Shown in pieces: positions 1 through 64,000 of a DNA stretch of 64,000 nucleotides. The notes beneath the pieces were generated by a model. The model saw only the letters and a list, made by a program, of their open reading frames with translations. It did no database searches and was not told the DNA's origin. Every line of letters starts with the position of its first letter. Position 1 is the stretch's first letter. This stretch comes from an uncultured Clostridia bacterium. Lineage in GTDB: Bacteria; Bacillota; Clostridia; UBA1381. Location of the stretch: assembly GCA_947624485.1 (NCBI GenBank), contig CANQKM010000005.1, positions 124,001 through 188,000 of the forward strand, read 5' to 3'. The position numbers were made by a program, and so were the translations under genes.

Positions 1-1
1 G

Positions 2-175
2 GGTTCAGAATGGATGGCTATGACCTCAGAGCCAACAACAGAGGGTACATTTGAGTATCAGTTGTCTGGGGATAAGAATTGGATTTGGATGGATTCAGAA
101 TGGATACAAATGTATGTTCAAGAGCCAACAGAAACAGATGTACAGACAATACGTGACGCAAACGGCTTAAATTAA
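2..175 (+). CDS. 3' end of an unknown Trp-rich protein (partial)
   Basis: An open frame enters from the left edge and ends at a TAA, giving the last 57 residues of a protein whose start lies outside the window. It is rich in Trp, Met, Glu and Thr and contains two imperfect copies of a motif of the form SEW-x-x-M followed by EPT, about 30 residues apart. The base composition is more AT-rich than the genes that follow, which could mean a mobile or phage-derived neighbour upstream. I do not recognise the family. A strong hairpin follows the stop, which supports this being a real gene end. Confidence 0.5.
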   Translation, partial: GSEWMAMTSEPTTEGTFEYQLSGDKNWIWMDSEWIQMYVQEPTETDVQTIRDANGLN

Positions 176-196
176 ACAAAATTCCTTATATCAAAA

Positions 197-229
197 AAGC
201 GAAAAGATGATTTACTCATCTTTTCGCTT
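197..229. terminator. Bidirectional intrinsic terminator
   Basis: A near-perfect 14-bp stem (AAGCGAAAAGATGA pairing with its complement, 5-base loop) has A-rich sequence on one side and T-rich sequence on the other. It lies between the convergent partial gene at the left edge and greA, so it can end transcription from both. Confidence 0.85.
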
Positions 230-242
230 CTTTATTTGTTCG

Positions 243-716
243 TTATTTCTCTATCGCGATAATTTTTATTTCAATCTCGCCGCCGGGCGTTACTGCCTTA
301 ACGGTATCACCGGCGCTCTTGTTGAGTATAGCCGCGCCTATGGGCGACTCGTACGAAAGCTTGTTCTTGTACGGATCGGCTTCGGTCGAGCCGACTACCT
401 GATAATGCTTCTCGTCGCCGAAAATACCGAGAACCACCTTTGAACCGGGCGTTACTACGTCGGAGCGTATCTCGTCGTCGTCGAGGACGCGGGCGTATTT
501 GAGCATGTTCTCTATCTCGCCTATTCTCGCCTCCACCTCCGCCTGCTCGTTTTTCGCCTCGTCATACTCGGCGTTTTCCGAAAGGTCGCCGAACGAGCGC
601 GCCTCTTTTATTTTCTCGGACACTCTTTTTCTCGTGACATTCTTTAGCGTATCAAGCTCCTCTTCAAGCTCCGCCTTGCCCTCTCTCGTAAGAATATACT
701 CTTTGGTCTCAGCCAT
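243..716 (-). CDS. greA: Transcription elongation factor GreA
   Basis: 157 residues, the normal length for GreA. It binds in the secondary channel of RNA polymerase and stimulates cleavage of the 3' end of backtracked RNA. The N-terminal coiled coil (about residues 10-75) carries the conserved tip segment SFGDLSENAEYDEAK with the two acidic residues that position the catalytic metal. The C-terminal FKBP-like domain (about 80-157) includes the SPIGAAILNK segment. It has its own consensus promoter just upstream and is monocistronic, ending at the shared terminator to its left. Confidence 0.97.
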   Translation of the reverse strand: MAETKEYILTREGKAELEEELDTLKNVTRKRVSEKIKEARSFGDLSENAEYDEAKNEQAEVEARIGEIENMLKYARVLDDDEIRSDVVTPGSKVVLGIFGDEKHYQVVGSTEADPYKNKLSYESPIGAAILNKSAGDTVKAVTPGGEIEIKIIAIEK

Positions 717-759
717 TTTACGTCATTCCTCTCTATATAATTATCATAACAGCCTATCC

Positions 760-788
760 ATTATAACCGTTTTTCACCGTAATGTCAA
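760..788 (-). promoter_or_regulatory. Sigma-A promoter of greA
   Basis: TTGACA and TATAAT are separated by 17 bp on the minus strand, a full consensus promoter about 45 bp upstream of the greA start. Confidence 0.85.
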
Positions 789-831
789 GCGGTAAAGCAA
801 AGAGGACCGCGATGCAGTCCCCAATGTTGTA

Positions 832-1815
832 TCAGCCGTTCATTTTCTTTACAAATTTTTCGTGTGCCGCTCTAAGCTCCACAGCCTTTTCCTCGGGAGC
901 GGTCGGGTTGCAGTGCGCCCACGCACCCGTCTCGGACGACGCGTTGAACTTCTGCTTGTCCGCGCTTCTCATAGGCGGATAGAACGCGATGTGGAAATGG
1001 TAATAATCCGACACATCCTCGCCGTTTACGGGGTTCTGGTACATGCACATCATGTACGGGAACGGATAGTCGAACAGGCTGTCAAGCGTACCCGCCGCCT
1101 CCTTGAGCGCCGACGCAAGGCTTGTCTTTTCCTTGTCGGTCATCTGCGTGAGGTTCTGGTAATGACGCTTCGCCGCGATGTATATACCGTAGGGGTATTC
1201 GCAGTAAAACGGCAGGAACACTATAAAGTCGTCGTTCTCAAATATAATTCTCTTTTCAGCCTTGACCTCGTCCTCCAGCATGTCGCAGATAAGGCAGTGA
1301 TGCGTCTCGTCGAAATGCTCTTTGCACGACTCCATTTCAAGCTCCAGCTTCTTCGGCACTACCGAGTAGCCGTAAATCTGACCGTGCGGATGCGGCATCG
1401 TTACGCCCACAACGTCTCCCCTGTTCTCGAATATGAACACGTATTTTATCTTCGGATCCGCGCTGATTTCCTCGAAACGGTTTGTCCAGAGGTCTACAAG
1501 CTCTCTTATATGAGGAACGGAAAGCTCCGGCAGCGTCACTGTATGCTCCGGCGAATAGAGGATAACCTCGCACTTGCCGTATGACGGTTTTGTCTTGTAG
1601 ATCCTCGTTTCAACGTCGTCCGGCTCGGGCGGGTTCTGCGAAAGCGCGGGGAAGTCGTTGTCGTGCTTATGTACCGTAAATGACTTGGGTACCTTGTCGT
1701 TATCCGGTCCGGGGCAGAACGGACACCAGTCCTTAGGCATCTGCGGTCTGTTCTGACGGTGTGAAGCTATCATAACCCAGTCCTTTGTGAGCGGGTTCCA
1801 TCTTAATTCAGCCAT
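832..1815 (-). CDS. galT: Galactose-1-phosphate uridylyltransferase
   Basis: 327 residues, typical of the HIT-superfamily GalT class I. It exchanges UMP between UDP-glucose and galactose-1-phosphate in the Leloir pathway. The metal-binding CPFCPG motif lies near residue 31. The active-site motif HPHGQIYGY is intact; its second His is the uridylylated nucleophile. The start is supported by an AAGGAGGA Shine-Dalgarno sequence. galK and galE are not in the window. The gene has its own promoter in the 67-bp gap after the histidine kinase gene, so it need not be co-transcribed with it. Confidence 0.95.
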   Translation of the reverse strand: MAELRWNPLTKDWVMIASHRQNRPQMPKDWCPFCPGPDNDKVPKSFTVHKHDNDFPALSQNPPEPDDVETRIYKTKPSYGKCEVILYSPEHTVTLPELSVPHIRELVDLWTNRFEEISADPKIKYVFIFENRGDVVGVTMPHPHGQIYGYSVVPKKLELEMESCKEHFDETHHCLICDMLEDEVKAEKRIIFENDDFIVFLPFYCEYPYGIYIAAKRHYQNLTQMTDKEKTSLASALKEAAGTLDSLFDYPFPYMMCMYQNPVNGEDVSDYYHFHIAFYPPMRSADKQKFNASSETGAWAHCNPTAPEEKAVELRAAHEKFVKKMNG

Positions 1816-1847
1816 TGTTGTGTTCCTCCTTGTAATTCATTACTTCT

Positions 1848-1876
1848 ATTTTACACCATTTTTCTCTCATAGTCAA
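1848..1876 (-). promoter_or_regulatory. Sigma-A promoter of galT
   Basis: TTGACT and TAAAAT with a 17-bp spacer on the minus strand, in the short gap between the kinase stop and the galT start. Confidence 0.7.
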
Positions 1877-1882
1877 TATATT

Positions 1883-3301
1883 TTATTCCGCCTCAAGGGT
1901 AAAGGTAAAGGTGGTATACTTCGCCGCCGAGCCTTCCTTCGCGTCAACGCTCTCAACCCAGACGTTCTGCTTATGCAGCGTCAGTATGTTCTTGACGAAC
2001 GACAAGCCCAGTCCCGCGCCCTTTTTATCCGACCTGCGCGACCTGTCGGTCTTGTAAAAGCGCGTGAAAATGTTACTCAAATCACCGCTATCTATACCGT
2101 CGCCGAAATTGCCGACGCTGAATAATGCGCGTTTTTTGTCGCGGCGCGTCTTTATCGTCACGGTCGTGTTCGGGTAGCTGAACTTTACGGCGTTGTCGAG
2201 CAGGTTTATTATTACGCGCTGGATCGCGTCACGGTCGGCAAGCACCTTCAAAACGTCGCGGTCAAAATCGACGTTTATCTCGAGATTTTTCTCGTCTATC
2301 CTGCTGCCGAGACTTATTATGCAAAGGCGCGTAAGCTCGTTCAGGTCGAACGCCGTTATATCGAGCTTGTAATTGCTCGACGACATCTTTGACATCTCGA
2401 GCATATCATTTACCATTTTCGTGAGCCGCCTGCTCTCGTCGAGAATTATTTTAAGGTATTCGTCCTGCTTTTCCTTCGGTATCGTGCCGTCGAGTATACC
2501 CTGCGCAAAGCCCGATATGCTCGTCATAGGCGTGCGCAGCTCGTGCGACACGTCGCTTATAAAGTCGCTGCGCGTACTTTCGAGCGCCTCCACCGAGTCA
2601 GCCATAAAGTTAAAGCTCGACGCAAGCTGACCTATCTCGTCCCTGCTCGTAACCACAACTCGCTTGTCGTACTTGCCCGACGCTATATTTCTCGCCGCCT
2701 TGTTTATCTCGCCTATGGGTTTAGATATGCGGCGCGACTGCCAGTACACAAGCACTCCCGCGATAAGCACCGCGAAAAGCGACGACAGAACGAGCATGGA
2801 GAACATCTCCCCCGCCGTTTTCCTCAAAAACTTCGCCGGCGTCGCGAAAATCATAGCGCCGACAACGCCGCCCTGATAATGCACGGGTATTCCTACCACT
2901 ATCATCTTCGAGCGGTACGCGCCGTTAAGCGTCGAAACCTCGCGCACCTCACCGCCGGCCGTTATCGCGTTTACAAGGTCGTCCGGCACGTCGGTCACGC
3001 TGCCCGTGTTCGCCGTTATCTGACCTTCGGCGTTAGTGATTATTATATCGGAGTGAAGGTAATCCGCCCACTTTTTAAGAAGATTTCGGTACATCACCTT
3101 TGTGCGCGCGCCGTTATCCTCTATCTCCGACACGGCTGTCCAGTATTCGATTGTCTGCGACACGTCGCGCACGTTCTGACGGTGCTGATTTGTGACGAAT
3201 CTGTCCGTAAAAACGCCGACCGATACGGCTATAGATGCGAACACGAGCGCCAAAATTGCCGCGTATGTCCAGAACAGGCGGCTAAGTATACTCTTAAACA
3301 T
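1883..3301 (-). CDS. Sensor histidine kinase (HAMP, class I)
   Basis: 472 residues. A transmembrane helix at about 9-31 and another at about 166-186 flank an extracytoplasmic sensor region of roughly 130 residues. A HAMP linker follows (about 186-240), then a HisKA dimerisation domain with the phospho-acceptor His253 in the motif SHELRTPMTS, and an HATPase_c domain with N, G1 and G2 boxes (LLDNAVKFS, GDGIDSG, GAGLGLSFVK). It is the partner of the response regulator immediately upstream: stop and start codons are directly adjacent and the two must be co-transcribed. The signal sensed is unknown. Confidence 0.93.
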   Translation of the reverse strand: MFKSILSRLFWTYAAILALVFASIAVSVGVFTDRFVTNQHRQNVRDVSQTIEYWTAVSEIEDNGARTKVMYRNLLKKWADYLHSDIIITNAEGQITANTGSVTDVPDDLVNAITAGGEVREVSTLNGAYRSKMIVVGIPVHYQGGVVGAMIFATPAKFLRKTAGEMFSMLVLSSLFAVLIAGVLVYWQSRRISKPIGEINKAARNIASGKYDKRVVVTSRDEIGQLASSFNFMADSVEALESTRSDFISDVSHELRTPMTSISGFAQGILDGTIPKEKQDEYLKIILDESRRLTKMVNDMLEMSKMSSSNYKLDITAFDLNELTRLCIISLGSRIDEKNLEINVDFDRDVLKVLADRDAIQRVIINLLDNAVKFSYPNTTVTIKTRRDKKRALFSVGNFGDGIDSGDLSNIFTRFYKTDRSRRSDKKGAGLGLSFVKNILTLHKQNVWVESVDAKEGSAAKYTTFTFTLEAE

Positions 3302-3988
3302 TTATCTGACCTCGAATTTATATCCAACGCCCCACACCGTTTTAAGCTGCCAGTTAGCCTCCGCGCCTTCAAGCTTTTCGCGCAGTCTCTTTATATGCAC
3401 GTCCACGGTACGCGAGTCGCCGAAATAGTCAAAGCCCCACACCTGCTCCAAAAGCTGCTCGCGCGTGAACACGCGGTTCGGATTCGACGCGAGGAAATAG
3501 AGAAGCTCCAGCTCCTTCGGCGGCACTTCGGTTATGTTTCCGTTTATTTTAAGCTCGTAATTCGTGAGGTTTATCGTGAGGTTCGGGAACACAAGCTCCT
3601 TTTCCGTGCTTACCTCCTTCGTTTCGCTGCGCCTTAAAACAGCCTTGACGCGCGCGATAAGCTCCTTCGGATCGAACGGCTTTACCATGTAATCGTCCGC
3701 GCCGAGCTCAAGACCGAGTACCTTGTCAAACGTCTCACCCTTCGCGGTAAGCATGATTATGGGAATATTGCTGACGCGCCGTATCTCGCGGCACACCTGC
3801 CAGCCGTCCATCTCCGGCATCATTACGTCGAGTATCACGATAGACGGCGCTTCCGATTTGAAAAGCTCCACCGCCTCTTTGCCGTTACGCGCCGTTACCG
3901 TCTCAAATCCGTCCTTTTCAAAATATACCTTTATCAGCTCCGAAATGTTGCTGTCGTCATCCGCTATAAGCACCTTGTTGTTTGCCAT
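3302..3988 (-). CDS. OmpR/PhoB-family response regulator
   Basis: 228 residues: an N-terminal receiver domain with the acidic pair near residues 10-12, phospho-acceptor Asp54 in VILDVMMPEMDG and the conserved Lys in LTAKGE, followed by a C-terminal winged-helix DNA-binding domain ending in the TVWGVGYKF signature. It is the first gene of the two-gene operon with the histidine kinase. A TAGAAT -10-like hexamer lies about 35 bp upstream, but no convincing -35 goes with it. The start is supported by a strong AAGGAGGAA Shine-Dalgarno sequence. Target genes cannot be inferred. Confidence 0.95.
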   Translation of the reverse strand: MANNKVLIADDDSNISELIKVYFEKDGFETVTARNGKEAVELFKSEAPSIVILDVMMPEMDGWQVCREIRRVSNIPIIMLTAKGETFDKVLGLELGADDYMVKPFDPKELIARVKAVLRRSETKEVSTEKELVFPNLTINLTNYELKINGNITEVPPKELELLYFLASNPNRVFTREQLLEQVWGFDYFGDSRTVDVHIKRLREKLEGAEANWQLKTVWGVGYKFEVR

Positions 3989-4081
3989 GATTTTTCCTCC
4001 TTATCCTTTGATTACATATATTCTACCATAAAATATCAAATAAATAAAGTGTATTTTTAATTTCATTAAAGGAATTTTGTA

Positions 4082-4110
4082 TTGTATTCCCGACGCAAAG
4101 GCGGTATAAT
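4082..4110 (+). promoter_or_regulatory. Sigma-A promoter of the SASA/GH2 operon
   Basis: TTGTAT and a perfect TATAAT with a 17-bp spacer. The -10 box overlaps an in-frame ATG at 4109, so translation cannot start there; this fixes the esterase start at 4139. Confidence 0.8.
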
Positions 4111-4138
4111 GGATATACAAACGCATCGGAGGGTAAAA

Positions 4139-4924
4139 ATGGATAATTTGAGCATTGCAGACCTCGCGCTGTTCGCAGGTCAGTCGAATATGTCGGGACG
4201 CGGCGATGCGCGTGAAGCGGTCGTCTGTAAAGTTGAGGCGGGATTTGAATATAAATCGGTGAGCAATCCCGACACGCTTGTGCCGGTAAAAGAACCGTTC
4301 GGACTCGGCGAGGACAGGTTGGGCGCGCTCGACGATATATGCGCGGACGGCACAAACAAGCGCAGCGGCAGCATGGTGAGCGCGGCCGTGAACGAGTATT
4401 ACCGCCGCACGAAAAGGAAGCTCGTAGCTGTCAGCGCGTCGAAGGGCGGCACGAATACCGAGGAATGGAAGGAAACGCTTATCGGCGACGCTGCGCGCCG
4501 TCTTTGTGACGCGAAAAAGTTTCTCGCGGACAACAACATAAAAATCGGGCGAATATTCGTCGTGTGGTGTCAGGGCGAGAGCGACGGCGACGCGCAGAGA
4601 ACTGCAGACGACTACATATCAAACACTGACGGGCTGTTTCACGAGTTCATGAAATGCGGCGCGGAGAAAATCTTTGTCGTGCAGACAGGTCATTACAATT
4701 ACGTAAAATATCCCGAAAATGCGGAGCGCGACAGTTTTTACGCCGTTATACGCGCCGCGCAGAAAAAGCTGTGCGCCGAAAACGGCGATTACATTCTCGC
4801 CGGCAGCTTCGAGCCGTACATCTCGGAAATGAAGGATCAATACTACTACCGCCAGTCGGCGTACAACGCCGTCGGCAGAGCGGTGGGCGAAAATATAGCG
4901 AAATATTACGGAGGGGAATTATGA
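4139..4924 (+). CDS. SASA-family carbohydrate esterase (sialate O-acetylesterase-like)
   Basis: 261 residues, predicted cytoplasmic (no signal peptide). The protein opens with the LFAGQSNMSGRG block, whose Ser is the SGNH nucleophile of the SASA/DUF303 family, and has the GTNTEEW block and the WCQGESDGD block typical of this family. Members remove acetyl groups from sialic acids or plant polysaccharides; which substrate applies here is not visible. The start at 4139 is chosen because it follows a GGAGGG ribosome site and because the earlier ATG lies inside the promoter. Its stop overlaps the start of the downstream GH2 gene by 4 bp (ATGA), so deacetylation and glycoside cleavage are probably coupled. 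Confidence 0.85.
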   Translation: MDNLSIADLALFAGQSNMSGRGDAREAVVCKVEAGFEYKSVSNPDTLVPVKEPFGLGEDRLGALDDICADGTNKRSGSMVSAAVNEYYRRTKRKLVAVSASKGGTNTEEWKETLIGDAARRLCDAKKFLADNNIKIGRIFVVWCQGESDGDAQRTADDYISNTDGLFHEFMKCGAEKIFVVQTGHYNYVKYPENAERDSFYAVIRAAQKKLCAENGDYILAGSFEPYISEMKDQYYYRQSAYNAVGRAVGENIAKYYGGEL

Positions 4925-6579
4925 TAAGACTGTTTGACACGCACCGCGTAAGAGAAACACGCGGGCTTGACGGAATGTGGGACTTTACCGCGAACGGCAA
5001 AACATATTCGCTACCCGTTCCCGGCTGCTGGGAGCAGCACCCCGATCTGCTCAACTACCGCGGACAGGGAACGTACACGAAAAAGGTTTACATAAAACGG
5101 CAAAGCAATATCCGTCTTGAATTTAAGGGCGTGAGCCACACCGCTGACGTGTACTTCGACAGCGAAAAAATTGCGCACCACTACAACGCGTTCACGCCGT
5201 TTTCGGCTGTTATTCCCGACGTGCGCGAGGGTGAGCATGAAATACGCGTCGACGCTGACAACTCCTTCGGCGAACACAGCGCGCTGCATATCCCGAACGA
5301 CTACTACACCTACGGCGGCATAACGCGCCCTGTGGCGCTTGAATATATCGGCGACGTGTACATAGAGCGCATACGCTTTACTCCGTCGCTTACGGACGGA
5401 AAATGGAGCGCGGCGACGGATATTATAATTAAAAATATTTCGGATAAAGCGCGGACGGTAGCGGTAAAAACCGCTCTCGCAGACGCGGAGGCGGCACATG
5501 AAACCGAAATACCTGCCGCGTCGGAGACGACCGTTACTTTTACGCAGGAATTTGACAACATAAATCCGTGGTTCATCGGCGAGCCGAATTTGTACGAGCT
5601 TACGGCGACGCTTTTTATTGGCGGCGAAGCGGTTGACGACCTTATTGAGCGCGTCGGCTTCCGCGTTGTCAAGGTGAGGGACACTAAAATTTACCTTAAC
5701 GGCAAGCCCGTATTCCTGAAGGGCTTTAACCGCCACGAGGACTACGCCGTTGACGGCTGCGCAATTTCACTGCAGCACATGGTACAGGACATGGACTTAA
5801 TGCAGGACGCGAACGCGAACGCCGTCCGCACCTGCCACTACCCCAACGACGAGCGTTTTCTCGACCTGTGCGACGAGCGCGGCGTAATGGTATGGGAGGA
5901 AAACCACGCTCGCGGACTGAAGCTTAAGGATATGCAGAACCCGAATTTTGAGCGTCAGTGTGAGGACTGCATACGCGAGATGATCGAGAACCACTACAAC
6001 CACCCCTCGATCGTAATATGGGGCATACTGAACGAGTGCGCGTCCGAAACCGACGAGGGACGGCGCATGTACAAAAAGCAGTACGAGCAAATCAGAGCCA
6101 TGGACAGCACGCGCCCGACGACCTCCGCGACGTGCCGCCACTTTACCGATATTTGCCTTGATTTGCCCGATGTGGTATCGTTTAACATGTACTCGAATTG
6201 GTACCAAGACTGCGATATTGCAAAGCGAAACGACGAGGAGATAGAGTGGATTTACAAATCCGGCGGCGCGGACAAGCCTATAATCGTGAGCGAGGTCGGC
6301 GCTGCCGCGATTTACGGATACCGCGACAGAACGCGCTGCAAGTGGAGCGAGGAAGGTCAGTCGGACATAATCCGCGATAATCTTGAAGTGTACCTGAACG
6401 ACGACAGGATAAGCGGCGTGTTCGTCTGGCAGTTCGCCGACTGCCGCGTCACGGAGGAGGGCGAGTGGTTCCAAAGCCGCGCGCGCTGCCATAACAACAA
6501 GGGTGTAGTCGACGAGTACCGCCGACCGAAAATCGCCTACGACACGGTAAAGGAGCTTTTCGGACGACAAAATAAATAA
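4921..6579 (+). CDS. Glycoside hydrolase family 2 (beta-glucuronidase/galactosidase-like)
   Basis: 552 residues in the usual three-domain layout: jelly-roll sugar-binding domain (about 1-150, opening with GLDGMWDF as in beta-glucuronidases), an immunoglobulin-like domain (about 155-265) and a TIM barrel. The catalytic acid/base is Glu372 in WGILNE and the nucleophile is Glu458 in IIVSEVG, both in conserved GH2 contexts. No signal peptide is present, so it should act in the cytoplasm on imported oligosaccharides. The ATG at 4921 overlaps the esterase stop; the frame is open further upstream, but this ATG follows a GGAGGGG site. Beta-glucuronidase is more likely than beta-galactosidase from the N-terminal match, but specificity is not certain. 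Confidence 0.9.
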   Translation: MIRLFDTHRVRETRGLDGMWDFTANGKTYSLPVPGCWEQHPDLLNYRGQGTYTKKVYIKRQSNIRLEFKGVSHTADVYFDSEKIAHHYNAFTPFSAVIPDVREGEHEIRVDADNSFGEHSALHIPNDYYTYGGITRPVALEYIGDVYIERIRFTPSLTDGKWSAATDIIIKNISDKARTVAVKTALADAEAAHETEIPAASETTVTFTQEFDNINPWFIGEPNLYELTATLFIGGEAVDDLIERVGFRVVKVRDTKIYLNGKPVFLKGFNRHEDYAVDGCAISLQHMVQDMDLMQDANANAVRTCHYPNDERFLDLCDERGVMVWEENHARGLKLKDMQNPNFERQCEDCIREMIENHYNHPSIVIWGILNECASETDEGRRMYKKQYEQIRAMDSTRPTTSATCRHFTDICLDLPDVVSFNMYSNWYQDCDIAKRNDEEIEWIYKSGGADKPIIVSEVGAAAIYGYRDRTRCKWSEEGQSDIIRDNLEVYLNDDRISGVFVWQFADCRVTEEGEWFQSRARCHNNKGVVDEYRRPKIAYDTVKELFGRQNK

Positions 6580-6585
6580 ATTGTA

Positions 6586-6614
6586 TTGATAAAACCGCAA
6601 ATTTATGATATTAT
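6586..6614 (+). promoter_or_regulatory. Sigma-A promoter of ychF
   Basis: TTGATA and TATTAT with a 17-bp spacer, in the 70-bp gap between the GH2 stop and ychF. Confidence 0.7.
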
Positions 6615-6649
6615 ATTAACAATATATGCCATGAAAGGACGAAAAACAG

Positions 6650-7744
6650 ATGAAATTAGGTATAGTGGGACTTCCGAACGTCGGCAAGTCAACCCTTTTT
6701 AACGCGATAACGCAGGCGGGCGCGGAGAGCGCGAACTACCCGTTCTGCACGATAGAGCCGAACGTCGGCATAGTTGACGTTCCCGACGAGCGTCTGGACA
6801 AGCTTGCCGAAATGTACCGCCCGAAAAAGGTCACGCACGCGTATATAGAATTTGTGGACATCGCCGGACTTGTAAAGGGCGCGTCGAAGGGCGAGGGACT
6901 CGGAAACAAGTTTTTGTCGCACATACGCGAGGTCGACGCGATCGTACACGTCGTGCGCTGCTTCGAGGACTCGAACATCACCCACGTTGACGGCTCGATA
7001 GATCCGCTGCGTGACATCGAGACGATAAATTTAGAGCTTGTATTTTCCGACGCGGAGATAATCGACCGCCGCATAGAGCGCACAAAAAAGATGATGAAGG
7101 GCGACAAGTCGCTTGCCAAGGAGCTTGCGCTTTTGGAGCGCGTAAAGGCGGCGCTGGAGGACGGCAAGCCCGCGAGAAGCCTCGAATACGACGAGGACGA
7201 AGCGGCGGTAATGAAGGAAATCGCGCTTATTTCGATGAAGCCGGTAATCTACGCGGCAAACGTTGCCGAGGACGACTTCTCAAAGGGCATAGAGAACAAC
7301 GAGTACGTGAACAAGGTAAAAGCTCTTGCCGAAAGCGAAGGCTCGGAGGTTATGCCTGTGAGCGCGAGAATTGAAGAGGAAATCGCTCAGCTTGACGGCG
7401 ACGAAAAGGCTATGTTCCTTGAAGAACTCGGCATGCACGAATCGGGACTTGACCGTCTCATAAAGGCAAGCTACACGCTTCTCGGTCTCATAAGCTACCT
7501 CACCGCCGGCGAGCCGGAGGTGCGCGCGTGGACTATCACCAAAGGCACGAAAGCGCCGCAGGCTGCCGGCAAGATCCACACCGATTTTGAGCGCGGCTTT
7601 ATACGCGCCGAGGTGGTTCACTACAACGACCTCATGGCCTGCGGCTCGATGACAGCCGCGAAGGAAAAGGGACTTGTCCGCAGCGAGGGCAAGGAATACG
7701 TCATGCAGGACGGCGACATTGTGCTGTTCAGATTTAACGTGTGA
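6650..7744 (+). CDS. ychF: Redox-regulated ATPase YchF (Obg/OLA1 family)
   Basis: 364 residues, full length. The Walker A motif GLPNVGKST is at about residues 6-14, the switch region DIAGLVKGASKGEGLGNKFL follows, and the C-terminal TGS domain covers about 280-364. YchF binds ATP in preference to GTP and associates with ribosomes. It is followed after 28 bp by a glycosyltransferase gene on the same strand, probably co-transcribed without a functional link. Confidence 0.97.
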   Translation: MKLGIVGLPNVGKSTLFNAITQAGAESANYPFCTIEPNVGIVDVPDERLDKLAEMYRPKKVTHAYIEFVDIAGLVKGASKGEGLGNKFLSHIREVDAIVHVVRCFEDSNITHVDGSIDPLRDIETINLELVFSDAEIIDRRIERTKKMMKGDKSLAKELALLERVKAALEDGKPARSLEYDEDEAAVMKEIALISMKPVIYAANVAEDDFSKGIENNEYVNKVKALAESEGSEVMPVSARIEEEIAQLDGDEKAMFLEELGMHESGLDRLIKASYTLLGLISYLTAGEPEVRAWTITKGTKAPQAAGKIHTDFERGFIRAEVVHYNDLMACGSMTAAKEKGLVRSEGKEYVMQDGDIVLFRFNV

Positions 7745-7772
7745 TAATAAGCTTTGAAAGGAAGCCTTGAAT

Positions 7773-8723
7773 ATGCCGAAAATAAGCATTATTGTCCCCT
7801 GCTTCAACGAGGCGGAAGCCGTGCCGTACTTTTACGGCGCGATCACTAAGCAGTCCGGCCTTATGCGCGAAAAATACGGGATTGATTTTGAATATATTTT
7901 TGTTGACGACGGCTCAACGGACGGCACTCTTTCGGTTGTCAGGGAGTACGCCGCGAACGACGGACGCGTGAGATACGTGTCTTTTTCGCGTAATTTCGGC
8001 AAGGAGGCGGCTATGCTTGCGGGACTTGAAGCCGCGCGCGGCGATTACGTCTCGGTCATGGACGCGGATCTGCAGGATCCGCCGGAGCTTCTTTGCGAAA
8101 TGTACGAGGCTGTTGTAAACGAGGGTTACGACTGCGCCGCCGCAAGGCGCGTCACGCGCAGGGGCGAGCCGAAGCTGCGCTCGTTTTTGTCGCGCCGTTT
8201 TTACTCTCTGATCGGCAAAATAGCGAAAGCCGACATTGCCGACGGCGCAAGAGATTACCGCCTCATGACGCGCAAGGTCGTTGACGCGATAATTTCCATG
8301 CGTGAGTACAACAGATTTTCAAAAGGCATTTTCGGCTGGGTGGGCTTTAAAACAAAATGGATAGAATTTGAAAACGCGGAGCGTGTCGCGGGCGAAACGA
8401 AATGGTCGATGTGGAAGCTGTTCCTCTACTCGGTGGACGGCATAACGTCCTTCTCGACGATTCCGCTTGCCGCCGCGTCGGTGATCGGTATGCTGTTTTG
8501 CGTTATCGCGTTTATCATGATACTCGTCATAATCGCGAAAACGATCATCTGGGGCGATCCCGTCGCGGGTTACCCGTCGCTTGTGTGTATTATATTCCTT
8601 GTCGCCGGAGTGCAGACGTTCTGCGTCGGCATAGTCGGACAGTACCTCGCGAAGGCATACATGGAGGTTAAGAACCGCCCCGCGTATATAATTAAGGAAG
8701 AAGGGGGCGGCAGGGAGAAATGA
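7773..8723 (+). CDS. GT2 polyprenyl-phosphate glycosyltransferase (DPM1/GtrB-like)
   Basis: 316 residues. The N-terminal GT-A domain has the opening ISIIVPCFNEA, the DDGSTDGT nucleotide-binding motif and the metal-binding DADLQDPPE motif of the dolichol-phosphate mannose synthase/GtrB group. Two transmembrane helices at the C-terminal end (about residues 228-260 and 270-300) are typical of the bacterial polyprenyl-phosphate hexose synthases. It should transfer a sugar from a nucleotide sugar to undecaprenyl phosphate at the inner membrane face. The ATG at 7773 is preferred over the TTG six bases earlier because AAGGAAG is then correctly spaced. It overlaps the PIG-V-like gene by 4 bp, suggesting it makes that enzyme's donor. 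Confidence 0.9.
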   Translation: MPKISIIVPCFNEAEAVPYFYGAITKQSGLMREKYGIDFEYIFVDDGSTDGTLSVVREYAANDGRVRYVSFSRNFGKEAAMLAGLEAARGDYVSVMDADLQDPPELLCEMYEAVVNEGYDCAAARRVTRRGEPKLRSFLSRRFYSLIGKIAKADIADGARDYRLMTRKVVDAIISMREYNRFSKGIFGWVGFKTKWIEFENAERVAGETKWSMWKLFLYSVDGITSFSTIPLAAASVIGMLFCVIAFIMILVIIAKTIIWGDPVAGYPSLVCIIFLVAGVQTFCVGIVGQYLAKAYMEVKNRPAYIIKEEGGGREK

Positions 8724-10018
8724 TTTTGAGTATTCCGCTCTCGGTTATTATTTTCGCCGCGCTCGCTTGGTTTTTACTGCGTCTTGCCGGCGAGGCGGGC
8801 GTAACGCTGCCGCGTGGCAAAGCTATGGATTTTCTGACCGCTAACAAATACGGCGCGCCCGGCGGCGGGGCGGACGGCAAATACACGCTGCTTAAAATAT
8901 TCCTCTGCGCGCTGGCGTTTCGAGTGATTGTATTCATACTCGGCTGGGCTGCCGCGGGTATTTTCAGCGACGGCAGTATGCCGTCGTTTCTCGGTTACTG
9001 CGGAAAGTGGAATTTATGGGACGCGCCGCACTACCTCGATATAGCGCAGTACGGCTACTATCACCACCTTGAGGAAGGCAAGCACCTGTTCCTCGTGTTC
9101 TTCCCGCTCTACCCGTTTGCTGTGAAAATATTCGCGCTCGCGCTGCGTAACTATACGGTTTCCGCGCTTGTTGTTTCGTTTCTTTCGTACAGCGCGGGCT
9201 GCGCGCTCATGTATAAGCTCGTAAGAATTGATTACAGCCGCGCCGCCGCGCGCAGGAGCGTTATATTCCTGTCGGTTTCGCCGTTTGCGTTCTTTTTCGG
9301 TGGAATTATGACCGAAGGTCTGTTCTTCCTCGTTATTACGGCGACCTTCCTCGCAATACGCAAACATAACTGGCTCGGCGCGGGCGTTCTCGGCGCGCTC
9401 GCGGCTCTGACGCGCTCGGTCGGCGTGCTTATGATTATAGCCGCGGCGGTCGAATGGGTGCAGCATGAGCGCCCCATAGCGCTCATACGAGAGAAAAACC
9501 TAAAGACGCTCGGCAAAAAATTCGTTTCGGCGCTGCCGCTCCTTATAATACCTGTGGGAACGCTCATTTATCTTTTTATAAATTACCGCGTCGAGGGCAA
9601 TGCGTTCGCGTTTATGGAGTACCAGAAGGAGCATTGGTCAATGCAGCTTCAATACTTCGGCAAGACCGTCAATATGCTGCTGTCGCGCGTGAATATGCAG
9701 GAATCGTGGTCGATTATAGTGTGCATGTTTATGAGCGATATTGTGTCCATCGCAGTCACAGCTGTTCTGACGCTGCTCGCGGTACGCCGCACAAGAAGCA
9801 TGTACACATCGTTTATGCTCATGTACTTCTTTTTCAACGCCGCCGCGTCGTGGCCATTGAGCCTTAACCGCTATATGTCGTGCATGATTCCGGCCGCGTG
9901 GGTACTTGCCTCGCTTACGGAAAAACGAAAAAACGCGGCTGAGCTTATAACGGTATGCTCCGCCGTACTGTTCGGCATTTTCCTCACGGGCTACCTTACG
10001 GGACATTCCATTATGTAA
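8720..10018 (+). CDS. PIG-V-like integral membrane mannosyltransferase
   Basis: 432 residues with about nine hydrophobic helices. After the second helix it carries the segment WDAPHYLDIAQYGY followed by FFPLYP, the pattern of PIG-V/GT76 and related GT-C enzymes, in which the Asp of WD is the catalytic candidate. GT-C enzymes use polyprenyl-phosphate sugars on the outer membrane face. The start overlaps the stop of the DPM1-like gene (ATGA), strongly suggesting a donor-synthase/transferase pair for a surface glycan or glycoprotein. Acceptor unknown. The gene is closed by an intrinsic terminator. Confidence 0.82.
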   Translation: MILSIPLSVIIFAALAWFLLRLAGEAGVTLPRGKAMDFLTANKYGAPGGGADGKYTLLKIFLCALAFRVIVFILGWAAAGIFSDGSMPSFLGYCGKWNLWDAPHYLDIAQYGYYHHLEEGKHLFLVFFPLYPFAVKIFALALRNYTVSALVVSFLSYSAGCALMYKLVRIDYSRAAARRSVIFLSVSPFAFFFGGIMTEGLFFLVITATFLAIRKHNWLGAGVLGALAALTRSVGVLMIIAAAVEWVQHERPIALIREKNLKTLGKKFVSALPLLIIPVGTLIYLFINYRVEGNAFAFMEYQKEHWSMQLQYFGKTVNMLLSRVNMQESWSIIVCMFMSDIVSIAVTAVLTLLAVRRTRSMYTSFMLMYFFFNAAASWPLSLNRYMSCMIPAAWVLASLTEKRKNAAELITVCSAVLFGIFLTGYLTGHSIM

Positions 10019-10037
10019 AAAAAGTGCGTAAAAAAAG

Positions 10038-10056
10038 GCGTATCTATTAGATACGC
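10038..10056. terminator. Bidirectional intrinsic terminator
   Basis: An 8-bp perfect stem (GCGTATCT with its complement, ATT loop) is flanked by an A run on one side and a T run on the other, between the convergent PIG-V-like gene and mgtE. Confidence 0.88.
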
Positions 10057-10064
10057 TTTTTTCG

Positions 10065-11432
10065 TTACATCAGCACATTTGAGAAAACAATCGTCGCGAT
10101 ATTAAAATAAATGATCAGCGACGCGCAGTCAACGATTGTCGTTATAAGCGGCGTAGCCATTATCGCCGGATCGAGATGCGCCTTTTTCGCAAGCATCGGC
10201 AAACTTGCGCCGATCATTTTCGATATTACGACCGTCGCGATTATCGACAGCGCGATCGTCAGCGCAAGCGGAAAATTATGCCCGTACATCAGATACACCC
10301 TCGCCCCGTTCACAATCGCAAGGATCGAACTCACTATTATAGATATTCTGAATTCCTTGAACACAACACGGAAAAAATCCGAAAAATGTATTTCACCCAG
10401 CGCTATACCGCGTATTATAAGCGTCGAGCTTTGCGCTCCGCAGTTTCCGCCCGTATCCATTATCATCGGCATAAAGGACACGAGAAGCGGCAGCACCTTA
10501 AACGCGTTCTCGTACCGCGCCGTTATAAGCTGCGTCAGCGTCGCGCTTATCATAAGTATCAAAAGCCACACGATGCGGCTTTTCGCGTGCTTGAAAACGC
10601 CTGTGCGGAAATAGCTTTCCTCGTTCGGCGTTACGGCAGCCCAGCGCGAAATATCCTCGGTGTTCTCCTCCTCGATAACGTCCATAGCGTCGTCGAACGT
10701 TACGATACCGACAAGACGGTTGTCGCGGTCAACGACCGGCAGCGCGAGAAAGTCGTATTTCTGGAACATGTTCGCGACTACCTCTTTGTCCTCGTGCGTG
10801 TTTACCGATATGACGCGCGTGTCCATTATGTCGCCTATTTTGTCGTCCTCGTCGGCGGTGAACAGGTCCTTGACCGTCACAACGCCCGTAAGTATGCGGT
10901 TCTCGGTGACGTAGCAGGTGTAGATCGTCTCCTTGTTCACGCCTACCTTGCGTATCTTCTCGAACGCCTCCAATACCGTCATGTCCTTGTGCAGGCTGAC
11001 GTATTCTATCGTCATTATGCTGCCCGCGCTGTCACGCGGATAGCGGAGAATGTCGTTTATTGCGCGGCGCTCACCCGTCGTGGAGTTTAGGAGTATACGC
11101 GACACGACGTTCGCCGGCAAGTCCTCTATCATGTCGACCGTATCGTCTATATACAGCTCGTCGAGGATCTCGCGAAGCTCCTTATCGGTGAACATTCCGA
11201 TAAGGTGTCCCTGCATGTCGGGGTTCATGTGCGCGAACGTTTCAGCCGCGCTGTCCTTCGGCAGCAGGCGGAACAGCGTCATAAACTCAGCTTTCTCGTC
11301 GAAGTTGTCAGCGAAAAGCTCCTCAAAAAGCTCCGCGAGGTCGGCGGGGTTCTCGTCCTTGATTATATTTTTTACCTCCGAAAACCGCCGCTCTTTTAAA
11401 AGGCGGTTTATTGTGTCAAGCTGTTCTTCCAA
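10065..11432 (-). CDS. mgtE: Magnesium transporter MgtE
   Basis: 455 residues. Order of domains: N-terminal superhelical MgtE_N domain (about 20-125), two CBS domains (about 130-245) that gate the channel with Mg2+, a connecting helix, and five transmembrane helices (about 275-455) including the conserved PLLVSFMPMIMDTGGNCGAQSSTL region lining the pore. The start is a TTG at 11432: the upstream in-frame TTG at 11456 lies before an AAAGGAGG Shine-Dalgarno sequence that is spaced correctly only for 11432, and no ATG lies nearby. It follows wecB by about 40 bp on the same strand, leaving no room for an M-box riboswitch. Confidence 0.95.
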   Translation of the reverse strand: MEEQLDTINRLLKERRFSEVKNIIKDENPADLAELFEELFADNFDEKAEFMTLFRLLPKDSAAETFAHMNPDMQGHLIGMFTDKELREILDELYIDDTVDMIEDLPANVVSRILLNSTTGERRAINDILRYPRDSAGSIMTIEYVSLHKDMTVLEAFEKIRKVGVNKETIYTCYVTENRILTGVVTVKDLFTADEDDKIGDIMDTRVISVNTHEDKEVVANMFQKYDFLALPVVDRDNRLVGIVTFDDAMDVIEEENTEDISRWAAVTPNEESYFRTGVFKHAKSRIVWLLILMISATLTQLITARYENAFKVLPLLVSFMPMIMDTGGNCGAQSSTLIIRGIALGEIHFSDFFRVVFKEFRISIIVSSILAIVNGARVYLMYGHNFPLALTIALSIIATVVISKMIGASLPMLAKKAHLDPAIMATPLITTIVDCASLIIYFNIATIVFSNVLM

Positions 11433-11475
11433 TGTTAAACCGCCTCCTTTTAGCAAAATTATTTATTCTAAGCCG

Positions 11476-12627
11476 TTACACAGAAAAATTGTCGGGCTTT
11501 TTATCACTAATGCCAAACTCGTACAAAATCGCTTCCGCGATACGTCTTGACGCTTCGCCGTCGCCGTACGGGTTCGCGGCGTGCGCCATTTTGTCGTACG
11601 CTTCCCTGCTGTCCAGAAGCTCCTTCGCGAGACGCTTTATCTCATCCTTGTCCACGCCTGCGATCTTGACCGTTCCCGCCTTAACGGCTTCGGGACGCTC
11701 CGTTTCGCGCCGCAGCACAAGCACCGGCTTCGCGAGCGCGGGTGCCTCCTCCTGTATGCCGCCGGAGTCGGTCATTACCATAAACGCGCGCGACATCGCG
11801 TTGTGCAAGTCCTCAACATCGAGCGGATCTATAAGATGCACCCTGTCCATACCGCCGAGTATCGAAAACGCCGTTTCGCGCACCGCAGGGTTTAAGTGTA
11901 CGGGGTACACAAGCTCCGTGTCGGGGTACTCCGTCACGATTTCCTTAAGCGCGGTGCATATGTTTTCAAGCGGCTTGCCGAGGTTTTCGCGGCGGTGAGC
12001 CGTCACGATTATGACGCGCTTATTTTGAAAATCAAGCTCGTTTAAGCAGTCGTCCTTAAATCTGTAATCGGGGCGCACCGTCGTTTTTAACGCGTCTATT
12101 ACGGTGTTGCCGGTAATGTAGATCGTGCCGGACGGCACGTTTTCCTTAAGCAGATTCTGCCTGTTCTGCTCCGTCGGGGAAAAGTTCAGATCCGATATTC
12201 TGCCCGTAAGCTGACGGTTCATTTCCTCGGGGAACGGCGAATATTTGTCGTACGTGCGCAGTCCGGCCTCGACGTGACCGACCTTCACCTGGTTGTAGAA
12301 CGCGGCGAGCGCAGCGACAAAGCTCGTTGACGTGTCGCCGTGAACAAGCACGAGGTCGGGCTTTTCCTTTTGTATGACCTCGTCGAGACCCTCCAGAACG
12401 CGCGTGGTAATGCCGACGAGCGTCTGGCGCGTTTTCATTATGTCGAGGTCGTAGTCCGGCGTTATGCCGAATATTTCAAGCACCTGGTCGAGCATCTGAC
12501 GGTGCTGCGCCGTCACGCATATTATGGAGTCGATCTCGCCGTGCTTTTGAAGCTCCAGCGCAAGCGGCGCCATTTTGATTGCCTCCGGACGCGTACCGAA
12601 TACGGTCATTACCTTGATTTTCTTCAT
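11476..12627 (-). CDS. wecB: UDP-N-acetylglucosamine 2-epimerase (non-hydrolysing)
   Basis: 383 residues, the usual length. It interconverts UDP-GlcNAc and UDP-ManNAc, supplying ManNAc for teichoic acid linkage units or other surface polymers. Visible features are the N-terminal VFGTRPEAIK block, HVEAGLRT, HRREN and the TDSGGIQEE block near the active site. The frame is open further upstream, through a repeat element, but the ATG at 12627 follows an AAAGGAGAAAG site and starts the conserved sequence. A tagO homologue lies upstream on the same strand beyond a repeat, which fits a shared role in wall polymer synthesis. Confidence 0.95.
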   Translation of the reverse strand: MKKIKVMTVFGTRPEAIKMAPLALELQKHGEIDSIICVTAQHRQMLDQVLEIFGITPDYDLDIMKTRQTLVGITTRVLEGLDEVIQKEKPDLVLVHGDTSTSFVAALAAFYNQVKVGHVEAGLRTYDKYSPFPEEMNRQLTGRISDLNFSPTEQNRQNLLKENVPSGTIYITGNTVIDALKTTVRPDYRFKDDCLNELDFQNKRVIIVTAHRRENLGKPLENICTALKEIVTEYPDTELVYPVHLNPAVRETAFSILGGMDRVHLIDPLDVEDLHNAMSRAFMVMTDSGGIQEEAPALAKPVLVLRRETERPEAVKAGTVKIAGVDKDEIKRLAKELLDSREAYDKMAHAANPYGDGEASRRIAEAILYEFGISDKKPDNFSV

Positions 12628-12666
12628 CGTCTTTCTCCTTTTTTGTGGTGTGGTGGGATTTGGGGT

Positions 12667-12951
12667 TAAAACCCCTCCGACGCCTGCGGCGCCACCTCCC
12701 CTATTAGGGGAGGCATACGGTGAGGCTCCCCTATTAGGTGAATGACGCTTTAGCGTCATAGGCATAGAGCTTTGCTCGTATGCCGTAGCAAAAGGAGCTG
12801 TCACACGTAGTGTGACTGAGGGGTTTGTGCGGGCGAACACGGTTCGCCCCTACGGAGGGACGTCGAGGGCGCCGTCCCCTACACCCGTTATTTGTAAATA
12901 GTGCGCCGTAGGGGCTGGCGCCCTCGACAGCCCGCATTTGCACGCCCCCGT
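12667..12951. repeat. Composite intergenic hairpin repeat (wecB/tagO gap)
   Basis: This 330-bp gap contains no gene. One module (about 12667-12826) begins with AAAACCCCTCCGAC and ends with its inverted counterpart GAGGGGTTT, enclosing TCCCCTATTAGGGGA and a GTCACACGTAGTGTGAC stem. A second block (about 12829-12950) holds hairpins of the GGGCGAACACGGTTCGCCC and TACGG/CCGTA kind. A piece reading GCATAGAGCTTTGCTCGTAT is found again near 39570. The element ends about 25 bp from the wecB Shine-Dalgarno sequence. Confidence 0.85.
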
Positions 12952-12957
12952 CACATT

Positions 12958-14106
12958 CTATTCACTATCCTCTGTATCATCGGTCTTATCCCTTGTATCG
13001 GCGACATGGTTATGACCGCCCTTGCCGAGCATGCCGCCGATAAGGAGCAGCATTATCATTGCTATTACGACGAGTATCGCCCTAAGCACGCCGCTCTCGG
13101 CGAGCAGCACAGCCGTTATTCCCAAAACGCCGCTTATCGCGTACAGTATAAACACGGTCTGCTTCTGCGAAAAGCCCATATCCACAAGTCTGTGGTGCAG
13201 GTGTCCCCTGTCCGCCTTCATCGGGCTTTCGCCGTGGAGTATTCTGCGTATCATCGCGAAAAGCGCGTCAAACAGCGGCAGTCCGAGTATCAGAAGCGGC
13301 ACGGCGAACGATATTACCGCGTAGGACTTGAACACGCCCTGAATTGACAGCGTCGCGAGCATAAATCCCAGAAACGTCGAGCCTGTGTCGCCCATGAATA
13401 TTTTCGCGGGATTAAAGTTAAACGGCAGGAAGCCGAAGCACGAACCCATGAGCGCAATACCCATAATCGCTATCGGGTATTCGCCGACGCGTATGGATAT
13501 AAACACAAGCGACACCGACATTATCGCGCTTACGCCCGCCGCAAGGCCGTCGAGACCGTCTATGAAATTTACGGCGTTCGTTATGAACACTATCCATATC
13601 ACCGTCACTATTACCGAGATCCATTCCGGCAGCACAAGGTAGGGGTTGTCGCTAAGGAAATTCGGGTTTGTGAACACGTCAATCTTTATGTCGCCGACGA
13701 ATATCACTATAAGCGCCGCCGCTATCTGCACGAGGAATTTCAGCTTTGCGGGCAGATCCTTGCAGTCGTCTATAAAGCCCATCACGACTATTATCGCGAG
13801 CGCGATAAACATTCCGACCGTCTGGCGGCTCGCTATCGAATACTGCCCCCAAAACGACGAGTCGCCGCTTATTTTCGAGAACAGCAGTATCGTTATGATA
13901 GGCACGATAAAGCCGAAAATCATCGCGAGACCGCCTATTCTCGGCGTTGGCTTCTTGTGCATTCTGCGCGCGTCGCGCGGCTTGTCCACCGCGCCCTCGC
14001 CTATCTTGAACGCAAGACGGCGCGCGTTCGGCGTCGCGACGAACGTGAATATGAACGCCGCCGCGAACACGTATATCATCAGTATTACAAAGCTCTCCGT
14101 ATACAT
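12958..14106 (-). CDS. tagO: UDP-GlcNAc:undecaprenyl-phosphate GlcNAc-1-phosphate transferase (TagO/WecA)
   Basis: 382 residues with about ten transmembrane helices. Family motifs are present: the DKPRDARRMHKKPTPRIGG loop, MGFIDDCKDLPAKLKFLVQ with the paired Asp residues, NAVNFIDGLDGLAAG, and the HLHHRLVDMG C-terminal loop. It starts lipid-linked wall teichoic acid or O-polysaccharide synthesis by moving GlcNAc-1-P to undecaprenyl phosphate. MraY is less likely because the HLHHRL loop matches WecA/TagO. The start follows a strong GGAGG site. It lies 13 bp after trpS and so shares its transcript. Confidence 0.93.
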   Translation of the reverse strand: MYTESFVILMIYVFAAAFIFTFVATPNARRLAFKIGEGAVDKPRDARRMHKKPTPRIGGLAMIFGFIVPIITILLFSKISGDSSFWGQYSIASRQTVGMFIALAIIVVMGFIDDCKDLPAKLKFLVQIAAALIVIFVGDIKIDVFTNPNFLSDNPYLVLPEWISVIVTVIWIVFITNAVNFIDGLDGLAAGVSAIMSVSLVFISIRVGEYPIAIMGIALMGSCFGFLPFNFNPAKIFMGDTGSTFLGFMLATLSIQGVFKSYAVISFAVPLLILGLPLFDALFAMIRRILHGESPMKADRGHLHHRLVDMGFSQKQTVFILYAISGVLGITAVLLAESGVLRAILVVIAMIMLLLIGGMLGKGGHNHVADTRDKTDDTEDSE

Positions 14107-14119
14107 ATTATACCTCCGC

Positions 14120-15124
14120 TTATCTCATCACAAAGCCTACTTTTTTGTATACCTTGCTGAGTGTCCTGCGCGCGATTTTGTAAGCCGTTTCCGCGCCCTT
14201 TTCGCATATGTCCGTAAGATATTTCTTGTCCGCTATGATTTTGTCGTACTCCGCGCGTATCGGTTTTACGCACTCAACGACCGCGTCGGCGACGTCGCTC
14301 TTGAAATCGCCGTAGCCCTTGCCGCTGTAATCCTTTACTATATCGTCAATTTTGCGTCCCGTCACAGCCGACATGATTGAAAGAAGGTTGTTCACGCCCG
14401 CTTTCGTCTCGTCGCCCTCGCGGTACTCGATAACGCCCTCGCTGTCAGTGACCGCGCTTTTTATCTTTTTCGCGATTACGTTCATGTCGTCCATCATTGA
14501 GATATACGCCTTCGGGTTCGGATCGGATTTCGACATTTTTTTCGTCGGATTCTGCAGACTCATTATGTTCGCGCCCACCTTCGGCAAAAGCCCCTCGGGA
14601 ATGGTGAACACGTCGCCGTAAATGGCGTTGAAGCGCTGCGCCACGTCGCGGCAAAGCTCTATGTGCTGCATCTGATCCTTGCCGACGGGAACGTAGTCCG
14701 CCTGGTAAAGGAGTATGTCCGAAGCCATAAGCACCGGGTACGTGAACAGTCCGGCGTTTATGTTCTCCGCGTGGCGCGCCGATTTGTCCTTAAACTGCGT
14801 CATGCGCTGCAATTCGCCCATGTACGTGTAGCAGTTCAGTACCCACGCAAGCTCCGCGTGCGCCGGATTGTGCGACTGGATAAACAGCACATCCTTCTCG
14901 GGATCTATGCCGCACGCGATGTAAAGCGCGAGGACTTCGAGCGTTCTGCGCCGAAGCTCCGCCGGTGTCTGGCGCACCGTTATCGTGTGCATGTCCATCA
15001 TCGCGTAGATGCAGTTGTAGTCGTTCTGCAGGCTTACCCAGTTGCGTATCGCGCCGAGGTAGTTGCCGAGCGTTAAATTTCCCGACGGCTGTATGCCGGA
15101 AAATATCGTTTTCTTTTCGTCCAT
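14120..15124 (-). CDS. trpS: Tryptophanyl-tRNA synthetase
   Basis: 334 residues, a normal class Ic TrpRS. The HIGH-equivalent is in PSGNLTLGNYLGA near residue 13, and KMSKSDPN is the KMSKS loop. It charges tRNA-Trp. The start follows a GAAAGGAAG site. A consensus promoter lies 320 bp upstream, and the leader between them is almost wholly a repeat element. I see no T-box: neither a specifier hairpin nor the conserved T-box sequence is present. Confidence 0.97.
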   Translation of the reverse strand: MDEKKTIFSGIQPSGNLTLGNYLGAIRNWVSLQNDYNCIYAMMDMHTITVRQTPAELRRRTLEVLALYIACGIDPEKDVLFIQSHNPAHAELAWVLNCYTYMGELQRMTQFKDKSARHAENINAGLFTYPVLMASDILLYQADYVPVGKDQMQHIELCRDVAQRFNAIYGDVFTIPEGLLPKVGANIMSLQNPTKKMSKSDPNPKAYISMMDDMNVIAKKIKSAVTDSEGVIEYREGDETKAGVNNLLSIMSAVTGRKIDDIVKDYSGKGYGDFKSDVADAVVECVKPIRAEYDKIIADKKYLTDICEKGAETAYKIARRTLSKVYKKVGFVMR

Positions 15125-15153
15125 GTTCTTTCTTCCTTTCGGTGTGGTGTGGT

Positions 15154-15415
15154 AAATTGGGATTTAACGGCGTATCGGCTGCATGGACGTAGGGGCGGTC
15201 ATCGGCCGCCCGTTCCCAATGCAACGCGGCGGGCGGCCGATGACCGCCCCTACGGAAGGCTCCCCTTGAGGGGAGCTGGCGGCGGAGCCGTCTGAGAGGT
15301 GGTTTTTCAAGACTAATTGCCACCTCTCCGTCATCGCTTCGCGATGCCACCTCTCCTCGAGGAGAGGCTAACGATATGCGTCGCTCACCGCCAATGTACT
15401 GTTAAATCATAATTT
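15154..15415. repeat. Composite intergenic repeat bounded by imperfect inverted repeats
   Basis: The element starts with AAATTGGGATTTAA (15154-15167) and ends with TTAAATCATAATTT (15402-15415), which are imperfect inverted repeats. Inside are a long inverted repeat built on CGTAGGGGCGGTCATCGG (15188-15254) and a B-type module (15256-15370) with arms CTCCCCTTGAGGGGAG and CTCTCCTCGAGGAGAG plus inner stems. It fills the trpS 5' leader. No gene is seen in this gap of about 380 bp. Confidence 0.88.
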
Positions 15416-15445
15416 ATCGTATCATTATCCGATTTTTGTATCTAT

Positions 15446-15474
15446 ATTATACCACAATTTTGTACATTTGTCAA
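15446..15474 (-). promoter_or_regulatory. Full-consensus sigma-A promoter of trpS
   Basis: TTGACA and TATAAT with a 17-bp spacer on the minus strand. The predicted transcript starts near 15439 and runs through the repeat element before reaching trpS, tagO and perhaps wecB. Confidence 0.88.
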
Positions 15475-15504
15475 TATAAATATCTCAAAAAGATATTTAT
15501 ATTT

Positions 15505-16698
15505 TTACAGCAGTTCCGTCAATACCTCGCCGAGGCGGCGGATACCCTCCTCGATATTTTCAATCGTCGCCGATGAGTAATTCAGTCTGAACATATTCGA
15601 CGGCGCGAATATATCCGTCGCGAAGTTTGAGCCGGGGACGATCGCGACCTTCTTTTCAAGGCAGCGGTCAACCACGGGCGTGATGTCGGTGATTGTCGGA
15701 CATTCGCACCAAAGGAATATGCCGCCCTCGGGCGTTACCCACTTTACCTTGCCCTTCGGGAAGTACTTCTCCATCGCGCTTACCATCGCGGCGCACTTCT
15801 TGCCGTAAAGCTCGCGGTTCTTCGCGATATAGCTGTCGATGTCGTACTTCTTCATAAATTCCACGCACATAAGCTGTGTGAGCATCGGCGTGTGAACGTC
15901 GTTGACCTGCTTGAGCATCTCGATTTTCTCAGCAAGCTCCGACGGGGCGACTATGTAGCCCAGACGCATGCCCGGCGACAAAATCTTTGAGAACGAGCCT
16001 GTGTAAATTACTCTGCCCTCGGTGTCCATTGACTTTATCGTCGGCACGTCCTCGCCGGAGAAGCGCAGGTCGCCGTAGGGGTTGTCCTCCAAAATAAGCA
16101 CGTCGTACTTCGACGCGAGTTCAAGCATTTTCTTTCTCTTTTCGAGCGACATTGTCGCGCCGGTCGGGTTCTGGAACGTCGGGATCGTGTAGATGAATTT
16201 CACGCCGTCGTTATTTTTAAGCGCGTCCTCCAAACCTTCCATGCTCATGCCGTCGTCCTCGACCGTTACGCCGACGAGTCCGCACTCGTATGTGCGGAAC
16301 GCGTTAAGGCTGCCGATAAAGCTCGGACTTTCAACAATGACCTTGTCGCCCTTGTTGAGAAGCGCCTTGGCGGTGAGGTCGATGCCCTGGTTCGCGCCGG
16401 TCATTATGAGGATCGCGTCATTCGCGCCGACGGAGTTGACCTTCTCGGCACGCTGACGGGCGCAGTCGCGCATTTTCGGGTAGCCGTCGGTCGTGCCGTA
16501 CTGCAGCGCGAGCGTCGGGTTTGTCATCAGTATTTTGCCAGCGATTTTTGAAAGCTCGTCGCCCGGGAAAAGCTCCGACGCCGGGTTGCCGCCCGCGAGC
16601 GAGATTATCTCGGGATCAGCCATGCGCTTGAACATTTCACGGATCGCGCTGCCTTTCATCGTTTTTACACGGTCTGCCATGTATGTTTTGTATTCCAT
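15505..16698 (-). CDS. PLP-dependent class I/II aminotransferase (2-aminoadipate/MocR-like)
   Basis: 397 residues, fold type I. The opening region has ISLAGGNPASELFP, and NPTG is found in TFQNPTGATMS. The PLP-binding Lys is in TGSFSKILSPGMRLGY, followed by the conserved Arg in MFRLNYSSA that binds the substrate carboxylate. The family includes 2-aminoadipate, aromatic and branched-chain aminotransferases; the substrate is not evident. There is no N-terminal DNA-binding domain, so it is an enzyme and not a MocR regulator. It is preceded by an A-type repeat 24 bp upstream, with no clear promoter of its own. Confidence 0.9.
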   Translation of the reverse strand: MEYKTYMADRVKTMKGSAIREMFKRMADPEIISLAGGNPASELFPGDELSKIAGKILMTNPTLALQYGTTDGYPKMRDCARQRAEKVNSVGANDAILIMTGANQGIDLTAKALLNKGDKVIVESPSFIGSLNAFRTYECGLVGVTVEDDGMSMEGLEDALKNNDGVKFIYTIPTFQNPTGATMSLEKRKKMLELASKYDVLILEDNPYGDLRFSGEDVPTIKSMDTEGRVIYTGSFSKILSPGMRLGYIVAPSELAEKIEMLKQVNDVHTPMLTQLMCVEFMKKYDIDSYIAKNRELYGKKCAAMVSAMEKYFPKGKVKWVTPEGGIFLWCECPTITDITPVVDRCLEKKVAIVPGSNFATDIFAPSNMFRLNYSSATIENIEEGIRRLGEVLTELL

Positions 16699-16721
16699 TG
16701 TGGGTTCTCTCCTTTTTGGTT

Positions 16722-16880
16722 AAATTGGGATTTAACTACGTGAGGCCCCCTTGTCAAAGGGGGCTGTCGGCGAAGCCGACTGGGGGATTCCTTTTTGATT
16801 TCACAATGAATCCCTCCACCGCCTTCGGCGGTCCCCCTCCCTTTAACAAGGGAGGCTATCAGCCGCTAAATCATAATTTA
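16722..16880. repeat. A-type intergenic hairpin repeat with terminal inverted repeats
   Basis: AAATTGGGATTTAA (16722-16735) on the left and TAAATCATAATTTA (16867-16880) on the right frame one A-type module (16743-16857). The module consists of CCCCCTTGTCAAAGGGGG, a GTCGGCGAAGCCGAC stem, a spacer, a CCGCCTTCGGCGG stem and CCCTTTAACAAGGG. It occupies the whole gap between glnS and the aminotransferase gene. Confidence 0.88.
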
Positions 16881-16885
16881 TATCA

Positions 16886-18553
<1,668 letters not shown>

Positions 18554-18576
18554 AATTGTAAGCTCCTTTCCGACGG

Positions 18577-20235
18577 CTATTGCCTTAATATGTCCGCCGC
18601 CTCGTCAAAGCGTTTGTTTACTTCCTCCGCGCCGAGTACCTGCATTATCTCGTACAGGTCGGGCGTGTTGCGTCTGCCCGTCACGGCGGCGCGTATCACG
18701 CCGGCGACGTCGCCGACGTGTCCCTTGTACGCGTCGGGGTTTTTCCTGTACTCCTTCGGCGCTTTCGCGTAGCCCAAATCTACCGCCATTTCGCGCAGCG
18801 CGGGGAACCATTCCTCCGCGGACGCGTTTTCGTCGTAAACGTCCTTGTACGTTTCGATTATCTCTATCATGTCCTCTTTTGAGAGGTTGTCGGCAAAGTC
18901 GCGCTCACGTGTCCAAAGCTCGTCGTAGAAGTAGGAAATGTAGTCCTCAACGTCCGACCACGCGCCTATGTCCTTACGCGGTTTCGCGTTGCCGCGCTCT
19001 ATCGCGAAAATCGCTTTCGCGTATTCCTCGTCGTCAGAGAGCAGGTTGTAGAGCCTTTCGTTGTTATCCTGCGCCCATTCGGTCACAAGCTCGTAGACCT
19101 CTTCGGCGTTTAATGTGCTTATATAATTCTTGCTCACATCGGTGAGCTTTACAAGGTCGAACAGCGCGCCCGCCTTGCTCATCTTAGACAGTGAGAATTT
19201 GAAGTCGTCTATATCCGCGTCCTTGTTCGCGAGCCGCCAGTCCTCGTAGGTGGAGTTGGCGAGCGTCATGAGATACTCCCATATCGCGCCCTTGGGGTAA
19301 CCCGCCTCGCTGTAGTAGCTTACAGCCGCTTCGGGATCCTTGCGCTTTGACAGCTTTCTCTTGCCGCCGTTTTCCTCCTTCATGATCGGGGAAATGTGCG
19401 CGTATTTCGGCGGTTTAAAGCCGAGCAGGCGGAAAAGCTGCAGGTGTATCGGCACGGACGAGATCCATTCGTCGCCGCGTATCACGTGCGTCGTGCGCAT
19501 AAGGTGGTCGTCTACGGCGTGCGCGAAGTGGTATGTAGGCGTTCCGTCCTTTTTGAGCAGTACCACGTCGAGAATGTTTTCGGGCATCTCTATTTCGCCC
19601 TTTATTACGTCCTTGAATTTTACGCGTCCGCCTTCTTTGCCGGGGGATTTAAGGCGCACGACGTATTCCTCGCCGGCGTCGATACGCTTTTTCGCTTCCT
19701 CAACCGTTATATCGCGGTACTTCGCGTATTCTCCGTAAACGCCGGGGAGAACCTTTTTGCTCTCCTGCTCGGCGCGTATTGCGCTAAGCTCGTCCTCGGA
19801 CATGAAGCACGGGTACGCGAGTCCCTGCTCGACAAGCGATTTTACGTATGCCTGATATATCGGCGTGCGCCTCGACTGCATGTACGGTCCGTACGCGCCC
19901 TTTTCCTCGGTTTCCGACATCATGCCCTCGTCTATCTCTATGCCGAAATCGTTAAGTCCCTTTACAATAAGGCTCACACCGTTTTCGACCTCGCGCTTTT
20001 TGTCGGTGTCCTCGATGCGCAGGTAGAAAATGCCGTTTGTCGTTTTTGCGGCTGTCTTTTCCGTGAATGCCGCGAACAATCCGCCGAAGTGCAGAAAGCC
20101 CGTGGGGCTTGGCGCGAAACGCGTCACGACCGCGCCTTCTTCAAGGTTGCGCGGCGGATAGAGCGCCTCGTAGTCGTCCGGCGTTTTGTCGATGTGCGCG
20201 AATAAAAGCTCCGCCATCTGTTTGAAACTGTCCAT
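18577..20235 (-). CDS. gltX: Glutamyl-tRNA synthetase
   Basis: 552 residues, somewhat longer than the usual 470-500. The HIGH-equivalent is in [14 protein letters not shown], and the KMSKS loop is in [12 protein letters not shown]. The extended N-terminus before the catalytic domain (about 37 residues) and the SKRKDPEA variant of the loop point to a divergent clade of GluRS. With GlnRS encoded next door it probably needs to charge only tRNA-Glu. It is first in the gltX-glnS operon, with its own promoter. Confidence 0.95.
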
Positions 20236-20279
20236 GTATCTTTTCCTTTCATTTTCGTTATCTATACATACTCCATTAT

Positions 20280-20308
20280 ATTATACCTGATTTTCCCTGT
20301 AATATCAA
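20280..20308 (-). promoter_or_regulatory. Sigma-A promoter of gltX-glnS
   Basis: TTGATA and TATAAT with a 17-bp spacer on the minus strand, about 45 bp upstream of the gltX start. Confidence 0.85.
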
Positions 20309-20341
20309 TACCCTTTTCATGTTTTTTCGGGAATGTGGGGG

Positions 20342-20651
20342 AAATTGGGATTTACCGGCGTTAGCCTCCCTTGTCAAAGGGAGGGGGACCGCCGAAGGCG
20401 GTGGAGGGATTCATAGTAAAAATCGAAAAGGAATCCCCCAGTCGCGCTCCGCGCGCCAGCCCCCTTTGACAAGGGGGCCTCACCGTAGGGGCGGCCAATG
20501 ACCGCCCGTTAAAACCCCTCAGTCACACTACGTGTGACAGCTCCCCTAGTAGGGGAGCCATACGGCGTACGCCACATATCGCAAGCCTCCCCTAATAGGG
20601 GAGGTGGCGCCGAAGGCGTCGGAGGGGTTTTGCAATCTTAAATCATAATTT
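20342..20651. repeat. Large composite intergenic repeat (A, D and C modules)
   Basis: It begins with AAATTGGGATTTA (20342-20354) and ends with TTAAATCATAATTT (20638-20651). From left to right it holds an A module in the opposite orientation to the one at 16743 (20362-20482), half of a D module (CGTAGGGGCGGCCAATGACC, from 20483), and a C module (20511-20631) with arms AAAACCCCTC and GAGGGGTTTT and a GTCACACTACGTGTGAC stem. It fills most of the 510-bp gap between gltX and the TIR gene; no gene is seen. Confidence 0.87.
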
Positions 20652-20704
20652 GCCGTACAGGCAAAACCAAGCACTGCAATTGGAGAGCGGAGCGGAATTT
20701 AAAA

Positions 20705-20726
20705 GGGCGTATCGGTTGATACGCCC
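20705..20726 (-). terminator. Intrinsic terminator of the TIR gene
   Basis: A 9-bp GGGCGTATC stem with a 4-base loop is followed, in the minus direction, by four T residues. It lies 20 bp beyond the stop codon of the TIR-domain gene. Confidence 0.8.
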
Positions 20727-20746
20727 TTTCGGTAAAATCAAGGATG

Positions 20747-23700
20747 TCAGTTTATTTCTCTTTCCGCTTTATTTATAAGCATTTCGGAGGTATAGTACGG
20801 GTAGAAATACAGCCGTCCCGCAGTGATATTCGGATAAAGAATAAGCACCTCCCTGTGAACCCCGTCAAAGTCGCCTGCCAATTCCATGCGAGTCTCACAT
20901 TCCATTGTGTCAAGATTTATAAACCACGCCGGATTGCCCGCGGGCAGATACCATTCGACAATAAGCCGGTTTCCTTCGGGATCGAAAAGCAGCGCGAGCG
21001 GTATCTGTGAAATTTCCTCCGCGGAAAGCGAGCCGAGCTTTTCTCCCGTTTGAATATTGTACTTATAAATTACCGAATTGTCCCCGTAAACTATAATGTC
21101 GCCGCTGTTCGGCACAAACGCCGAGATGCCGACCATCGCGGGTTCGGTTTCAACGGTGCTTATCCGCGTTCCGGTTTCGGCGTCGAATATGAGCGCCTTA
21201 TTCTGATCGTTTACAATAAACCTGTTTGAATTGTCGTCAAAGGTAAACGGCATATTCGCGCGTGCCGCGTTATACAGCTCTCCCTCGGCGCTGTAAACGG
21301 TTGCTGCGCCGCCCGTAACGGTATTCACAAGGCATACGTCTGTGCTGCTGTGTCCGTTTTCATAACGTCCCGCGGCGTAAACCGCGTAAGTGCCGTCGGC
21401 GCTTACTGTGAGCGAGTCCAAGTCGCCGAAGCCGCAGTTCGGCGGCTTTGTTTCGGTAATTCCCGACTTGTCCACACGGACAATATTATCCGCTCCGTAA
21501 CCTATTACACAGCTTTCGTCAGGGCTTGTCCCGATTACGGAAAGATCGTATCCGCTTATATCGACCGTTCTTTCCTCGCGTTTTGTGTCAAGGTTATAGA
21601 ACCGGAGCGTCCTCGCGTCGGAAGCCGTAACGACGCAGTTATCGACAAAGCCGAAAAGATATGTTAGACCTTCGGGCTGTCCCATGTAAGTTTCAGCCGT
21701 TTTTTCTTTTGTCGCGGCGTCATAAACCTCAACGCGGAAATCGTCGGTGACGGCAAGCAGCAGCGATTTGTCCTTGTTGTATCTCACGCCCGTAAAGCTG
21801 CCGTCTATGACCGCCGTGTAATCCTCGTCGTGCTTGTCGCTGTATAATACTATCTCCGTATTTGAATACCCTACCGCGTATTTTTGATGTGTGCCGCACG
21901 CCATGTCGCTGACCGACGGAATAAGCGTTTGTATAAGAGATGATTTTTCTTCCGCGGGGCTTATGCTCCATACCGAACCCGTTTCGCAGCACATAAGTAT
22001 ACCGTCCGTTCCCATGCGAACCATGTCAAGCACATTTGAATCTGTGGACGATTTGTATATTATCCCGCCCGTTTCGGCGTCGACGAACGCGTATTTGTTC
22101 CAGCTGACAAAAATTATAACAGGCTTGTACTCACCGTCCACGTCCATTCCGCAGCACTCAAACTCGGTTATGTAATCGTAATCGCCGAAGGGAACGGTGC
22201 TTTTTTCAATACCGTTTTCGTAAATTTTTAATTCATATTTTCTTCCCGCGGCAGCGCCGGTCGTGTTTGTAAGGCACGCGTAGGAATTTTCGCCGCAGTA
22301 CTTCACCGCGCTTATTACATTGCTGCCCGTTTGTACCGTACTGCAGGTTTGGTTCTCAATGTCAAGCTTGACGAGCATATAATTTCCGGCGTTGTCCTTC
22401 ACGCCCGCATCGCTTGCGACTGCGATGTACTCCGTGTTTCTCTTAAAGCAGCCTATGTCCATGAATAACATACCGCGCTCCGACAGCGTATTCCCGTCTA
22501 TTTCGGGCGCCGTTCGGTAAATAACGCTTCCGTCGCTCGTTCTGACAAACGATATTCCGAAATATTCATGAACCGCCGCCACCGTGCGGTCGTCCGACAG
22601 TTCGCAGTGTCCGTACGCTCCTTCGTACAGCACCGTTTCGTCTCCCGTGGTGAAATCGACCTTTATGATATATCCCGTATCAAAGACGATTACCGTGTCG
22701 TTATCTATAAATTCCGCGTCCGTAACAAAGTCCGTCTGCATGGTTTTTATCGGTTTTCCGTCCGACGCGTCCCACACGTACAGCTTGTGCGCCATATCCC
22801 ATGCCATAAGCTTTTCCGCGTCGGGGCTGTATTTTATTTCCAAAATCGCGCTGTCCGTGGAAACGGTACGGTCGAGTTTCGGCTTCAGCGATCCCGGAGT
22901 GTACGCGTACAGCGCGTCCGCGAGAAAGTTATTTGTGGAGGCGAGCAGCTCGTTCGGATCGTCCTCGTTCGGACGCATGGAAAGAGCGTTTTTGAGCGCG
23001 CCTATTCTGTCGCCGCCGTCATACTGCGACATGGCGCCGCGCGTGGCTATGTCCGCCGCGGAAATTCTTATTTCGCGGTTCTGCTGTTCTATTGTTTCAA
23101 GGCGTGACTGCGCCGTTTGACGCTGACGCTCCGCTTCCTCGTAATTTTCCTCGGCTATAGCCTGCTGCTCTTTCGCGTATTCCAGATTTTGCTCGGCTAT
23201 TTCGCGCTGACGCTCCGCCTCCGTGAGATTATCCTCCGCCGCCTTGCGCTGATTGTTCGCTTCGACAAAATTGTCCTGCGCTTCCTTTGTCTTGATTTCA
23301 AGGTTGGCGTTGCTTTCGGTAAGCTCGCTGTTCGCTTTGTCAAGCTCGCTGTTGCTGCGGCTGAGCGCCGTGTTGGCGGTGTCGAGTTCCTTGTTCTTCG
23401 TTTCAAGCGTTGAATTCGCGGTGTCAAGCTCTTTGTTTTTCGTTTCAAGGCTTGAGTTCGCGGTGTCAAGCTCTTTGTTTTTCGTTTCGAGACTTGAATT
23501 CGCCGTGTCGAGTTCCTTGTTTTTTGTTTCGAGACTTGAGTTAGCCGTGTCGAGTTCTATCGTTTTTGTTTCGAGTTCCGTATTCTGCGTTTGCAGCTGC
23601 TCTCTTTGATCGCTTATTTCAAGCAGCATCGCGCTGCTGTATATGCCGAACATTGACACGGCGGTAAACGCCGCAGCCGTTGAAACGGCTATGCGCCTGA

Positions 23701-24271
23701 TCCTGCGGCGGCGGCTTCTGTTATATAGATCGTCATAGTCGCAGCCGTCCATTTCCGCGACGATCCGAAGAAGCTCGCTGTTAAGCTTTCTGAACGAGCC
23801 TTTGCGCGAGTCGCTCACTATATTCGCCGCGAGCGGCGATACCTCCGTTTCACGGCGCGCCGACGCTCCGTTTTCGTCGGTATAGGTTACGTATGTCCTG
23901 CACAGTTCCTCCGGGAAGGACTCCTCCGGGCTGCCGCTTATAAGCAGCGGTATGATTTTTTCGTTCGTGCCGTTGTGCAGGCTCTTGAAATACTCTATCT
24001 CCTCCAGACACCACCGCGAAAGGTGCGTCTGTTCCGAGCATACCACAATAAGAAACTCGGAGTTGTCCAAAGCGTTTTTTATGTCATCGCTCAGGTTGCT
24101 GCTCGCGGACAGTTCCTCCTCGTCCCTGAAAATCCTCCATTGATTTTTTTGTTCTTTGATACCGTGCGGGAATTTGTATGTTTCAAGCATTCTGTGCAGC
24201 TTTACCGCGACGCGCTTGTCAAAGTCAAGGTGTCTGTAGCTTATAAAAGCCTTGTATTGATACTCGCTCAT
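20747..24271 (-). CDS. TIR domain / transmembrane / coiled-coil / beta-propeller protein
   Basis: 1174 residues. An N-terminal TIR domain (about 5-140) opens with KAFISYRH and has the BB-loop-like RDEEELSASSNLSDDI and the W-x-x-x-E motif at Trp87/Glu91, where NADase-active TIR domains keep the catalytic Glu. A basic stretch (185-193) and one transmembrane helix (about 193-217) follow, then a long coiled coil (about 218-405) containing five near-identical 14-residue repeats of the type LETKNKELDTANSS. The C-terminal half (about 455-1165) is a series of WD-like repeats, probably two beta-propellers. The layout is a sensor with membrane anchor and signalling effector; TIR proteins of this kind are often linked to anti-phage or stress responses by NAD+ breakdown. 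It is divergent from the RyR operon. Role inferred only. Confidence 0.88.
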   Translation of the reverse strand: MSEYQYKAFISYRHLDFDKRVAVKLHRMLETYKFPHGIKEQKNQWRIFRDEEELSASSNLSDDIKNALDNSEFLIVVCSEQTHLSRWCLEEIEYFKSLHNGTNEKIIPLLISGSPEESFPEELCRTYVTYTDENGASARRETEVSPLAANIVSDSRKGSFRKLNSELLRIVAEMDGCDYDDLYNRSRRRRIRRIAVSTAAAFTAVSMFGIYSSAMLLEISDQREQLQTQNTELETKTIELDTANSSLETKNKELDTANSSLETKNKELDTANSSLETKNKELDTANSTLETKNKELDTANTALSRSNSELDKANSELTESNANLEIKTKEAQDNFVEANNQRKAAEDNLTEAERQREIAEQNLEYAKEQQAIAEENYEEAERQRQTAQSRLETIEQQNREIRISAADIATRGAMSQYDGGDRIGALKNALSMRPNEDDPNELLASTNNFLADALYAYTPGSLKPKLDRTVSTDSAILEIKYSPDAEKLMAWDMAHKLYVWDASDGKPIKTMQTDFVTDAEFIDNDTVIVFDTGYIIKVDFTTGDETVLYEGAYGHCELSDDRTVAAVHEYFGISFVRTSDGSVIYRTAPEIDGNTLSERGMLFMDIGCFKRNTEYIAVASDAGVKDNAGNYMLVKLDIENQTCSTVQTGSNVISAVKYCGENSYACLTNTTGAAAGRKYELKIYENGIEKSTVPFGDYDYITEFECCGMDVDGEYKPVIIFVSWNKYAFVDAETGGIIYKSSTDSNVLDMVRMGTDGILMCCETGSVWSISPAEEKSSLIQTLIPSVSDMACGTHQKYAVGYSNTEIVLYSDKHDEDYTAVIDGSFTGVRYNKDKSLLLAVTDDFRVEVYDAATKEKTAETYMGQPEGLTYLFGFVDNCVVTASDARTLRFYNLDTKREERTVDISGYDLSVIGTSPDESCVIGYGADNIVRVDKSGITETKPPNCGFGDLDSLTVSADGTYAVYAAGRYENGHSSTDVCLVNTVTGGAATVYSAEGELYNAARANMPFTFDDNSNRFIVNDQNKALIFDAETGTRISTVETEPAMVGISAFVPNSGDIIVYGDNSVIYKYNIQTGEKLGSLSAEEISQIPLALLFDPEGNRLIVEWYLPAGNPAWFINLDTMECETRMELAGDFDGVHREVLILYPNITAGRLYFYPYYTSEMLINKAEREIN
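23376..23585. repeat. In-frame 42-bp tandem repeat in the TIR gene
   Basis: Five consecutive 42-bp units encode the 14-residue coiled-coil repeats (two heptads each). The units differ mainly at synonymous positions, and the last one diverges. Confidence 0.9.
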
Positions 24272-24327
24272 ATCGTTACCTCATTTTACAGTGCGTTTAC
24301 CCGAAATGTTACAATAGTTATATTTTT

Positions 24328-24356
24328 ATAGTAACATACCGGGGCGGAAGTGTCAA
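24328..24356 (-). promoter_or_regulatory. Sigma-A promoter of the TIR gene
   Basis: TTGACA and TACTAT with a 17-bp spacer on the minus strand, about 55 bp upstream of the TIR-gene start. Confidence 0.75.
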
Positions 24357-24370
24357 TAAATAAACTTCCG
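24345..24370. promoter_or_regulatory. Inverted repeat over the TIR promoter -35 (possible operator)
   Basis: CGGAAGT (24345-24351) and ACTTCCG (24364-24370) form a 7-bp perfect inverted repeat with a 12-bp centre. It overlaps the -35 element of the TIR-gene promoter, where a repressor could act. No regulator gene is seen nearby. Confidence 0.4.
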
Positions 24371-24427
24371 CTTTTTGCCGGAATATGTATTAAACAGTCA
24401 GACCGCGCGTCATGCGTGCGCGTTCAC

Positions 24428-24457
24428 TTGACTTTACGCCGCCGCGTATGGTATACT
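24428..24457 (+). promoter_or_regulatory. Sigma-A promoter of the RyR operon
   Basis: TTGACT and TATACT with an 18-bp spacer on the plus strand, about 65 bp upstream of the RyR-domain gene and divergent from the TIR promoter. Confidence 0.7.
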
Positions 24458-24521
24458 TGTTTTATAAATTTTGCAGCAATTTGTCGAAAAAAGGGTAAAC
24501 GGTGAAACAAGGAGAGTGCGT

Positions 24522-24815
24522 ATGAGTTATGAGCCTAAGCCTGTCGATACGGACAGTATAGAAATAACCGAAGAATTACGGCGGTCGACAGAGGAAATCG
24601 CGCGCAGCGTGCATGACGCGTGGGCGGCGGGCAGGATAAAGGACGGCTGGGTTTACGGTCCGAAGCTCGACGGCGAGAAAAAGACAACCCCAAATCTCGT
24701 GGACTACAGCGATTTGACGGAATCTGAAAAGGATGTGGACAGGGCGACGGTCACGCAGACAATAAAAATGCTCCTGCACCTCGGTTATAAGATTGAAAGA
24801 GAGGAAAAGCGATGA
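24522..24815 (+). CDS. Stand-alone RyR-domain protein
   Basis: 97 residues, essentially one ryanodine-receptor (RyR) repeat domain. The order of conserved elements fits: PKPVDT at the front, HDAWAAGRIKDGWVYG in the centre, LVDYSDLTESEK and DR after it, and a final LLHLGYKIE. In animals these domains form parts of the ryanodine receptor cytoplasmic assembly; prokaryotic copies occur in predicted signalling and conflict systems, probably as ligand-binding modules. The ATG at 24522 follows an AAGGAGAG site; upstream in-frame sequence is not conserved. The stop overlaps the start of the SLOG-like membrane protein (ATGA), so both are made together. Confidence 0.82.
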   Translation: MSYEPKPVDTDSIEITEELRRSTEEIARSVHDAWAAGRIKDGWVYGPKLDGEKKTTPNLVDYSDLTESEKDVDRATVTQTIKMLLHLGYKIEREEKR

Positions 24816-26464
24816 ATTTTAATTTAGCTGTTATAGGCGAGCTGCCTGACAATCAGCGGCTCTATGACCAAATAAACGAGCTGATAAGGCTGATCGAAAC
24901 TTCCGTGTTCGGCGGCGGCGATCCGAGTATAAATGTTCTTATCAGCCCCGAATATACCGGCGAGCGCTGGAAGCCGTTTGTCGGAAACCGCTACCCGCTG
25001 CACGGCTACGCGCTCGCGGCGGATGAGGATAAAATAAGCGGCTGCGCGCGCAGCGTGTGTATAGAAAGTCAGGTCAGAAGCGTTATCGGCGAAAAGCTCT
25101 GCGACCAATCCGACCTTCTGCTCGGCGTGTGGAACGAAAGCGTTACCGAAATGCGCAGCGCCACATGGGAGCTTATGCGTCAGGCGCAGCTTATGAAAAT
25201 TCCGTTTATATGGATTTCCTCAAAAAATCCAGACAAAATATACTGGGCGCGCGAAAGCTTTTTCGAGCCGTACAGTCCCGACCGTCTTAAGGAGCTTGGG
25301 GAAAATCTGAGCGCGGATATAATATCCGCCGCCGCTCCCGAAAAGCGGAAACGGTCGCTGTTATCCGTCGGCGAACGGCTGCACAGCAGGTTTTTGAACC
25401 GTCACAAGGCACGCTGGTCTGAAATTCCGGCGCAGAAGGACGTTTTGCTGCGCGGGGATTTTACGGACAAGGACGAAAAGTCCGAAAGCTCGCGGCGCGG
25501 ACTTTTAGAGCAGTTTGAACGCTTCGACAAAGCCGCGGTCGATAACGCGTCAAGGTACCACGCCGTTATGTACTGGCGCGCGATTTTGCCGCTTATAGCC
25601 ACGGTCTTTCTCGGTCTCGGCTTTTACGCCGATCCCGTGCTTAGCTTTATACCGGGCGCGGTTACGCTCGACGTCATAATAGGCGTATCGTTCCTTATAC
25701 ACGGGCTGCTTAACCTGTACGTTTTTCTGCTGTCGAGAGATTCGTCCGTAAAAAAATGGCAGCGTCATTTTCTGAACAACCGCTATATCGCCGAAATGCT
25801 GCGCGTACTCATTCATTTTACGCCGTACGGAATAAGTCTGGATCTGCGTAAGCTGAGCGGCGGCGACAAGCGTATACACGCCACGATCCGCGCCATCGTT
25901 AAAGAGAACGAAAACGACGCCGTACATATAAATAAAAGCGATGCGCATGAAATTTTGTCCCACGTTACGGAAATGGTCGAGGATCAGATAAATTATCACC
26001 GTCTTTCGGCGCAGAGATATAAAAATATAGTGGACAGGCTGAAAAAATGGCATTCGGTAATTTTCAAAATCGGATTTGTATCGGTGCTTCTGCGCGCGCT
26101 TCTTCAGTTCGCGCTCATATTTGAAAACAAAATCATGAGCAATCCGCTCGCGCTGTCGGCGGGTACATACTCGGTCATAAAGTCATACGCCAATATGTTC
26201 GCCATGATGCTTCCCGCTTGGGGTTCGTACTTTTTGTCAAAGCTCGGTCAGTGCGGATATGAGTACAATTATCAAAATCATAAGCAGATGGAAGCAAGCC
26301 TTTCACAGGAGCTTAAGCGTCTGCAAAGCGCTAAAAATCTCGGCTCGTCCGTGCTGCTCGAATCTCTCGAAGCAATAGCGGAACGCATTTCGGAAATAAT
26401 GCTTGTGGCGGACACGGGAATGTGGCACAGCAAGATGAAGGCGTCCAAGGTGACGCTGCTTTAG
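24812..26464 (+). CDS. SLOG-like Rossmann domain fused to a four-helix membrane region
   Basis: 550 residues. The N-terminal domain (about 1-170) starts LAVIGELPDN, has INVLISPEYTGE, and its SDLLLGVWNE segment is followed by ATWELMRQAQLMKIPFIWIS, the pattern of LOG/SLOG-type nucleotide-binding Rossmann proteins. A linker and an amphipathic helix lead into hydrophobic helices at about 255-273, 287-307, 415-436 and 459-476. The loop WQRHFLNNRYIAEMLRVLIHFTPYG resembles the cytoplasmic loop of SLATT-like membrane effectors. A sensor or effector that permeabilises the membrane when a nucleotide binds is a reasonable hypothesis. It is translationally coupled to the RyR protein and followed by an intrinsic terminator. 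Family assignment is by pattern only. Confidence 0.65.
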   Translation: MNFNLAVIGELPDNQRLYDQINELIRLIETSVFGGGDPSINVLISPEYTGERWKPFVGNRYPLHGYALAADEDKISGCARSVCIESQVRSVIGEKLCDQSDLLLGVWNESVTEMRSATWELMRQAQLMKIPFIWISSKNPDKIYWARESFFEPYSPDRLKELGENLSADIISAAAPEKRKRSLLSVGERLHSRFLNRHKARWSEIPAQKDVLLRGDFTDKDEKSESSRRGLLEQFERFDKAAVDNASRYHAVMYWRAILPLIATVFLGLGFYADPVLSFIPGAVTLDVIIGVSFLIHGLLNLYVFLLSRDSSVKKWQRHFLNNRYIAEMLRVLIHFTPYGISLDLRKLSGGDKRIHATIRAIVKENENDAVHINKSDAHEILSHVTEMVEDQINYHRLSAQRYKNIVDRLKKWHSVIFKIGFVSVLLRALLQFALIFENKIMSNPLALSAGTYSVIKSYANMFAMMLPAWGSYFLSKLGQCGYEYNYQNHKQMEASLSQELKRLQSAKNLGSSVLLESLEAIAERISEIMLVADTGMWHSKMKASKVTLL

Positions 26465-26483
26465 AGCCGTTTCAAATAAATAT

Positions 26484-26502
26484 CCACCCGCGTAGCGGGT
26501 GG
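26484..26502 (+). terminator. Intrinsic terminator after the RyR operon / IS end hairpin
   Basis: An 8-bp stem CCACCCGC with a GTA loop is followed by TTTTTCCTTTT, 19 bp after the stop of the SLOG-like gene. A similar hairpin (CCACGCGA stem, CTA loop, then TTTTC) sits at 27163-27181 beyond the other side of tnpA, so this one may also be an end of the IS200 element. Confidence 0.75.
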
Positions 26503-26583
26503 TTTTTCCTTTTCGGGCATAGCCCTAGCTCTACTGGCTTGCGCACAAGTGCGCCTTCCTTTGACCTGCCAGTCACGCACCTT

Positions 26584-27054
26584 TTACTTGCTACCCGTAA
26601 ACGGGTCCCTCGGATCAAACAAACTTAATTGATCCGTCTCCCTGTCTCTCTTGATTTGATTCGATATGTAACTCTTTATCGCCGCTGTGTTCTTCCCCAC
26701 TGTGTCCACATAGTATCCCTTGCACCAGAATTCTCGGTTTCGGTACGCAAATTTCATGTTGCCCCACTTCTGGAATATCATCAGACTGCTTTTTCCCTTC
26801 AGATACCCCATGAATCCCGATACGCTGTATTTCGGCGGTATGCTCACCAGCAAGTGTATATGGTCGGGGCATACTTCGCCTTCTATTATTTCCACTCCCT
26901 TCCATTCACACAGCGTCCTTAATATTTCCCGTATCTCCGCTCTCTTCTCCTCATAAAATACTTTCCTTCTGTACTTCGGCGCAAATACTATATGGTACTT
27001 GCAATTCCATTTCGTGTGTGCTAAACTGTTTGTGGTATTATTTTGATTATTCAT
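26584..27054 (-). CDS. tnpA: IS200/IS605-family Y1 transposase TnpA
   Basis: 156 residues, full length. The HUH motif is in CPDHIHLLVSIPP and the catalytic Tyr is expected in the FWCKGYYVDTVGKNTAAI segment. It cuts and rejoins single-stranded DNA at hairpin ends during replication. The ATG at 27054 is chosen because GGAGG is correctly placed eight bases upstream; an earlier in-frame TTG overlaps that site. No frameshift or stop is seen, so it may be active. Confidence 0.94.
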   Translation of the reverse strand: MNNQNNTTNSLAHTKWNCKYHIVFAPKYRRKVFYEEKRAEIREILRTLCEWKGVEIIEGEVCPDHIHLLVSIPPKYSVSGFMGYLKGKSSLMIFQKWGNMKFAYRNREFWCKGYYVDTVGKNTAAIKSYISNQIKRDRETDQLSLFDPRDPFTGSK

Positions 27055-27200
27055 CTTAATATCCTCCAATTTTGTATTCTTTATTGTAACTGGCAGGTCA
27101 CAATCTTATTATACAAAATTGGAGTTCTTCTGTCTATCTCATCGGCTTTAGCCTCTTTTGAACCACGCGACTATCGCGTGGTTTTCTGTATACAAAAAAC

Positions 27201-27230
27201 GCCGCGGGAGATTTATCGGTCTCCCGCGGC
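27201..27230 (-). terminator. Strong intrinsic terminator of the TrkA/RyR gene
   Basis: An 11-bp perfect stem (GCCGCGGGAGA with its complement, 8-base loop) followed in the minus direction by GTTTTTTG, 41 bp after the stop of the membrane TrkA/RyR gene. Confidence 0.9.
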
Positions 27231-27270
27231 GGCAAAATATTGGTTTTCGGTATTGTCCGGCGCGTGTACA

Positions 27271-28674
27271 TTACGCGGGATATAATTCCAGCAGGCAGCG
27301 TATCAAGTCGATATCCTTGTCCTTATCCGCCTGCGGCAGGCTGTCAAACGGGACAAGCAGCGTGTGCAGTTTTTTGCTGCTGTCCTTCGGGGCTGACAGC
27401 TTGTCCGAATACTGCCAATGATTCAGATAGTGATACCGACACCAGCGTATATGCTCCATTTCCGCAAGGCTGTCGTCCGGTTCGGTTATTCCCTTTTCTT
27501 TCATAATCAATAAGCGTATCTCATGGTATGACGCCGCTGTTATATTGGAGCCTTTTGTGAAGCTGTCCAGCTTTTTCCATTCGCCTTCCGTATTCTCTTC
27601 CTCGGTTTTATATGCCATCGGACACGTTTGATATTTTACCGCGTATGCGTAGTTTAATTTTTTCGCAGCTTTATATAAGTTATCCGTTTTTACGTTCTCC
27701 TCCGTGAGTATGTCCTCATATTGACCGAAATAATATACCGGTACCGACAGATGAAGATTGGAAACGGTTTTTTCGGGATCAAAACAGTCGATCTCACCGC
27801 CTCGGTACAGTTCCCCGAGACAAAAAAGCAATTCCTCGTTTTGGTCGGTAATTATAACGCGGTCTGTTGAGGCGATCAGATTTATATCCTCGTCCCATTT
27901 GCCGTTATGGTATACGATTTTGTCGCCGTTCATCAGCTCAAGACCGCTGTGAAGATTTTTGTATAAGGTATGATCGCCCCATACGTGATACTCTATGGAT
28001 TGATTTAAGGAATAAATATTTTTCTGAATACCGTATGTAAGAATTTTCTGACCGAGCTGTCCGAAGCCGACAATAGCTATTTTTAATTTCATGCCGCCGC
28101 TGTAATATTTTATGAGATTTCTGTCGATCCAATATCTTTCGGCGATTATTTCGTTTATGTTGAAAAATTTGATATTGTCGTCGTCCGTCCGGAACATGTC
28201 GAGCAGATCCGACTTGCAGTAAACGTTTTTGCCTTTCAGGATACGCTTGTTCCTTTCGTAAAACCGCATATTGTCCTCGTCGTTTGAAAACATTATGACA
28301 TGGTCGGGAAAATTTTTCGCCGCGTTTCCCGAAACGACAATTCCATTTTTTATATTTTTCTCCAAAGCCAAACCCGCTTCGTTATCACAGTATACGGCGG
28401 TCGCTCCGGGGCGCAGGCTCATAAAAAACACCTTGAACGTGCGCGACGCTCTACGCATAACAACCGCAAGTCCGCTTACGGTCATTACCGGAGCAACCAT
28501 TCTGGCAATATAAATCCATATATTTTTGCAGTCGAGGACAGGGCTGAGCACGTAAAGCGAAATCGCCCCGTACAAAGAATCCGCGGCGTTTACTCCGTCC
28601 ACAAAATAATATCCTATAAAAGCCATAATCAGCGGAATAACGAATATGACCGCATACCTAATCTTATTCTTCAT
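27271..28674 (-). CDS. Two-TM / TrkA-N-like / RyR-domain protein
   Basis: 467 residues. The N-terminus has two hydrophobic helices (about 5-25 and 52-75) with a semi-hydrophobic segment between them (ADSLYGAISLYVLS, about 31-44), reminiscent of the helix-pore-helix unit of small K+ channels but without a recognisable TVGYG filter. A first nucleotide-binding-like segment follows from about 90. A Rossmann motif IVGFGQLGQ lies at about 201-209, as in TrkA-N/RCK domains. The C-terminus (about 400-458) matches a RyR domain: SLAEMEHIRWCRYHYLNHWQY, then LHTLLVPFDSLPQADKDKD. It begins only 7 bp after cysE on the same strand, with a weak ribosome site, and ends at a strong terminator. It shares the RyR module with the neighbouring operon. 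Function inferred. Confidence 0.75.
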   Translation of the reverse strand: MKNKIRYAVIFVIPLIMAFIGYYFVDGVNAADSLYGAISLYVLSPVLDCKNIWIYIARMVAPVMTVSGLAVVMRRASRTFKVFFMSLRPGATAVYCDNEAGLALEKNIKNGIVVSGNAAKNFPDHVIMFSNDEDNMRFYERNKRILKGKNVYCKSDLLDMFRTDDDNIKFFNINEIIAERYWIDRNLIKYYSGGMKLKIAIVGFGQLGQKILTYGIQKNIYSLNQSIEYHVWGDHTLYKNLHSGLELMNGDKIVYHNGKWDEDINLIASTDRVIITDQNEELLFCLGELYRGGEIDCFDPEKTVSNLHLSVPVYYFGQYEDILTEENVKTDNLYKAAKKLNYAYAVKYQTCPMAYKTEEENTEGEWKKLDSFTKGSNITAASYHEIRLLIMKEKGITEPDDSLAEMEHIRWCRYHYLNHWQYSDKLSAPKDSSKKLHTLLVPFDSLPQADKDKDIDLIRCLLELYPA

Positions 28675-28681
28675 AATTTTC

Positions 28682-29602
28682 CTATATCACCCAATCCCAT
28701 GTGCCGTCGGTGGGGTTGCCGTTTGTAAATTCAAGCTGGGGGCTGCGGACGCTGACGCGCATACCCTCGCTGACGGAGTTCACGATAAACGCGTTGCCGC
28801 CGATCGTCGCGCCGCTGCCAATCACCGTCTCGCCGCCGAGGATCGTCGTGCCGGAGTAGATCGTCACATTGTCGCCGATCGTCGGGTGGCGCTTTACGCC
28901 CTTAAGCTGCTGTCCCTTGCGCGTCGAAAGCGCGCCGAGCGTTACGCCCTGGTAAATCTTCACGTTATCGCCTATCTCGGTCGTTTCGCCTATTACTATG
29001 CCCGTGCCGTGGTCGATGAAGAAATATTTGCCTATCTTCGCGCCGGGGTGAATATCGATACCCGTTTGGCTGTGCGCGTACTCGGTCATTATGCGCGGTA
29101 TCATCGGGACTTTAAGCTCCCATAATTCGTGAGCTATGCGGTAAACCGTTATAGCGAAAAGCCCGGGGTACGAAAAGATAATCTCGTCCGTGCTGTAGGC
29201 GGCGGGATCGCCGTCGTACGCCGCGCGCACGTCTGTCCGCAGGTACTCGCGGATTTTTGTGAGACGCTCGAGGAATTTATGCACGATCTCGTCCGCTTCC
29301 TTGTTTATCGTGGATTTTTTGCATTCGCTGCACATCTCGATATTGCCCAGAGCCTTCGCGACCTGCTTTTTGAGGTTGTACTGTATAAACTCCAGACGCT
29401 CGCCGACAAGGAATTTTATGTACTCGCTCCGCGCCCTGTTCTCGTCAAAAAAGCCGGGGAAAAGGAGCTTGCGTATTTCCTCCACGACCTCGATAAGCGT
29501 GTCCTTCGCAAGCATATTTTCCGCGTCAATGCGGTTTGTCGTATCGTCGCTCGAATAGCTCGCGACTATGTCGTCCACAAGCTTTTCCGTTTTTTCGTTC
29601 AT
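28682..29602 (-). CDS. cysE: Serine O-acetyltransferase
   Basis: 306 residues, the longer SAT form. An all-helical N-terminal region of about 180 residues is followed by a left-handed beta-helix of hexapeptide repeats including GTGIVIGETTEIGDNVKIYQGVTLGAL, HPTIGDNVTIYSG and GNAFIVNSV. It makes O-acetylserine from serine and acetyl-CoA for cysteine synthesis. The ATG at 29602 is preferred to the one at 29626 because AAGGAAG precedes it at the right distance. The short C-terminal tail ends in WDWVI, with Ile last, as expected if it docks into cysteine synthase. It has a strong promoter upstream. Confidence 0.94.
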   Translation of the reverse strand: MNEKTEKLVDDIVASYSSDDTTNRIDAENMLAKDTLIEVVEEIRKLLFPGFFDENRARSEYIKFLVGERLEFIQYNLKKQVAKALGNIEMCSECKKSTINKEADEIVHKFLERLTKIREYLRTDVRAAYDGDPAAYSTDEIIFSYPGLFAITVYRIAHELWELKVPMIPRIMTEYAHSQTGIDIHPGAKIGKYFFIDHGTGIVIGETTEIGDNVKIYQGVTLGALSTRKGQQLKGVKRHPTIGDNVTIYSGTTILGGETVIGSGATIGGNAFIVNSVSEGMRVSVRSPQLEFTNGNPTDGTWDWVI

Positions 29603-29647
29603 CGCGCTCACTTCCTTACAAAACATATCGTTACATACTATGCTACT

Positions 29648-29676
29648 ATTATAATAAACATTAAATAAAAGGTCAA
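29648..29676 (-). promoter_or_regulatory. Sigma-A promoter of cysE
   Basis: TTGACC and TATAAT with a 17-bp spacer on the minus strand, about 45 bp upstream of the cysE start. It may also drive the TrkA/RyR gene behind cysE. Confidence 0.85.
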
Positions 29677-29696
29677 TAGTTTTTTATACGCAAACA

Positions 29697-29719
29697 GCCG
29701 CCCCGTTTGTCGGAGCGGC
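29697..29719 (-). terminator. Probable terminator of the prsA-like gene
   Basis: A GC-rich 9-bp stem (one G-U-type mismatch, 5-base loop) lies 18 bp after the stop and is followed in the minus direction by TGTTTG, a weak T tract. Confidence 0.6.
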
Positions 29720-29736
29720 GTGTGTGCAATCTCAAA

Positions 29737-30732
29737 TTATTCCGCGGGCGCGGCAGTCGCGTCAGCTGTTGCGGCGGCTACGAGAGCGTCAACTGTCTCG
29801 TCGTTTGTCGTGACGGTGATGTTGTATTCCGCAACCCACTTTTCAAGCTGTTCCTCAAAAAGTCCGTTTTCGGCAACGCTGTCAATATCATCCTTAACGC
29901 TCGAGTACGCTTCCTCGAAATAGTCCGGAGACTCCTCAAGGTCGAGACGCTGTATTACGTGGTAGCCGTAGCTCGTCTTTACGAGCGTGAACTCGCCGGG
30001 CTGAATCGACTTTGTGCCGTCCTCAAATTCCTGCACCATTGTGCCGTCGGTGAATACGTAGCCGTCGGGATTTCCCTCCATACCGGGATCCTCGCCGTAC
30101 TCCTTTACAAGCTCGTCAAAGTTCTCGCCCGCCTGCGCCTTCGCAAGCACCTCTTCGGCTTTTGCCTTTGCCGCCGCGTCGTCGGTGTCGTCGTCAATGG
30201 AGATGAGTACGTGCTTTGCGCGCAGGTAGTGGTTCTTGAAATAGTCGCGCTTTTCGTCGTCGGTAAGCTCGCCCGATTCAAGCTTATCCTTCAGCGCGCT
30301 TGTGTAGTAGCCCATGCTGATTATAACGTCAACGTCCGCCTCTGTAAGACCGTTATCTTCAAGGAACGGCTCGTAATTGTCGCCGTAGCTTTCCTTTATC
30401 TGGTTCTTGTCGTCCTCCATTCCCTTCTGAGCCTCGCCGTCAAGCTCTATTCCCATAGCTTTTGCTACGGCGATGCGCTTAAAGCCCATCTCGGCTTCCT
30501 CGAGCGCCATGTCCTTTGCCCTCGGAGCGTCGTTAAGCTGACCGTTGTACGAGTTGAAAAACAGCGTGAATATACCGCCTGTAACATTTTCCGTGCCGAC
30601 CGTCATTACAACATTGTCCGCGGGTATTGTCTGCTCCGCTTTTTGCTCACTGCCGCCGCCGTTATTCGCTCCGCAGCCTGTCAAAAGAAGCGCGCCCGCT
30701 ATCACAGCCGCAGCCGTTTTCGTAAATTTCAT
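29737..30732 (-). CDS. PrsA-like parvulin peptidyl-prolyl isomerase lipoprotein
   Basis: 331 residues. A signal peptide ends in the lipobox LLTGC, so the mature protein begins at the Cys and is anchored to the outside of the membrane. After a helical chaperone region comes a PpiC (parvulin) domain (about 180-275) with RAKHVLIS at its start and SYGYHVIQRLD at its end. It should help secreted proteins fold. The tail is rich in Ala and Thr. The second of two near-adjacent ATGs is used because AAGGAG is too close to the first. It is the last gene of the pth-mfd series. Confidence 0.9.
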   Translation of the reverse strand: MKFTKTAAAVIAGALLLTGCGANNGGGSEQKAEQTIPADNVVMTVGTENVTGGIFTLFFNSYNGQLNDAPRAKDMALEEAEMGFKRIAVAKAMGIELDGEAQKGMEDDKNQIKESYGDNYEPFLEDNGLTEADVDVIISMGYYTSALKDKLESGELTDDEKRDYFKNHYLRAKHVLISIDDDTDDAAAKAKAEEVLAKAQAGENFDELVKEYGEDPGMEGNPDGYVFTDGTMVQEFEDGTKSIQPGEFTLVKTSYGYHVIQRLDLEESPDYFEEAYSSVKDDIDSVAENGLFEEQLEKWVAEYNITVTTNDETVDALVAAATADATAAPAE

Positions 30733-30775
30733 TTTCATTTCTCCTTATCTTTATTTTTTATATGGGTATTATACA

Positions 30776-33700
30776 CTACTTTTCCGCATTTTGCAATTCT
30801 TTTATCGCAGTTAATAAATTGTTTACAATATTCAAAATCTGCTTATGCTCGCCTTTGAGCGCGTAACCTATCACGGGGCTGTCGCCGGAGTAGAGCTTTA
30901 TGCGTCCCTTGAACATGCCGTCAAGTCCCATTACGAGCCGCGCGTCCACGTACTCCGGCCCGAATTTCAGCATTACGTAGTCGGCGGTCTGGTTTATCTC
31001 GTACACGCCGCACTCCTTCGCCGGAATTTTAAGCGACGCGACCGCGATAATGTTCATCACGGGCGCGGGTATGTCGCCGAAGCGGTCGATAAGCTCGTCC
31101 TCAATCTCGTAACGGTCGTCCTCGCTCTCTATAGCGGCGATTTTCTTGTACATTTCTATTCGTTGGTTGTGGTTCGTTATATATTCCTCGGGGAGGTACG
31201 CGCTGACGCTCACATCGACCGACACATCGCGTTTTTCCTCGGTCTTTACGCCGCGCGCCTCGTCTACGCTCTCCTTTAATATCCGGCAGTACATGTCGTA
31301 GCCGACCGCGTCCATGTGACCGTGCTGCTCCGCGCCCAGAATATTGCCCGCGCCGCGTATTTCAAGGTCGCGCATCGCTATCTTAAAGCCCGAGCCGAAT
31401 TCCGTAAACTCCTTTACGGCGCGCAGCCGCTTTGACGCGACCTCGGACAGTATCATGTCGCGGCGGTACGTGAGGTACGCGTACGCCGCGCGGTTCGAGC
31501 GGCCGACGCGTCCGCGCAGCTGGTAAAGCTGGGCAAGTCCCATTTTGTCGGCGTTTTCTATTATTATCGTGTTCGCGTTCGGTATGTCAAGCCCCGTCTC
31601 TATAATCGTCGTGCAGACAAGCACGTCGGTTTTGCCGCTTACCATGTCGTACATTATATCCTCGAGGCTGTCCTCTTTCATTTTTCCATGCGCGACGGCT
31701 ACCCTTGCGTCGGGGAACTGCGACTGTATCCACTCGGCGCGGCGGTGTATGCCCTGTACGCGGTTGTAGAGGTAAAACACCTGTCCGCCGCGCGAAAGCT
31801 CGCTGCGTATCGCGTCGGTTATTACGGCGGGGTTGTCCTCGAGGACGTACGTCTGGACGGGGTAACGGTTCTCGGGCGGCTCGGTAAGCACGCTCATGTC
31901 GCGCACGCCCGTCATTGCCATGTGGAGCGTGCGCGGTATCGGCGTTGCTGTCATGGTGAGTACGTCGATATTCTTTTTAAGCTCCTTTAGCCGCTCCTTA
32001 TGCTCGACGCCGAAACGCTGTTCCTCGTCTATGATCAAAAGTCCGAGATCCTTAAATTCCAAATCCTTCGACAATATGCGGTGAGTGCCGATTATAATGT
32101 CTATCTCGCCCGTTTTAAGCTGCTTTAATATGCGCTTTTGCTCCGCCTGTGTGCGGAAGCGCGACAGCATTTCGACCTTTATCGGGAAGTTTTCCATGCG
32201 CTTTAGAAATGTTTCATAATGCTGCATCGCGAGTATCGTCGTCGGGCAGAGGTACGCCGCCTGTTTCGAGTCGCTGACGGCTTTGAACGCGGCTCGCAGC
32301 GCCACCTCGGTCTTGCCGAAGCCAACGTCGCCGCAGAGCAGTCTGTCCATCGGCTTTGTGCTTTCCATGTCGGCTTTTACCTCTTCAATCGAGCGAAGCT
32401 GATCCTCTGTTTCCGTGTACTCGAAGGTGTCCTCAAAGTCGCGCTGCCAAGGCGTGTCCGCGCTGAACGCGAAGCCCTTCGCCCTTTCGCGCTCCGCGTA
32501 CAGCGCGACGAGCTTTTTCGCAAGCTCCGCCGTCGACTGCTTTACGCGCTGCTTAGTCTTGCTCCAGTCGCTGCCCCCGAGACGGCTCAAAGTAAGGTGC
32601 TTGCCCTCGCTGCCGACGTACTTGTAGAGCATGTTGAGCTGGTCTATCGGTATATATAAAATGTCCGTACCCTTGTACTGTATTTTAAGGTAGTCCTTCG
32701 TCACGCCGCCGACCGTTATTCTCTGCGTGCCGACGTATTTGCCTATGCCGTGCGTGCGGTGTACAACGTAATCGCCCGCGCTGATGTCGGTGTAGTTCTT
32801 TATGCGGTTAGTGTTGTCAGCCTTGCGGCGCGCGCGGCTCTTTTTCGTCTCAAAAATTTCGCGGTCGCTTACAAGCACAAATTTAAGCTCGGGGTACTCG
32901 AAGCCCTTGCTCATGTCGCCGCGCATTATAACGGTGTCGCCTCGGTAAAATTTCACGTCGGAGCTTTTTTCGTACGCGAATTTCGCGCGTATGTCCCTGT
33001 CCTTCAAAACGCCCGCGAGGTTCTCGCCGCGTCCGCGAGATGCCGCGAGGATCACGACGGTGTAGTTCTGCTCCTGCCACTTTTTAAGGTCGTCGTAGAG
33101 GTATTCTATTTTGCCGTGGAACGAGACGGTCGTTTTCGTCACAAACGTTTCGAGGTGCTTGTATTTAAAATCACACGTAGAATGTGACAGCACGTCGAGA
33201 GCGGCGAGCCGCTTTTCCGACAGTGCCGTCACTATATCACGGTACGGGCGGCAGAATGCGTCCTTTGCTGCGCTCAAAATGTTCTTGTCTTTAAGGTCTG
33301 TTACGCGCTCCGCCATGTCGTGCTCAAAGCTTACGCCGCGCTCGCATATGCGCTTGGGATCTATTATGAACACGAGGTCGTTGCTCTCAAAGTAGTCCGC
33401 GACGGACGGTATTTTATCGTACACGAGCGACACGTACTTGTCGAGCGACGGGAAGTAACGTGTTTCGTTAAGGCTTTCGATGTCGGCGTTCGTCGTTTCA
33501 ATGAAAACGCTCTCGTCGCTCTTTTTGCGCTTCGCGCTTTTTACGCGTTTTTCAAGCTCCAAAATAAGCGCGGCGCGTTTTTCGTCGGTCAGCGTTATCT
33601 CGCCCACCGGCGACACGGTCGCTTCGCTCACCTTGTCGAGCGAGCGCTGCGTGTACACGTCAAACTCCCTGACGGAGTCGGTTTCGTCGTCAAAAAATTC

Positions 33701-34267
33701 CACGCGGTACGGGTTGTCGCAGCCGGGCGGGAACACGTCGAGTATGCCGCCGCGAACCGCGAACTGACCGACGCCCTCAACGGCGTCCTCGCGCGTGTAG
33801 CCCATTATAACAAGACGCTCCGAAAGAGCGTCCAAATCAAATCGCTTCCCTACCTCGAACGTCACGCAGAGGTCTTTAAATTCCTCCTTGTCAGCCGTAA
33901 ACTGCAGCACAGCGTCAAGGCTCGTCACAACGACATAGCCTTTGCCGGAGATAAGTTTACGCAGCACGCTTATACGCGCGTGTTCGTTTTGTCTGCCGGA
34001 CGTTTCAATGTTGTAGAACACGTATTCCTTCGAGGGGAAGTACAGCGCGCTGTCGGTGTAAAGCTGGAGGTCGGAGTACATTTTCCGCGCCTCGGCGTCG
34101 GTGTAGCATATCACGAGCGCGGAAACTCCGAGGTCGCCCGCAAGGGAGCAGATAAGCTGCCCCTGCGCCGACTCCGCAATGCCCGCGACCGATACAGCGC
34201 CTTTGTCTATATTCTCTTTTATGCCGATGTAAGGCTTGTAGTCTGATAAAATGTCGGAAAATTTCAT
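30776..34267 (-). CDS. mfd: Transcription-repair coupling factor Mfd
   Basis: 1163 residues, full length. The UvrB-like N-terminal domains are followed by the RNA-polymerase-interacting domain (DYVVHRTHGIGKYVG, near 510). The superfamily 2 translocase has Walker A LLCGDVGFGKTEVALRAAF, the DEEQRFGVEHKERLK block, TATPIPRTLHMAM and QLRGRVGRSNRAAYAYL, and the TRCF C-terminal domain ends the protein. Mfd removes RNA polymerase stalled at DNA lesions and recruits UvrA. It lies one base from the pth stop and is clearly co-transcribed. Confidence 0.97.
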   Translation of the reverse strand: MKFSDILSDYKPYIGIKENIDKGAVSVAGIAESAQGQLICSLAGDLGVSALVICYTDAEARKMYSDLQLYTDSALYFPSKEYVFYNIETSGRQNEHARISVLRKLISGKGYVVVTSLDAVLQFTADKEEFKDLCVTFEVGKRFDLDALSERLVIMGYTREDAVEGVGQFAVRGGILDVFPPGCDNPYRVEFFDDETDSVREFDVYTQRSLDKVSEATVSPVGEITLTDEKRAALILELEKRVKSAKRKKSDESVFIETTNADIESLNETRYFPSLDKYVSLVYDKIPSVADYFESNDLVFIIDPKRICERGVSFEHDMAERVTDLKDKNILSAAKDAFCRPYRDIVTALSEKRLAALDVLSHSTCDFKYKHLETFVTKTTVSFHGKIEYLYDDLKKWQEQNYTVVILAASRGRGENLAGVLKDRDIRAKFAYEKSSDVKFYRGDTVIMRGDMSKGFEYPELKFVLVSDREIFETKKSRARRKADNTNRIKNYTDISAGDYVVHRTHGIGKYVGTQRITVGGVTKDYLKIQYKGTDILYIPIDQLNMLYKYVGSEGKHLTLSRLGGSDWSKTKQRVKQSTAELAKKLVALYAERERAKGFAFSADTPWQRDFEDTFEYTETEDQLRSIEEVKADMESTKPMDRLLCGDVGFGKTEVALRAAFKAVSDSKQAAYLCPTTILAMQHYETFLKRMENFPIKVEMLSRFRTQAEQKRILKQLKTGEIDIIIGTHRILSKDLEFKDLGLLIIDEEQRFGVEHKERLKELKKNIDVLTMTATPIPRTLHMAMTGVRDMSVLTEPPENRYPVQTYVLEDNPAVITDAIRSELSRGGQVFYLYNRVQGIHRRAEWIQSQFPDARVAVAHGKMKEDSLEDIMYDMVSGKTDVLVCTTIIETGLDIPNANTIIIENADKMGLAQLYQLRGRVGRSNRAAYAYLTYRRDMILSEVASKRLRAVKEFTEFGSGFKIAMRDLEIRGAGNILGAEQHGHMDAVGYDMYCRILKESVDEARGVKTEEKRDVSVDVSVSAYLPEEYITNHNQRIEMYKKIAAIESEDDRYEIEDELIDRFGDIPAPVMNIIAVASLKIPAKECGVYEINQTADYVMLKFGPEYVDARLVMGLDGMFKGRIKLYSGDSPVIGYALKGEHKQILNIVNNLLTAIKELQNAEK

Positions 34268-34268
34268 G

Positions 34269-34835
34269 TTATTTACCGTTAAACTTGTTCATCGCGCTTT
34301 CCGCGCCGTTTTTGATGATTTCCTCGACCGCGCCGCACGCCCTTATTATAGCGTCCTCCATTACGGGTATCTCGTCCTTTGCAAAGCGTCCCAGCACGTA
34401 ATCGGCAAGATCGCCGCCCTCGCGCTTCGGCGCGCCCACGCCCATTTTGACGCGCGGAAACTCGTCGCTGCCGAGCAGGTAGATTATGGATTTAAGCCCG
34501 TTGTGACCGCCCGCGCTGCCCTTTGCGCGCACTCTTATTCTGCCCGTTTCGAGAGAAATGTCGTCGTTTATCACTATTATACGCTCCGGCGGCACTTTGT
34601 AAAACCGCGCTGTTTCAGCGACGCTCTCGCCGCTTAAATTCATGTACGTCTGCGGCTTTACGAGGTATACCTTCTCCCCCGCGATGCTGCCCTCGCCGTA
34701 CACGGATTTGAATTTGAGCTTCTTTATTTTTATGCCGTGCTTGCCGGCGATGTAGTCTATCGTGTGGAAACCGATGTTGTGGCGCGTCATGTCGTATTGC
34801 GCGCCCGGATTGCCGAGACCGACTATGATATACAT
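34269..34835 (-). CDS. pth: Peptidyl-tRNA hydrolase
   Basis: 188 residues, the standard length. The N-terminal IVGLGNPGAQYDMTRHNIGF carries the catalytic His, and KPQTYMNLSGESV, DDISLETGRIRVR and GSAGGHNGLKSI are further family blocks. It releases tRNA from peptidyl-tRNA that has dropped off the ribosome. The frame is open further upstream into a repeat element, but the ATG at 34835 after GGAGGAAA begins the conserved protein. Confidence 0.96.
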   Translation of the reverse strand: MYIIVGLGNPGAQYDMTRHNIGFHTIDYIAGKHGIKIKKLKFKSVYGEGSIAGEKVYLVKPQTYMNLSGESVAETARFYKVPPERIIVINDDISLETGRIRVRAKGSAGGHNGLKSIIYLLGSDEFPRVKMGVGAPKREGGDLADYVLGRFAKDEIPVMEDAIIRACGAVEEIIKNGAESAMNKFNGK

Positions 34836-34878
34836 TCGCGATGTTTCCTCCTTGTGGATTGTGTTGGATTGACATAGT

Positions 34879-34998
34879 GAGGCCCCCTTGTTAAAGGGGG
34901 CTGTCACGCGGAGCGTGACTGGGGGATTCCTTCTATATTTTTACAATGAATCCCTCCACCGCCTTCGGCGGTCCCCCTCCCTTTGACAAGGGAAGCTA
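34879..34998. repeat. A-type intergenic hairpin repeat (pth/glmU gap)
   Basis: One A module: CCCCCTTGTTAAAGGGGG, a GTCACGCGGAGCGTGAC stem, a short AT-rich spacer, a CCGCCTTCGGCGG stem, and CCCTTTGACAAGGG. It lies about 20 bp upstream of the pth ribosome site. Confidence 0.87.
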
Positions 34999-35012
34999 AC
35001 GGCGAGTGGCTC

Positions 35013-36377
35013 TCACTCTCCGCGTTTATCCTTCCATGTGTTTTTATTTATCTGGCGCTGTCTTGCAATCGCGAGGGCGTTATCGGGGATGTCGTCGGTA
35101 ATCGTCGAACCCGCGGCGATATATGCGCCGTCACCGACGCTGACGGGCGAAACGAGGTTGGTATTGCAGCCGATAAAGCAGTCGTCGCCTATCGTCGTGC
35201 GGAATTTCTTTTTGCCGTCGTAATTGCACGTAACAGTGCCGCAGCCGAAGTTTACGCGCTCGCCCACGTCGCTGTCGCCGATGTATGTGAGGTGCGATAT
35301 TTTCGTGCCGCTGCCTATGGTAGAGTTCTTGACCTCGACAAAATCGCCGACCTTCACGTTGTCGCCGACGACGCAGTTCGGGCGCACGTAAGCGAACGGT
35401 CCGACTTTCGTGTTTCTGCCTATTTTTGAGTTCAAGATTACGGAGCTTAAAATATGCGCTCCACCGCATATCTCGGAATTATCAACGGTCGTCGTGCCGC
35501 CTATATAGCAGCCTTCGCCTATCACCGTGCCGCTCTTTATCGTAACGCAGCCGTCTATCTCGGTGTCCGCGCCTATAGTTACGCCGTCCTCGATACAAAC
35601 GCTGTCAATATCGCGTATCGTCACGCCCGCGCGCATGTGCTTTTCGTTTATGCGGCGGCGCATTATTTTTTCAGCCTCGTAAAGCTGCACTCTGTCGTTT
35701 ATGCCGCGTATCTCGTCGTTGTCGGCTATGGCGTACCCGCCGACCTTCTCACCCGCCGCAAGGAGTATCTCAAGCGTGTCGGTGAGGTAGTACTCGCCCT
35801 GCGCGTTGTTCGGCGTGAGCTTTGTGAGCGCGTACGCGAGAGACTGCGCGTCAAACACGTACATGCCGGAGTTTACCTCGTTTATCTTCTTTTCCTCGTC
35901 TGTCGCGTCCTTCTGCTCGACGATTTTTTTTACGCCGCCGTCCGCACCGCGTACTATTCTGCCGTAACCGGTCGCGTCGGGGAGTATGGCTGTTATGACG
36001 GTTGCCTTGTTGCCGCTTGTTCTGTGGTATTCCACCGCGTCCTTTATCGCGCCGGCTGTCACGAGCGGAGTGTCGCCGTTTAAAATCACTATCTCACCGT
36101 CCGCGCTTTTTATAAAGTCTGTCGCCTGCATTACGGCATGACCTGTACCCTTCTGCTCCGCCTGAAGCGCGTATTCGCACGCGCCGCCGAGCGTTTCCTT
36201 TACCATGTCGGCGCAGTGTCCGACAACGGCGCACACCTTGTCCGCGCCCGCCGCTTTCGACGCGTCAATTACCCACATCGTGAGCGGTTTGCCGCATACC
36301 GTGTGTATTACCTTCGGGCGGCTCGATTTCATTCTCGTACCCATGCCGGCCGCCAAAATCAGTGTTGAAAAGCTCAT
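35013..36377 (-). CDS. glmU: Bifunctional GlcNAc-1-phosphate uridyltransferase / glucosamine-1-phosphate acetyltransferase
   Basis: 454 residues, complete. The N-terminal pyrophosphorylase domain (about 1-230) has LILAAGMGTRMKS and the QAEQKGTGHAV and LNGDTPL blocks. The C-terminal left-handed beta-helix acetyltransferase (about 250-454) has many hexapeptide repeats and the SDVGERVNFGCGTVTCNYDG active-site region. It makes UDP-GlcNAc, the substrate for the TagO and WecB homologues elsewhere in the window and for peptidoglycan. The start follows AAGGAGG. It lies 11 bp after ribF. Confidence 0.97.
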   Translation of the reverse strand: MSFSTLILAAGMGTRMKSSRPKVIHTVCGKPLTMWVIDASKAAGADKVCAVVGHCADMVKETLGGACEYALQAEQKGTGHAVMQATDFIKSADGEIVILNGDTPLVTAGAIKDAVEYHRTSGNKATVITAILPDATGYGRIVRGADGGVKKIVEQKDATDEEKKINEVNSGMYVFDAQSLAYALTKLTPNNAQGEYYLTDTLEILLAAGEKVGGYAIADNDEIRGINDRVQLYEAEKIMRRRINEKHMRAGVTIRDIDSVCIEDGVTIGADTEIDGCVTIKSGTVIGEGCYIGGTTTVDNSEICGGAHILSSVILNSKIGRNTKVGPFAYVRPNCVVGDNVKVGDFVEVKNSTIGSGTKISHLTYIGDSDVGERVNFGCGTVTCNYDGKKKFRTTIGDDCFIGCNTNLVSPVSVGDGAYIAAGSTITDDIPDNALAIARQRQINKNTWKDKRGE

Positions 36378-36388
36378 GTTTATCCTCC

Positions 36389-37291
36389 TTACAGTACCAT
36401 GTTTCTTACTGTTTCCGTATCCTTCTGTATCTGCTTTACAAGCTCGTCCGCGCCCGCAAATTTAATATCGCCACGCAGACGCTTCGCAAAGCTCACGCGT
36501 ATATATTCGCCGTAGATGTTTTCGTCAAAGTCAAGTATGTGGCTCTCTATCGTGACATTGCGCGCGCCGAACGTCGGGTTTTTGCCGACGTTTATGACGC
36601 ATTTTAGGCGTTTGCCGTGCACGTATGTGATGCCGGCGTACACGCCCTCCTTCGGCAGCGCCATGTGCTTGTCGTACGCGACGTTCGCGGTCGGGAAGCC
36701 CATTTTCGTGCCGTTCTGCAAGCCCTTCACGACTATGCCCTCGACACAGAACCTGCGCCCCAAAAACTTCTCCGCTCTCTCCATGTCGCCGCCGCGGATA
36801 AGGGAGCGTATGTAAGTGCTCGATACAACCGTGCCGTCAAGCTTTATAACATCCGTCACAAGCACCTCAAAGCCGTATTTTTCGCCGAGCCTGCGCAGAA
36901 GCTCCGCGTCGCCCGACGCCTTGTAGCCGAAGCTGTAATCGTAGCCGCAGCAGACCGCCTTTACGTGGAGCGTATCCACGAGGTAACGCGCGAACTCGTC
37001 GGGTGAAAGCTGCATAAATTCCTGGTCGAACCGACGCATAAACACAAAGTCGGGCTTTTCGCGTCCCAGAAGCTCTATTTTCGCCTCGATCGGCGTTATA
37101 AGCTCAACGCCGCCCTGCGTCAAGTCCTTCGTGTTCACGTCGAACAGCAGCACGCCGCTTTTTAAGCCGTGTTCCTCGGCGTATTTTATACCGCTGCGTA
37201 TTATGGTCATGTGGGCGACGTGAAGTCCGTCAAAATTGCCGAGCGCGGCGACGGTGCCGTCATACGGCACGGTATCGCGCAGTATCTCCAT
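36389..37291 (-). CDS. ribF: Bifunctional riboflavin kinase / FAD synthetase
   Basis: 300 residues. The N-terminal nucleotidyltransferase domain (about 1-170) carries GNFDGLHVAH and the SSTYIRSLI block. The C-terminal riboflavin kinase beta-barrel (about 180-300) carries GFPTANVA. It converts riboflavin to FMN and FAD. The ATG at 37291 is used: a GTG six bases earlier overlaps the AGGAGGGG ribosome site. No FMN riboswitch is visible in the 21-bp gap to truB. Confidence 0.96.
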   Translation of the reverse strand: MEILRDTVPYDGTVAALGNFDGLHVAHMTIIRSGIKYAEEHGLKSGVLLFDVNTKDLTQGGVELITPIEAKIELLGREKPDFVFMRRFDQEFMQLSPDEFARYLVDTLHVKAVCCGYDYSFGYKASGDAELLRRLGEKYGFEVLVTDVIKLDGTVVSSTYIRSLIRGGDMERAEKFLGRRFCVEGIVVKGLQNGTKMGFPTANVAYDKHMALPKEGVYAGITYVHGKRLKCVINVGKNPTFGARNVTIESHILDFDENIYGEYIRVSFAKRLRGDIKFAGADELVKQIQKDTETVRNMVL

Positions 37292-37312
37292 TGTCACCCC
37301 TCCTCTTTTATC

Positions 37313-38182
37313 TTAACTCCAGAATGATTTTTCGAGCGTGAGCCGTCCGTCCGTGATTTTCGACACGCACAGGAACGCTCCATTTTCGTCGTAGACGCGG
37401 TACCGCTCGTTTTCCGCGCCCTTGTATGTCATGCGTACGCCGTTCGTTACGCTTTTTTTCTGTTTTTCGTTGAGCGTTATGCGCGGCAGGTCGTCAAACA
37501 GTCTGTCCACCGGTATAAGCGCGTTTTCCATTTCGCCGTTTTCAGCCATTGCCGCAAGCTCGTCAAGCGTGCGGCTTTCCTCGGCTGTGAACGCGCCCGT
37601 TTTCGTGCGGCGCAGCGCGTTCATGTACGCGCCCGTACCGAGCTTTTCGCCTATGTCGGCGCAAAGCGTGCGTATGTAAACGCCCTTCGAGCAGTGCACG
37701 TCCATTGTGACGCTTTTGCCGCTGATTTCGATAATGTCTATCGAGTGTATTTTGACGCGTCTCGGCTCGCGCTCGACCTCTATGCCCTGCCTTGCAAGCT
37801 CGTACAGCTTTTTGCCGTTGCGCTTTACCGCGGAGTACATCGGCGGTATCTGGTCGATTTCGCCGACAAAGCTCATTACCGCGTCTCTGATTTCGTCCGC
37901 GCCGCAGGTGACTTCATGCTCCGTTAAAACAGCGCCCTCCGCGTCCTGCGTGTCGGTCGTTTTGCCGAGTATAAACTCGGCGCGGTAGATTTTGTCGGAC
38001 AGTGTGAGCATGTCGGCTGCCTTTGTCGCGCTGCCAACGCATACCGGCAGGACGCCCGTCGCCATGGGATCGAGCGTGCCGGTGTGACCGACCTTTTTTA
38101 TGCCCGTAAGACGGCGCACCGCGTACACCACGTCATGCGACGTTTTGCCCTTCGGCTTATCGACGATTATTATACCGTTCAT
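37313..38182 (-). CDS. truB: tRNA pseudouridine(55) synthase
   Basis: 289 residues. The catalytic Asp lies in GHTGTLDPMATGVLPV; KPKGKTSHDVV and CSKGVYIRTLCADIG are further family blocks, with a short PUA-like C-terminus. It makes pseudouridine 55 in the T loop of tRNAs. The start at 38182 overlaps the nrnA stop (ATGA), so the two are translationally coupled. Confidence 0.96.
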   Translation of the reverse strand: MNGIIIVDKPKGKTSHDVVYAVRRLTGIKKVGHTGTLDPMATGVLPVCVGSATKAADMLTLSDKIYRAEFILGKTTDTQDAEGAVLTEHEVTCGADEIRDAVMSFVGEIDQIPPMYSAVKRNGKKLYELARQGIEVEREPRRVKIHSIDIIEISGKSVTMDVHCSKGVYIRTLCADIGEKLGTGAYMNALRRTKTGAFTAEESRTLDELAAMAENGEMENALIPVDRLFDDLPRITLNEKQKKSVTNGVRMTYKGAENERYRVYDENGAFLCVSKITDGRLTLEKSFWS

Positions 38183-39150
38183 TTCATTTCCTCTAACGCC
38201 TTTAAGCATTCGTCTATGATTATTTTTTCGGCTTCGTCCATGCTTGCGGCGTGGATCGTGCCGCCGGCGGCTTTTTTGTGTCCGCCTCCGCCTATCGCGG
38301 CAGCCGCGCCGGAAACGTCAGCGTCGCCGTTCGAGCGCAGATTTACGCGGTAGCCCGACGATGTTTTCTTTACGCAAACGGCTATCTCCGTACCCTCTAT
38401 GCGGCGCGGTATCTCCACGAGGTTCGGTATATCCTCGGGCGCTATGCCGTACTTTTCGCCGTCCTTCTCGTCGGCTGTCACGAGCGTTATCTTACCGTCC
38501 GCGTAACTTTTTATGCCGCATGTTATCTCGGCTTTGAGCCTTGCCGCCGCGAGCGATTCGGTGTCAAACAGAAGCCGCGCGATTTCGGCGTGGTCAAAAT
38601 TGTATTCGAGCAAATCCGCAGCCATGCGCATTGTTTTCGGCGTAACGCTGCTGTACTTGAAGCAGCCCGTGTCGGAGCAGATTGCGGTGTACAAGTCGGC
38701 GGCGACCGCGTCGTCCAAATCGAGTTCCATGTATTTGAAAAGCTCCGTGAGTATCTCCGCAGCGGAGGACGCGTTTCCGTTTACGAGGTTCGCGTCGGCG
38801 AAATTTGTGTTCGTGTAGTGGTGGTCTATGTTTATCGTGGCGTCCGCCGCGTCGAACAACGCTTTGCGCGCGCCTATACGCTGCGCGTCGCCGCAGTCGA
38901 TACACGCGCACAGGTCGTATCGCTTTTTCATGCTTTCATCGTATATTATGTAGTCGTTTCCCATGAACGAAAGGCGTTCCTCTACCCTGCCGCTCACGTA
39001 TATTTCGGCTTCCTTGCCGAGCTTTGTCATCATTTTCTTAAACGCAAAGCAGGATCCCAAGGTGTCGGGATCCTCGTTTACGTGTGTCAGAATTGCAACC
39101 GTTTGCGCGGCTGTTATTTTGTCGGCAGCCGCTTTCATATTATTTTCCAT
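38179..39150 (-). CDS. nrnA: DHH-family oligoribonuclease / pAp phosphatase
   Basis: 323 residues. The DHH domain has a modified first motif (HVNEDPDTLGS where HxxPDxDxxGS is usual), CIDCGDAQRIG and the signature DHH in INIDHHYTN. The C-terminal DHHA1 domain has the substrate-binding GGGHKKAAGG motif. NrnA proteins degrade short RNAs or dinucleotides and hydrolyse pAp. The position between rbfA and truB is the usual Firmicutes arrangement. The chosen ATG overlaps the end of rbfA by 11 bp. Confidence 0.92.
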   Translation of the reverse strand: MENNMKAAADKITAAQTVAILTHVNEDPDTLGSCFAFKKMMTKLGKEAEIYVSGRVEERLSFMGNDYIIYDESMKKRYDLCACIDCGDAQRIGARKALFDAADATINIDHHYTNTNFADANLVNGNASSAAEILTELFKYMELDLDDAVAADLYTAICSDTGCFKYSSVTPKTMRMAADLLEYNFDHAEIARLLFDTESLAAARLKAEITCGIKSYADGKITLVTADEKDGEKYGIAPEDIPNLVEIPRRIEGTEIAVCVKKTSSGYRVNLRSNGDADVSGAAAAIGGGGHKKAAGGTIHAASMDEAEKIIIDECLKALEEMK

Positions 39151-39475
39151 AACGTTTTAAAAGCTCCTCTATTCTCGCGCCGTGCTCGATTGAGTTGTCA
39201 AGCTCAAAAATAAATTCGGGCGTGTAGCGCAGATCAATACGCTTGCCTATCTCGCGCCGTATATAGCCCGACGCGCTCTTTAAGCCTTCCATAGCCTTTT
39301 TTTTCGTTTCCTCGTCTCCCATTACGGAGATGTAGGCTTTCGCGTAGCGCAGGTCGCTCGTGACGCTGACCTTTACCACGCTTGTCATGAGTGGTATGCG
39401 CGAGTCCTTCAGGCTGCGTATGATGTTCGCCAACTCGCGCATTACCTCGCCGTTGATTTTGTCTATTCTTGCCAT
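39140..39475 (-). CDS. rbfA: Ribosome-binding factor A
   Basis: 111 residues, a single KH-like domain with the family blocks RIDKINGEVMRELANII at the start and LRYTPEFIFELDNSIEHGARIEELL near the end. It assists late maturation of the 30S subunit. A repeat element of about 240 bp separates it from infB, which it usually follows directly. Confidence 0.95.
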   Translation of the reverse strand: MARIDKINGEVMRELANIIRSLKDSRIPLMTSVVKVSVTSDLRYAKAYISVMGDEETKKKAMEGLKSASGYIRREIGKRIDLRYTPEFIFELDNSIEHGARIEELLKRYGK

Positions 39476-39502
39476 TTTTGTGTACCTGCTATAATTTAAT
39501 TT

Positions 39503-39740
39503 ACGGGCGGCCTATGACCGCCCCTACGGCGGGACGTCGAGGTGAACCACACGCATGCGTGTGGTGGGCATAGAGCTTTGCTCGTATGCCGTAGCAAAAG
39601 CGCCGTCCCCTACGAAAGGCTCCCCTTGAGGGGAGCTGTCGCCATAGGCGACTGAGAGGTGGTTTTAAAAATTCCATTGCCACCTCTCCGTCATCGCTTC
39701 GCGATGCCACCTCCCCTCGAGGGGAGGCTAACGGGCTGTC
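39503..39740. repeat. Composite intergenic repeat inside the infB-rbfA operon
   Basis: It contains a D half-module (39503-39528), a nested block from GGGACGTCGAGG (39530) to its inverted end near 39614 that includes a CCACACGCATGCGTGTGG hairpin and the GCATAGAGCTTTGCTCGTAT piece also seen at 12760, a B module (39616-39730), and a short GGGACGCCGTCCC hairpin at the end. No gene is seen. It sits between two genes that are expected to be co-transcribed, so the RNA copy must be tolerated. Confidence 0.87.
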
Positions 39741-39765
39741 GGGACGCCGTCCCGTTTGTGTAGGC

Positions 39766-42255
39766 TTACCGCTCTATTTCCTCCATGACGAAGCACTCGA
39801 TGGTGTCGCCTTCCTTAATATCGTTGAAGTTCGCGATACCGAGACCGCACTCAAAGTTCTCGCTTACCTCTCTCGCGTCGTCCTTAAATCTCTTCAACGA
39901 GTCTATCTTGCCCTCGTGTATTACAATACCGTCGCGCACCACGCGTATCTCCGCGTTGCGGCGTATAATGCCCTGCGTAACGTAGCAGCCCGCAATCGTG
40001 CCGACGCCCGACACCTTAAATGTCTGGCGCACCTCGGCGTAACCGAGTACGACCTCCCTAAATTCGGGATCGAGCATACCCTTCATCGCGGCTTCTATTT
40101 CCTCTATCGCCTGATAAATTACGCGGTAAAGTCTGATGTCGACCTCGTGCTGTTCCGCCGAAGCAAGCGCGCCCGCGTCGGGACGCACGTTGAAGCCGAC
40201 GATTATCGCGTTCGAGGCGTTCGCGAGCATTACGTCGGACTCGTTTACAGCGCCGACGCCGCCGTGGATAACCTTTACTCTTACCTCGTCGTTCGACAGC
40301 TTTTCAAGGCTCTGCTTAACCGCCTCGACGCTGCCCTGTACGTCAGCCTTGACGATGATGTCAAGCTCCTTCATGTTGCCCTCGTCTATCTGGCTGAACA
40401 GGTTGTCGAGCGATACCTTTACGACCTGGTTGAACTCCGTCTCCTTCATTTCCTGGCGGCGCTGCTCCGCAACGGCGCGTGCAAGCTTTTCATCGTTTAC
40501 GACAACGAACGTGTCGCCGCCTGACGGCGCTTCGCTCAGTCCCAGAAGCTCTACCGGAGTTGACGGCGCCGCAGTTTTTACGCGTCTGCCCTTGTCGTTT
40601 ACCATCGCGCGTATGCGTCCGACCGCCGTTCCGGCTATTACGAAGTCGCCGACCTTGAGCGTGCCGTTCTGCACGAGTACCGTCGCGACAGGTCCGCGTC
40701 CCTTGTCTATCTGCGCTTCTATGACCGTACCCTGCGCGTCGCGGTTCGGGTTCGCCTTAAGCTCCTGCATATCGGCTACGAGCAGCACCATTTCGAGCAG
40801 TCCGTCTATGTTTATGCGCTTTTTCGCCGATATTTCGACGCATACCGTGTCGCCGCCCCATTCCTCGGGAACGAGGTCGTACTCGACGAGCGACTGACGC
40901 ACTCTGTCGGGGTTCGCGCCTTCCTTATCTATCTTGTTTATCGCCACTACTATCTGCACTCCGGCAGCCTTCGCGTGGTTTATCGCCTCAATCGTCTGCG
41001 GCATTATGCCGTCGTCCGCCGCGACAACAAGTATCGCCACATCCGTTACCTGCGCGCCGCGCGCACGCATAGTCGTGAACGCCTCGTGTCCCGGCGTGTC
41101 GAGGAACGTTATCATGCGGTCGTTTAATTTAACGCTGTACGCGCCTATGTGCTGCGTGATACCGCCCGCTTCGCCTTCTATCACGTTGGTGTGGCGTATA
41201 GCGTCAAGCAGCGAGGTCTTGCCGTGGTCTACGTGTCCCATGACAACGACTACCGGCGGACGCGGTACAAGCTCGTCTTCGGTGTCCTCGTGAGTCGTAA
41301 GCTCCGCAAGCATATCCTCCTTGGTTACGATGACCTCCTGCTTTACCTCGATACCGAAATCCATACCGACAAGCGCGGCTGTCTCGTAGTCTACCGACTG
41401 GTTCTGCGTCGCCATTATGCCGAGCATCATCAGCTTCTTTACAACCTCCGCCGACGTTTTGCCCATGCGTGACGCAAGCTCGCCTACGGGGATCGTCTCG
41501 CCGACCTCTATCTCGGTTATTACCTTTACGGGAATGACCTTCTTCTCCTTGCGCGCTTCCTTCTCGCGGCGGTTCTTGCCCCCGCGTCTGTTATTCTTGA
41601 CCTTTCCGCCCTGTTTATTCATGCGTCTGTCGCCCTGTACCATGTCCTCGATACGCTCGCGCGACTCGATGGCTTTAAGGTCGACGTTCGACTGGCGCGT
41701 GTCAACGTGACGGCGCTTTTCCTCCGTCTTTACGACAAATTCCTCGTCCGTGCCGCTGCGGTCAACGTTTGAAAGGTCGATTCGCTGACCAGTCTGCTTC
41801 TTCGCGACCTTTTTGCGCTTCTCGCGGCGCGGCTTCTCGGACGGCTGCTCCTTCTTTTCTTCCTTTGCGGGAGCGTGCTTTTCCTTTGCCGGCTTTTCCT
41901 TTGCCGGCTTTTCCTTTTTCGCTTCCTCGGTCTTTTCGGGTTTCGGTTTTTCCGTTTTGACCTCCTCGCTCTTGCTTTCTTCGGCAGCCTTTTTGCTCTC
42001 GGCTTCCGCTGCAGCGGCTGCCTCTTCCTCCGCTTTCTTCTCCGCAGCTGCCCGGTCGCGGAGCTGTGCCGCCTCGTCCTCGTCAAGCATATTCGCGGCG
42101 GTATAAAGGTCGAGAATAAAGCCCGCCACGTCCTCCGTTATGACGCTCGCCGCGCTTTTAACCTCTATGCCGTGTTCCGCAAGCTTCGCTATCGCGTCCT
42201 TATTCGTTATTTTTAAGTTCTTGGAAATATCTCCGAGTTTCAAAGAGTTCGCCAT
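39766..42255 (-). CDS. infB: Translation initiation factor IF-2
   Basis: 829 residues. An N-terminal IF2_N domain (about 5-60) is followed by a long Lys/Glu/Ala-rich, probably disordered linker to about residue 240. The second IF2_N copy comes next, then the G domain (P-loop [24 protein letters not shown]) and the C-terminal beta-barrel and fMet-tRNA-binding domains. Of the clustered ATGs, the one at 42255 has the AAAGGA site at the best distance. The ylxR gene just upstream ends within this start region. The ylxQ (L7Ae-like) gene that often lies between ylxR and infB is missing. Confidence 0.96.
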
Positions 42256-42260
42256 ATTCA

Positions 42261-42527
42261 TCATCCTTTCTTTTCTTCCTGTAAGGATTTATATATCTCC
42301 GCCGGAACGGCACACCCCAGATGTCTCGCAAAACCGTTCCTCTTTATCGCCTTATCTATACATTCCGCTTCGCGGCACACGTACGCGCCTCTGCCGAAGC
42401 GTTTTTTGCCGGTGTCGAGCATTACCGCGCCCGTGCCGTTTTCACGCACAACGCGTATAAGCCCGCTTGGCGGCTTCATCTGTCTGCACGAAATGCACAT
42501 TCTGAGTGGTATATGTTTCTCGCTCAT
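42261..42527 (-). CDS. ylxR: YlxR (RNase P modulator RnpM) family protein
   Basis: 88 residues. It has the family start [13 protein letters not shown] with two Cys residues, the FGRGAYVC block and a Lys/Arg-rich C-terminal helix. YlxR proteins bind RNA and have been linked to RNase P. It is two bases downstream of nusA and six bases upstream of infB, all in the rimP operon. Confidence 0.94.
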
Positions 42528-42529
42528 AA

Positions 42530-43552
42530 TTACTCCGCGCTTATGTCTATCTTCCAGCCCGTGAGCCTTGCCGCGAGGCGGACGTTCTGACCGGATCTGC
42601 CGATTGCAAGTGACAGCTGATGCTCCGGCACTGTTACGTGCGCTCTCTTTTCTTCCTCGTCAATTTCCGTGCTTATAACCTTTGACGGGCTGAGACTTGC
42701 CGTGATGTATTCCACGGGATCCTCGCTCCACTTTACTATGTCGATCTTTTCTTCGCGAAGCTCGTCGCCTATGTTCTGCACTCTCATGCCCCTCGGTCCT
42801 ATGCACGCGCCCTGCGCGTCAACGTCGGGATCGTTCGAGTAAACGGCTATTTTCGTTCTGCTGCCCGCCTCGCGCGCGATACTCTTTATCTCGACTATTC
42901 CCGCGCCTATCTCGGGGACTTCGTTTTCAAAAAGCTTTCTCACAAGTCCCGGATGCGTTCTCGACACGATTATTTGAGTGCCTCTCGCGCTCGATCTCAC
43001 ATCGCTCACGTAGCAGCGGATCGTTTCGCCGACAATGTACGTTTCACCCGGCGGCTGCTCCTTTTCGGGGAGTATCGCTTCTATTTTGCCGATGTCGATA
43101 AACACCGCTCCGCGCTCAACTCTTTCGACGCGTCCCGATATTATGTCGTTTGTCTTTTCGGTGTACTCGCTGTATATGATTCCGCGCTCCGCTTCTCTTA
43201 TTCTCTGCGTAACGACCTGCTTCGCCGTCATTGCGCTTATTCTGCCGAAGTTTTTCGGCGTAACCTCGATGTTTACCACGTCGCCTATATCGTAGTTACC
43301 GTCTATTTTTCTCGCGTCCTCGAGTGAAATCTGCTCGCGCTCGTCCTCTACGGCTTCGGCTACGGTTTTCTGCGCGTATACCTTTACCGTACCCTTCTTC
43401 TTATCCATCTCAACCTTAACATTCTGCGATGAGTTGAAATTCTTTCTGTACGCAGCCACAAGCGCAGCCTCCAAAGCCTCTGTAAGCACGTCGGGACTTA
43501 TGCCCTTTTCGTCGCATATTTCCATAAGAACGTCAAATAATCCTTTTTCCAT
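42530..43552 (-). CDS. nusA: Transcription termination/antitermination factor NusA
   Basis: 340 residues, the short Firmicutes form: N-terminal RNA polymerase-binding domain (about 1-130), S1 domain (about 130-200) and two KH domains ending in HQLSLAIGRSGQNVRLAARLTGWKIDI. The acidic C-terminal repeats of enterobacterial NusA are absent, as usual in this group. The ATG at 43552 is chosen because an upstream TTG overlaps the GAGGAAG site. Confidence 0.97.
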   Translation of the reverse strand: MEKGLFDVLMEICDEKGISPDVLTEALEAALVAAYRKNFNSSQNVKVEMDKKKGTVKVYAQKTVAEAVEDEREQISLEDARKIDGNYDIGDVVNIEVTPKNFGRISAMTAKQVVTQRIREAERGIIYSEYTEKTNDIISGRVERVERGAVFIDIGKIEAILPEKEQPPGETYIVGETIRCYVSDVRSSARGTQIIVSRTHPGLVRKLFENEVPEIGAGIVEIKSIAREAGSRTKIAVYSNDPDVDAQGACIGPRGMRVQNIGDELREEKIDIVKWSEDPVEYITASLSPSKVISTEIDEEEKRAHVTVPEHQLSLAIGRSGQNVRLAARLTGWKIDISAE

Positions 43553-43574
43553 TTTTCTCAAATCTTCCTCTCTC

Positions 43575-44033
43575 TTAAAATTTAAAGCCTAATCTTATAT
43601 AAACCGCGCTTTTAACGGGTATTTTCTTTATTGCTCCGCCGCACTCGACGTACGCATCTCCGTCCGAGTAATCCTTAAGAACGCCCGAGAACTCCTTCCC
43701 GCCGTCCTCCGCCGCGTACAGCTTCACGTCAACGTCGCGTCCGATGTAGTAGAGAAATTCTCTTTCCTTTGTGAGCTTTCTGTCCGCGCCGGGCGACGAT
43801 ACCTCAAGCGTGTACGCGCCGTCGATAAAGTTTTCCCTGTCGAGAACCTCCTCGACGGCTCTCGAAAAAGTCTCGCACTCGTCTATGCCGACGCCGCCCT
43901 CGCGGTCGATGTAGTAGCAGAGCGAATAGCCGTCGTTTTCCTTTTTATACGTCACATCAACGATGTATACGCCCTGCTCCTTTGCGATGCTCTCGCCCGC
44001 TTCGAGCGCCTTTTTTTCTGTTGCGTTTGCCAT
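43575..44033 (-). CDS. rimP: Ribosome maturation factor RimP
   Basis: 152 residues. It shows the family blocks GVYIVDVTYKKE, LCYYIDREGGVGIDECETFSRAVEEVLD and YTLEVSSPGADRKL. It assists 30S assembly. It is the first gene of the rimP-nusA-ylxR-infB operon, with a consensus promoter and a stable hairpin in its leader. Confidence 0.96.
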   Translation of the reverse strand: MANATEKKALEAGESIAKEQGVYIVDVTYKKENDGYSLCYYIDREGGVGIDECETFSRAVEEVLDRENFIDGAYTLEVSSPGADRKLTKEREFLYYIGRDVDVKLYAAEDGGKEFSGVLKDYSDGDAYVECGGAIKKIPVKSAVYIRLGFKF

Positions 44034-44074
44034 AATTCCTCCTGTTTATGCGGCTTTTTCCGAATATTATAAAT

Positions 44075-44101
44075 GAAAGAGTGGGACTTGCCCACTCTTT
44101 C
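44075..44101 (-). promoter_or_regulatory. Stable hairpin in the rimP operon leader
   Basis: An 11-bp perfect stem (GAAAGAGTGGG with its complement) closed by a 5-base loop starts about 23 bases after the predicted transcription start and ends about 40 bases before rimP. The sequence after it is not a clean T run, so it looks more like a leader structure than a terminator. It could also act as a weak terminator for the LCP gene upstream. Confidence 0.6.
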
Positions 44102-44130
44102 TGAATATAGTATATTCATAGGTAGTATTT

Positions 44131-44159
44131 ATTATAACATACACTTTCCGAAATTTCAA
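44131..44159 (-). promoter_or_regulatory. Sigma-A promoter of the rimP operon
   Basis: TTGAAA and TATAAT with a 17-bp spacer on the minus strand, about 100 bp upstream of rimP and just beyond the LCP gene end. Confidence 0.85.
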
Positions 44160-44182
44160 GTGTTTTTTTGAAAAAATTACCT

Positions 44183-45460
44183 TTATTCTTCATCCTCGTC
44201 GTAGGAATATGTATCGTAATCCTCATCGCCGGAATATGAAACGTCCTCGTAATCGCTGTCGTAGTCCTCATCATCATACGAGGTATCGGTGTAATCCTCG
44301 CTGTCATCGTAGTCGGACGTGTCGTCGTACGACGAATCGACTGAATACGACTCGGACGGGCTGTTGGAATATGTGTCGTCAGATTCGTCGGATGAGCCGG
44401 AAGCTGCCGCCTGACCGGACGTTCTCGTCGTTTTGCCCGCCTCGCGGCTCTCCTCGTCGTTGGGATTGCCCGTCGTTATTCCCGACGCGTCGTAGCCGAA
44501 CACCGTTTCAATCATTTCCCTCGTCGCGTCCATATCGGGGATCCACACGTCGCCGTTACCGTCGTGTCCGTACTCGCCGGGAAGCTGGTAGGAATGTATG
44601 CTCGCACTCGTGAAGTCGGTAATGAATTTTGAATACGTGATTATATCGCTTACGGTGAAATTCGTCTTTATCTCACCGCTTACCGCTTTGAATATCGCGG
44701 GGATTTTCATTACAAGGCTCGGATTTACCTTTTGGTCAACAACGGCTTTCAGGAATTTCTGCTGCATTTCCACTCTGTCGGTGTCGCCGTTCGTGTAACC
44801 CTTAAACGTGCCGGTACTCGGATTGACGTTGCCGTGACGGTAACGCATGAGCCACACCGCCTGCTGACCGGTAAGTCCGGGGTAGTCGCCGCCGTCGCCG
44901 TAATGTCCGGGCGGCAGGTCTATGTGCAGGCTCTGCACGGGATCGTCGTACACCATGCCGACGCCGTCGCCGTACAGGTCGGGTATCTCAAAGTCGATCG
45001 GTCCGAGCTCGTTTATAACGTGCGCGACCGCGTCAAATGAAAAGTCCACGTAATAGTTTATCGGTATTCCCGTAATACGCGTCACCGCCTCGCACGTCGC
45101 GGTCGGTCCGCCTATCTGTCCGTTCTCGCCTATATACGCGTGCGCCGCGTTTATCTTCTGGTAGCGGTTGCCGACGTACATCTCGGTGTCACGCGGAATG
45201 GAAAGCATGTTTACCTCCTGCTTGTCGGTGTCGATGCACGCAAGCATTATCGCGTCCGTACGCAAGCCTTCCACGTCCGTACCCATAAGCAGGACGTTGA
45301 TCTTTCCGCCCTCCGCGCGGACGGTGGATGTATTATCAACCATTTCGGTCTCGCCGCCCGTCGTACCGAATTCAAATCCCATACACACAGCCACCGCGGC
45401 TACTATTACCGCAAGCGATACGCCGAGAACCTGAAAATATCTTTTTACATTAAATTTCAC
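44183..45460 (-). CDS. LytR-CpsA-Psr (LCP) family wall-polymer ligase
   Basis: 425 residues. A short cytoplasmic start and one transmembrane helix (about 10-30) are followed by the LCP domain (about 60-290), with LLMGTDVEGLRTDAIMLACID, MLSIPRDTEMYV and WLMRYRH carrying the Asp and Arg residues that bind the polyprenyl pyrophosphate. LCP enzymes attach teichoic acids or capsule to peptidoglycan. The last 90 or so residues are low-complexity, almost wholly Asp, Glu, Ser and Tyr. The start is GTG at 45460, set by a GGAGG site eight bases upstream; the frame is open for another 24 bases. It has its own promoter. Confidence 0.92.
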   Translation of the reverse strand: MKFNVKRYFQVLGVSLAVIVAAVAVCMGFEFGTTGGETEMVDNTSTVRAEGGKINVLLMGTDVEGLRTDAIMLACIDTDKQEVNMLSIPRDTEMYVGNRYQKINAAHAYIGENGQIGGPTATCEAVTRITGIPINYYVDFSFDAVAHVINELGPIDFEIPDLYGDGVGMVYDDPVQSLHIDLPPGHYGDGGDYPGLTGQQAVWLMRYRHGNVNPSTGTFKGYTNGDTDRVEMQQKFLKAVVDQKVNPSLVMKIPAIFKAVSGEIKTNFTVSDIITYSKFITDFTSASIHSYQLPGEYGHDGNGDVWIPDMDATREMIETVFGYDASGITTGNPNDEESREAGKTTRTSGQAAASGSSDESDDTYSNSPSESYSVDSSYDDTSDYDDSEDYTDTSYDDEDYDSDYEDVSYSGDEDYDTYSYDEDEE

Positions 45461-45518
45461 AGAGTTTACCTCCAATGTACCCATAGGGACAGTATCAAAA
45501 TTTTATATTACCGCAATT

Positions 45519-45547
45519 AGTATAACATTTTATTTTTTTTTCGTCAA
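45519..45547 (-). promoter_or_regulatory. Sigma-A promoter of the LCP gene
   Basis: TTGACG and TATACT with a 17-bp, almost pure A/T spacer on the minus strand, about 60 bp upstream of the GTG start. Confidence 0.75.
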
Positions 45548-45666
45548 CATATATACTGCGTCATTATTCATTACATTTTCATTACATAATCACGATTTTT
45601 ACCCGTTTTTAGGAAAATTATACCAATATCGGCTCCGAAAAACAATAATTATACATTCCCGCAAGG

Positions 45667-45695
45667 TTGACTGTTCGTCCGAAAGCTGTTATAAT
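45667..45695 (+). promoter_or_regulatory. Sigma-A promoter of the esterase gene
   Basis: TTGACT and TATAAT with a 17-bp spacer on the plus strand, about 33 bp before the start codon. Confidence 0.83.
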
Positions 45696-45727
45696 ACACG
45701 GGAAAATACGACGGGAGAAGTGACAAA

Positions 45728-46606
45728 ATGAGTTTAACTTACAGGCTGGTTGACCGCATAATACGAAAAAAGGACTTGAAGCACCGCTTCGATATGCCGG
45801 AGGACGAGTTTTTGAATTTTCTGAAAACAAAGGAGCGTCCGACGGATCTGCCGAAATTTATGTATAAGGAGCTATGCGTTAAAAAGGCGATGTTCGGGCA
45901 AAGACCGATGTTCCGTCTGACGCGCGCCGCCGGTTCAAACGGCAGAGCCGTGCTGTTCCTGCACGGCGGCGGAGGTATGTTCCCTCCCACAATATTCCAT
46001 TACAAGCTCGCGCAGAGGCTCGCGCAGAATTCGCGCGCGGAGGTGTTTTTTCCGTTTTATCCGCTCGCGCCCGAGGCGACGGTCGATGAGTCGGCGGAGT
46101 GGGTGTATAAGGCGTACGATGAGATTTTAAGGGAGTACGAGGCGGATAAAATCACCGTAATAGGTGACAGCGCGGGCGCGCTTTTGGCGGCGCGTCTTGT
46201 CGGTCACACGGCGCGTAAGCCGCGCGGAGTTGTGCTTATATCGCCCGTTACGGGTACGGATAACAGCGACGAGGCATACATAAAGGCGAAGCAAAACGAT
46301 GTGCTGCTGTCGGAGTTTATAATCGGCATGTCGGCGAAGCACTGGGGAAAGGGTGTACCGATGTCGGACGGGCGCATGAACGCCGAGTACGTAGATTTTA
46401 CCGATTATCCGCCGACGCTGCTTTTTTACGGCACGGGTGAAATGTTCGCGCCGCATATTGACAGGCTTATCGCAAATATCAAAAAGAGCGGCGCGCACCT
46501 TAAAGTATACGCCGGCAAGGGTATGTGCCACGACTGGGCGATCGTCTCGTCCATACCCGAGGGGCGCAGAGCGCTTAATCGGATATGCAAATTTATAAAC
46601 GAATAA
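45728..46606 (+). CDS. Alpha/beta-hydrolase esterase (hormone-sensitive-lipase-like)
   Basis: 292 residues, cytoplasmic. The oxyanion-hole motif HGGGG is at about residue 78, and the nucleophile elbow GDSAGALLAARL contains the catalytic Ser. A catalytic Asp (near PTLLFYGTGEMFAPH) and His (CHDWAI) follow in the usual order. The family hydrolyses short acyl esters; the substrate is unknown. It is monocistronic with its own promoter and ends at a palindromic repeat region. Confidence 0.88.
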   Translation: MSLTYRLVDRIIRKKDLKHRFDMPEDEFLNFLKTKERPTDLPKFMYKELCVKKAMFGQRPMFRLTRAAGSNGRAVLFLHGGGGMFPPTIFHYKLAQRLAQNSRAEVFFPFYPLAPEATVDESAEWVYKAYDEILREYEADKITVIGDSAGALLAARLVGHTARKPRGVVLISPVTGTDNSDEAYIKAKQNDVLLSEFIIGMSAKHWGKGVPMSDGRMNAEYVDFTDYPPTLLFYGTGEMFAPHIDRLIANIKKSGAHLKVYAGKGMCHDWAIVSSIPEGRRALNRICKFINE

Positions 46607-46612
46607 CGCGGA

Positions 46613-46695
46613 AACGGGGACACTAAAATTTTAGTGTCCCCGTTATGTTTTAGTGTCCCCAAACTTTAGTGTCCCCGTGGCGTTTTAGTGTCCCC
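46613..46695. repeat. Perfect 32-bp palindrome and TTTAGTGTCCCC repeat array
   Basis: A perfect palindrome of 16 bp per arm covers 46613-46644. Its right arm supplies the first of four direct copies of TTTAGTGTCCCC (46630, 46649, 46665 and 46684). The array lies between the convergent esterase and GH2 genes, where the palindrome could stop transcription both ways. Confidence 0.9.
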
Positions 46696-46698
46696 ATA

Positions 46699-49086
46699 TT
46701 ATATGATTTTGACAATGCACTCATTCGCGTTAAGCCCGTCAGACTTTGCGGCAACCTTTATTTGTCCGGGCGCGACGGCTCTCACGAGCAGCTGGCATTT
46801 TCCGTTAAATGCGCGGCGCGTGTTTGTTTTTTCGCTGTCGTGGTCGGCAGGGTTGCCGTTGCCCGTGCCGAGAAGTTTGCCGCCGCTTATTTCAAAACGG
46901 ATCTCATTATCAGCGGTCAGGACGGTATCGCCGTTTTTGTCGGTTATATCCGCGTTTATTATCGCCGTATCGCCTACGTTGATCTCATTCTTGTACGCGT
47001 TTAACTTTACGGCATACGGCTCGCCCGTCGGCTTTATAATGTCCTCGGCGGTCTTTTGTCCGTTTTTGTATCCGACAGCCTTTATTTCGTCCGTCTCACA
47101 AATCACGTTTTCCCACGAAAGGTACCAATTCCTTTCCATAGGCTTTTTGCCGCAGCTTTTGCCGTTTACGAAAAGCTCGACCTCGTCGAGATTGGAGTAG
47201 CAGTAAAAGCTTACCGTTTCGCCCTTTACAAAGCCGCTTCGCGGAAATAGATGAAGCACAGTTTCGTCCGTCCACCATGATTTATAGTAGTAGTAATTAT
47301 CCTTCTCAAAGCCGCAGTAATCGAAAATGCCGAACTGCGAATACACCGCCGGATAGCCGAGCGGCGTCGGCTCGCCGCGGTAGTCGAAGCCCGTCCAGAG
47401 AAAAATTCCCGAAAGGTACGGACGCTCCGCGAAATATTTCCACTCGTTCTCGGCTATGTCCTTTTTGACCGCCTTGATTCCGCTTTTTACCTTGCTTTCG
47501 TTGTCCGCGTCAAGCACGTAATACCTGCCCCTGCTCTCGTCGGTACTGTAACAGCCGCGCGTGCCGCTGTTCGACGACGCCTCGGTGATGATAACGGGCT
47601 GATTCGGCACTCTCTCATGGTAATCGTCCCACGCGAATCTGTTATAGTTAAAGCCCATAACGTCAAGGTACTTCGTCACGCCGATATACGGTTCGGCGTT
47701 GTCGTAACGCCGCTCGCCGTCCCAGCACACGACAGCCGACGTGACGGGGCGCGTCGGATCGAGCTTTTTGATTTCCGCGATCATTGTACGCGTCGCCCTT
47801 GCCGTTTCGGGGCGGTGCTGCGCGAATATTTCCTCGTTGCCTATGCCCCACAGGAATATTGACGGGTGGTTCCTGTCGCGCTTTACCATCGACGCGAGGC
47901 TTTCGATGTCCTCCGGTGCCGCCGACATGCGGCGCGTTTCCTCAAACACGAGCATACCGAGTCTGTCGCATATATCGAGAAGCTCCGGCGGCGCGGGGTA
48001 ATGCGAGCTTCTTACCGCGTTCGCGCCCATGCTCTTCATTTGCCTTACGCGGTACTCGTTCACGCTGTCGGGTACGGCGATGCCCGCGCCGGCGTGGTCG
48101 TAGTGGCAGCACAAGCCCTGTATGCGGACGTGTCTGCCGTTCAGGTAAAAGCCTCTGTCGCAGTCGAAGTGCATATCCCTTATGCCGAAGGTTACCTCGT
48201 ATTCGTCGCGAACCGTTTCGCCTAAGTAAAGGCGCACTGCCGCGCTGTATAGGTACGGATCGTCCAAATCCCAGAGCGTCACATTATCGAGCTTAACCTC
48301 GCCCGAGTACAGCGTGCTGCTCCACGCGTCAAGCGATACGCTTCCGTCGTTCCGCGCGATTGTGTTTCCGCCGCCGTCCTTTATTTCCGCCTCAACGCGC
48401 ACGGATTTTTGTTCTAAATTTCTGTTCAGAATATCGGCGTTTATTTTTACACAAGCCGTATTATTCGTTAAATCGGGCTGCGCAATAACCGACACGCCCC
48501 ACGGCTCGATATGTATATTGTCAACTACTTCAATCCGCACCGGACGGTATACGCCGCCGCCCTCGTACCACCAGCCCTCACGCTCGGACGCGTCGACGCG
48601 CACGGCGACTATGTTCTCACCCGCGTTCAAAAAATCGGTAATGTCATAGTAAAATCCGCCGTAGCCGCTCGCGTGCGTTCCGACGTAGTACTCGTTCACG
48701 TAAAGAACGCTGCCGCGGTAAACGCCGTCAAAGTGAATGTATACGCGGTTTTCGTCAAGGCCGTCGGATATTGTGAGCTTCTTCCTGTACCACGCAGCGC
48801 CGCCCTCTATGCAGCCTCCCGCGAACAGGCGGCTCCCGATGCTCTCCATTTCGGGAATATCGCGCATATCGGAGTTTTCGTTTGTTTTGAAGCAGTAATC
48901 CTTTTCGGGCAGAAAATCGTGCGGCAAATCGACGCTTCGCCACGCGGAGTCGTCAAAATCAAACGCCGCCGCGCCTTTAAAGTGCGCACGCGCCTTCGCG
49001 CCGCCCCAGCCGTCGGTGGGCTTTTTCGGAGCAAGGTCGCCCTCGTAAAATTTCCAGCCCGTGTTTATATCAATTCTTTTACGCAT
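46699..49086 (-). CDS. Glycoside hydrolase family 2 (beta-galactosidase-like, multidomain)
   Basis: 795 residues. N-terminal sugar-binding jelly roll (about 1-190), Ig-like domain (about 195-305), TIM barrel (about 310-600) with acid/base Glu418 in WGIGNEE and nucleophile Glu502 in IITEASSN, then a DUF4982-like domain (about 615-690) and a C-terminal Ig-like domain (about 695-795). This is the layout of GH2 beta-galactosidases found in gut bacteria. No signal peptide, so probably intracellular. The ATG at 49086 follows GGAGG at eight bases; the open frame continues 90 bases upstream without a ribosome site. It has its own promoter. Confidence 0.9.
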   Translation of the reverse strand: MRKRIDINTGWKFYEGDLAPKKPTDGWGGAKARAHFKGAAAFDFDDSAWRSVDLPHDFLPEKDYCFKTNENSDMRDIPEMESIGSRLFAGGCIEGGAAWYRKKLTISDGLDENRVYIHFDGVYRGSVLYVNEYYVGTHASGYGGFYYDITDFLNAGENIVAVRVDASEREGWWYEGGGVYRPVRIEVVDNIHIEPWGVSVIAQPDLTNNTACVKINADILNRNLEQKSVRVEAEIKDGGGNTIARNDGSVSLDAWSSTLYSGEVKLDNVTLWDLDDPYLYSAAVRLYLGETVRDEYEVTFGIRDMHFDCDRGFYLNGRHVRIQGLCCHYDHAGAGIAVPDSVNEYRVRQMKSMGANAVRSSHYPAPPELLDICDRLGMLVFEETRRMSAAPEDIESLASMVKRDRNHPSIFLWGIGNEEIFAQHRPETARATRTMIAEIKKLDPTRPVTSAVVCWDGERRYDNAEPYIGVTKYLDVMGFNYNRFAWDDYHERVPNQPVIITEASSNSGTRGCYSTDESRGRYYVLDADNESKVKSGIKAVKKDIAENEWKYFAERPYLSGIFLWTGFDYRGEPTPLGYPAVYSQFGIFDYCGFEKDNYYYYKSWWTDETVLHLFPRSGFVKGETVSFYCYSNLDEVELFVNGKSCGKKPMERNWYLSWENVICETDEIKAVGYKNGQKTAEDIIKPTGEPYAVKLNAYKNEINVGDTAIINADITDKNGDTVLTADNEIRFEISGGKLLGTGNGNPADHDSEKTNTRRAFNGKCQLLVRAVAPGQIKVAAKSDGLNANECIVKII

Positions 49087-49120
49087 ATTTTCGTCCTCCG
49101 TCCGCTCTGTGTTCACCGTC

Positions 49121-49149
49121 ATTATAATTCTTTTCCCCGTAAATGTAAA
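49121..49149 (-). promoter_or_regulatory. Sigma-A promoter of the large GH2 gene
   Basis: TTTACA and TATAAT with a 17-bp spacer on the minus strand, about 35 bp upstream of the start codon, divergent from the channel operon promoter. Confidence 0.72.
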
Positions 49150-49170
49150 CATAAAAATGTGACTTTTCCG

Positions 49171-49199
49171 TTGCAAAATATGTAAAAATTTGTTATAAT
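49171..49199 (+). promoter_or_regulatory. Sigma-A promoter of the channel operon
   Basis: TTGCAA and TATAAT with a 17-bp spacer on the plus strand, 63 bp upstream of the first gene. The -35 boxes of this promoter and the divergent GH2 promoter are only about 20 bp apart. Confidence 0.8.
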
Positions 49200-49262
49200 A
49201 TGTTTAATACGCTGTTTTACATTTTTATTTAAGGGGGGAAAGCGCGGAAAACGCGCGGATAT

Positions 49263-50348
49263 ATGAAACGTGTGGTTTTTGAAAAATGGCAGATCAAGAA
49301 GCTGCTCGCATGGTTTCTCGGCTTCGTAATCATAGGCGGCGGGTACATATGCTATACCACGTACACGCTCTACCGGGACAAGTCCGCCGAGGAGTATTAC
49401 TGGCAGAAAAATATGCTCGACCGTGAGGCGGAGGCTATCGGCGCGCAGCAGGTCGGCGCGGAGACGACGCGCGTGTTTACCGGCACGTATCTCGAAAGCG
49501 TCAAGGAGGTTGCTCTGCGCAGCAGCTATTACCGCGTCGTGTGCAGCATATGGTTCCGCTGGAAGGGCGACGACGACCTCGATATGGTAAACAACTTCCA
49601 TATCTACAACGGCACGACGAACAAGCTCGAGGTCATGGAGGACACGATGATAAACGGCTGGCACTATCAGCGCTGCCGCCTCGACGTGACGGTGAACAAC
49701 GATTTCTGGACGGTGCGTTTCCCGCTCGAGTCGCATCAGATGCGTTTCTACATAGAACCGAATATGCCGGCTAAAAGAGTTACTCTCGAAAAGGACGGCG
49801 ACAACAGCTCGTACAACCCGAATATAGGCATACCCGGTTTTTACATTGTGCGCCACGACACGGCTGAATTTACGCAGGTATACGACACGTCCTACGGCAA
49901 AAACAGTGACGATGAGATAACGTCGGAATTTATGACGCAGCTTGAGATCAACAGAAGTGGTCTCGGTTTGTACGCGAAGTGCTTTATCGCGCTGTTCGGC
50001 ACGTCGCTGTGGGTGTTTATAACGATGTTCCTCTGCACGTACCACCGCGTGGATCCGCTCAGCATGATTCCGGCGGCTCTTTTCGGTACTGTTTCAAACA
50101 TCATGGTCGGCGCGAACCTTCTCCCCGACGCGCTCGAGATAGGCTTGCTCGAATACGTCAACGCGTGGGGTATATTTACCATAATAGCCGGCGCGCTGAC
50201 TATAATCAACATAAACCGAATACGGAACAAGCACGGCGATAACAGGTTTGCCGCGCTGTTCGGACGCGTAATGAGCTTTACGCTGATGTTTATAGTTATA
50301 CTCGGCCATATACTCATGCCGCTGTCGGCGTATATGGCGACGGTATGA
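49263..50348 (+). CDS. Pentameric ligand-gated ion channel-like membrane protein
   Basis: 361 residues. An N-terminal membrane anchor (about 13-31) leads to a beta-rich outer domain (about 60-232) and four closely spaced C-terminal helices (about 236-258, 266-287, 299-320, 333-353), the topology of pLGICs such as GLIC and ELIC plus one extra N-terminal helix. Supporting motifs: SIWFRWKGDDD where the family has a Trp/acidic strand; FWTVRFPLESHQMRFYIE, which matches the pro-loop FPxDxQ signature with Glu for Asp; a conserved-position Arg231 before M1; and an M2-like helix ending in NLLPD. The ribosome site is unusual: a G6 tract is separated from the ATG by a small GCGCG hairpin. First of four coupled genes. 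Assigned by pattern only. Confidence 0.65.
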   Translation: MKRVVFEKWQIKKLLAWFLGFVIIGGGYICYTTYTLYRDKSAEEYYWQKNMLDREAEAIGAQQVGAETTRVFTGTYLESVKEVALRSSYYRVVCSIWFRWKGDDDLDMVNNFHIYNGTTNKLEVMEDTMINGWHYQRCRLDVTVNNDFWTVRFPLESHQMRFYIEPNMPAKRVTLEKDGDNSSYNPNIGIPGFYIVRHDTAEFTQVYDTSYGKNSDDEITSEFMTQLEINRSGLGLYAKCFIALFGTSLWVFITMFLCTYHRVDPLSMIPAALFGTVSNIMVGANLLPDALEIGLLEYVNAWGIFTIIAGALTIININRIRNKHGDNRFAALFGRVMSFTLMFIVILGHILMPLSAYMATV

Positions 50349-50371
50349 TTTCGGAAAGGAGAATTGGGGTT

Positions 50372-51100
50372 ATGAAGGATTATGCTATCGGTCTTGTTTC
50401 GGTAAAATGGAGCTTCGGCAGAATAGTTTTGCTCGTTATTCTCGCTGCGCTCAGCCTGCTTATACAGAAATACATATCCGCGAATCCATATCTGCCGCTG
50501 TGGCTCGACGGCTTCGGACCGTTTTTCGCGGCGGCTGTGGACGGTCCGGTATTCGGCGCGGCTGTGTCGGTGCTGTGGCTTATATTGAGCATTGCCGTGA
50601 ACGGCTTTTCGGTACACTCGTTTTTGCTGATACTGATGTTCGCGATAATGGCGGCGATATTCGGAGCGATGTTCCGTCTCGGATTTTTCGGTAACAGGAA
50701 AACCGTTCCGTTCGCGTTCGCGGTGCTGATTTTGGTCGATACTTTAACGGCGGTCGCGACAAGCATGGCTCTTTACGGAGAGTCGACGTTCACAAATATT
50801 ATAACGACGTTCATTCACGGTCTTATGACCTCGCTCGGGGTACACGGACTTATAGCCGGAACGGTGTCGTATATGGCGGCAAGCATTGTGGATAAGGCGA
50901 TCATTATCGCGGTTATTTTCCTGATATTTAAGGTCATGCCGCAGAAGGCTGCCGATTTCTTCCTCATAAGCAAGAAAATCCCCGTCGCCGTATTCGCGGA
51001 AACGAAGGAGGACGCGGAGTTCCGGGAAGAGGCGGACAAGCTTAAGCATAACGCTCAGGAAAAAATAGAGCAGAAGAAAAGCGCGGAGGCGGTAAAATGA
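50372..51100 (+). CDS. ECF S-component-like membrane protein (first copy)
   Basis: 242 residues with five or six transmembrane helices in the first 195, then a charged, probably helical tail rich in Lys and Glu. The segment PLWLDGFGPFFAAAVDGPVFGAAVSVLW resembles the core of ECF transporter S-components and of the S-like domains of some membrane sensors. There is no ATPase or EcfT gene nearby. The ATG at 50372 is used because AAAGGAGA precedes it; the earlier ATG that overlaps the previous stop has no ribosome site. Its stop overlaps the K+ channel start (ATGA). Confidence 0.6.
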   Translation: MKDYAIGLVSVKWSFGRIVLLVILAALSLLIQKYISANPYLPLWLDGFGPFFAAAVDGPVFGAAVSVLWLILSIAVNGFSVHSFLLILMFAIMAAIFGAMFRLGFFGNRKTVPFAFAVLILVDTLTAVATSMALYGESTFTNIITTFIHGLMTSLGVHGLIAGTVSYMAASIVDKAIIIAVIFLIFKVMPQKAADFFLISKKIPVAVFAETKEDAEFREEADKLKHNAQEKIEQKKSAEAVK

Positions 51101-51855
51101 GAGAACAGATAAGTAACGTCATTTACGGTCAGAAAACAAAGGGCCGTTCGACCGTGTACTACGACTGGTTCATAATGGTTGTGGCGATCGCGAGCGTTGT
51201 GCCGATGATGTTCCGCGGCGAGCTTTCGACGTGGATGCAAACGCTTGAATCGATCACGGTCTACATACTGTTTTTTGACTATATTTTGAGGTGGATGACG
51301 CATGATTTCAGAATGAAAAACCACTCGATATGGGCGTTTTTCATCTACCCGTTCACGCCGCTCGCGATTATGGATATAGCGGGTATACTTCCGACGCTTG
51401 GGCTGCTGCCGCCGACCTTTATGATTCTGAGGGTGCTGCGCCTTGTAAAGCTCGCGCAGTACTCGCAAAGCTGCAGACGCGTCATGAACGTGTTCCGCAG
51501 TCAGGCGAAAACGCTCTGCTCGGTGCTTATAATCGCGATAGCGTACATATTTATATCGGCGCTTGTGATGTTCGTGCATGAGCCTGCCGATAACTTCCCG
51601 ACGTTTTTCGACGCGCTCTACTGGGCGACGACGGCTCTCACGACCGTCGGCTACGGCGATATTTACCCCGCGACGCAGATAGGGCGGTTCATAAGCATGG
51701 TTTCCTCGCTTCTCGGAATAGCCGTAATCGCGATGCCTGCCGGTATCGTTACGGCGGGCTTTATGGAGGAGCTTAACAAGGACTTAGCCGAAAAGGAGAG
51801 GGAAAAGGAAAACAAAGAGAACGGGGAAAAGGAGGATGCTTCCGATGAAAAATAA
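51097..51855 (+). CDS. Voltage-gated-type potassium channel (six TM)
   Basis: 252 residues. Six transmembrane helices with an S4-like helix having Arg/Lys every third residue (RVLRLVK at about 112-118, more basic residues to 128), a pore helix and the canonical filter TTVGYGD at 182-188, then S6 with a likely glycine hinge. The C-terminal tail of about 25 residues is a highly charged helix; no RCK or cyclic-nucleotide domain is present. It should be a K+-selective, voltage-sensitive tetramer. It overlaps the preceding gene by 4 bp and the next by 11 bp. Confidence 0.92.
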   Translation: MREQISNVIYGQKTKGRSTVYYDWFIMVVAIASVVPMMFRGELSTWMQTLESITVYILFFDYILRWMTHDFRMKNHSIWAFFIYPFTPLAIMDIAGILPTLGLLPPTFMILRVLRLVKLAQYSQSCRRVMNVFRSQAKTLCSVLIIAIAYIFISALVMFVHEPADNFPTFFDALYWATTALTTVGYGDIYPATQIGRFISMVSSLLGIAVIAMPAGIVTAGFMEELNKDLAEKEREKENKENGEKEDASDEK

Positions 51856-52450
51856 GACGCTGCAAAAGTATCTCGTTATTATGCTTGCCGGAATAGTCCT
51901 CAATCTCGGTCTTTACTGGCTCGCGCATATTTTACATATCCCGGCGTGGTTCGACACCGTGGGAACGGCGTACGCCGCCGTTACGCTCGAACCGGCGGCG
52001 GGGCTTATTATAGCCTATCTCACAAACCTTTTTGAGTCGAACGCCGTTTACGCGAGCAACTCCATAGTTTATTACGCGATAGCGGCTCTGTGCGCGCTTT
52101 TGTTCGGACTTATGCTTCGCAAGAACGGCAAGGTCTCATGGAAAAAGCTGCCGCTTGCAGCCGTAATTTACGTGGCCGCGGCGTCACTTTTGTCGGCGGC
52201 TATTACGATGTGGCGCACGGGCGCGCCGAACAGCGGCTGGGAGCTTGTATTTTTCAGCGCGGCAAGGTCGCGCGGTGTTTCCGTGTTCTTCTCCGCGGCG
52301 TTCGGAGCGGGAGTGCTGAAAATCATAGACACAGCCGTGCTGTGCGTGCTGCTGCCGATTTTGTATAAGGTAACGCCGAAACGGTTCAAAAACGAGTATT
52401 ACAAGGAAAAACTCACATGGAAATCTCCGTTTAAGGAAAATACAAATTAA
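51845..52450 (+). CDS. ECF S-component-like membrane protein (second copy)
   Basis: 201 residues, about five transmembrane helices. The segment PAWFDTVGTAYAAVTLEPAAGLIIAYLTNL is a closer match to S-components (W-x-D-T-x-G-T, AA, P-x-x-G, TNL) and parallels the segment in the first copy. The start is the ATG at 51845, placed nine bases after GGAGG, inside the end of the K+ channel gene. A perfect terminator follows. The ligand is unknown. Confidence 0.65.
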   Translation: MKNKTLQKYLVIMLAGIVLNLGLYWLAHILHIPAWFDTVGTAYAAVTLEPAAGLIIAYLTNLFESNAVYASNSIVYYAIAALCALLFGLMLRKNGKVSWKKLPLAAVIYVAAASLLSAAITMWRTGAPNSGWELVFFSAARSRGVSVFFSAAFGAGVLKIIDTAVLCVLLPILYKVTPKRFKNEYYKEKLTWKSPFKENTN

Positions 52451-52453
52451 AGC

Positions 52454-52487
52454 AAAAAGCTTGAAGCCGCGCGGCTTCAAGCTTTTT
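52454..52487. terminator. Perfect-palindrome bidirectional terminator
   Basis: A 34-bp perfect palindrome (17 bp per arm, AAAAAGCTTGAAGCCGC and its complement) ends in A and T runs. It separates the channel operon from the convergent trpEG operon; the trpG stop codon begins at its edge. Confidence 0.93.
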
Positions 52488-53051
52488 TTACATATCCAGA
52501 AAATTCCGTATTATTTTTTTACCGTCGGGCGTGAGGACGGATTCGGGGTGGAACTGTATTCCGTAAACGGGACGCTCTGCGTGCTTTACGCCCATAATGC
52601 AGCCGTCGTCGCTGCGCGCCGTTATGTTAAGGCAGTCGGGAAGCGTGTCCTCGTCAATCACGAGCGAGTGGTACCTTCCCACCTCCGTACGAGCGGAAAG
52701 TCCGTCGAATATCGGGCAGTCCATGTCAATCGTCACAACGTCGCTCTTTCCGTGCATTATGCGCGGCGCGTGAGTTATCCTGCAGCCGAACGCCTCGCCT
52801 ATCGCCTGGTGTCCGAGACAAACGCCGAGAATCGGTATATTGCCGGCGTTTTTGATAAGCTCGATACATATTCCGGCATCCTTCGGGTAGCCCGGTCCGG
52901 GCGACAGTATGATGTGGCTCGGTTTTTTGTCCAATACTTCGCCGACCGTTATTTTGTCGTTACGGTACACCTCTATGCCGGGGTTTATCTCGCCGATGTA
53001 CTGGCAGAGATTGTACGTGAACGAGTCGTAATTGTCTATCACTATAATCAT
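52488..53051 (-). CDS. trpG: Anthranilate synthase component II (glutamine amidotransferase)
   Basis: 187 residues, class I amidotransferase. IVIDNYDSFTYNL is at the start; the nucleophile Cys is in GVCLGHQAIGE; the His-Glu pair is in GIQFHPESV. It supplies ammonia from glutamine to TrpE. It can also serve as PabA, since these subunits are often shared. The start overlaps the trpE stop by 4 bp. Confidence 0.95.
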   Translation of the reverse strand: MIIVIDNYDSFTYNLCQYIGEINPGIEVYRNDKITVGEVLDKKPSHIILSPGPGYPKDAGICIELIKNAGNIPILGVCLGHQAIGEAFGCRITHAPRIMHGKSDVVTIDMDCPIFDGLSARTEVGRYHSLVIDEDTLPDCLNITARSDDGCIMGVKHAERPVYGIQFHPESVLTPDGKKIIRNFLDM

Positions 53052-54520
53052 ACTATATCCCCCGCTTCCTCTATGGCTCTCAGCACTGCCGACGCTTTGT
53101 TCACCGATTCGCGGTACTCGTACTCCGGTTCGGAGTCGTACACTATTCCGCCGCCTGCCTGAACGTGCGCCTTGCCGTCCTTGAACACACCGGTGCGTAT
53201 CGTGATGCAGCTGTCAAAATTGCCGTTAAAGCTGATGTAGCCTATCGCGCCGCCGTATATGCAGCGTTTTGTATTTTCAAGCTCGTCTATGATTTCCATC
53301 GCTCGGATTTTCGGCGCGCCGGATAGCGTACCCGCGGGCAGCGTCGCGGCGAGCGCGTCAAAGCACGTTTTGTCCTTGCGGAGCTTGCCCTCAACGTCGG
53401 ATATTATGTGCATGACGTGCGAGAACCGCTCGACGTACTTAAACCGCGTCACCTTTACCGAGCCGTACTCGCTGACGCGTCCTATATCGTTTCGTCCGAG
53501 GTCTACGAGCATCGTGTGTTCGGCTATTTCCTTTTCGTCCTTTAACAGTCCCTTTTCAAGCTCCATGTCCTCCTCGACCGTCTTGCCGCGCGGACGCGTT
53601 CCGGCTATGGGGCCTGTATGCACAATGCCGTCCTCGACTCTCACGAGCATTTCGGGCGACGCGCCGACTATCTGGTAGTCCCCGAAATCGAGGTAGTACA
53701 TGTACGGCGACGGATTTATCAGCCGCAGCGCGCGGTAGACGTTAAACGGGCTGACGTTCGTTTCGACCGTGAACCGCTGCGACGGCACAACCTGGAATAT
53801 GTCGCCGTTTTTGATATACTCCTTCGCCTTTTCGACGTTTTTGCAAAACTGCTCCTTCGTCATGTTCGACACCGGCTTTGACGTCGAAATCTGTACTCGT
53901 TCCTCCTTTTCCGCAAGCGGCGTGAGATCCTCCATTTCACGCCGTATTTCGATCAGTCTGCCGGCTGCTTTTTTGTACTGCGCCTCTATATCGCCGTCGG
54001 CGTGGATATTCACGATTATGACTATCTTCTGTCTGATATGGTCGAACGCTATTATCTCGTCCGTCAGCATAAACTGCATATCCGGAACGCCGAGTTCGTC
54101 AGGGTTGCTGTTCGGAAGCTCCTCGTACCGGCGTATTATGTCGTAGGCGAAAAAGCCGACCGCGCCGCCGTTAAACGACGGTATATCGTCAAGCTTGGGC
54201 GCTTTGTACGCCGACACTATTTTCTCAAGCTCCTCCATGGGCTTACCCGTATACGTCCGCGTATTGCCGCCGCAGTCGGTGACGGTTATCTCGCTTTCGA
54301 GGCTCTTAAACGTCAGGAACGGCTTCCTGCCTATAAACGAATACCGCGCCGTAACGTGGTTCTGACCGATACTTTCAAGCAAAAAGCAGTCCTTTTCGGT
54401 ACGCATACGCTTGAAAACGCTTATCGGCGTGTCCATGTCGGCGTAGCACTCAGTCGTGAGCGGTATTATGCTGTAATCCTTCGAGAGCGCCTTTACCTCG
54501 TCCTGTGTCAGATTGAACAT
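53048..54520 (-). CDS. trpE: Anthranilate synthase component I
   Basis: 490 residues. The N-terminal domain carries the Trp-binding LLES motif (in KDCFLLESIGQN), which favours TrpE over PabB. The C-terminal chorismate-binding domain has GSPEMLVRVEDG-type, GTRPRG, DLGRNDIGRV, AGTLSGAPK and QAGGGIVYDSEPEYEY blocks. It converts chorismate to anthranilate with TrpG. The rest of the trp genes are not in the window. A promoter and a terminator hairpin in the leader suggest attenuation. Confidence 0.95.
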   Translation of the reverse strand: MFNLTQDEVKALSKDYSIIPLTTECYADMDTPISVFKRMRTEKDCFLLESIGQNHVTARYSFIGRKPFLTFKSLESEITVTDCGGNTRTYTGKPMEELEKIVSAYKAPKLDDIPSFNGGAVGFFAYDIIRRYEELPNSNPDELGVPDMQFMLTDEIIAFDHIRQKIVIIVNIHADGDIEAQYKKAAGRLIEIRREMEDLTPLAEKEERVQISTSKPVSNMTKEQFCKNVEKAKEYIKNGDIFQVVPSQRFTVETNVSPFNVYRALRLINPSPYMYYLDFGDYQIVGASPEMLVRVEDGIVHTGPIAGTRPRGKTVEEDMELEKGLLKDEKEIAEHTMLVDLGRNDIGRVSEYGSVKVTRFKYVERFSHVMHIISDVEGKLRKDKTCFDALAATLPAGTLSGAPKIRAMEIIDELENTKRCIYGGAIGYISFNGNFDSCITIRTGVFKDGKAHVQAGGGIVYDSEPEYEYRESVNKASAVLRAIEEAGDIV

Positions 54521-54553
54521 TCTCTATCCTACCTCCGTATGTTATATGAAAAA

Positions 54554-54579
54554 CGCCTTTTTCGCATCAGAAAAAGACG
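54554..54579 (-). terminator. Intrinsic terminator in the trpE leader (attenuator)
   Basis: A 10-bp stem (CGTCTTTTTC with GAAAAAGGCG, one G-U pair, 6-base loop) is followed in the minus direction by TTTTT. It lies between the trpE promoter and start codon, so it must be controlled for trpEG to be expressed. Confidence 0.72.
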
Positions 54580-54600
54580 TATAATTCTATTCATGTTTAC

Positions 54601-54625
54601 TCGTCTCATCTAATCTCGTCTGCCG
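54601..54625 (-). promoter_or_regulatory. Regular NAG-triplet tract in the trpE leader
   Basis: Read on the minus strand the leader begins CAG-AC-GAG-AT-TAG-AT-GAG-AC-GAG, five NAG triplets each separated by exactly two bases. The AGACG within it can pair with CGTCT at the start of the terminator stem, making a small antiterminator. The spacing is like that of TRAP-binding sites, though only about half as many triplets are present. Confidence 0.4.
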
Positions 54626-54627
54626 AT

Positions 54628-54656
54628 ATTGTATCAGCAAATTTGCCGTTTGTCAA
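54628..54656 (-). promoter_or_regulatory. Sigma-A promoter of trpEG
   Basis: TTGACA and TACAAT with a 17-bp spacer on the minus strand, about 110 bp upstream of trpE. It overlaps the gap before the heparinase-like gene's stop. Confidence 0.85.
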
Positions 54657-54661
54657 TACGT

Positions 54662-56317
54662 TTATTCTATCATGAGCGTAAACGCGCCCTCTCCCTGTAC
54701 CTCAAACGTGAAGTCGATGACCGTTACGTCCGTATTTTTGCCGCCGTGTTCCGCGTGTTTTGCGTGTGAGATTTTCACATTATATGCGCCGTTTGTTTTA
54801 AGCGTTGCGCCGCCAACGGCTATGCCGTCAGCCGTTTCACGCGCGTCAAGGCGCGTTATGAAGCGCTCTGTTATTTTTACGGGTTCGTCTGCCGTGAATT
54901 TGTCAGTAAGGCGAATATTGTTTTCGGTAAGCGCGAGCGTGCGGACGCATTTTTTCAGCGCGCTTATATCGTACGCGCCGCTTATGTCGGCGCTTACCGT
55001 TGTGCCGTTTATTTTAAAATCCTTCGCTGCGTACTCCGCACCCGCCTGTTGGGGCGCGCCGTTTATTACGGGTACGCTGTGACCGAATGACGAGCAGCAG
55101 AAAACGCCGTATCGGTCGCCGGAAAAATACTCGCGCGTGTACTCGCCCGCGCCGAGGTCGCAGAGAATGACATCTCCGTTTTTCACGACGGTGAAGCTGC
55201 CTATGTCGTTGTGGTTGTGCGGCTCGCCGTTAGTGCCGCCCTTAAAGGCGAGCGACAGCGTATTGCCGCGCATTACAGCCCACTGCGCGCCTCTCATCAC
55301 CGATACCGTCTCCGTTTCGCCGCCATCATACGCGCTGTACCACGCCATGTCGCGTACCGCTCTGCACCACCTGCCGCAGTCGTCGCCCGAAAACGGCGCG
55401 AGGTACTCCTGTGATACGGGCGGCGTGCCGAAGCGTTCGGTAAGGCGTGAGGAAAGTCCCGAATATATTCTGCCGCGCTCAAAGTCGTCGGAAAAGCTGA
55501 CAGTTATTCCGTCTTTAACAGCGCACTTTCCGGCGAAGGCTGCCATTTTCGTGAGTTTTTCCGTATTTACGGGAAAATCCGCGCCCGTGCGTTCACGGTA
55601 AAGCTCCAAAAAAGCGGTGAGGTACATCATGCCGTAACCCCAGTAGTACAGCCCTTCAAGACATGCGCCGTCGTCGGAAAAGCTCTCGGCGTAGCTCTCA
55701 AAAACGCTCTCAAGTCCGCTGACGGCGTCGCGCGCCTCGTCCGCGTCCTCGATAAGGTAAAGCGCGGTCATACCGACGCAGCCGCCGCATACGGCGCACC
55801 AGTTCGAGCGCATATTTTCCCAGTTGTACGGCTCGCGGCGCGTGAGGTACGGCGTGAGTACGCGCCGTTTTACCTCGGATATTGCTTTTTCCGCGACGGC
55901 AGCTTTGATTGCGCCGAGCGTGAGTGAAACAATTTCCGTGAGCGACTGCGCCGTTTCCGCCGCGAAAAGGTCGACCGCGTTTTCGTCCTCACTTGCGTGA
56001 GCAGGCAGCGTCCACGTTTTTTCCGCGCACACCGCCGTTATTATTTTCTCTAATTTTTCAACCGCTTCACCGCAGCCGAGCAGCGTCATAAGCGCGAAGT
56101 CGCGCAGCATCGTGCGGCGCGCAAAATATTTTCTCTCGTACCCCACGCGTCTGCCAGTCCGTGCGTACTCGCCAAAATCCTCGCGCGTAAGCTGCGGCAC
56201 GGGCGCGTCTTTAACGCGCTCGTACTCGGCATAAAGCTCGTTAAGATAATTCTCCGTATACGCGTTTTTTATATTCAAAAACCGTTTTATACTAATTCCG
56301 CTTTTGTAAATATACAT
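54662..56317 (-). CDS. Heparinase II/III-family polysaccharide lyase-like protein
   Basis: 551 residues. An N-terminal alpha/alpha-toroid-like helical domain (about 1-310, with RSNWCAVCGGCVGMTALYL) is followed by a beta-sandwich Heparinase_II_III domain that has GEPHNHNDIGSFTVVKNGDVILCDLGAGEYT, whose His and Asn residues match the metal/active-site block of this family. No signal peptide, so it likely acts on imported uronic-acid oligosaccharides. It follows the M20 gene by 20 bp on the same strand. The substrate (heparin-like, alginate-like or other) is not determined. Confidence 0.8.
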   Translation of the reverse strand: MYIYKSGISIKRFLNIKNAYTENYLNELYAEYERVKDAPVPQLTREDFGEYARTGRRVGYERKYFARRTMLRDFALMTLLGCGEAVEKLEKIITAVCAEKTWTLPAHASEDENAVDLFAAETAQSLTEIVSLTLGAIKAAVAEKAISEVKRRVLTPYLTRREPYNWENMRSNWCAVCGGCVGMTALYLIEDADEARDAVSGLESVFESYAESFSDDGACLEGLYYWGYGMMYLTAFLELYRERTGADFPVNTEKLTKMAAFAGKCAVKDGITVSFSDDFERGRIYSGLSSRLTERFGTPPVSQEYLAPFSGDDCGRWCRAVRDMAWYSAYDGGETETVSVMRGAQWAVMRGNTLSLAFKGGTNGEPHNHNDIGSFTVVKNGDVILCDLGAGEYTREYFSGDRYGVFCCSSFGHSVPVINGAPQQAGAEYAAKDFKINGTTVSADISGAYDISALKKCVRTLALTENNIRLTDKFTADEPVKITERFITRLDARETADGIAVGGATLKTNGAYNVKISHAKHAEHGGKNTDVTVIDFTFEVQGEGAFTLMIE

Positions 56318-56336
56318 ATTCCGCTCCCGTTTTCAC

Positions 56337-57554
56337 TCACGAGGAATGATTTTCAAGCCATTTTACAGCCGCGCATGCGTACGCAGCCGCGCCGCGGTAA
56401 AGCACGGAGTCGTCGAAGCGCACCTTCGGGTGGTGCTGACCGTAGATATAGCCGTCGTTTGAGCTTCCCGCGACAAGAAACATGCTCGCCGTCGGGACTT
56501 CATGGCTGACGAACGCGAAGTCCTCGCTGCCGCCGCCCGGCTTGCCGCCCGATATTACGGAAAGGTCGATCGCACCGTCACCGAACATTTCTTTCATATA
56601 TTGAAGCATATCCGCCGCGAGGTTGTCGTCTATCATCATGCACGGGCAGTAATCGTAAAACTCGACCTCGGTTTCGCACCGCAAAGCCGTACCTACGCCT
56701 TTAACGATTTCCTCCATACGCTTTTTTATCAGAGCGCCGACCTTGTTGCCGGGATCGGTCGTGCGTATCGTTCCCCACATTTCAGCCTTGTCGGGAATGA
56801 CGTTTGAAGCCTGTCCCGCCTCAAAGCGGCCGGTCGTGAACACGCCGTAATCGTGACCGTCTATCTCACGGCTGTTTATTTCCGCGAGCGCGAGGTGAAT
56901 GTGTGCGGCTGCCGTTATCGGATCTATCGTCTCGTGCGGCACAGAGCCGTGACCGCCCTTGCCGCGCACCGTTATGTGGTACTGCTCGCACGACGCGGTT
57001 GAAATTCCGCCGTTTGATACCGCGACCATTCCCGTCGGGAGCGGCGTACCAGCCATTACGTGAATCATCACAGCCGCGTCAACATGCGGATTCTCAAGCA
57101 CGCCGGATTTAATCATGTCGGGCGAGCCTTGGAAAATTTCCTCGGCAGGCTGAAATTCAAGCTTGACCGTTCCGTTTAATTCGTTCTCGTGCGCCTTTAA
57201 TATTTTTGCCGCGCCGAGAAGCATAGCCGTGTGCATATCGTGGCCGCAGCCGTGCATTTTGCCGTCGGTTTCGCTGCGGAAATCAACGTCGGCTTCCTCG
57301 AAAATCGGCAGCGCGTCCATGTCGGCGCGGAGCAGGATCGTTTTGCCCTCTCTCTTGCCGCCGCAAAGCGCGACAAGTCCGGCCTTTCCCGTTTCAACAG
57401 GCGCATAGCCGTATTCGGTAAGCTTTTCCTTTACGAACGCTTTCGTGAATGTCAGGTCAAATCCCGTTTCGGGGCGGCGGTGCAGCGTGCGGCGTATTTC
57501 GCACATTTCGGCTTGAAACGCCGACGCGACGCTTAATATCTCTTTAATGTCCAT
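56337..57554 (-). CDS. M20 family amidohydrolase (N-acyl-amino-acid/hippurate hydrolase-like)
   Basis: 405 residues. Metal-site motifs of the M20D group are present: GCGHDMHTAMLLGAAKIL, EFQPAEEIFQGSPDMI, and a C-terminal GSEDFAFVSHEVP. The inserted dimerisation domain has GKGGHGSVPHETIDPI and EAGQASNVIPDKAEMWGTIR. Such enzymes deacylate N-acyl amino acids or aminobenzoyl-glutamate-like compounds. The ATG starts the protein; a promoter lies about 60 bp upstream. It may be co-transcribed with the heparinase-like gene. Confidence 0.92.
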   Translation of the reverse strand: MDIKEILSVASAFQAEMCEIRRTLHRRPETGFDLTFTKAFVKEKLTEYGYAPVETGKAGLVALCGGKREGKTILLRADMDALPIFEEADVDFRSETDGKMHGCGHDMHTAMLLGAAKILKAHENELNGTVKLEFQPAEEIFQGSPDMIKSGVLENPHVDAAVMIHVMAGTPLPTGMVAVSNGGISTASCEQYHITVRGKGGHGSVPHETIDPITAAAHIHLALAEINSREIDGHDYGVFTTGRFEAGQASNVIPDKAEMWGTIRTTDPGNKVGALIKKRMEEIVKGVGTALRCETEVEFYDYCPCMMIDDNLAADMLQYMKEMFGDGAIDLSVISGGKPGGGSEDFAFVSHEVPTASMFLVAGSSNDGYIYGQHHPKVRFDDSVLYRGAAAYACAAVKWLENHSS

Positions 57555-57611
57555 TTTTATCCTCCCGTTTCCGTGTGTCGGTTCACCGCGGCAAATTATT
57601 TGTTAAACTGC

Positions 57612-57640
57612 ATTTTATCATAAAACGGGCAAAAACACAA
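57612..57640 (-). promoter_or_regulatory. Probable sigma-A promoter of the M20 gene
   Basis: TTGTGT and TAAAAT with a 17-bp spacer on the minus strand, divergent from the cyclophilin promoter. Confidence 0.55.
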
Positions 57641-57666
57641 TACAAAGTTCATGCGCAAAATAGATA

Positions 57667-57695
57667 TTGAAAAAAATGTCGAAATGTGGTACAAT
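57667..57695 (+). promoter_or_regulatory. Sigma-A promoter of the cyclophilin gene
   Basis: TTGAAA and TACAAT with a 17-bp spacer, 32 bp before the start codon; AAGGAG lies just before the ATG. Confidence 0.8.
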
Positions 57696-57726
57696 ATTTA
57701 TATATTCGTATTAAGGAGCTGTTAAA

Positions 57727-58770
57727 ATGAAAAGGATAACCGCTTTTGCAGCCGCACTTTCCGTTGCGGCGTCGGTTTTGACCGCCGTACCTGCCATGGC
57801 GGACGACGATCTTACCGTCAGACTGAACGGCAGCGCCGTGACAATGCAGGTGCCGCCTGTGATAGAGAACGGCAGAACACTCGTTTCGCTTCGCTCGATA
57901 AGCGACGTACTCGGCTGCGACATATCATGGGATCCCGATACGCGCGGCATAACCGTTACCGACGGCTCGGAGCTTACGTTTGCGTGGATAGGCAAGGAAA
58001 ACGCGTTTGTGACGGACGCCGTTAAAATATGCGGCTACGCGCCCATGGAAGTACCGCCCGTTATTGTGAACGATTACACGATGGTGCCGCTCAGGGCATT
58101 GTCGGAGCTTTTCGGCGCGGAGGTCGGCTGGGACGACGCGTCGAGAACGGTCGATATTACGTACACGCCCCCTGCCGCAGACCTCACGGGAATAGCGGAG
58201 AAGTTTAAGACGTATGAGCAGATTTTATTTAAAAAATACGACGCGTACCTTGGCTATGTGCTTAAAAACGGTAACGTTGTGAACGCGGAGATTCAGCTTG
58301 AAAACGGCGGCGTTATAGAGTTGGAGCTGTACCCCGATATTGCGCCGGTGTCGGTCGCGAATTTCGTTAAGCTCGCGGAGAGCCATTTCTACGACGGGCT
58401 TATATTCCACCGCGTAATCAAGGATTTCATGATTCAGGGCGGCGGCTTCGGCACGGATTACAGCCACAAGGACGCGTCGGCAATTACGGGCGAGTTCCTC
58501 GCGAACGGCTACCTAAATCTCATACATCACGCGAGGGGTGTTATCTCCATGGCGAGAGCGCAGGATTATGACAGCGGTTCGAGCCAGTTCTTCATAATGC
58601 ACGCCGACAGCGACGCGCTCGACGGTCAGTATGCGGCGTTCGGGCGTGTGACGAGCGGTATGGAGTACGTGGACGCGATTGCCGAAACGCCGACGGAGCA
58701 TAATGATACCATGGACGCCGACGATGTGCCTGTGCAGCAGCAGGTTATTAAGACGATCGTGGTGAGGTAA
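57727..58770 (+). CDS. Secreted cyclophilin with N-terminal stalk (copper amine oxidase-like) domain
   Basis: 347 residues. A signal peptide ends near AMADD (about residue 26). A copper amine oxidase N-like stalk domain follows (about 28-140), with two copies of the pattern VPPVI-x-N-(G/D)-(R/Y)-T-(L/M)-V-(S/P)-LR. The C-terminal cyclophilin domain (about 185-347) has FHRVIKDFMIQGG, SGSSQFFIMHAD and YAAFGRVTSGMEYVD, including the Arg and Phe of the prolyl isomerase active site. It should act outside the membrane on secreted or wall proteins, with the stalk domain perhaps binding the envelope. This is a second extracellular foldase besides the PrsA-like lipoprotein. Confidence 0.9.
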   Translation: MKRITAFAAALSVAASVLTAVPAMADDDLTVRLNGSAVTMQVPPVIENGRTLVSLRSISDVLGCDISWDPDTRGITVTDGSELTFAWIGKENAFVTDAVKICGYAPMEVPPVIVNDYTMVPLRALSELFGAEVGWDDASRTVDITYTPPAADLTGIAEKFKTYEQILFKKYDAYLGYVLKNGNVVNAEIQLENGGVIELELYPDIAPVSVANFVKLAESHFYDGLIFHRVIKDFMIQGGGFGTDYSHKDASAITGEFLANGYLNLIHHARGVISMARAQDYDSGSSQFFIMHADSDALDGQYAAFGRVTSGMEYVDAIAETPTEHNDTMDADDVPVQQQVIKTIVVR

Positions 58771-58785
58771 GCGGTAAACATCGTC

Positions 58786-58900
58786 AGCCTCTCCTTGAGG
58801 AGAGGTGTCATTGCGTAGCAATGACGGAGAGGTGGCTGACTCCAATTTTAAATACCACCTCTCAGTCGCCTCCGGCGACAGCTCCCCTCAAGGGGAGCCT
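58786..58900. repeat. B-type intergenic hairpin repeat
   Basis: One B module: CCTCTCCTTGAGGAGAGG, a GTCATTGCGTAGCAATGAC stem, a spacer bordered by GAGAGGTGG and CCACCTCTC, a GTCGCCTCCGGCGAC stem and CTCCCCTCAAGGGGAG. It fills the start of the 290-bp gap before the site-2 protease gene. The rest of the gap holds the promoter at 59001 and nothing else that I recognise. Confidence 0.87.
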
Positions 58901-59000
58901 TTCATGCGTTCGCCCGTAAAAAAACCAACTTCAACACCCCAAATCAACGGCATTTACGCGTGCGGGGCGTTCTTTTTTTGCGTTTAATCGGTAATTTCTC

Positions 59001-59029
59001 TTTACTTTTCGGTAAAAATTTTATATAAT
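59001..59029 (+). promoter_or_regulatory. Sigma-A promoter of the site-2 protease/scpAB operon
   Basis: TTTACT and TATAAT with a 17-bp spacer on the plus strand, 32 bp before the start codon. Confidence 0.72.
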
Positions 59030-59060
59030 ATAAATATCTGTAATATTAAGGAGAATTTGT

Positions 59061-59738
59061 ATGTTTAATATATTCACCCGACTGTTCGGAAACTGGCAGA
59101 ATATTTTAATAGGTATACCCGTCACGCTTATCGCGCTCGCAGGTCACGAGTTCGCGCACGGTCTTGTGTCGGACAAGCTCGGCGATCCCACGCCGCGCAG
59201 TCAGGGCAGGCTCACGCTTAACCCGTTCGCGCATCTCGACCTTGTCGGAACGATACTTATGATACTTACCGGCTTCGGCTGGGCAAAGCCGGTCGAGGTA
59301 AATCCGCGTTACTACAAAAATCCGAAGGTGGGCATGGCTGTCACGGCGGCGGCGGGCCCGCTCGCGAACCTCATAATGGCGTTTACGGCAATGCTTCTGT
59401 ACGCGGCGTTCCTTGTCGTGAATATAAAGCTTAACCTCGGCTGGTACGGCGCGGTCAACACCGTCGGAAGCATACTTTCGTTTTTCGCGTTTCGCAATCT
59501 ATGCTTCATGGTGTTTAACTTTATCCCCATTCCGCCGCTCGACGGTGCGAAGGTTCTCGGCATAATCGTGCCGAACAGGATATACTACACGATCATGCAG
59601 TACGAGAGATACTCGATGATACTGATTATGTTACTGTCAATATCGGGCGCTTTGAGCGCGGTGATAGGCACGGGCGTGAATTTCTTTATGGACGGTATCA
59701 CAAATTTGCTTAACGGCTTGATAAGGATAATTGTTTGA
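59061..59738 (+). CDS. Site-2 protease family (M50) membrane metalloprotease
   Basis: 225 residues, five or six transmembrane helices. The zinc motif HEFAH (29-33) lies in the first helix. The FNFIPIPPLDGAKVL segment supplies the third metal ligand (Asp) of M50 proteases. It belongs to the small ScpA-linked S2P group without PDZ or CBS domains. The TGA stop overlaps the scpA ATG, so it is in the scpAB operon, a common Firmicutes arrangement. Confidence 0.92.
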   Translation: MFNIFTRLFGNWQNILIGIPVTLIALAGHEFAHGLVSDKLGDPTPRSQGRLTLNPFAHLDLVGTILMILTGFGWAKPVEVNPRYYKNPKVGMAVTAAAGPLANLIMAFTAMLLYAAFLVVNIKLNLGWYGAVNTVGSILSFFAFRNLCFMVFNFIPIPPLDGAKVLGIIVPNRIYYTIMQYERYSMILIMLLSISGALSAVIGTGVNFFMDGITNLLNGLIRIIV

Positions 59739-60481
59739 TGGAACAGGTAACGTATAAACTCGAAAATTTTGAAGGCCCGCTCGACCTGCTGCTGACGCTG
59801 ATACAGAAAAACAAGGTCAGCATTTACGATATACCGATAGCGGAGATAACCGAGCAGTACCTTGAAGCGATTGACGGAATAGAAGAATTGAACCTCGACA
59901 ACGCGAGCGAATTTCTCGTCATGGCGTCGCAGCTTTTGTATATAAAGTCAAAAATGCTGCTGCCGAAGGCCGATGAGGAGGACGAAGAGGATCCCAGAGA
60001 AGAGCTTGCGCGCAGGCTTATCGAATATCAGCAGTACAAGGAGGCGTCGCAGGAGCTTCGCAAAAGCGAGTTTTCGACGCGGCATATGGTGTTCCGTGAG
60101 GCGGAAAATATCGATTTCCCCGTGCCGGAGTACGACGTAAGCCACAGCACCGACGAGCTTTTAAGCGCGTTTGAGAGTATTTTCCGCCGCCACATGAGAC
60201 GGCAGAAGCCCGAAAAGCGCGCGTTCTCACAGATAGTCGGACGCGAGAAGGTGTCTGTGGACGATATGGTTGAAAAAATCTGCAAGCGTCTGCGGCGTTT
60301 CGGTAAAATAAAGTTTGAAACGCTGTTTCGTGAGGACGACTCAAAGCCCGAAATGATAGCGACATTCCTTGCGGTGCTTGAAATGGTGAAGCTCGGCAGA
60401 CTGTCAGCCGATTACGACAGCGAAAAGAAGGATTTTATACTCACGTCAAGGCGCGTCGGCGCGCGGGGAGGCAATGAATGA
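59738..60481 (+). CDS. scpA: Segregation and condensation protein A
   Basis: 247 residues. The kleisin N-terminal domain has YKLENFEGPLDLLLTLIQKNKVSIYDIPIAEIT, and the acidic linker and C-terminal winged helix bind SMC. The ATG at 59738 overlaps the preceding stop (TGATG). A TTG one codon earlier is not needed. It overlaps scpB by 4 bp. Confidence 0.96.
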   Translation: MEQVTYKLENFEGPLDLLLTLIQKNKVSIYDIPIAEITEQYLEAIDGIEELNLDNASEFLVMASQLLYIKSKMLLPKADEEDEEDPREELARRLIEYQQYKEASQELRKSEFSTRHMVFREAENIDFPVPEYDVSHSTDELLSAFESIFRRHMRRQKPEKRAFSQIVGREKVSVDDMVEKICKRLRRFGKIKFETLFREDDSKPEMIATFLAVLEMVKLGRLSADYDSEKKDFILTSRRVGARGGNE

Positions 60482-61056
60482 AGGAAAATATAAAATACGC
60501 CATTGAGGGTATACTGTTCGCGGCTGGCGAACCCGTCAAGGCCGCGAAGCTGGCGGCAGTGCTTGACTGCGGCGTTAAGGACGTTGAAAATGCCGTCGGC
60601 GAGCTTAAAGAGGAATACGAGCGCGACAAGCGCGGCTTTAATATAATAGACATTTCGGAGGGGTACCAGATTTGTTCGCGTCCCGAATATTATACGTATA
60701 TACAGGAAATATTAGGAGAGCAGAGGCTTCAGCCGCTGTCGAACGCGGCTATGGAGGCGCTCGCGATTATCGCGTACAAGCAGCCGGTGACGCGCGGTCA
60801 GATCGAGGAGATACGCGGCGTGAACAGTGACGGCTGCGTGAACAGGCTGTACGAGCGCGGTCTTATCGAGGAAAAGGGCAGGCTCGACGCGCCCGGCAGA
60901 CCGATACTGTACGTGACGACGGACACGTTTCTGCGCTGCTTCGGACTTAAAGATCCGCGCGATTTGCCGCCGCTCGATTTGAGCCGGCTCGACACCGAGA
61001 GCGCGCAGGGCGTGCAGTTGGAAATTGAGGGAGAGAACGCGGAGGCGGACGCGTAA
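60478..61056 (+). CDS. scpB: Segregation and condensation protein B
   Basis: 192 residues. Two winged-helix domains; IEGILFAAGEPV at the start and ALAIIAYKQPVTRGQIEEIRGVNSD in the centre are the family blocks. It dimerises and binds ScpA in the SMC complex. An A-type repeat begins immediately at the stop codon. Confidence 0.96.
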   Translation: MKENIKYAIEGILFAAGEPVKAAKLAAVLDCGVKDVENAVGELKEEYERDKRGFNIIDISEGYQICSRPEYYTYIQEILGEQRLQPLSNAAMEALAIIAYKQPVTRGQIEEIRGVNSDGCVNRLYERGLIEEKGRLDAPGRPILYVTTDTFLRCFGLKDPRDLPPLDLSRLDTESAQGVQLEIEGENAEADA

Positions 61057-61307
61057 GGCCCCCTTGTCAAAGGGGGCTGTCAGCGAAGCTGACTGGGGGA
61101 TTCCTTTCTATTTTCACAATGAATCCCTCCACCGCCTACGGCGGTCCCCCTCCCTTTAACAAGGGAGGCTAACGGACTGTCGAGGTGGACCCCTCAGTCG
61201 CCTACGGCGACAGCTCCCCTATTAGGGGAGCCTCACAGAGAGCGGCGCACATCGTATGCCTCCCCTACTAGGGGAGGTGGCATTGCGAAGCAATGACGGA
61301 GGGGTTT
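61057..61307. repeat. Two intergenic hairpin repeats (A then C module)
   Basis: An A module (61057-61171), with a GTCAGCGAAGCTGAC stem and a CCGCCTACGGCGG stem, starts at the last base of the scpB stop codon. A C module (61190-61307) follows, with ACCCCTC and GAGGGGT ends, a GTCGCCTACGGCGAC stem, CTCCCCTATTAGGGGAG and a GCATTGCGAAGCAATG stem. Together they fill the 290-bp gap between scpB and the DUF2953 gene; no gene or promoter is seen. Confidence 0.88.
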
Positions 61308-61347
61308 TATATCCACAGACCATATCACCCACAAAGGAAGTGAGCCA

Positions 61348-61989
61348 ATGACGGCAGTGTATATCGTACTCATTACAGCAGCCGTTATCGCGCTGATAAT
61401 ATTCATCCCTATCGACGCGGCTTTTTCGGTATCGTACGCGGAGAAAAACGCGGACGTGCGCCTTACGGTAAAATACTTCCCGATAAAGCTGAGCATACTG
61501 CCGGCGAAGGTCAAAAAGGACGCGGAAAAAGCGGCTGACGACGCGGAAAAGGACGCGGAAAAGGAAAAGAAGGATATTGAAAAATCGAAGCGTCCGCTGT
61601 CGCAGACGATAGAGCTTGCGCGCGAGGTTATAGACGTGACGCGGGACGATATAAAAAAACTCATACGCGGCCTGTTTGCGCGGACGCTTGCGGTAAAGAA
61701 GTTTTACGTGAGCGCGAAGATAGGCACGGGCGACGCGATGTATACCGGTATTGCCTACGGCGCGGCGAACGCGTTTATATACGGTCTGCTCGGCTTTATC
61801 GACAATCACACGCGCCTTTACGACTGGAGAGTAGATATAGACGCGGATTACGACGGCTTCGTTATCGAGGGCAGCGCGGATATAACGGTGCGGACGCGCA
61901 TTGCAAGCGTTTTGGTTATAGGCTTTAAGGCGGCGATTATACTGCTTAAAATACTGAAAATTAACAGGAGGTTAAAGAACAATGGATGA
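61348..61989 (+). CDS. DUF2953 membrane-anchored protein (YtfI-like)
   Basis: 213 residues. One N-terminal transmembrane helix (about 4-24), a segment VRLTVKYFPIKLSILP, a charged Lys/Asp/Glu helical stretch (about 55-85) and a C-terminal portion with a weak hydrophobic segment. DUF2953 proteins lie next to the gerW homologue in many spore-formers; their molecular role is unknown. The start follows AAAGGAAG. The end overlaps gerW by 8 bp. Confidence 0.8.
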   Translation: MTAVYIVLITAAVIALIIFIPIDAAFSVSYAEKNADVRLTVKYFPIKLSILPAKVKKDAEKAADDAEKDAEKEKKDIEKSKRPLSQTIELAREVIDVTRDDIKKLIRGLFARTLAVKKFYVSAKIGTGDAMYTGIAYGAANAFIYGLLGFIDNHTRLYDWRVDIDADYDGFVIEGSADITVRTRIASVLVIGFKAAIILLKILKINRRLKNNG

Positions 61990-62434
61990 AAACAAGGTGA
62001 GCGATTTATTCACGCTGGCGTCGGAGAAGTTCAAGGGACTTATCGACGCTAATTCCGTGGTCGGCGAACCGATGACGGTCGGCGACGGAACGGTCATTAT
62101 CCCGATTTCAAAGGTGTCCTTCGGCTTCGGCGGCGGCGGCAACGAGTTTGAAAAGAAAAACTCCGCAGGCACGCGCTTCGGCGGCGGCGCGGGCGGCGGC
62201 GCGTCGGTGCAGGCTGAGGCGTTTCTCGTCATAAATAACGACAACGTGCGCCTTATGTCCATGGGCGGCACGACCTCGACGATCGACAGGGTTATCGACA
62301 TGATGCCCGGTATCATCGACAAGGCTAACGGCTTTTTCAGTTCCGTAAGCGACAAGAGAGCCGCCAAAAAGGCGCAGAAGCAAGCCGGCGCGTCAACCGT
62401 GACCGACACACCGGCACCCGAGGAGATTTTATGA
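61982..62434 (+). CDS. gerW: GerW family sporulation protein (YtfJ)
   Basis: 150 residues. It has the family core VVGEPMTVGDGTVIIPISKVSFGFGGGG, a Gly-rich middle (RFGGGAGGGASVQ) and AFLVINNDNVRLM. GerW/YtfJ is made in the forespore of Bacillus and is needed for normal germination. Its presence supports a spore-forming ancestry. The start overlaps the DUF2953 end, and its stop overlaps the next start (ATGA). Confidence 0.92.
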   Translation: MDENKVSDLFTLASEKFKGLIDANSVVGEPMTVGDGTVIIPISKVSFGFGGGGNEFEKKNSAGTRFGGGAGGGASVQAEAFLVINNDNVRLMSMGGTTSTIDRVIDMMPGIIDKANGFFSSVSDKRAAKKAQKQAGASTVTDTPAPEEIL

Positions 62435-64000
62435 TAACAACAAGAGATAAAATATTATCGGCTGTCACAAAGCCGACGCGTTACACGGGCGGCGAGCTTA
62501 ATTCCGTTATAAAGGACGGCTCCGCCTCGTTTGTGCGCTTCGGCTTTTGCTTTGCCGACATATACGAGATAGCCATGTCGCACCTCGGTCTTAAAATTCT
62601 CTACCACACGCTCAACGAGCGCTCCGACACGTACTGCGAGCGAGTGTTCGCGCCGTGGACGGACATGGAGGATGAGATGAAAAAGCATGGTATACGTCTT
62701 TTCGCGCTCGAGTCGGGCGACGAGGTGACGCATTTTGACATGCTCGGCTTTACGCTGCAGTACGAGCTTTGCTACTCCACGATCGTGAATATGCTTAACC
62801 TCGCCGAGATACCCGTTTTAGCGAAGGACAGGGACGAAACGTACCCGATAATCTGCGGCGGCGGCCCGTGCGCGTACAACGCCGAGCCGGTGGCGGATAT
62901 TTTCGACTTCTTTATGATGGGAGAGGGCGAGGATATTATCCACGAGGTCGTGGACGAGTATGTGAAGTGGAAAAAGAGCGGCAAGAAGAATAAGCGCGAC
63001 TACCTCGAGGCAATCGCGGAGATAGAAGGCGTTTACGTGCCGTCGTTTTACGATGTGGAGTACAACGACGACAACACGGTTAAAAGCGTCACGCCGAACA
63101 ACCCCCACGCGAAGGCAAGGGTGAGAAAGCGCATAATGAGCGATTTCGCGTCGGCGTACACGCCCGAAACCATAATAGTGCCGTTCGGCGAGGTCGTGCA
63201 TGACCGCGTTATGCTCGAAATAATGCGCGGCTGTCTGCGCGGCTGCCGCTTCTGTCAGGCGGGGTACATATACCGTCCGCTGCGCGAGCGTAAGGCTGAC
63301 CGTCTGCTCGGTATCGCGGAAAATCTGCTTACGTGCAGCGGCTACGACGAAATTTCGCTGTCCTCGCTCTCGACGAGCGATTACGGCTCGCTTAAGGAGC
63401 TTACGGACGGGCTTTTGAAGATAACCGAGGAAAAGAAAATCGGCTTGTCCCTCCCCTCTCTGCGCATTGACAACTTCTCCATGGAGCTTATGGAGAAGGT
63501 GCAGAAGGTCAGAAAGACGGGTATAACGTTCGCGCCGGAAGCCGGCACACAACGGCTGCGCGACGTGATAAACAAGAATATAACCGAGGACGATGTATTA
63601 AAATCCGCCGATATGCTGTTCCGCGGCGGGTGGACGACGGTCAAGCTGTATTTTATGATAGGTCTGCCGTCGGAAACTATGGACGACGTGCGCGGCATAG
63701 CGGAGCTTGCGCAGAAGGTACTGGACGTTTACTTCGCCGTGCCGAAGGAGGAGCGCGCGAAAAACATAAATATAACCGTCAGCACGTCAAGCTTTGTCCC
63801 AAAGCCGTTTACAGCGTTCCAGTGGGCGGCGCAGGACACGCGCGAAATGCTCATAGAAAAGCAGGACGAATTAAAGAAAGCCATTAAATCCAAACGCATA
63901 CGCTACAACTGGCACGACAACAAGACGAGCTACCTCGAGGGCGTGTTCGCGCGCGGCGACAGGCGGCTCTGCCCCGTTATAATAAAGGCGGCGGAGAACG
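62431..64000 (+). CDS. TIGR03960-type B12-binding-like radical SAM protein (truncated at window end)
   Basis: The ATG at 62431 overlaps the gerW stop. The frame stays open to the window end: 523 codons, no stop. An N-terminal B12-binding-like region (about 20-190, with RFGFCFADIYEIAMSHLGLKIL and CGGGPCAYNAEPVADIFDFFMMGEGE) is followed by the radical SAM core with the iron-sulphur cysteines at 268, 272 and 275 (C-x3-C-x2-C in MRGCLRGCRFCQAG). Later parts such as TFAPEAGTQRLRDVINKN fit the TIGR03960 family. Members often carry a C-terminal TIGR03936 domain, not visible here. The reaction is not established. Confidence 0.9.
   Translation, partial: MITTRDKILSAVTKPTRYTGGELNSVIKDGSASFVRFGFCFADIYEIAMSHLGLKILYHTLNERSDTYCERVFAPWTDMEDEMKKHGIRLFALESGDEVTHFDMLGFTLQYELCYSTIVNMLNLAEIPVLAKDRDETYPIICGGGPCAYNAEPVADIFDFFMMGEGEDIIHEVVDEYVKWKKSGKKNKRDYLEAIAEIEGVYVPSFYDVEYNDDNTVKSVTPNNPHAKARVRKRIMSDFASAYTPETIIVPFGEVVHDRVMLEIMRGCLRGCRFCQAGYIYRPLRERKADRLLGIAENLLTCSGYDEISLSSLSTSDYGSLKELTDGLLKITEEKKIGLSLPSLRIDNFSMELMEKVQKVRKTGITFAPEAGTQRLRDVINKNITEDDVLKSADMLFRGGWTTVKLYFMIGLPSETMDDVRGIAELAQKVLDVYFAVPKEERAKNINITVSTSSFVPKPFTAFQWAAQDTREMLIEKQDELKKAIKSKRIRYNWHDNKTSYLEGVFARGDRRLCPVIIKAAEN

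Follow-up and report, generated by a model that had tools for sequence, protein, structure and literature searches.

Four genes for predicted membrane proteins stand head to tail in the genome of an uncultured Clostridia bacterium: a receptor channel resembling pLGICs, a voltage-gated-type K+ channel and two S-component-like proteins. What task could bring such proteins into one operon? For most bacterial pLGICs neither the natural ligand nor the cellular role is known, and a family whose operon also encodes a ligand-binding-type membrane protein and a voltage-gated K+ channel would provide a concrete physiological setting in bacteria of the mammalian gut. We analyzed a window of 64,000 nucleotides, taken from a 199-kb contig of a 2.7-Mb genome, together with related loci in other genomes.

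Four membrane-protein genes with short junctions

The four open reading frames lie on the + strand between positions 49263 and 52450, and their neighbours in the window are a beta-galactosidase-like gene and convergent trpG/trpE-like genes (named by eye). Gene 1 (49263..50348, +) encodes the pLGIC-like protein of 361 residues and gene 2 (50372..51100, +) an S-component-like membrane protein that is a diverged relative of gene 4. Gene 3 (51097..51855, +) encodes the K+ channel of 252 residues and gene 4 (51845..52450, +) a membrane protein of about 201 residues with a predicted S-component fold. The frame of gene 2 opens at 50345, and its ATG at 50372, which follows an AAGGAG, is the start common to relatives; with this start the gap to gene 1 is 23 bases. 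Gene 3 overlaps gene 2 by 4 bases, and gene 4, whose frame opens at 51836, overlaps gene 3 by 11 bases from the start common to relatives (51845). The initial annotation had described four frames with short junctions on this strand, and all are present; the gap after gene 1 is short as stated, but one base less than the 24 given. In eight three-gene loci measured in other genomes, from ten seen, the gap between genes 1 and 3 is 16-27 bases and genes 3 and 4 overlap by 4-14 bases. Since the gene order recurs elsewhere with the same short gaps, the cluster is more than a chance arrangement.

Gene 1 is a predicted member of the pLGIC superfamily

The initial annotation was to stand or fall on whether gene 1 models as a pLGIC. 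It does so, and the sequence agrees: all 50 of the 50 Foldseek matches listed for the AlphaFold model were pLGICs, and the predicted overall fold is the beta-sandwich plus four helices typical of the superfamily. The model is poor (pLDDT 45, from an alignment of five rows) and its superpositions are loose, with TM-scores of 0.25-0.38 and rmsd values of about 10 Å or more. Helix limits, read by eye and from the secondary structure of the AlphaFold model, give an N-terminal membrane helix at residues ~14-36, an extracellular beta domain at ~63-230 and helices M1-M4 at ~233-360.

Sequence features back this assignment. Residues F153, P154, R231 and P288 are invariant in 17/17 intact copies, the window's included. 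The first two lie in a pro-loop motif, FPLES (residues 153-157; 49719..49733, +), which we counted as an instance of the superfamily's F/Y-P-x-D, in which P is absolutely conserved (PMC4795631); its acidic position, E156, varies among E, D, G and S in the intact copies. R231 was aligned by hhalign with the pre-M1 arginine of GLIC, P288 provides the proline of the M2-M3 loop, and an aromatic residue in beta9 (F or Y at 193 in all 17) aligns with a W of GLIC. Two features common in the superfamily are missing. None of the 17 intact copies has a proline in M1, where 77% of the superfamily carries P and 5% G (PMC4795631), and G246 lies nearby in 16 of them. The basic residue (R/K) found at M2 0' in 79% of the superfamily (PMC4795631) is likewise lacking: in the register of GLIC this position is D264 in 16/17 intact copies, which becomes -1' if the register shifts by one residue. 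Neither feature is universal in known members, and their absence is therefore compatible with a pLGIC. In the GLIC register L and P fill the inner M2 positions, giving an unusually greasy pore, whereas a shift of one residue places S, A and F there instead.

Searches with Pfam, NCBIfam and single sequences against the PDB returned nothing useful for gene 1, and profiles alone were informative. The match to ELIC was weak (E 0.039, probability 1.3%), and the gene 1 profile also matched two acetyltransferases (E 0.22-0.34). Pfam Neur_chan_LBD gave no significant match to the gene 1 family (best E 0.061, in one of nine members) and none at all in the source genome and 199 genomes of the phylum, where control genomes were equally silent and the negative thus carries no weight. 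Compared with GLIC, ELIC and DeCLIC, the gene 1 protein shares the predicted beta-sandwich outer domain, the FP of the pro-loop, the pre-M1 arginine, the M2-M3 proline and four C-terminal helices with a short M3-M4 loop, with ~17% identity to GLIC over 207 aligned columns. Unlike these channels, it apparently retains its N-terminal membrane helix, has no M1 proline and is acidic at 0'.

A Kv-type channel encoded beside S-component-like proteins

By sequence, gene 3 encodes a Kv-type K+ channel, as had been proposed from its selectivity filter. TTVGYGD occupies residues 182-188, the protein matches Pfam Ion_trans (E 3.2e-23) and Ion_trans_2, and its best PDB profile match is K+ channel subfamily B member 1 (E 3.5e-25). 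The filter and the S4 residues R112, R115 and K118 are invariant in 9/9 aligned rows. The predicted six-helix layout, the S4 arginines and the TVGYGD filter recall Kv2.1, KCNQ and KvAP; unlike in those systems, gene 3 adjoins a gene for an S-fold protein, in loci found via gene 1 or gene 4.

The S-component signature reported for genes 2 and 4 was recovered in both as matches below curated cut-offs, and in gene 4 also as a modelled S-component fold; both are S-component-like. For gene 2 the matches are weak (PF12822, E 5e-4; NF045596, E 0.005). That of gene 4 is clearer (NF045596, E 3.6e-14), at 52.8 bits against a cut-off of 180. In HD-domain signalling proteins (L083, L096, L099) and in a two-component propeller protein (L086), weaker relatives make up the N-terminal membrane part; another (L087) adjoins EcfT and EcfA-like genes. 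A sensor and an importer are thus both possible, in keeping with the S-component fold being known in transporters and in sensors (PMC11109136). The annotation had the S-like proteins presenting or importing a ligand; import stands as one option only, as the family also supplies the membrane part of signalling proteins. The likeness to ECF S-components and to the 5TMR sensor kinases of S-component fold (PMC11109136) lies in the fold and a distant sequence relation, and the difference in being encoded beside ion channels; the words 'channel' and 'potassium' do not occur in the main text of that paper.

Genes 1, 3 and 4 recur across clostridial families

Gene 1 was searched for at a threshold of E <= 0.001; several matches were fragments. 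Matches were found in 10/70 genomes of the window's family (a search of its order returned the same ten among 95), in 10/391 genomes of the class and in 10/67 genomes of the order of G461. A sample of 398 genomes of the phylum, some of the same class, gave a match in the source genome only, and the viral contigs scanned held no relative. Among named genomes, five of the six with relatives are 'Lapin' (French: rabbit) metagenome-assembled genomes of uncultured Clostridia, and the sixth is another Clostridia bacterium. Counts of intact copies exclude two weak fragments in G049 (E ~1e-4), the truncated L030 copy and the remnants in G022 and G428.

Genes 1, 3 and 4 recur together across clostridial families. 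Genes 3 and 4 lie downstream of 14/17 intact copies of gene 1 (the window, G028, G008, G004, G461, G237, G345, G283, G346, G880, G881, G882, G884 and G885a), in five family labels (f1, f19, f53, f57 and f77). In six more loci the order is kept but gene 1 is damaged (G024, G025, G005, G023, G301 and G239), the last two adding a sixth family, f54. The flanks differ from locus to locus and include a LytTR two-component system, an acetyltransferase with a sugar kinase, a tRNA-modification gene, murA and a GGDEF-EAL gene, among others (ten neighbours scanned with Pfam; murA and the f1 neighbours named by eye). Adjacency restricted to this one genome had been named beforehand as fatal to the operon proposal, which survives, the genes being neighbours in many genomes. 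The parts list of the proposed four-gene unit was right, but the widely conserved unit is genes 1, 3 and 4, with gene 2 an extra that, in the loci examined, is confined to f1 and f54. The gene 3 of G346 carries a frameshift.

Genes 3 and 4 form the tightest pair. S-like matches occur in 48/291 genomes of the class, and all 12 gene 4 relatives with E below 1e-60 adjoin gene 3, whereas only seven of these loci have any gene 1, broken in two. The next best relative, in G167, is a damaged copy with no neighbouring gene 3 seen. Of the six genomes of genus g42 with a match, five (G109, G143, G196, G323 and G357) lack gene 1, and in them genes 3 and 4 occupy the same murA-like site; the sixth, G283, keeps gene 1 next to the murA-like gene. 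Upstream sequence is partly retained in the loci lacking gene 1, with 322 bases aligned in L103 and L104 and ~240 in L100-L102. Gene 1 and the gene 3-gene 4 pair are separable in both directions: these five genomes have the pair alone, and three of the 17 intact copies of gene 1 stand alone (G885b, G852 and G893; loci L067, L068 and L069).

Gene 1 is constrained yet often damaged

Intact gene 1 is under strong purifying selection, yet the gene is often damaged. Pairwise dN/dS against the window copies was 0.016-0.092 (gene 1), 0.10-0.24 (gene 2), 0.043-0.068 (gene 3) and 0.155-0.198 (gene 4), values that are rough because dS exceeds 1 in the two farther pairs. Of the three comparisons, gene 1 ranked lowest in two and next to lowest in the other, and 11/12 values were 0.2 or less, the twelfth being the 0.24 of gene 2. 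The genes also diverge in step (r 0.90-0.96 over 12 loci), which may reflect shared ancestry alone.

Many loci carry internal deletions or stops, and gene 1 has been broken repeatedly by deletions. L019 and L022 have in common an in-frame deletion of 264 bases (~50000-50263): aligned sequence ends at 49999 and continues from 50252-50253, and the two edges share 11-12 bases. Lost with it are approximately residues 247-334, which cover the C-terminal half of M1, M2, M3 and the M3-M4 loop. Because two genomes share it, this deletion was probably inherited, and assembly error, considered as a cause of the internal deletions, is disfavoured for it. In four of the six damaged loci (L020, L022, L047 and L048) gene 3 is full length beside a broken gene 1, which an obligate circuit would not predict and which counts against one. 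The module seems to be useful in some settings and dispensable in others.

A possible electrical signalling unit

We tentatively read the operon as a ligand-triggered electrical signalling unit of gut Clostridia, giving this slightly less than an even chance. Gene 1 would form a homopentamer whose outer domain, judging from its family, would bind an ion or small molecule of the gut lumen, opening the pore. The acidic ring formed by D264 at the inner mouth would favour cation entry and hence depolarization, a step only weakly suggested by that residue given an M2 register uncertain by one position. Depolarization would open the gene 3 channel, as expected from its family, and K+ leaving the cell would reset or shape the voltage signal. 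Gene 4 would be a ligand-binding membrane partner, sensing or presenting either that small molecule or a related one; given the tight pairing of genes 3 and 4, it may act mainly with the channel. Gene 2 would here be a second, diverged copy of such a partner. The fuller version, an excitable module in one operon with a receptor-type input, a repolarizing Kv output and an S-fold 'transceptor', is possible but doubtful; if true, commensal gut bacteria could convert a lumen metabolite into a voltage signal.

The distribution of the genes also allows a different centre of gravity, in which genes 3 and 4 are the core, an S-fold ligand-sensing subunit gates the K+ channel directly and the pLGIC-like protein adds an optional third input, perhaps as a non-conducting sensor touching the channel. 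The constant adjacency of close gene 4 relatives to gene 3, the pair kept without gene 1 in g42, the overlapping frames in the eight loci measured and the S-fold receptors of histidine kinases described in PMC11109136 all favour such a core. We nevertheless consider it rather unlikely, since gene 1 is among the most constrained of the genes, 14/17 intact copies stand directly upstream of genes 3-4 or 2-3-4, and the damaged gene 4 of G167 has no gene 3 beside it. Genes 2 and 4 could instead be ordinary ECF substrate-capture proteins that use a shared energizing module to import a vitamin- or nucleoside-like compound, with the channels balancing ions or volume. EcfT (PF02361) was present in 20/20 genomes checked (17 with gene 1 and three with genes 3-4 only), NF045596 is itself named a putative ECF S component, and L087 lies beside Ecf genes. 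Against import, which we regard as improbable, the NF045596 score of gene 4 falls far under the family cut-off, no ECF module gene was recognizable by eye among the reading frames at 45.7-56.3 kb, and several related domains occur within signalling proteins; we also know of no reason for a nutrient importer to need a pLGIC and a Kv channel.

Adjacency without function, in a neutral cluster heading for loss, would account for the many deletions and stops, but is very improbable in view of the low dN/dS values and of the same gene order in differing neighbourhoods. A role of the receptor channel in chemotaxis, proposed from domain context for the first bacterial pLGICs by Tasneem et al. (PMC549065), was dropped as barely credible here: CheW (PF01584) was found in only two of 16 genomes with an intact gene 1, 12 of them at least 90% complete, and in none of four from the window's own family.

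Tasneem et al. (PMC549065) also describe bacterial pLGIC operons with PBP-II, Cache or Na+/H+ symporter genes, and the present locus resembles them in a conserved pLGIC operon with a separate ligand-binding protein and, in one of those cases, an ion transporter. The partners described there are periplasmic binding proteins, Cache proteins and a symporter, whereas here they are a Kv channel and an S-fold membrane protein. Our search of the best matches in the open-licence literature turned up neither a pLGIC described together with a Kv channel or an S-fold protein nor a system joining S-components to K+ channels, in agreement with the claim that no system of this composition had been described. 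The individual parts are all of familiar types; what appears new, to our knowledge, is their combination and the divergent pLGIC subfamily. The S-component fold, familiar from transporters and sensor kinases, is thereby linked to ion channels.

Candidate regulatory sites

A single promoter and terminator had been proposed for the operon. Candidate sites exist at both ends, but such sites are not above chance in number, and the terminator is listed for the - strand only. The promoter-like site (49171..49199, +) reads TTGCAA-17-TATAAT with a TG before the -10 box, matches the consensus at 10/12 positions and is retained with small changes in aligned close relatives; seven promoter-like sites were found in the region against 4.2 +/- 2.0 expected. 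The terminator-like hairpin (52454..52487) has a 15-pair stem and lies between gene 4 and the convergent trpG-like gene, where the scan assigned it to the - strand; six such sites were found against 5.4 +/- 2.3 expected. Its 3' arm terminates in a run of T when read on the + strand, so the hairpin could serve both the operon and the trpG-like gene. A predicted perfect hairpin, GCGCG-GAAAA-CGCGC (49242..49256, +), read from the sequence, sits downstream of a G-rich Shine-Dalgarno-like run (49233-49238) and ahead of the gene 1 start codon. Among the six aligned sequences spanning it, it is absent from L028, and the GCGC arms, with a varying loop, are found in the other five (the window, L025, L026, L027 and L029).

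Recurrent deletions within the operon

Comparison of related loci with the window revealed recurrent internal deletions inside the operon across several genomes, at L019:4384-4395, L022, L048:7589-8056, L023:4653-4794 and L105:5903-6317 (L numbers denote loci in other genomes). At L048 the deletion product is a fusion of gene 1 to gene 2, and at L023 the operon has almost wholly collapsed. Despite the deletions within the operon, its flanks in L019 and L022 are about 90-93% identical to the window.

The gene 1 leader and a divergent paralogue

A GC hairpin of five pairs with an A-rich loop lies in the 49233-49265 region, between a Shine-Dalgarno-like run and the start of gene 1, which encodes the pLGIC-like receptor channel. 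Alignment showed that its GCGC arms are kept in five of the six sequences spanning the site while the loop letters vary, so this leader hairpin may tune translation. A solo, divergent gene 1 paralogue (L067:1981-3099; 32% identity) deviates in the first half of M2, carrying a serine versus the 6′ proline of the others (GLIC register, uncertain by one residue).

Genomic and domain contexts of the S-component-like proteins

At L087:176-3536, EcfT and EcfA-like genes adjoin an S-like gene, and the upstream gene resembles a purine nucleoside phosphorylase (named by eye); together these neighbours hint at nucleosides as the substrate of the S family represented there. N-terminal S-component-like domains also occur in three HD-domain proteins (L083:1450-3570, L096:1-2073, L099:1399-3555) and one two-component regulator propeller protein (L086:1-2100). 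In genome G885, where the module comprises genes 1, 3 and 4, a GGDEF-EAL gene (L066:5440-6987) lies 26 bases downstream of gene 4; a tie between this module and cyclic-di-GMP is possible.
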